A stretch of 18,567 bases of DNA. Source: Actinomycetota bacterium (GTDB taxonomy: Bacteria; Actinomycetota; UBA4738; CADDZG01; WHSQ01). The notes beneath the pieces are model-generated. The model was given only the letters and a program-made list of their open reading frames with translations, was not told where the DNA came from and ran no database searches. Both the position numbers and the translations under genes were made by a program. Position 1 is the first letter of the stretch. The number at the start of each line of letters is the position of its first letter. Of the stretch, positions 1 to 18,567 are shown piece after piece. The stretch covers positions 1 to 18,567 of the forward strand of contig JAUJNU010000021.1 of NCBI GenBank assembly GCA_030448085.1, written 5' to 3'.

Positions 1-1
1 C

Positions 2-490
2 TCGGAGGCGGTCCCGTGGGCGGTGGCCTCGGTGCTCGTCGTCGTCGTTCTCACCGCGGGAGTTGCCTCGGCTCAGAGGTTGCTGGAGCCGGGGCGATCC
101 GCAACCGGGGGTTGGCTGGGCTTCGTGGCGGGCATCGCCTTGGCGGGCGCCTCCACGTTCCTGGCCCTGCACGAGAGGGTCGTCCCCGCGACGGGGGAGC
201 TGCGGCCCCCTCCGATCGGCTACCTCGTGGCGATAGGGGTGGCCTCCCTCGCCGGAGGGGGGGCCTGGTTCCTCGTCAGCAGGCGGGGAGGTGGGGAGCC
301 CGCTCCGGCCCCCGAGCCACATCCGGTACTCGCCGAGCCCGCTCCCGGGCCCGCTCCGTCTCCCGATGAAGCTCCTGTCACGCGGCCCGAGTTCCGGCTC
401 GTCAGGCTCGCTGCCTTGGCTATGTGGGGCATCTTCGGGGGGGTGACAGCATTCTTAACACTGGAAGGTCTTAAAGTTGGCTTCCTGTAG
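2..490 (+). CDS. Small multi-spanning membrane protein, 5' end outside the window
   Basis: I do not recognise this protein family. The frame is open from base 2 to the TAG at 488-490 with no in-frame stop. A GTG at 23 could be a start, but the hydrophobic segment it would open (ASVLVVVVLTAGVASA) already begins upstream (residues AVPW), so the true start probably lies outside the window. Four hydrophobic stretches are visible: the N-terminal one, GWLGFVAGIALAGASTFLAL, IGYLVAIGVASLAGGGAWFL, and LAALAMWGIFGGVTAFLTL near the C-terminus. A Pro/Ala/Glu-rich linker separates the third from the fourth. It ends 29 bases before the PBP gene on the same strand, so the two may be co-transcribed. A role at the envelope is inferred only from membrane topology and neighbours. 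Confidence 0.6.
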   Translation, partial: SEAVPWAVASVLVVVVLTAGVASAQRLLEPGRSATGGWLGFVAGIALAGASTFLALHERVVPATGELRPPPIGYLVAIGVASLAGGGAWFLVSRRGGGEPAPAPEPHPVLAEPAPGPAPSPDEAPVTRPEFRLVRLAALAMWGIFGGVTAFLTLEGLKVGFL

Positions 491-519
491 GACACCAGTT
501 TCTCTGAGCAAGGAACCCG

Positions 520-2823
520 ATGAGCCGCGCCCAGCCCGCCGTGAAAAAGAAGAAGAGGCCCGCGAAGAGGATCGACCCCCGCACCCGCGGGCAGAAGCTC
601 CTGCTCAGGTTCGGCTGGTTGATCCCGGTCGCCACGCTTCTGGTCGGAGTTGGGATCCTGCTCATCACCTACGCCTTCGCTGCGATCCCGCTCCCGAAGG
701 CGTCGGACAAGCTGGCCTCCTCGGCTGAGGTGTACGACGTCAACGGCAAGTTGATAGGCACCTTCCAGGACGAGGTGCAGAGGTTCCTCATCGACACCGA
801 GGACCTCATGAAGAAGAACCCGTACATCGAGAACGCGATAGTTGCTGCGGAGGATCGCGACTTCTACTCCCACAACGGTGTATCGGTGCGGGGGATCGTC
901 CGCGCCGCCTGGGCCAACATCTCGGGCGGTGAGGTGCAGCAGGGTGGCTCCACGATCACGCAGCAGTACGTCAAGAACGCCGTGCTCGAGGACTCATCGA
1001 GGACCGTCACCAGGAAGGCGCGCGAAGCCGTCCTCGCGATCAAGATGGAGCGCCGTTACTCGAAGAAGCAGATCCTCGGCTTCTACCTCAACACGATCTA
1101 CCTCGGCCGTGGCGCCTACGGGATAGAGGCGGCCGCGCGCGCCTACTTCGACAAGCCCGCGCTCGACCTCACGCTCCCCGAGGCGGCTTACCTCGCTGGG
1201 ATCATCCCGTCTCCCAACTCCTATCAACCCGACGAGGACAAGAAGGCCGCGAAGGATCGCCGGAACCTCGTTCTCGACCTCATGGTCCAAGAGGGCTACA
1301 TCGACCAGAGCGAGGCCGACAAGGCGAAGCGCGGGCCCGTCAAGTTGGCCGACAATTCCGCGGAGTCCCTCACCAAGAAGAAGCAGACCGCCGCGTACTT
1401 CATGGAGTGGATCCGCAAGCAGTACCTCTACTCGGAGTTCAAGGAGAACCTCTACACCGGCGGGTTCAAGATCTACACCTCGCTCGACCTCGACATGCAG
1501 GAGGCCGCCGAGGAAGCCGTTTACGGGACCCTGACGGAGCCGGGCGACCCACCCGCCGCGCTCGTATCCATGACTCCGACCGGTGAGGTGCGGGCCATGG
1601 TCGGAGGCAAGGACGGGGACAACGTGAAGAAAGCGCGCGGTTTCAACTACGCGACGGACACCCCGGGCCGGCAGCCCGGCTCGGCGTTCAAGCCGTTCAC
1701 CCTGCTGGCCGCGATCGAGGAGGGGATCTCCCCCTCGTCGCGCTTTCCGGGTACCAGCCCCATGACGATCCCGGACCCGCTTTGTGCTCAGGGTGCGGAG
1801 CCTTGGGAGGTGGACAACTACGGAGGCTCCTCCTACGGGACGATCGACCTCAACACAGCGACGACGAACTCCGTGAACACCGTGTACGCGCAGCTCGTGT
1901 CGGAAGTGGGGCCCGAGAAGGTGAGGGACCTAGTCGAGGCTTTCGGGTTCGCTCCGAAGTACGGGACCGAGGAGATAGCGGCAGAGTGTGCCCTCTCCCT
2001 GGGTGGAACGGTCCCCGTCACCCCTCTGGAGCTGGCTCGAGCTTACGCAGGGTTCGCGGGGCGGGGGGCCCTCCCGAAGGTGACTCCCGTGCTCTACATC
2101 ACGGACAGTGAAGGCAACTGCTTGAAGGAGTACGTGCTCCGCAAGGGTGACTGTGAGGAAGAGGCCAAGGGGGCTCCGGAGCAGGTCGTCGAGCAGAACT
2201 CCGTGGACGTCCTCACGCAGTCGCTCACCGACGTGGTCGAGTCCGGCACGGCAACGGCTGCTTCCGTAGGCCTCGACGGTCGTCCCATCGCGGGTAAGAC
2301 GGGAACGGGTCAGGAGAACAAGGACGCCTGGTTCGGGGGATACATCAGGCAACTCGCCACGGTCGTTTGGATGGGTTATCCCACCGATAACGGCGTCCAG
2401 CCCCTGATGCACGATTGCCCCGACCCCGAGCTTTGCCGCCCCGTTCACGGACGTGACGTGACGGGTGGGTCGTTCCCGGCCGAGATGTGGGCTGCGTTCA
2501 TGTCGCAGGCCATCACCGTCGATGAGTTCGCGGACGCTATTGCCTTCGCGGTGCCGGTGGACGTCCCGGACGAGGTCCTGAACTCGCCCGCGCCACAGCC
2601 GACGACGTCGCCAACGCCTAAGCCGTCGAAGTCGCCGGAGCCGGAGCCGTCCCCGGAACCGAGCGCGACACCGAAGCCCAGTCCTACGATCAAGCCGTCG
2701 CCCACGCCTAAACCAAGCCCAAGCCCGAGCCCGAATCCCACGCCGACGATCGACCCCAGCCCCACCGGTGGCGGGGGCGGCGGGGGCGGCGGCGAGACTG
2801 GGACCGACGGAGAAGATCCGTAG
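520..2823 (+). CDS. ponA: Class A penicillin-binding protein (bifunctional transglycosylase/transpeptidase)
   Basis: Polymerises lipid II into glycan strands and cross-links the stem peptides, acting outside the membrane. The 767-residue protein has a basic cytoplasmic tail (KKKKRPAKR), one membrane anchor at about 32-54, a GT51 domain and a PBP transpeptidase domain. GT51 marks are EDRDFYSH with catalytic Glu111, GGSTITQQ (142-149) and the RKAREAVLAIKMERRYSK region (165-182). Transpeptidase motifs are SAFK (Ser388, Lys391), SVN (451-453) and KTG (593-595). The last 80 or so residues are a Pro/Ser/Thr/Lys tail followed by a run of nine glycines and an acidic end, probably wall-spanning. The ATG at 520 follows an AAGGAA-type ribosome site. 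PBP followed by GT87 and rpsF matches my recollection of the ponA1 neighbourhood in mycobacteria. No PASTA domain is visible. Confidence 0.95.
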   Translation: MSRAQPAVKKKKRPAKRIDPRTRGQKLLLRFGWLIPVATLLVGVGILLITYAFAAIPLPKASDKLASSAEVYDVNGKLIGTFQDEVQRFLIDTEDLMKKNPYIENAIVAAEDRDFYSHNGVSVRGIVRAAWANISGGEVQQGGSTITQQYVKNAVLEDSSRTVTRKAREAVLAIKMERRYSKKQILGFYLNTIYLGRGAYGIEAAARAYFDKPALDLTLPEAAYLAGIIPSPNSYQPDEDKKAAKDRRNLVLDLMVQEGYIDQSEADKAKRGPVKLADNSAESLTKKKQTAAYFMEWIRKQYLYSEFKENLYTGGFKIYTSLDLDMQEAAEEAVYGTLTEPGDPPAALVSMTPTGEVRAMVGGKDGDNVKKARGFNYATDTPGRQPGSAFKPFTLLAAIEEGISPSSRFPGTSPMTIPDPLCAQGAEPWEVDNYGGSSYGTIDLNTATTNSVNTVYAQLVSEVGPEKVRDLVEAFGFAPKYGTEEIAAECALSLGGTVPVTPLELARAYAGFAGRGALPKVTPVLYITDSEGNCLKEYVLRKGDCEEEAKGAPEQVVEQNSVDVLTQSLTDVVESGTATAASVGLDGRPIAGKTGTGQENKDAWFGGYIRQLATVVWMGYPTDNGVQPLMHDCPDPELCRPVHGRDVTGGSFPAEMWAAFMSQAITVDEFADAIAFAVPVDVPDEVLNSPAPQPTTSPTPKPSKSPEPEPSPEPSATPKPSPTIKPSPTPKPSPSPSPNPTPTIDPSPTGGGGGGGGGETGTDGEDP

Positions 2824-2837
2824 CAGGAGGGGAAGCT

Positions 2838-4088
2838 CAGACCGCATCGAAACGTAGGCGCTCTGTTGGCGCCTCGGTCGTCGTCGGTATCTGCGTCGCC
2901 GCCGTTCTCGGTGGCTATCTCCTGAAGGCGCAGTGCCTGGGCGACTTCAACGCCAAGAGCTATCGCAACCTCTGCTACAACGACATCCAGCCGCTCTACG
3001 CGATCAGGCTGTTCAAGGACGTCGACGGCGCCCAGAAGAAGACGTTCCCATACGTCAACGGGCGCCTCCATGATGGCGAGCTCTCTGATGGGGCCATCGA
3101 GTACCCGGTTCTAACCGGCGTATTCATGTGGGCCACCGGGGCCCTGGCCGTTAGCGCCGATCACTGGCTCAAGGTCTCCGCGTTAGCGCTGGCACCCTTC
3201 GCTCTTCTAGTGGCCTGGCTTCTACATCAGATGTCGGGCCGCCGGGCCCTGCTGTTCGCCGCCGCTCCGGCGCTCGTCCTCTACAGCTTCCACAACTGGG
3301 ACCTGCTGGTCGTAGCGGCGGCCACCGCAGCCATCTGGCTCTGGTGGAAGGGCAGACCGGGCTGGGCCGGGGTCCTGCTCGGAGTGGGGGCCGCCTTCAA
3401 GATGTATCCCCTCTTCTTTCTGGCACCGCTGTTCCTCGAACGTCTGTGGGCGCGTGATGCTCGCGGAGCGTTCCAGGCCGCCGGCGCGGGGGCCGGCACG
3501 TTCCTTCTCGTGAACCTGCCCTTCGCGCTGGTGAACTTCGACGGCTGGATCGCCACTTACACCTTCCACCGCGACCGAGGGCCGAACTATGACAGTATCT
3601 GGGCCCTCGGCTGGCCCGCGTGGTCCCCCGACCGGGTCAACCTCGTGACCGCGGCCTTGACCGGGGTGTTCTTCCTTGCCGTGCTCGCTTACGGGGGCGT
3701 CCGGGCGGAACGGGATGGTCGCTATCCGGTCGTTTCAACTTGCGGGGCGCTCCTTGTGGTGTTCCTTCTGTGGAACAAGGTTCACTCTCCTCAGTACACG
3801 CTCTGGCTGCTGCCTTTCTTCGTACTCCTGCGCGTGCACATCGGATGGTGGATCGCCTACGCGATCGCGGACCTGGCGGCTTACGTCGGCGTCTTCAGGT
3901 TCTTCTACGACTTCGGCGCCGGGGTCTCGAACGGGTGGGCCGAGGACCTCATGATCGGCGGGGTGTGGCTCCGGGCTGCGCTCCTGGGGGCCGGCCTCCT
4001 TCCCGTCTTCCTCTCCGCGCGGTCGGCGCTGGAGGACGAGGAAACCGCTGCCCAGCGTGCCGTTCCGGCCGTCTCGGCAGGTGGCTAG
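2838..4088 (+). CDS. GT87-type (DUF2029) polytopic mannosyltransferase-like protein; start codon unresolved
   Basis: A polytopic GT-C glycosyltransferase-like protein, probably a polyprenyl-phosphate-sugar-dependent enzyme of envelope glycan synthesis (the substrate is inferred). The first ATG in frame is at 3126, but coding sequence is convincing well upstream. The same frame reads a basic segment (KRRR), a membrane helix (ASVVVGICVAAVLGGYLLKA), then LCYNDIQPLYAIRLF and IEYPVLTGVFMW, which are characteristic of this family. A start at 3126 would remove the first helix and the acidic periplasmic loop that normally holds catalytic residues. A good AGGAGG lies at 2825-2830, but no ATG, GTG or TTG occurs in frame between the upstream stop (2709) and 3126. 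The coordinate given is the codon 7 bases after that site, not a proven start. About ten helices follow, with a cytoplasmic tail. It corresponds in position to Rv0051 of M. tuberculosis. A base error or non-standard initiation would explain the missing start. Confidence 0.75.
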   Translation, partial: QTASKRRRSVGASVVVGICVAAVLGGYLLKAQCLGDFNAKSYRNLCYNDIQPLYAIRLFKDVDGAQKKTFPYVNGRLHDGELSDGAIEYPVLTGVFMWATGALAVSADHWLKVSALALAPFALLVAWLLHQMSGRRALLFAAAPALVLYSFHNWDLLVVAAATAAIWLWWKGRPGWAGVLLGVGAAFKMYPLFFLAPLFLERLWARDARGAFQAAGAGAGTFLLVNLPFALVNFDGWIATYTFHRDRGPNYDSIWALGWPAWSPDRVNLVTAALTGVFFLAVLAYGGVRAERDGRYPVVSTCGALLVVFLLWNKVHSPQYTLWLLPFFVLLRVHIGWWIAYAIADLAAYVGVFRFFYDFGAGVSNGWAEDLMIGGVWLRAALLGAGLLPVFLSARSALEDEETAAQRAVPAVSAGG

Positions 4089-4100
4089 CGGCACGAGTGG

Positions 4101-4109
4101 TGCTACAGT
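4101..4109 (+). promoter_or_regulatory. Candidate extended -10 promoter of the rpsF operon
   Basis: TGC-TACAGT is an extended -10 (TGn plus TAnnnT) placed just after the GT87 stop codon. No convincing -35 is visible 16-18 bases upstream. A transcript starting near 4116 would have a leader of about 105 bases before rpsF. Confidence 0.4.
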
Positions 4110-4194
4110 GACCGAGAGCGACCAACGGGCCGCTCATCCCCTGCCCGACCAAGCGGCAACCCCGCGGGAGGGCCTCGAAGTCACGGCGAGAGCC

Positions 4195-4214
4195 GGACGC
4201 GAGTCCATAGGAGG
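4195..4214 (+). promoter_or_regulatory. GNRA hairpin and strong Shine-Dalgarno in the rpsF leader
   Basis: GGAC (4195-4198) and GTCC (4203-4206) pair around a GCGA tetraloop. Three bases later comes AGGAGG (4209-4214), six bases before the TTG start of rpsF. A CC immediately precedes the stem, giving a CCG beside the helix. The S6:S18 protein pair is known to bind a CCG-containing structure in its own mRNA in many bacteria, so autoregulation is possible. The fit to that motif is only suggestive. Confidence 0.3.
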
Positions 4215-4220
4215 CCGATA

Positions 4221-4505
4221 TTGCGTAAGTACGAGGCGCTCGTCATCGTCGATGCGAGCCTCGAAGAGGGCGAGCTTCAGAAGGCCGTCGACCGCTTCTC
4301 GGGCGTGATCACCGACGCCGGCGGCTCGGTTACGAACATCGATCGTTGGGGCGTCCGCAGGTTCGCCTACGAGATCACCCACAAGAACGAGGGCTACTAC
4401 TTCCTCACGAGCTTCACCGTGGGCGAAGAGGCGGTGGCCACACTCGAGCGCACGATCCAGATCTCTGATGAGTACATCCGAGCCAAGATCGTCCGGCCCG
4501 AGTAG
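4221..4505 (+). CDS. rpsF: 30S ribosomal protein S6
   Basis: S6 binds the central domain of 16S rRNA together with S18 on the platform of the small subunit. The 94 residues begin MRKYEALVIVD, the standard S6 opening, and carry WGVRRFAYEITHKNEGYY, the central conserved segment. There is no long acidic C-terminal tail. The start is TTG at 4221, chosen because AGGAGG at 4209-4214 sits six bases upstream and the family N-terminus aligns. It is the first gene of the rpsF-ssb-rpsR-rplI operon, and ssb starts 28 bases after its stop. Confidence 0.95.
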   Translation: MRKYEALVIVDASLEEGELQKAVDRFSGVITDAGGSVTNIDRWGVRRFAYEITHKNEGYYFLTSFTVGEEAVATLERTIQISDEYIRAKIVRPE

Positions 4506-4533
4506 CCGGCGAGAGAGATAAGGAGACCAGCGA

Positions 4534-5076
4534 ATGGCATCCGATAACACCATCACCCTCGTCGGCAACCTCACCGAGGACCCCGAGCTCCGCTTCACCC
4601 CGTCCGGCAGCGCGGTCGCGAACTTCACCGTAGCGGTCAACCGTCGCTTCAAGAGCCAGGACGGCAACTGGGAGGACAAGCTCGACGGGTTCTTCCGCTG
4701 CAACTGCTGGCGCGACATGGCAGAGAACGTGACCGAGAGCCTGCGCAAGGGCATGAGGATCATGGTCGTCGGCCGACTCCAGCAGCGCTCGTGGGAGGAC
4801 GGTGATGGCAACAAGCGCTCCATGGTCGAGATCCAGGTGGATGAGGTAGGCCCGTCCCTCAGGTGGGCGTCGGCCACGGTCCAGAAGTCGGACAGGTCCT
4901 CCGGGGGCCGAGGTGGGTTCAGTGGCGGCGGGGGCGGGGGCGGGGCCGGCGGTAGCGGTGGCTCGTCCGGCGGCGGCGATTGGGGCGCACCTCCCCCCAG
5001 CGGTGGCGGCGGAAGCGATTGGGGCGCACCTGCCTCGATCGGCGGGGCCCCACCCCAAGACGAAGGAGGCTTCTAG
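4534..5076 (+). CDS. ssb: Single-stranded DNA-binding protein
   Basis: Coats single-stranded DNA in replication, repair and recombination, and recruits partners through its C-terminal tip. An N-terminal OB fold (about residues 1-112; NTITLVGNLTEDPELRFTPS, then FFRCNCWRDMAENV and KGMRIMVVGRL) is followed by a flexible Gly/Ser-rich linker with two DWGAP repeats. The ATG at 4534 has AAGGAG eight bases upstream. The 180-residue length is normal. What is odd is the tip: it reads PPQDEGGF rather than an acidic stretch ending in Pro-Phe (typically DDDIPF). It keeps Asp-Glu and the terminal Phe but has Gly-Gly in place of Ile/Leu-Pro. The AGGAGG of the next gene lies in these codons. Its place between rpsF and rpsR is the usual bacterial arrangement. 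Confidence 0.95.
   Translation: MASDNTITLVGNLTEDPELRFTPSGSAVANFTVAVNRRFKSQDGNWEDKLDGFFRCNCWRDMAENVTESLRKGMRIMVVGRLQQRSWEDGDGNKRSMVEIQVDEVGPSLRWASATVQKSDRSSGGRGGFSGGGGGGGAGGSGGSSGGGDWGAPPPSGGGGSDWGAPASIGGAPPQDEGGF
4976..5031 (+). repeat. 17-bp direct repeat inside the ssb linker
   Basis: GCGATTGGGGCGCACCT occurs at 4976-4992 and again at 5015-5031, a 39-base period in frame (13 codons). Each copy encodes an Asp-Trp-Gly-Ala-Pro unit after glycines. It is a recent in-frame duplication in the disordered linker, not a mobile element. Confidence 0.8.
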
Positions 5077-5082
5077 CCACCC

Positions 5083-5361
5083 ATGGCAAGAGACAGAGAT
5101 AGGGACAGGGACAAGCGGTCCTCCAAGGGGGGCCGCGGCGACAAGGACAGGCGCGGGAAGAAGAAGTTCTGTCAATTCTGCGCCGACAAGACGACCTATG
5201 TCGACTACAAGGACATCGCTCTTCTGCGCAAGTACATGAGCGACCGCGGCAAGATCCGCGCCCGTCGCGTCACCGGTAACTGCACACAGCACCAGCGCCT
5301 CGTCGCCACGGCCGTGAAGAATGCCCGTGAGATGGCCCTGCTGCCCTACGTGAGCCGCTAG
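5083..5361 (+). CDS. rpsR: 30S ribosomal protein S18, Cys-containing form
   Basis: S18 pairs with S6 on the small-subunit platform. The 92 residues contain [40 protein letters not shown] and [10 protein letters not shown], all hallmark S18 segments. The CxxC together with Cys and His of GNCTQH suggests the zinc-binding (C+) version. The N-terminus is unusual in composition, with alternating Arg-Asp (RDRDRDRD) and a Lys/Arg/Gly stretch. The ATG at 5083 follows AAGGAGG at 5063-5069 with a long 13-base gap; that Shine-Dalgarno lies inside the last codons of ssb. rplI begins 9 bases after its stop. Confidence 0.95.
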
Positions 5362-5370
5362 GAGTCAGTC

Positions 5371-5829
5371 ATGAAGATCATCTTGTCTTCCGATGTGGAG
5401 CACCTCGGTCGCAAGGGCGACATCGTCCAAGTGGCCGATGGCTACGCGCGTAATTTCCTCGTGCCCAAGGGCCTTGCTATGACCGCCACCCGCGGCTCGC
5501 AGCGGCAGGCGGAGCTCATGAGGAAGGCGCGCGAGGAGGCGGAGGAGAGAGCCAAGGCCGCCGCAGCGGCAAAGGTCGCGCATCTCGCTTCTTCGCCGGT
5601 CTACATCTCGGCTCGAGCGGGTGAGGGTGGCCGGCTCTTCGGCTCCGTCACGAACTCCGACGTAGCGAGGGCCATCGAGGACCAGCTCGAGGAAAAGATC
5701 GAGAGGCGTGACGTGCGGCTCGAGGACCCGATCAGGACCCTCGGTACCCACCAGGTCGAGGTCAAGCTGCACGAGGAAGTCAACGCTCTCGTCACCGTCG
5801 AGGTCATCGCTCACGAGGAAGAGGAGTAG
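5371..5829 (+). CDS. rplI: 50S ribosomal protein L9
   Basis: L9 binds 23S rRNA near the L1 stalk and affects translational fidelity. The 152 residues begin [19 protein letters not shown], then [14 protein letters not shown], the conserved N-terminal rRNA-binding domain. A charged connecting helix (about 45-75, rich in Lys/Arg/Glu/Ala) leads to the C-terminal domain ([15 protein letters not shown]). The length is normal and the ATG at 5371 has TAGGAG just upstream. The protein ends in an acidic EEEE run. It is the last gene of the operon; dnaB follows after 283 bases. Confidence 0.95.
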
Positions 5830-5849
5830 GAGCCGGCTCCGCCGGTCTC
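5830..5849 (+). terminator. Weak hairpin just after rplI
   Basis: CCGGC (5833-5837) and GCCGG (5841-5845) pair across TCC, with a possible extension by a wobble pair and a GAG/CTC flank. There is no T-tract, so this would be an inefficient or attenuating terminator at best. Confidence 0.3.
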
Positions 5850-5915
5850 ATGCTGCTCCGCTCCGCAACACCTCCGAGCACGCCTGGGTGGTTCCGGGCG
5901 TCCGCGTAGCCACCT

Positions 5916-5945
5916 CTCTCCACAGTTCTCCACGCGAAAACCACA
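5916..5945 (+). other. Three phased CCAC motifs in the rplI-dnaB spacer
   Basis: CTCTCCACA (5916-5924), TTCTCCACG (5926-5934) and AAAACCACA (5937-5945) end 10 and 11 bases apart. They differ from the DnaA box TTATCCACA at 2, 2 and 3 positions. The helical phasing suggests a protein-binding array, but degenerate matches to a nine-base motif are common, so function is unproven. Apart from this, the hairpins listed nearby and the dnaB ribosome site, I see nothing else in the 283-base spacer. Confidence 0.25.
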
Positions 5946-5946
5946 G

Positions 5947-5972
5947 GCTTGTTCGTCTTCCGTTCAACAAGC
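5947..5972 (+). repeat. Inverted repeat in the rplI-dnaB spacer
   Basis: GCTTGTT (5947-5953) and AACAAGC (5966-5972) are exact inverted copies around a 12-base loop. It could be an operator or RNA hairpin ahead of dnaB. It lies about 140 bases upstream of the dnaB start and has no T-tract after it. Confidence 0.4.
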
Positions 5973-6112
5973 GGTAGCCCGTAGCGTCTAGGTGCAGTTC
6001 GGAGCTCACAGCTTCGAACGTTCCCTCGTTTATCCGGGTTCCTGTCGCACTCCGTTCGTATCGTGACGGGGGACGACTAGGAAGAAGACGTTTTAGAAGA
6101 GAGGCCCCACCC

Positions 6113-7471
6113 GTGGCGCAACGTGCACCCCTCCAATCGGTCCGCCCGACCCGGATTCCGCCGCACAACCTCGACGCCGAGCAGTCGGTCCTTGGCGCCA
6201 TGCTGGCCTCCAAAGAAGCTATCGCGAACGTCCTCGAGATCCTCCAGCCGGACGACTTCTACAAGCCGGCGCATACCGAGATCTACGAGGCGATCCTCCA
6301 GCTCTTCAGTCGGGGGGACGCCCCCGATGCCGTCACCATCGCGGAGGAGCTGAACCGGCGCGACACGCTCGAGGCCGTAGGGGGCAAGCCCTACATCCTG
6401 GGCCTGCTCGAGGCCTATCCCACCGCCTCTTCCGCCTCTCGCTACGCCCGCATCGTCGACGAGCACGCCCGCCTGAGGCACCTCGTGGACGCAGGCAACC
6501 AGGTGCAGGAGATCGGTTTCGCCATCCCCGAGGACGTGAACGGGGCGATCGACCAGGCAGAGGAGATCATCTACAAGGTTGCCGACCGGCGTCTGCGGGA
6601 CCACATCCAACCGATCAAGCCACTTCTCACCGAGAGCATGCTCGAGATCGAGACGCTCTACGACAGGGGCGAGAGCGTCACCGGTCTTGCCACAGGGTTC
6701 CCGGACCTCGACGAGATGACCTCGGGGTTCCAGCCGGCCAACCTCATCATCGTGGCCGCTCGCCCCAGCATGGGGAAGAGCGCCCTGATGGGTGACTTCG
6801 CCCTGCAGGCCGCCAACCGGATGGGCAAGCCGGTAGTGCTCTTCAACCTCGAGATGTCCCGCCACGAGCTGGTCAAGCGTTTCCTTGCCTCTGAAGCCCG
6901 GGTCGACGCGCAAAGGATCGCAAAGGGCTCGCTGCAGGAGCAGGACTGGACCCGGCTCTCGGCCGCGGTCGGTCGTCTTGCTGAGGCTCCCATCTTCATC
7001 GACGACTCTCCGAACATCACGCTGATGGAGATGCGGGCAAAGTGCCGCCGCCTCAAGTCCAAGCACGGGCTGGGCCTGGTCATCATCGACTACCTCCAGC
7101 TGATGCAGTCGCCGCGCAAGTCCGAGAACCGGCAGCAGGAGGTGTCCGAGATCTCGAGGAACCTCAAGATCCTCGCCCGAGAGCTCGAGGTCCCGGTCAT
7201 CTGTGCCTCGCAGCTGAACCGAGGTGTCGAGTACCGGGCGGACAAGCGCCCGCTCCTCGGAGACCTAAGGGAATCGGGTTCGATCGAGCAAGACAGTGAC
7301 ATCGTGATGTTCATCTACAGGGATGAGGTCTACAACCAGGACTCGGAGGCGCGGGGCGAGGCCGAGCTGATCATCGCGAAGCACAGGAACGGCCCCACCG
7401 GCACTGTGCGGCTGGCGTTCATGAACCAGTACACGAAGTTCGCTTCGATCGCCCGGGGTCACGGCCGCTGA
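6113..7471 (+). CDS. dnaB: Replicative DNA helicase DnaB
   Basis: Hexameric 5'-3' helicase that unwinds DNA at the replication fork. The 452 residues show the N-terminal domain (PPHNLDAEQSVLGAMLAS, about 16-33), a linker, and the RecA-like domain with Walker A ARPSMGKS (216-223), Walker B LVIIDYLQLM (322-331), and the later conserved segments ASQLNRGVEYR and LRESGSIEQDSDIVMFIYR. The length is standard, so there is no intein, unlike the mycobacterial dnaB. The GTG at 6113 has GAAGAGAGG (6096-6104) eight bases upstream. The residue before RPSMGKS is Ala, a common variant. It sits downstream of rpsF-ssb-rpsR-rplI as in many actinobacteria. Confidence 0.97.
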   Translation: MAQRAPLQSVRPTRIPPHNLDAEQSVLGAMLASKEAIANVLEILQPDDFYKPAHTEIYEAILQLFSRGDAPDAVTIAEELNRRDTLEAVGGKPYILGLLEAYPTASSASRYARIVDEHARLRHLVDAGNQVQEIGFAIPEDVNGAIDQAEEIIYKVADRRLRDHIQPIKPLLTESMLEIETLYDRGESVTGLATGFPDLDEMTSGFQPANLIIVAARPSMGKSALMGDFALQAANRMGKPVVLFNLEMSRHELVKRFLASEARVDAQRIAKGSLQEQDWTRLSAAVGRLAEAPIFIDDSPNITLMEMRAKCRRLKSKHGLGLVIIDYLQLMQSPRKSENRQQEVSEISRNLKILARELEVPVICASQLNRGVEYRADKRPLLGDLRESGSIEQDSDIVMFIYRDEVYNQDSEARGEAELIIAKHRNGPTGTVRLAFMNQYTKFASIARGHGR

Positions 7472-7503
7472 CGGGAACGCTCTCCACCCGCCGCGTCCGC
7501 GCG

Positions 7504-8156
7504 GTGCACCGCCGGCTCCGGAAGGTGCAGGGTGATTTCCGTCCCAAGGAGGCTCGCCCGGTTATCGACGAGCTCATCCTCACGGTTCTGTCGCAGCACA
7601 CCTCGGACACGAACCGCGACAGAGCCTTCGCCGGCTTGCGATCACGCTTCGGCGATTGGACCGAGGTCGCCGAAGCGCCGGTCGAGGGTGTGGCCGACTC
7701 GATCCGGGCCGGCGGGATAGCCAACGTCAAAGCCGCTCGCATCCAGGAGATCCTGCGCCGGATCGAAGCACAGGAGGAAGCCTCGACCTCGCCTGCCTCA
7801 CCTCGATGTCCGACGAAGAGGTCGAGTCCTATCTGGTCGCCCTCCCAGGCGTGGGGTTGAAGACAGCGGCCTGCGTACTTGCGTTCTCGATGGGGCGTGC
7901 GGCTTTCGCGATCGACACGCACGTGCACCGCATCTCGCGCCGGCTCGGCTGGATATCTGACAAGACCTCGGCGGAGCGCGCGCACCGCGAGCTGAAACCC
8001 TCGGTCCCTCCGGAGATCCGTTACGACCTGCACGTTGCTTTCATCGAGCACGGCCGCAAGGTCTGCTTCGCTCTCATTCCGCGCTGCTCGGAATGCGTGC
8101 TCCTCTACCTCTGCGACGCGGGGCCGACGTTCCTAGCCTCCGGCACAGCCATCTAG
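7504..8156 (+). CDS. nth: Endonuclease III, interrupted by a one-base frameshift
   Basis: DNA glycosylase/AP lyase of base-excision repair, removing oxidised pyrimidines. Two frames together make one protein. 7504 to about 7776 gives the N-terminal helices (DELILTVLSQHTSDTNRDRAF, then IRAGGIANVKAARIQEIL). About 7776 to 8156 gives the helix-hairpin-helix LPGVGLKTA with catalytic Lys, AIDTHVHR with catalytic Asp, and the C-X6-C-X2-C-X5-C iron-sulfur motif (VCFALIPRCSECVLLYLC). The break is at CAG GAG GAA (7771-7779): reading base 7776 twice restores EGSLDLACL. So one base is missing, or a -1 shift is needed. All catalytic residues survive, which favours a recent mutation or a base-call error over old decay. 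The proposed start is GTG 7504, without a clear ribosome site, 33 bases after dnaB. Confidence 0.85.
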
Positions 8157-8179
8157 GTCTCCCGTGCGCCGGATCGGTA

Positions 8180-8222
8180 GTTCTCCAGGAAACGTGGCTG
8201 AGAGCTCGATTCCTTGGAGAAC
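8180..8222. repeat. Inverted repeat between convergent nth and the DksA-like gene
   Basis: GTTCTCCAGGAA (8180-8191) and TTCCTTGGAGAAC (8210-8222) are inverted copies with one bulged T, around an 18-base loop. A hairpin in a convergent gap could slow polymerase from either side, but no T-tract follows. A second small inverted repeat, GCTCAG/CTGAGC (8249-8262), covers the stop codon of the DksA-like gene. Confidence 0.4.
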
Positions 8223-8250
8223 TTCGGGTCGGACCTCAGGACGTGGTGGC

Positions 8251-8577
8251 TCAGCTCTGAGCGGCGCAGCTCACGCAGAGGGTCGCCCACGGCAGGGCCT
8301 CGAGCCGCGCCGGCGCGACGGGCTTTCCGCAGCGGTCGCAAGTGCCGTAGGTGCCCTCGTCCATCTTGACGAGCGAGCGCTCGACCTGCGTGAGGACCTC
8401 CAGCGCCCCATCATGGGCGGCCACCTGTGTCAGGCGATCGACGGCGAAGCTGGTCCCCTCCCCAACGCGCTTGCCGAAAGAGATGCCACCCGTGTCCTTC
8501 GGCGGGGCGGACATCTCAGCCATGTCGGCGACGAGCCGTTCGCGCTTGTCCTTTAAGAGAGCCTTGACCTCATCCAC
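8251..8577 (-). CDS. TraR/DksA family C4-type zinc-finger protein
   Basis: Proteins of this family reach into the RNA polymerase secondary channel and tune initiation; for this actinobacterial branch the role is inferred. The 108 residues contain an N-terminal coiled-coil-like region (DEVKALLKDKRERLVADMAEM), the segment ISFGKRVGEGTSFAVDRL typical of actinobacterial members, and a C-terminal C4 zinc finger: CDRC (X17) CVSC with LEALPWATLC between. The acidic coiled-coil tip of E. coli DksA is not evident. The start is GTG at 8577 (reverse strand). Just upstream on the same strand is tRNA-Gly, 52 bases away, so read-through from the tRNA promoter is possible. It converges with nth. Confidence 0.85.
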   Translation of the reverse strand: MDEVKALLKDKRERLVADMAEMSAPPKDTGGISFGKRVGEGTSFAVDRLTQVAAHDGALEVLTQVERSLVKMDEGTYGTCDRCGKPVAPARLEALPWATLCVSCAAQS

Positions 8578-8629
8578 CCGAGCATCATCGCAAAGGCGCG
8601 TGGATAGAGGAGGAGGTCAGATGGGGGAG

Positions 8630-8703
8630 TGGAGCGGGTGAGGAGAATCGAACTCCCGTCACTAGCTTGGGAAGCTAGAGCTCTGCCATTGAGCTACACC
8701 CGC
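8630..8703 (-). tRNA. tRNA-Gly (anticodon CCC), CCA encoded
   Basis: Read on the reverse strand, the acceptor arms GCGGGTG (8703-8697) and CACCCGC (8640-8634) pair fully. The D arm is GAGCTCAATGGCAGAGCTC-like. The anticodon arm is CTAGC-TTCCCAA-GCTAG, giving anticodon CCC. The T arm contains GTTCGATTC. The discriminator is U (8633), and CCA follows directly at 8632-8630. It decodes GGG, a common glycine codon in a GC-rich genome. Confidence 0.95.
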
Positions 8704-8714
8704 GAGGACTAGCG

Positions 8715-8720
8715 ATTATA
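8715..8720 (-). promoter_or_regulatory. Promoter -10 of tRNA-Gly
   Basis: On the reverse strand this is an exact TATAAT, 11 bases before the first tRNA base, so transcription would start about 5 bases ahead of the mature 5' end. The -35 region is weak. Confidence 0.6.
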
Positions 8721-8760
8721 GGTCCGGCTCAGGGCGATGAGGAGGGTCCCGGCCCGTCGG

Positions 8761-8766
8761 TAGACT
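8761..8766 (+). promoter_or_regulatory. Possible -10 of dcd
   Basis: TAGACT fits TAnnnT and lies 49 bases before the chosen dcd start. There is no recognisable -35, so this is a weak call. Confidence 0.3.
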
Positions 8767-8815
8767 CGCTCTCGATCCGCCGACGTGGGCGGCCGTGAAT
8801 GACGAGGAGGCGTGG

Positions 8816-9379
8816 GTGATCCTTTCGGATCGCGACATCAGGGTGTCGATCGACGAGGGCCACATCGGGATCGACCCCTTCGACCCGGGCGACATCCAGC
8901 CCTCTTCGGTCGACCTCCACGTCGACAGGCTCTTCCGCACCTTCCACAACCACCGCCACCCCTACATCGACGTGAAGCAGCCGATGGAGGACTTAACGGA
9001 GATGCTCGAGGTGGCGGAGGACGAGGCGTTCATCCTGCACCCGGGGGAGTTCGTCCTCGGCTCGACCCAGGAGTACGTCAGGTTGCCCAACGATCTGGTC
9101 GCAAGGCTCGAGGGCAAGAGCTCACTTGGGCGGCTCGGCCTCCTCATACATTCAACGGCGGGCTTCGTGGATCCTGGATTTGAGGGGCACCTCACGCTCG
9201 AGCTTTCCAACGTCGCGAACCTTCCGATCACGATCTATCCCTACATGAAGATCGGTCAGATCAGCTTCTACAGGCTGAGCTCTCCGGCCGAGAACCCCTA
9301 CGGCTCCCGGCAGGTCGGGTCCAAGTACCAGGGCCAGCGGGGACCGACCCCGTCGAAGTTCTTCGAAAACTTCCGGTAG
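8816..9379 (+). CDS. dcd: dCTP deaminase
   Basis: Deaminates dCTP to dUTP to feed dTMP synthesis; some actinobacterial members also cleave dUTP to dUMP, and which type this is cannot be settled here. The 187-residue protein begins MILSDRDIR, the normal family N-terminus. It has IDPFDP, then [20 protein letters not shown] and [11 protein letters not shown] with the catalytic Glu at 129, and ends [18 protein letters not shown]. An in-frame GTG at 8795 would add seven residues. GTG 8816 is preferred because AGGAGG (8805-8810) lies five bases before it and it matches the family start. It is a single gene between tRNA-Gly (opposite strand) and the MMPL operon. Confidence 0.93.
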
Positions 9380-9383
9380 CCAC

Positions 9384-9425
9384 TTTACAGCGTTAAGTTA
9401 ACGATGCTAAGTTACCGTCGTTAAC
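9384..9425 (+). promoter_or_regulatory. Promoter and multi-site operator of the MMPL-TetR operon
   Basis: A -35-like TTTACA (9384-9389) and a -10-like TAAGTT (9408-9413) are 18 bases apart. Between them is CGTTAAGTTAACG (9391-9403), a perfect odd-centred palindrome. GTTAACGA (9397-9404) is repeated inverted as TCGTTAAC (9418-9425). TAAGTTAACG (9394-9403) is also repeated directly as TAAGTTACCG (9408-9417), 14 bases on. This AT-rich block stands out in a GC-rich genome. It is the likely binding site of the TetR protein encoded downstream (inference). Confidence 0.6.
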
Positions 9426-9445
9426 TGGCTGCAGAGGAGGATCGG

Positions 9446-11668
9446 ATGTTCGAGAGGTTGGGGAAGTTCCTGGTCAGGCGACGCCGTCCCGTCGTGGCGG
9501 CGACCGTCGTGTTCTTTTTCGTTGCGGGCGCACTCGGCGCCGGCGTGGCGGACCGGCTCTCTTCGGGTGGATTCCAGAATCCCGACGCAGAGACCGTCAG
9601 GGCCGCGGAGGCTCTCCAGGCCGAGTTCGGGCAGCAGACGCCCAACCTGATCCTGCTGGTGACCTCGAAGACGGGATCCGTCGACGATCCTGAAGCCACG
9701 AAGGCCGGCCTCGCCCTGAGTGAGGAGCTCGAGGCGGCCGAAGGGGTGGAGCAGGTCTTCTCTTACTGGAGCGCCGACGCCGCCCCTCTCAAGAGTCACG
9801 ACGGCAGCCAAGCGATGATCTTCGGGGTCATCAGCGGCAAGGACGACGTTGTCATGGACACGGTGGAACACGTCACGCCTGCGTTCACGCGGAATGACGA
9901 TGTGCTGGACGTGAGGGTCACGGGCTTCGCAGAGGTCTTCCACGAGATGGGCGAGACGATCGAGAAGGACCTCGTCAAGGCGGAGTCGATCGCCGTGCCG
10001 ATCACCCTCATCGCTCTGATCTTCGTGTTCGGGAGCCTTGTGGCCGCGAGCTTGCCGCTACTTATCGGGATCCTGTCGATCGTCGGCTCCTTCCTCGTCC
10101 TGTCCGTCATCGCCTCGATCACGCAGGTCTCGATCTTCGCCTTGAACCTCACGACGGCCCTCGGATTGGGGCTCGCCATCGACTACTCGCTCTTCGTGGT
10201 GTCCCGCTACCGGGAGCTCAGAACAGGGCTCGAGCCGCATGAAGCGGTGGTGCGGACGGTCCGCACGGCCGGGCGCACGGTCGCCTTCAGCGGCCTCACG
10301 GTCGCCCTTTCGCTGGCAGCGTTGCTCGTCTTCCCCATGGCCTTCCTGCGCTCGTTCGCCTACGCCGGTGTCGCCGTTGTTCTTCTAGCGGCCACGTTCG
10401 CGACCATCTTCCTCCCGGCCCTTCTCGCGATCATGGGACGGAAGGTCGACAGCCTCAGGTTGTGGAAGCGGAAGCCCAAGGAGGTCGGCCAGGGCTTCTG
10501 GCACCGGCTCGCCATGACGGTCATGCGCAGGCCGCTTCCGGTCGCAACCGTCGTGGTCCTCTTCCTGTTGTTCCTTGGCGCTCCGTTCCTCGGCGTGAAG
10601 TGGGGCCAGGCCGACGACCGGGCGCTGCCCGCTTCGGCTTCGAGCCGGCAAGGGCTCGAGCAGATCCGTCAGAACTTCGACATCAACGGTGCGAACGCGC
10701 TGTCGGTGGTGGCCGCCGGCGCCGGAGAGGTCGCGTCCGACGAGAAGGTGACCGGCGAGTATGCCGCGGCTCTCTCGAGGCTCCCTGGTACCTACGCCGT
10801 GCAGGCCTCGACAGGGACCTACGTGGGCGGGCAGCCCGTTCTGCCCCCGGACGAGAGCTCGGCCCGCTTCCTTAACCAGAAGGGGGGAGTTTGGTTCTCG
10901 GTGATCCCAGCGGTCGAGGCTTACTCGCAAGAGGGAGAAGACCTGGTCCATGCCATACGCGACATGGAAGCTCCGTTCTCGGTCCTCGTGGGAGGGGCCT
11001 CCGCCGACCTCGTCGACTCCACTGAGGCCGTCTTCGAACAGATCCCGCTGGCTGCAGGGATCATCGCCGTCACCACGTTCATCCTCCTGTTCTTGATGTT
11101 CGGAGGGCTCCTCGTGCCCGTGAAGGCGATCATTCTGAACCTGCTCAGCCTCACGGCAACGTTCGGGTCGATCGTGTGGATCTTCCAGAGTGGGAACCTA
11201 TCGGGCTTCCTCGACTTCACCCCTACCGGCATCGTCGAGATCACCACCCCGATCCTCATGTTCTGCATCGCCTTCGGGCTCTCGATGGACTACGAAGTCT
11301 TCCTGCTCTCCCGCATCAAGGAAGAGCACGATCGAACGGGCGACAACACGGCGTCAGTTGCCATCGGGCTGGAGCACACGGGGCGGATCGTGACGGCGGC
11401 GGCCCTGCTGCTGAGCATCGTTTTCGTAGCCTTCGCGGCCTCGGGCGTCACCTTCATCAAGATGTTCGGCATCGGGCTGACAATCGCTATCGTGATGGAC
11501 GCGACACTGATCAGGGGGACGTTGGTGCCGGCCTTCATGCGGCTGGCGGGCGAGGCGAACTGGTGGGCGCCGCGCTGGATGCGCAAGTTGCACGAGCGGT
11601 TCGGCATCAGCGAGTCAGGGGGCGAGGAAGCACCTACCCTGGGATCCCCTCAGCCGCTGCAGGGCTAG
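9446..11668 (+). CDS. MMPL/RND family transporter
   Basis: Proton-driven exporter of the MMPL family, probably for lipids or hydrophobic compounds; the substrate is unknown. The 740 residues have the two-fold design: a helix at about 15-34, an external domain (about 40-175), a helix bundle (183-330), a second cycle with a helix at about 363-383, an external domain (385-530), and a last bundle (535-695). The proton-relay Asp-Tyr pairs seen in MmpL3 are present in both halves: IDYSLF (Asp246-Tyr247) and MDYEVF (Asp615-Tyr616), each followed by a SRY/SRI-type segment. ATG 9446 has AGAGGAGG five bases upstream. The TetR gene follows 22 bases later, so this looks like a self-regulated exporter operon. 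Long C-terminal cytoplasmic domains of the mycobacterial MmpL3 kind are absent. Confidence 0.93.
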   Translation: MFERLGKFLVRRRRPVVAATVVFFFVAGALGAGVADRLSSGGFQNPDAETVRAAEALQAEFGQQTPNLILLVTSKTGSVDDPEATKAGLALSEELEAAEGVEQVFSYWSADAAPLKSHDGSQAMIFGVISGKDDVVMDTVEHVTPAFTRNDDVLDVRVTGFAEVFHEMGETIEKDLVKAESIAVPITLIALIFVFGSLVAASLPLLIGILSIVGSFLVLSVIASITQVSIFALNLTTALGLGLAIDYSLFVVSRYRELRTGLEPHEAVVRTVRTAGRTVAFSGLTVALSLAALLVFPMAFLRSFAYAGVAVVLLAATFATIFLPALLAIMGRKVDSLRLWKRKPKEVGQGFWHRLAMTVMRRPLPVATVVVLFLLFLGAPFLGVKWGQADDRALPASASSRQGLEQIRQNFDINGANALSVVAAGAGEVASDEKVTGEYAAALSRLPGTYAVQASTGTYVGGQPVLPPDESSARFLNQKGGVWFSVIPAVEAYSQEGEDLVHAIRDMEAPFSVLVGGASADLVDSTEAVFEQIPLAAGIIAVTTFILLFLMFGGLLVPVKAIILNLLSLTATFGSIVWIFQSGNLSGFLDFTPTGIVEITTPILMFCIAFGLSMDYEVFLLSRIKEEHDRTGDNTASVAIGLEHTGRIVTAAALLLSIVFVAFAASGVTFIKMFGIGLTIAIVMDATLIRGTLVPAFMRLAGEANWWAPRWMRKLHERFGISESGGEEAPTLGSPQPLQG

Positions 11669-11690
11669 ACAAAGGGAAGGGCCGGGAACT

Positions 11691-12335
11691 TTGGCAACAA
11701 CGGAGCGGGCTCGGAAGGGCCGAGCCCGGCGCGGGGATGGGGAGCGGCTGAAAGCTCAGATCCTCGAGGCTGCAGAGAAGCTCCTCGTCGCGACCGGCAA
11801 CGAGGATGCCGTCTCGATGCGTGCGGTCGCGGAAGCGGCCGGCTGCACCCCTCCCGCTATCTACATGCACTTCGCGGACAAGCAGGAGCTGTTCCATGCC
11901 GTCTGCAATGTGAGGTGGGCGGAGTTCAACGAGGCCATGGACGCCGCCGGTCAGTTATCGGACGACCCGCTCGAGTCACTTCTGTTACGAGGTCGCGCCT
12001 ATGTCCGCTTCGGTCTGGAGCATCCGGAGCACTACCGCCTGCTGATGATGACGGGGACGGATGACCCGCACGACGGAGTGTTGGATACGAACGCCGCCGA
12101 GAGCAACATGCTGGGCGCTGTGGCTTTCCAGCACCTGGTGGCGGCGGTGGAGCGCTGCATCGAGTCCGGGGCGCTGAGGCCGACCGATCCCTTCAACGCC
12201 GCGATCGTTGTGTGGGCCGCGGCTCACGGCATCACCTCGCTCCTGATCACGTCGCCGAATTTCCCCTGGCCCGACAAGGAGACGATCATCGACGAGATAC
12301 TGACGAACCAGATGACGGGCCTCCTCGCCCGATAG
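11691..12335 (+). CDS. TetR family transcriptional regulator
   Basis: DNA-binding repressor that probably controls the MMPL exporter before it. The 214 residues start with a basic arm, then ILEAAEKLLVATG and the helix-turn-helix (about 44-63: VAEAAGCTPPAIYMHFADKQ), the classic TetR signature. The C-terminal ligand domain is of the WHG type (about 85-210, with AAHGITSLLI). The start is TTG 11691; no in-frame ATG or GTG fits the family N-terminus, and the ribosome site is poor, so translation may depend on the upstream gene. It ends two bases from the stop of the convergent etfD-like gene. The palindromes at 9391-9425 are the best candidate operator. The ligand is unknown. Confidence 0.93.
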   Translation: MATTERARKGRARRGDGERLKAQILEAAEKLLVATGNEDAVSMRAVAEAAGCTPPAIYMHFADKQELFHAVCNVRWAEFNEAMDAAGQLSDDPLESLLLRGRAYVRFGLEHPEHYRLLMMTGTDDPHDGVLDTNAAESNMLGAVAFQHLVAAVERCIESGALRPTDPFNAAIVVWAAAHGITSLLITSPNFPWPDKETIIDEILTNQMTGLLAR

Positions 12336-12337
12336 GA

Positions 12338-14512
12338 CTAGGTGGTGCCCGGGTCTCCCGGCCCCACCGGCTGTCCGGTCATCTCGCTGGTTTCCTGGGT
12401 CGCCGGATAGTCGTTCCCGTTGGCCTCCGACCCGTTCCCATTGGAGCCGTTGCCGTTCGTCTTCGCGATCGTGGAGTCCGGGTGGAACTCGATCGACTGC
12501 AGGAGCAATTGGGCCACGTCCTTCACGACCATCTGCTCGTCCGCATGCCGTTCCGTGATGCCGTCCGACAACATGATGTTGCAGAACGGACAGCCAACCG
12601 CGAGGGTGTCTGAAGCCGAGGCGAGCGCCTCGTCGGTGCGCTCCATGTTGACCTTCTTGCCCATGCGCTCTTCCATCCACATGCGACCTCCGCCCGCGCC
12701 GCAGCAGAACGTCGAGTGCCCGTGCCGCTTCAGCTCGCCGTACTCGGCCCCCGGGATCGACTCGATGACGTTACGAGCGCCCTTCCACAGATCGTTGTGG
12801 CGGGCGTTGTAGCAGGGGTCGTGGTACGTGACCTTGGCGGCCATCTCGCCCTCGGGCTTGAGGCGCCCCTCCTTCACGAGGTCCGCCAGGTACTCGGTGT
12901 GGTGCACGACTTCGAACACCCCGCCGAGCTGTGGGTACTCGTTGAACATCGTGTTGAAGCAGTGGGGGCAGATCGTGACGATCTTCTTGACCTTGTTCTC
13001 TTTGAGGAGCTCGATCGTCTGCTCCGCGAGCATCTGGTAGATGTACTCGGCCCCCATCCGGCGGGCAGGGTCACCGTTGCAGTTCTCGTCCGACCCGAGC
13101 ACTGCGAAGGAGACGCCGGCGATCTGCATCAGTTTCGCAAAGTCGTAGACGACCCTCTTGTTGCGGTCGTCGTAGGCTCCGGCGCAGCCGACCCAGAACA
13201 GCACCTCGGCATCGGGGGCCTCTGAGATGTGAGGGATCTTCAGCGGCTCTTGACGCGAGGTCCCGTTCATCCATTCGACGCGCGCCTGAGGGGGCTGGCC
13301 CCACGGGTTCCCGGTCGTCTCCATGCTCTGGAGCGCGCTCTGCATCTCCTTGGGGAAGCGTGATTCGGTCATCACCAGGTTCCGCCGCATGTCCATGATC
13401 GCGTCGATGTGCTCGATGTCTACCGGACACGCCTGCACGCAGGCTCCGCAAGTCGTGCAGTCCCAGATCACCTCGTCCTCGATGACCCCGGGGTTCAGCG
13501 CGGGCAGCTCTTCGAGGGCCTGGGCGTAAGCCTCCGGCCCCTTGTTCTTAGCGGCGAGCAGCTTCGGTCCCTCCGCGAACATGTGATCGCGGATGTCCAT
13601 GATCAGGAGCTTCGGAGAGAGCGGCTTCCCGGTGTTCCAGGCGGGGCACTGCGACTGGCAGCGGCCGCACTCCGTGCAAGTCATCCCGTCGAGGAGCTGC
13701 TTCCAGCTGAGGTCGGTCACCTTCCCCGCGCCGAAGGTGTCGTCCTCGCTCATCGTCTCGATATCGATGTCCATCTTCTTGAGAGCGCCCTTCGGCCGCT
13801 CTGAGACGAAGAGGACGTTGAAGCCGGCCGTGATGATGTGGAGGTGCTTCGAGTAGGTGATGTAGACGAGGAAGGCCAGGATGATGAGCGAGTGCCACCA
13901 CAGGAAGATCGTGTCGAGAGCCTCTCTCGTCGCGAGGGAGAAGCCCTGGAAGATCTGCGCGGTCGCGTTGGAGGCGGGGGTCCAGCGAACGTCGTAAGGG
14001 AAGTGCCCGAGCGAGATCTCGGCCCCCCGGGTGAAAAGGATCGTCAGCATGATCCCGGTGATCGCGAACAGGATGTACTCGGCCTCTTCGCCGTGTGATC
14101 CCTTGAACCGCCCCGGCCTTTGGATCCTGCGGATAGCGAAGGCAACGCCGATGCTTGCGAGGACCGCTACGACGAAGAAGTCCTGGATCAGCCCGAGAGG
14201 GCCCCACTGCCCGATGATCGGGATGTGGAAGCCTTCCTGATAGACGGCCCCGAACGCCTCGATGATCGTCGTGAAGAGGATCACGAAGCCCCAGAAGATG
14301 AAGAAGTGCATGATGCCTGGAACGGTCCATTGCAGGAGCTTTCGCTGTCCGAACACGACGACGATCTGGTCCTTCATCTTGCGCTTCCAGTCGCGCGGCT
14401 TGCGGTCCTCGTTCGCTCCCAGACGGAGGAGCCCGACGAGCTCCCGGGACCTCCAGGCGAACGCCCCAAGGGTGAGGAGGAGGAGCACAGTCATGACAAG
14501 CTTCTCGAGCAC
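12338..14512 (-). CDS. etfD: Membrane FeS oxidoreductase, EtfD-like (ETF:menaquinone link)
   Basis: Likely passes electrons from electron-transfer flavoprotein, reduced by acyl-CoA dehydrogenases, to menaquinone, as described for EtfD (Rv0338c) of M. tuberculosis. The 724 residues have an N-terminal membrane b-type domain like NarI (helices at about 5-25, 61-85, 107-127, 146-163, 200-222, with His69, His170, His207, His223), two 4Fe-4S motifs (Cys279/282/285/289 and Cys352/355/358/362), and two cysteine-rich CCG domains. CCG2 has CCGAGGGR (603-610) and CPFC (641-644). In CCG1 the motif is ENCNGDPARR, with Asn where a second Cys would be, a replacement that seems usual in this subfamily. The last 45 residues are an Asn/Gly-rich tail with no known fold. 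The start is GTG 14512 with AGAGAGG upstream. No etfAB genes are in the window. Confidence 0.85.
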   Translation of the reverse strand: MLEKLVMTVLLLLTLGAFAWRSRELVGLLRLGANEDRKPRDWKRKMKDQIVVVFGQRKLLQWTVPGIMHFFIFWGFVILFTTIIEAFGAVYQEGFHIPIIGQWGPLGLIQDFFVVAVLASIGVAFAIRRIQRPGRFKGSHGEEAEYILFAITGIMLTILFTRGAEISLGHFPYDVRWTPASNATAQIFQGFSLATREALDTIFLWWHSLIILAFLVYITYSKHLHIITAGFNVLFVSERPKGALKKMDIDIETMSEDDTFGAGKVTDLSWKQLLDGMTCTECGRCQSQCPAWNTGKPLSPKLLIMDIRDHMFAEGPKLLAAKNKGPEAYAQALEELPALNPGVIEDEVIWDCTTCGACVQACPVDIEHIDAIMDMRRNLVMTESRFPKEMQSALQSMETTGNPWGQPPQARVEWMNGTSRQEPLKIPHISEAPDAEVLFWVGCAGAYDDRNKRVVYDFAKLMQIAGVSFAVLGSDENCNGDPARRMGAEYIYQMLAEQTIELLKENKVKKIVTICPHCFNTMFNEYPQLGGVFEVVHHTEYLADLVKEGRLKPEGEMAAKVTYHDPCYNARHNDLWKGARNVIESIPGAEYGELKRHGHSTFCCGAGGGRMWMEERMGKKVNMERTDEALASASDTLAVGCPFCNIMLSDGITERHADEQMVVKDVAQLLLQSIEFHPDSTIAKTNGNGSNGNGSEANGNDYPATQETSEMTGQPVGPGDPGTT

Positions 14513-14543
14513 TTTGGCGAGGCCTCTCTCTTGACCGAAGGGT

Positions 14544-14559
14544 CGGGCTGATCAGCCCG
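14544..14559. promoter_or_regulatory. Perfect 16-bp palindrome in the etfD/hydrolase divergent promoter
   Basis: CGGGCTGATCAGCCCG is a perfect palindrome. It starts two bases beyond the TATACT -10 proposed for etfD and covers its expected transcription start, the usual place for a repressor site. A small GACC-GAAG-GGTC hairpin (14533-14544) abuts it. Confidence 0.5.
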
Positions 14560-14560
14560 G

Positions 14561-14566
14561 AGTATA
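14561..14566 (-). promoter_or_regulatory. Candidate -10 of etfD
   Basis: On the reverse strand this reads TATACT, about 48 bases before the GTG start of etfD. The -35 region is weak. The palindrome next to it would overlap the start site. Confidence 0.4.
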
Positions 14567-14609
14567 GGTCGCGCCTGTACCCGCACCTGGTGAGTTGGAG
14601 GTTTTTTCG

Positions 14610-15275
14610 ATGAGGATCGAGGTCCCCGGAGGAGAGGTGTCGGCTCTGCTGGACGGGAGCCCGGAAGCGGCCACCGCCTGCCTGATCCTGGCCCCGGGGG
14701 CCGGGGCGGGCAAGGAGCACCCGTTCATGGCCGCCGTCGCGGAAGGTCTCGCGGCGAGGGGCATCCTCACCTTCCGCTTCGACTTCCTCTACGCCGAGGC
14801 CGGCCGCAAGGCCCCGGACCGGCAACCGGTTCTCGAGGCGACCTACCGGGCCGTCGCCGCCCACGTGAGGGCCGAGCACTCGGGCCTCCCGCTCTTCCTC
14901 GGCGGCAAGTCGATGGGGGGCCGCATCGCTTCACACATAGCCTCGGGCGAGGAGGGGGTCGCTACTGATGGGCTCGTCTTCCTCGGATACCCCCTGCATC
15001 CTCCCGGGCGGCCCGAGCGGTTGCGGGACGCGCACCTGTCGGCCGTCTCCGCGCCCATGCTGTTCGTGGAGGGCACCCGGGACCCCTTCTGTCCGCTCGG
15101 CACCCTCGAAGCCAGCCTCGCGAAGGTGCACGCGCCCACCGCCGTGCACGTGATCGAGGACGGTGACCACTCGTTCAAGGTGAGGAAGTCGTCGGGCCGC
15201 AGCAGTGCCGCCGCGCTCGATGAGGTCATCGAGGTCGTGTCCGCATGGGTCCTTGCCCGGGCTGGCCGCACTTAG
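14610..15275 (+). CDS. Alpha/beta hydrolase of the KANL3/Tex30 (dienelactone hydrolase-like) type
   Basis: A serine hydrolase of unknown substrate. With ATG 14610 it has 221 residues. The nucleophile elbow is GGKSMGGR with Ser101; acid and base candidates are Asp158 (GTRDPF) and His187 (GDHSF), and an oxyanion region is LAPGAGAGKEHPFM (about 27-40). ATG 14610 is chosen over an in-frame TTG at 14595 because GGAGG (14597-14601) lies eight bases before the ATG and overlaps the TTG region. It is divergent from etfD, with a shared 97-base promoter region. The selenoprotein gene begins nine bases after its stop, so the two are likely one transcript, but a functional link is only a guess. Confidence 0.85.
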   Translation: MRIEVPGGEVSALLDGSPEAATACLILAPGAGAGKEHPFMAAVAEGLAARGILTFRFDFLYAEAGRKAPDRQPVLEATYRAVAAHVRAEHSGLPLFLGGKSMGGRIASHIASGEEGVATDGLVFLGYPLHPPGRPERLRDAHLSAVSAPMLFVEGTRDPFCPLGTLEASLAKVHAPTAVHVIEDGDHSFKVRKSSGRSSAAALDEVIEVVSAWVLARAGRT

Positions 15276-15284
15276 GATCGGCGG

Positions 15285-15524
15285 ATGAGACTGAGGATCG
15301 AGTACTGCCAGAAGTGAGGCTATGCCCCTAGAGCCGTCGGTCTGACGGAGAGGGTGTTGGAGGAGTTCGAGGCTGACCTGGAAGAGGTGGTGCTGGTCCC
15401 CTCCACGGGCGGTGTCTTCGAGGTCGATCTCGGCGAGGAGCGCATCTACTCGAAGAAACAGACGGGTAAGCACGTCGAGCACGACGTGATACTGCGGTCG
15501 TTACGGGAGCGCCTGCGCCCCTAG
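15285..15524 (+). CDS. selW: Selenoprotein W-like protein (Rdx family), UGA read as selenocysteine
   Basis: A thioredoxin-like-fold redox protein of the Rdx (SelW/SelT/SelH) family, normally cytosolic. It opens MRLRIEYCQK, then TGA at 15315-15317, then GYAPRAVGLTERVLEEFE. Reading TGA as selenocysteine gives a CxxU motif (Cys8, Sec11) at the family's position after the first strand. Downstream the frame stays open to TAG at 15522-15524 and carries the second family signature: STGGVFEVDLGEERIYSKKQ (40-59), then TGKH. The total is 79 residues, within the usual 75-90. A SECIS-like hairpin starts nine bases after the UGA. Treating TGA as a stop leaves ten residues and ignores 207 bases of family-specific coding sequence. 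The ATG at 15285 is nine bases after the hydrolase stop. The Sec machinery (selA, selB, selC, selD) must be elsewhere in the genome. Confidence 0.9.
15326..15354 (+). promoter_or_regulatory. Bacterial SECIS element of selW
   Basis: CCGTC (15334-15338) and GACGG (15344-15348) form a perfect stem with the five-base loop GGTCT (15339-15343). Below an internal loop, CCCT (15326-15329) pairs with AGGG (15351-15354). The loop begins 21 bases after the UGA, within the 16-37 range known for bacterial SECIS. GGUCU is also the core of the E. coli fdhF SECIS loop bound by SelB. It lies within the coding frame, as expected in bacteria. Confidence 0.85.
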
Positions 15525-16864
15525 CTTTGCAGCATCTCCCCGATCTGGAACGCCAGGTCGAGCGACTGGCGGGCGTTCAGCCGGGGATCACAGAGTGCGT
15601 GGTAGCGGCTCGCGAGGTCTGCATCGAAAACCTCCTCGGCCCCCCCGAGGCACTCGGTCACGTCCTCGGCCGTCAGCTCCAGGTGAACCCCACCGGGGAC
15701 GCTCCCCTCGTCGGCGTGGACCCCGAAGAACTCTTTTATCTCACCCAGCACGTCGGTGAATCGCCTGGTCTTCAGCTTGGACTCCGTCGTGAAGGTGTTC
15801 CCGTGCATCGGGTCGCAGATCCAGGTGATGTCCCACCCCGCCCCCTTGACCCCGCGGATCAGCCCAGGGAGGGTCTCCCCGACTTTGCCGGCCCCCATCC
15901 TCGTGATGAACGAGAGCCGCCCGGGCTCCCTTTCGGGGTCCAGCCTCTCGCAGAGCGCCACGGCTTCATCCGGGGTTGCGGTGGGACCGAGCTTCACCGC
16001 GACCGGGTTCCTCACACCTGACAGGAACTCGAGGTGCGCACCGTCCAGCTGGCGCGTGCGCTCGCCTACCCATAGGAGGTGCGCGGAGCAGTCGTACCAC
16101 TCGTCCGTGAGGCTGTCGCGTCGGGTGAGCGCCTCTTCGAAGGGAAGGAGCAGCGCCTCGTGCGAGGTGTAGAAGTCCACCTCGTGGAGGGCCGAGTCGG
16201 CCCCCAGGTCCACGCCGCAGGCGCCCATGAACTGCAGCGCACGCTCGATCTGACGCGCGATCTCGTTGTATCGCACCCCCTGTTTGCTGGCGGCGACGAA
16301 CTCCTGGTTCCAGTTGTGGATCTGCCTGAGGTCGGCGAACCCGCCTTTCGTGAAGGCTCGGATCAGGTTGAGGGTCGCGGCCGACTGGTTGTACGCCTTC
16401 AGCATCCGCTGCGGGTCCGGGCGCCTCGCCTCTGGATCGAACGCGTCGCCGTTGACCGCGTGTCCACGGAATGCGGGGATGCTGACTCCGTCCTTCTCCT
16501 GGAGTGGCTTCGATCTCGGCTTCGCGAACTGCCCCGCGATCCGGCCCACCTTCACCACGGGCAGCCCCGACGCGTAGGTGAGCACGACCGCCATCTGGAG
16601 GATCACCTTCAGCTTGTCCCGGATCGAGTCAGCAGAGAAGTCGGAGAAGGACTCGGCGCAGTCCCCCGCCTGTAGCACGAAGGCTTGGCCCCTCGCGGCT
16701 TCCGCGAGCGAGCTCTTCAGCTGGCGCGCCTCGCCTGCGAACACGAGGGGCGGCAGGCTCTTCAGCTCGTCCAGAGCCCGCCCGAGCGCGGTCTCATCCG
16801 GCCACTCCGGCTGCTGACCGGCCGGGCGCTCTCTCCATGAAGGCGGGGACCAAGTGATGCTCAT
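15521..16864 (-). CDS. aroG: 3-deoxy-D-arabino-heptulosonate 7-phosphate synthase, type II
   Basis: First step of the shikimate pathway: condenses phosphoenolpyruvate and erythrose 4-phosphate. The 447 residues are typical of type II (plant/mycobacterial) enzymes: FVLQAGDCAESF with metal-ligand Cys69, GRIAGQFAKPRS, IHNWNQEF, LWVGERTRQLDGAHLEF, NPVAVKLGPTAT, FITRMGAGKV, CDPMHGNTFT with a metal His, GGVHLELTAEDVTECLGG with a metal Glu, and CDPRLNARQSLDLAF with a metal Asp. ATG 16864 is the start because MSITWSPPSW fits the family; the frame continues open upstream for about 1.2 kb, but only as antisense to the threonine ammonia-lyase gene. Its stop codon overlaps the selW stop (CTAG, 15521-15524). 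It is divergent from ilvA. The N-terminus is shorter than that of the regulated M. tuberculosis enzyme. Confidence 0.96.
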   Translation of the reverse strand: MSITWSPPSWRERPAGQQPEWPDETALGRALDELKSLPPLVFAGEARQLKSSLAEAARGQAFVLQAGDCAESFSDFSADSIRDKLKVILQMAVVLTYASGLPVVKVGRIAGQFAKPRSKPLQEKDGVSIPAFRGHAVNGDAFDPEARRPDPQRMLKAYNQSAATLNLIRAFTKGGFADLRQIHNWNQEFVAASKQGVRYNEIARQIERALQFMGACGVDLGADSALHEVDFYTSHEALLLPFEEALTRRDSLTDEWYDCSAHLLWVGERTRQLDGAHLEFLSGVRNPVAVKLGPTATPDEAVALCERLDPEREPGRLSFITRMGAGKVGETLPGLIRGVKGAGWDITWICDPMHGNTFTTESKLKTRRFTDVLGEIKEFFGVHADEGSVPGGVHLELTAEDVTECLGGAEEVFDADLASRYHALCDPRLNARQSLDLAFQIGEMLQS

Positions 16865-16909
16865 GTGGCAATCGTCGCGTGTTATCGGGGGTAAGTCCGC
16901 GCCGACTCG

Positions 16910-16915
16910 TAGGAT
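16910..16915 (+). promoter_or_regulatory. Candidate -10 of ilvA (leaderless)
   Basis: TAGGAT fits TAnnnT and ends seven bases before the GTG at 16922, which places the transcription start on the start codon itself. No Shine-Dalgarno is seen before that GTG. No clear -35 is visible. Confidence 0.4.
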
Positions 16916-16921
16916 TGACCC

Positions 16922-18139
16922 GTGAAGGTGGCCCCCCTCGTTTCTCTCGACGAAATCCTGGAGGCGCGCGTGCGCCTTCAGGGGGTGTCCGTTCAGACCC
17001 CCCTCGATCTGTCCCGGGCCTTGTCCGAGATGGCCGGCGGCCCCGTCTACATCAAGTGCGAGAACCTCCAGCGGACCGGCTCCTTCAAGATCCGGGGCGC
17101 TTACAACCGCATCTCTCGTCTCGACAAGGATGACTGCCCCTCGGGGGTCGTGGCCGCCTCGGCCGGCAACCACGCTCAGGGGGTCGCTCTGGCCGCCTCG
17201 CTCTCCGGCATCAGGTCGACTGTCTTCATGCCCGAGCTCGCCTCGCTCCCGAAGGTAGAGGCCACGAAGAGGTACGGCGCCGAGGTGGTGCTCATCGGTC
17301 GTGACTTCGGCGCCGCCTACGCGGCCGCGCTCAAACGGGTCGAGGAGACGGCGGCGATCTTCGTGCACCCCTTCGATCACCCGCACGTGATCTCGGGCCA
17401 GGGAACGATCGGGCTCGAGATCCACGAGCAGATGAAGGACATAGGCACGGTCGTGGTGCCGATAGGCGGCGGGGGCCTCATAGCCGGGGTAGCGGCCGCG
17501 TTGAAGGAGCTCCGGCCCGGCACCCGAATCGTGGGGGTGCAGGCAGAGGGCGCCGCCGCTTTCCCCCCGTCCCTCGAGCAGGGCCATCCCGTGGCGCTCC
17601 AGCACATGACGACGATCGCGGACGGCATCGCCGCCAACGAGCCGGGCGAGGTGACGTTCGCGCACGTGCAGGAACTCGTCGACGAGGTCGTGACGGTGAC
17701 CGATGACGCGATCGGGCAGGCCGTCCTCATGACCGCAGAACGCATGAAGCTCGTCATCGAGCCGTCGGCCGCGGCCGCGGTGGCGGCCGTCCAACAGGGG
17801 CTCGGCCACCTCGCCCCCCCTGTCGCGGTGGTCCTCTCGGGAGGGAACGTCGACCCGCTCCTGCTCCTCCGGGTCATCCGCTTCGGGCTGGGATCCTCCG
17901 GCCGGTACTTCGCATTCCACACGAAGATGCAGGACCGGCCGGGAGCGCTCGCTTCGCTCCTCCGTCTCGTGGCCGATACCGGCAGCAACATCATCGGCGT
18001 CGAACACCACCGCGAGGGTGTGGGAGTCTCCATGGGAGAGGTGGACGTGATCCTTCAGGTCGAGACGAAGGGGCCGGATCACATCGAGGAGCTCCGCAGC
18101 TCCCTGGGCTCCGAGGGCTATCCGGTCGAGCCTTTCTAG
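16922..18139 (+). CDS. ilvA: Threonine ammonia-lyase (threonine dehydratase) with one C-terminal ACT domain
   Basis: PLP enzyme converting threonine to 2-oxobutanoate and ammonia. The 405 residues consist of a fold-type II PLP domain (1 to about 320) and an ACT domain (about 333-405: YFAFHTKMQDRPGALASLLR). The PLP-lysine motif is GSFKIRGA (Lys56). The substrate loop is SAGNHAQG (80-87), and the phosphate-cradle glycine loop is GGGGLIAG (182-189). Length and the single ACT match the medium form, which may act in isoleucine synthesis or threonine breakdown; the sequence does not decide which. The start is GTG 16922 (or GTG 16928), with no ribosome site but a -10 at the right distance for a leaderless mRNA. 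It is divergent from the DAHP synthase gene and followed 44 bases on by nadC. Confidence 0.94.
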   Translation: MKVAPLVSLDEILEARVRLQGVSVQTPLDLSRALSEMAGGPVYIKCENLQRTGSFKIRGAYNRISRLDKDDCPSGVVAASAGNHAQGVALAASLSGIRSTVFMPELASLPKVEATKRYGAEVVLIGRDFGAAYAAALKRVEETAAIFVHPFDHPHVISGQGTIGLEIHEQMKDIGTVVVPIGGGGLIAGVAAALKELRPGTRIVGVQAEGAAAFPPSLEQGHPVALQHMTTIADGIAANEPGEVTFAHVQELVDEVVTVTDDAIGQAVLMTAERMKLVIEPSAAAAVAAVQQGLGHLAPPVAVVLSGGNVDPLLLLRVIRFGLGSSGRYFAFHTKMQDRPGALASLLRLVADTGSNIIGVEHHREGVGVSMGEVDVILQVETKGPDHIEELRSSLGSEGYPVEPF

Positions 18140-18183
18140 GGAAGGAACCAGGCCCCCCAGATGTTTCCTTAGACGTGGAACGA

Positions 18184-18567
18184 ATGAAGCTCGAGACCCG
18201 CCAGATACTCCCGCTCGTCAGGGCTTTCCTCGCCGAGGACATCGGCAGAGGCGACAGGACCACCGACTCGGTGGTGCGGTCTGACGCCGCCGGCAGGGCA
18301 CGTATCGAGGCGCGCATGCCCGCCGTGGTTGCCGGGTTGCCCGTAGCCGAGATGTGTTTCGCGGAGCTTGGCGGAACCCGCTGGGACGCTCTCGTCTCCG
18401 ATGGTGACAGGGTCGCCCAGGGCGACGTCCTCGCGCGGGTCTCCGGCTCGCTCCGCTCGATCCTCACCGCTGAAAGAACGGCCCTAAACCTCTTGCAGAG
18501 GCTCTCCGCCGTCGCGACAATCGCAGCTCGTTACGTCGAAGCCATCGAGGGCACGGGTGCCCGGATC
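18184..18567 (+). CDS. nadC: Nicotinate-nucleotide pyrophosphorylase (carboxylating), 3' end outside the window
   Basis: Quinolinate phosphoribosyltransferase, which makes nicotinate mononucleotide in de novo NAD synthesis. Only the first 128 codons are present, and the frame is open to the window edge. Visible family features are AFLAEDIGRGDRTTD (about 14-28), the barrel-lid domain with IEARMPAVVAGLPVAEM and GDRVAQGDVLARVSG, and LTAERTALNLLQRLSAVAT followed by GTGARI, just before the usual DTRKTTPG segment. ATG 18184 is used; an in-frame GTG at 18175 would add three residues, and neither has a good ribosome site. No nadA or nadB is in view. Confidence 0.92.
   Translation, partial: MKLETRQILPLVRAFLAEDIGRGDRTTDSVVRSDAAGRARIEARMPAVVAGLPVAEMCFAELGGTRWDALVSDGDRVAQGDVLARVSGSLRSILTAERTALNLLQRLSAVATIAARYVEAIEGTGARI

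Follow-up and report, generated by a model that had tools for sequence, protein, structure and literature searches.

A predicted SelW-like selenoprotein gene with an in-frame UGA in an uncultured actinobacterial lineage

SelW-like selenoproteins and the interrupted frame

Bacterial SelW-like selenoproteins (PF10262, TIGR02174) share a CxxU motif, a SECIS-like hairpin past the UGA codon and a thioredoxin-like fold. The family has long been known in bacteria, as the preliminary description of this locus also held: 48 SelW-like selenoproteins are given for the Sargasso Sea set (PMC1088965) and 10 in a 2006 survey (PMC1794560), and a 2022 review treats the SELENOW-like protein with pfam10262 and CxxU as a known prokaryotic selenoprotein (PMC9312934). 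Some selenoprotein genes of Epsilonproteobacteria, SelW in particular, were missed in annotation, according to one study (PMC4607533).

The SelW-like gene of Thermomicrobium roseum resembles that of the window, the whole 18,567-nucleotide stretch of DNA analysed here. It carries CxxU with UGA (CTSUGY) and a 5-pair hairpin at the same place, with the loop CGUGC, and is 37% identical to the window gene at the protein level; it is followed by thiI, not DAHP synthase. The annotation of this gene (locus L002, positions 298-540; plasmid NC_011961.1) begins only past the UGA, shortening it like the window's predicted protein P0002 described below. Solved SelW-like structures include 3dex (Streptomyces avermitilis) and 2fa8 (Agrobacterium), 37% and 31% identical to the window protein, respectively; their chains presumably have Cys in place of Sec. 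As far as tested, the window gene differs from bacterial SelW-like selenoproteins only in its host lineage and its neighbourhood (hydrolase, DAHP synthase, ilvA). The gene and its motif are located as follows.

15285..15524, forward strand: selW-like gene, 79 codons plus TAG, with a single in-frame UGA, Rdx/TIGR02174 matches and TGA-bearing orthologues
15306-15308, forward strand: Cys8 codon of CxxU, the partner of Sec11
15315..15317, forward strand: UGA codon 11, proposed to be read as selenocysteine, forming CxxU with Cys8; TGA in 69 of the best 80 (of 91) loci
15274..15277, forward strand: AGGA, a putative Shine-Dalgarno-like motif, separated from the ATG by 7 nt and sharing bases with the stop codon of the preceding gene

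The frame runs from the ATG at 15285 to the TAG at 15524, and the TGA at 15315-15317 is its sole interruption. With TGA taken as U, the 79-residue product reads MRLRIEYCQKUGYAPRAVGLTERVLEEFEADLEEVVLVPSTGGVFEVDLGEERIYSKKQTGKHVEHDVILRSLRERLRP. The preliminary description had placed this translation in the Rdx family, and the search against Pfam Rdx (PF10262) agrees, with 75 bits (E 5e-21) against a cut-off of 22.6; TIGR02174 (CXXU_selWTH) gives 60.1 bits against 34.2. Both matches are far above chance. The narrow equivalog NF041051 (SelTWH_Campy) scores 74.4 bits, below its cut-off of 88, and the window protein is accordingly a relative standing outside that subfamily. Its motif, Cys8-Gln-Lys-Sec11, lies just after strand 2-8 of the predicted model, which adopts the SelW/thioredoxin-like fold (pLDDT 96), and both CxxU positions are invariant over 33 alignment rows (U counted as C).

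Gene calling shortens the gene, as had been expected: the prediction for the window, P0002, is a 55-residue protein that starts downstream of the UGA. Only two matches were returned by the protein database search with the window SelW, namely P0002 itself and P0003, which likewise begins downstream of the CxxU motif. The locus illustrates plainly how gene calling can lose a gene.

Among the 17 frames of the window, only the selW-like frame contains an inner TGA. The Fe-S protein at 12338-14512, chosen for inspection since such proteins can be selenoproteins, has no inner TGA. TGA forms the terminal stop of dnaB and of a zinc-finger gene, and thus works as a stop elsewhere in the window. A reassigned code, with UGA specifying Trp or another ordinary residue, would also account for a frame that stays open through UGA, but it is at odds with these two stops and with the 16 frames lacking an inner TGA. 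Moreover, the homologues without TGA have Cys at this position in 11 of 11 cases, and a tRNA of the relative G001 is read as tRNA-Sec with anticodon tca, so that reassignment appears extremely improbable.

The hairpin downstream of the UGA

A candidate SECIS element follows the UGA codon.

15334..15348, forward strand: SECIS core hairpin, with CCGUC at 15334-15338, loop GGUCU at 15339-15343 and GACGG at 15344-15348

In the E. coli fdhF SECIS, the loop GGUCU and the role as a SelB site just after the UGA are like those of the window hairpin, and the stem sequence and spacing are unlike them. A published bacterial SECIS model has a stem of 4-16 bp, a loop of 3-9 nt with G in the first two loop places, a position 16-37 nt after the UGA and an MFE of -7.5 or lower (PMC13188914). 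The window hairpin falls within these ranges, with a 5-bp stem, the loop GGUCU, a distance of 21 nt and -15.7 kcal/mol over 48 nt. Compared with shuffled sequences, its fold is not significant (z -0.84; 35 of 200 shuffles as good), and we do not count it as proof. The 5-bp stem survives in 410 of 1000 synonymous recodings of the window. Since the hairpin alone is unremarkable, its weight comes from the comparison across genes.

This comparison comprises 99 genes: the window, 4 plasmid loci, 80 genome loci and 14 further loci from the class of G001 (L129 and L136, being copies of L005 and L007, were removed). The full set of five pairs is present in 68 of 84 TGA genes versus none of 15 Cys genes; for genes with four or more pairs, the numbers are 74 of 84 versus 2 of 15, these two Cys genes keeping 4 of the 5 pairs at the hairpin place. 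The full stem is missing at the expected place in 16 of the 84 TGA genes. When the 5-5-5 hairpin was slid over loop offsets 8-69, no other place reached more than 13 of 84, and 1000 synonymous recodings, which leave the protein unchanged, averaged 14.0 (sd 3.1) and never exceeded 26, compared with the 68 observed.

The hairpin also covaries. When 71 of the 84 TGA genes are aligned without gaps, the 13 class TGA loci within L126-L141 being left out, 91.0% of cells pair. Changes on both sides occur in 47 cells versus 9.0 in shuffled alignments, and the covariation score reaches 0.450 versus 0.218 after shuffling; in neither case did any of 500 shuffles equal the observed value. At slid positions the score is 0.074-0.185. 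Kinship among sequences can push such values above those of shuffles even when no structure exists, but the slid and synonymous controls, together with the Cys genes, argue against such a kinship artefact here. The number of pairs with two-sided change, 4 versus 3.0, is not above shuffles (125 of 500 as high). RNAalifold predicts four of the five pairs, omitting the outermost and adding an inner one, which leaves a loop of three bases. The hairpin is thus kept and covarying among the UGA genes. In L007 and L135, the two Cys genes found in the class, this place reads CCCUC GGCCU GAUCG and forms 3 of 5 pairs. UGA and Cys orthologues at one locus provide a natural control for the SECIS bases under selection.

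Orthologues, codon 11 and selenocysteine machinery

Genome contigs were scanned with two peptide patterns, and the best 80 of 91 confirmed loci were retained. The codon aligned to residue 11 is TGA in 69 of these best 80 loci, TGC in 9 and TGT in 2. This proportion should not be taken for that of the family at large, since the loci are the top matches to a query alignment composed mostly of UGA genes. They span Actinomycetota, Chloroflexota, Thermomicrobiota, Bacillota, Verrucomicrobiota, Planctomycetota, Synergistota and others. The best named match is L005 from the Actinomycetota MAG G001, 60% identical to the window SelW. The DnaB of G001 is 77% identical to that of the window over residues 2-396, and the top DnaB identity within its class is 80% (G020 and G025); judged by DnaB, the window falls in or near this class, close to none of its genomes.

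The class comprises 24 genomes, 16 of which have SelW, with TGA inside in 14 and no stop in 2. The match in G029 contains two TGA codons, and that in G036 one TGA and one TAG. The preliminary description knew of no UGA-containing SelW in this neighbourhood, a view that the 14 of 24 genomes overturn. Nor do the relatives carry a true stop followed by unrelated, degrading sequence; they show conserved sequence past the UGA.

These observations bear on two further explanations. A stop codon does stand in frame, as it would in a pseudogene of a formerly Cys-coding SelW with a true stop at codon 11, but the same TGA recurs in 69 of the best 80 loci (of 91), and 14 of the 16 genomes of the class that have the gene share it. 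The protein stays conserved past the UGA. The hairpin covaries, and 68 of 84 UGA genes have all of it, as against no Cys gene among 15. We consider decay of this kind very improbable. It is hardly conceivable, in turn, that a sequencing or assembly error changed a Cys codon (TGC or TGT) into TGA: although the contig may carry an indel error elsewhere, in a split endonuclease III-like gene near 7780-7800, the identical TGA occurs in separate genomes, and the window shows the hairpin that characterises UGA genes and is missing from both Cys genes of the class. Pseudogene, sequencing error and reassigned code were all rejected on the basis of the shared TGA, the hairpin comparison, the TGA stops elsewhere and the Cys in homologues.

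The machinery for selenocysteine is found in relatives. G001 has all four of selA, selB, selC and selD: its tRNA-Sec scores 83 bits and is read as tRNA-Sec by ARAGORN (anticodon tca), and selB, selA and selD score 328.7, 519.3 and 388.3 bits, respectively. The SelD of G001 is itself UGA-coded (GGGUACK). Across the 24 genomes of the class, selA is over cut-off in 19 and tRNA-Sec is present in 17; for the 14 with UGA SelW, the numbers are 11 and 12, with both in 10. Among these 14, G018 is without selA and tRNA-Sec, G023 and G024 are without selA, and G036 is without tRNA-Sec; the tRNA-Sec of G024 scores only 50 bits. Outside the class, two genomes with UGA SelW show similar gaps, with neither selA nor tRNA-Sec over cut-off in G005 and no selA or selB match in G007. 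Such gaps likely reflect incomplete drafts. G005, which harbors L011, is a MAG titled Acidobacteria, yet it is listed in the same phylum as G001, and may be mislabelled or incomplete. In the window, ARAGORN finds no tRNA-Sec, and the sole gathering-level Rfam match is a tRNA.

Genomes with Cys SelW vary in this respect. Nocardiopsis (G006) has tRNA-Sec and selB not over cut-off and no selA match, as expected. G003, the genome of L007, contains selA, selB and two tRNA-Sec genes. It also has two strong selD matches, both without TGA; either the Sec machinery was kept though SelW and SelD dropped Sec, or the bin is mixed. In G028, selA is present, and tRNA-Sec was looked for and not found.

Symbiobacterium has since been moved out of Actinobacteria. 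The 2006 survey, which counted it in, gives 12 selenoprotein families and 19 selenoproteins for Actinobacteria (PMC1794560). The preliminary description called selenocysteine uncommon in this phylum, which does not fit the 226 of 396 Actinomycetota genomes with selA over cut-off, a sample drawn evenly from a larger group and not a census. Our literature search found nothing on selenocysteine together with Nitriliruptor and one paper that pairs it with Acidimicrobiia, and the window selW locus was not found described within the literature searched.

Taken together, the TGA-bearing orthologues, the covarying SECIS hairpin, which no Cys homologue among 15 has complete, and the Sec machinery of relatives uphold the original reading of a hidden SelW-like gene with UGA for Sec in CxxU. 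On this comparative evidence, we are highly confident that the stretch is a functional SelW-like (Rdx) selenoprotein gene. The window SelW is real. Its family is already known, and the picture of the family is unchanged. The computed evidence, namely the gene, its TGA orthologues, the conserved covarying hairpin, the Sec machinery in relatives and the fold, leads us to infer Sec insertion in the window organism, and suggests that an uncultured lineage of actinobacteria uses selenocysteine.

In the mechanism that we propose, SelB with Sec-tRNA(Sec) probably binds the CCGUC-GGUCU-GACGG hairpin 21 nt past the UGA, and the ribosome would then put in selenocysteine rather than stopping. The product would be a thioredoxin-like protein of 79 residues whose redox site, Cys8-x-x-Sec11, directly follows strand 1. 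Its selenol probably attacks an oxidised thiol or peroxide; a selenenylsulfide would then form with Cys8, to be re-reduced, probably, by a low-molecular-weight thiol or thioredoxin.

A SelW tree (99 rows, 80 columns, many forks unresolved) pairs the window with L126 of G016 (100/95) and requires four changes of the Cys label. The class Cys genes L007 and L135 are sisters (99/90) and group with the Sec gene L139 (95/86), so that the Cys state is more likely derived there. A wider scenario is tentative, and we think it somewhat less probable than its negation: the window would belong to a scarcely described class of actinobacteria, Sec use would be ancestral and class-wide, the SelW locus near DAHP synthase/ilvA would have kept its SECIS for the age of the class, the hairpin would dictate residues 17-21 (AVGLT), and one Cys replacement (L007, L135) would have erased the hairpin though the Sec machinery stayed. 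For hairpin loss despite machinery speak the selA, selB and tRNA-Sec of G003 and the selA of G028, where no tRNA-Sec was found; the latter lowers the odds for class-wide ancestral Sec reading. If true, this scenario would offer a natural before-and-after experiment on SECIS.

Gene neighbourhood and other features of the window

The selW-like gene is closely flanked on both sides.

14595..15275, forward strand: alpha/beta hydrolase (Abhydrolase_11), 9 nt upstream of selW, a possible transcription partner
15521..16804, reverse strand: class-II DAHP synthase, convergent with selW in a tail-to-tail 4-nt overlap; its start may be slightly upstream of 16804

The hydrolase may be co-transcribed with selW, and two of the 16 class loci, L128 and L131, likewise have it beside SelW. 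In these 16 loci, compared over flanks of at most 1.5 kb, DAHP synthase or ilvA lies within 1.5 kb of SelW in 15: DAHP synthase in 11, and ilvA in four more (L129, L138, L140, L141). The flanks of L139, of at most 1.5 kb, contain neither. Gene order varies, with ilvA upstream of SelW in L138, L140 and L141, and DAHP synthase about 0.7 kb from SelW in L137. Outside the class, 11 window proteins were compared with nine loci (L006, L008, L009, L010, L011, L020, L035, L036, L056), and the neighbourhood is not shared; the only match there is a weak one to ilvA in L011 (33%).

Several other observations concern the window at large. The endonuclease III-like gene (HhH-GPD) at 7504-8156 is split over two overlapping frames with a shift near 7780-7800, which is either an assembly error or a broken gene. 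The stops of the 17 window genes are TAG in 15, TGA in 2 and TAA in none, a distribution that seems odd for 65% GC. By simple ORF calls, TAG ends 11 of 13 frames in the window (the other two being TGA), 7 of 14 in L005, and 30 of 69 when 24 small loci from G001, G003 and class relatives are pooled; the TAG bias may reflect a move away from UGA as a stop in an organism that uses Sec. The window DnaB is without the intein-like insert that, in G001 (G001:C1:428390-431005) and also in G017 and G027, splits DnaB after about residue 397 within one long open frame.
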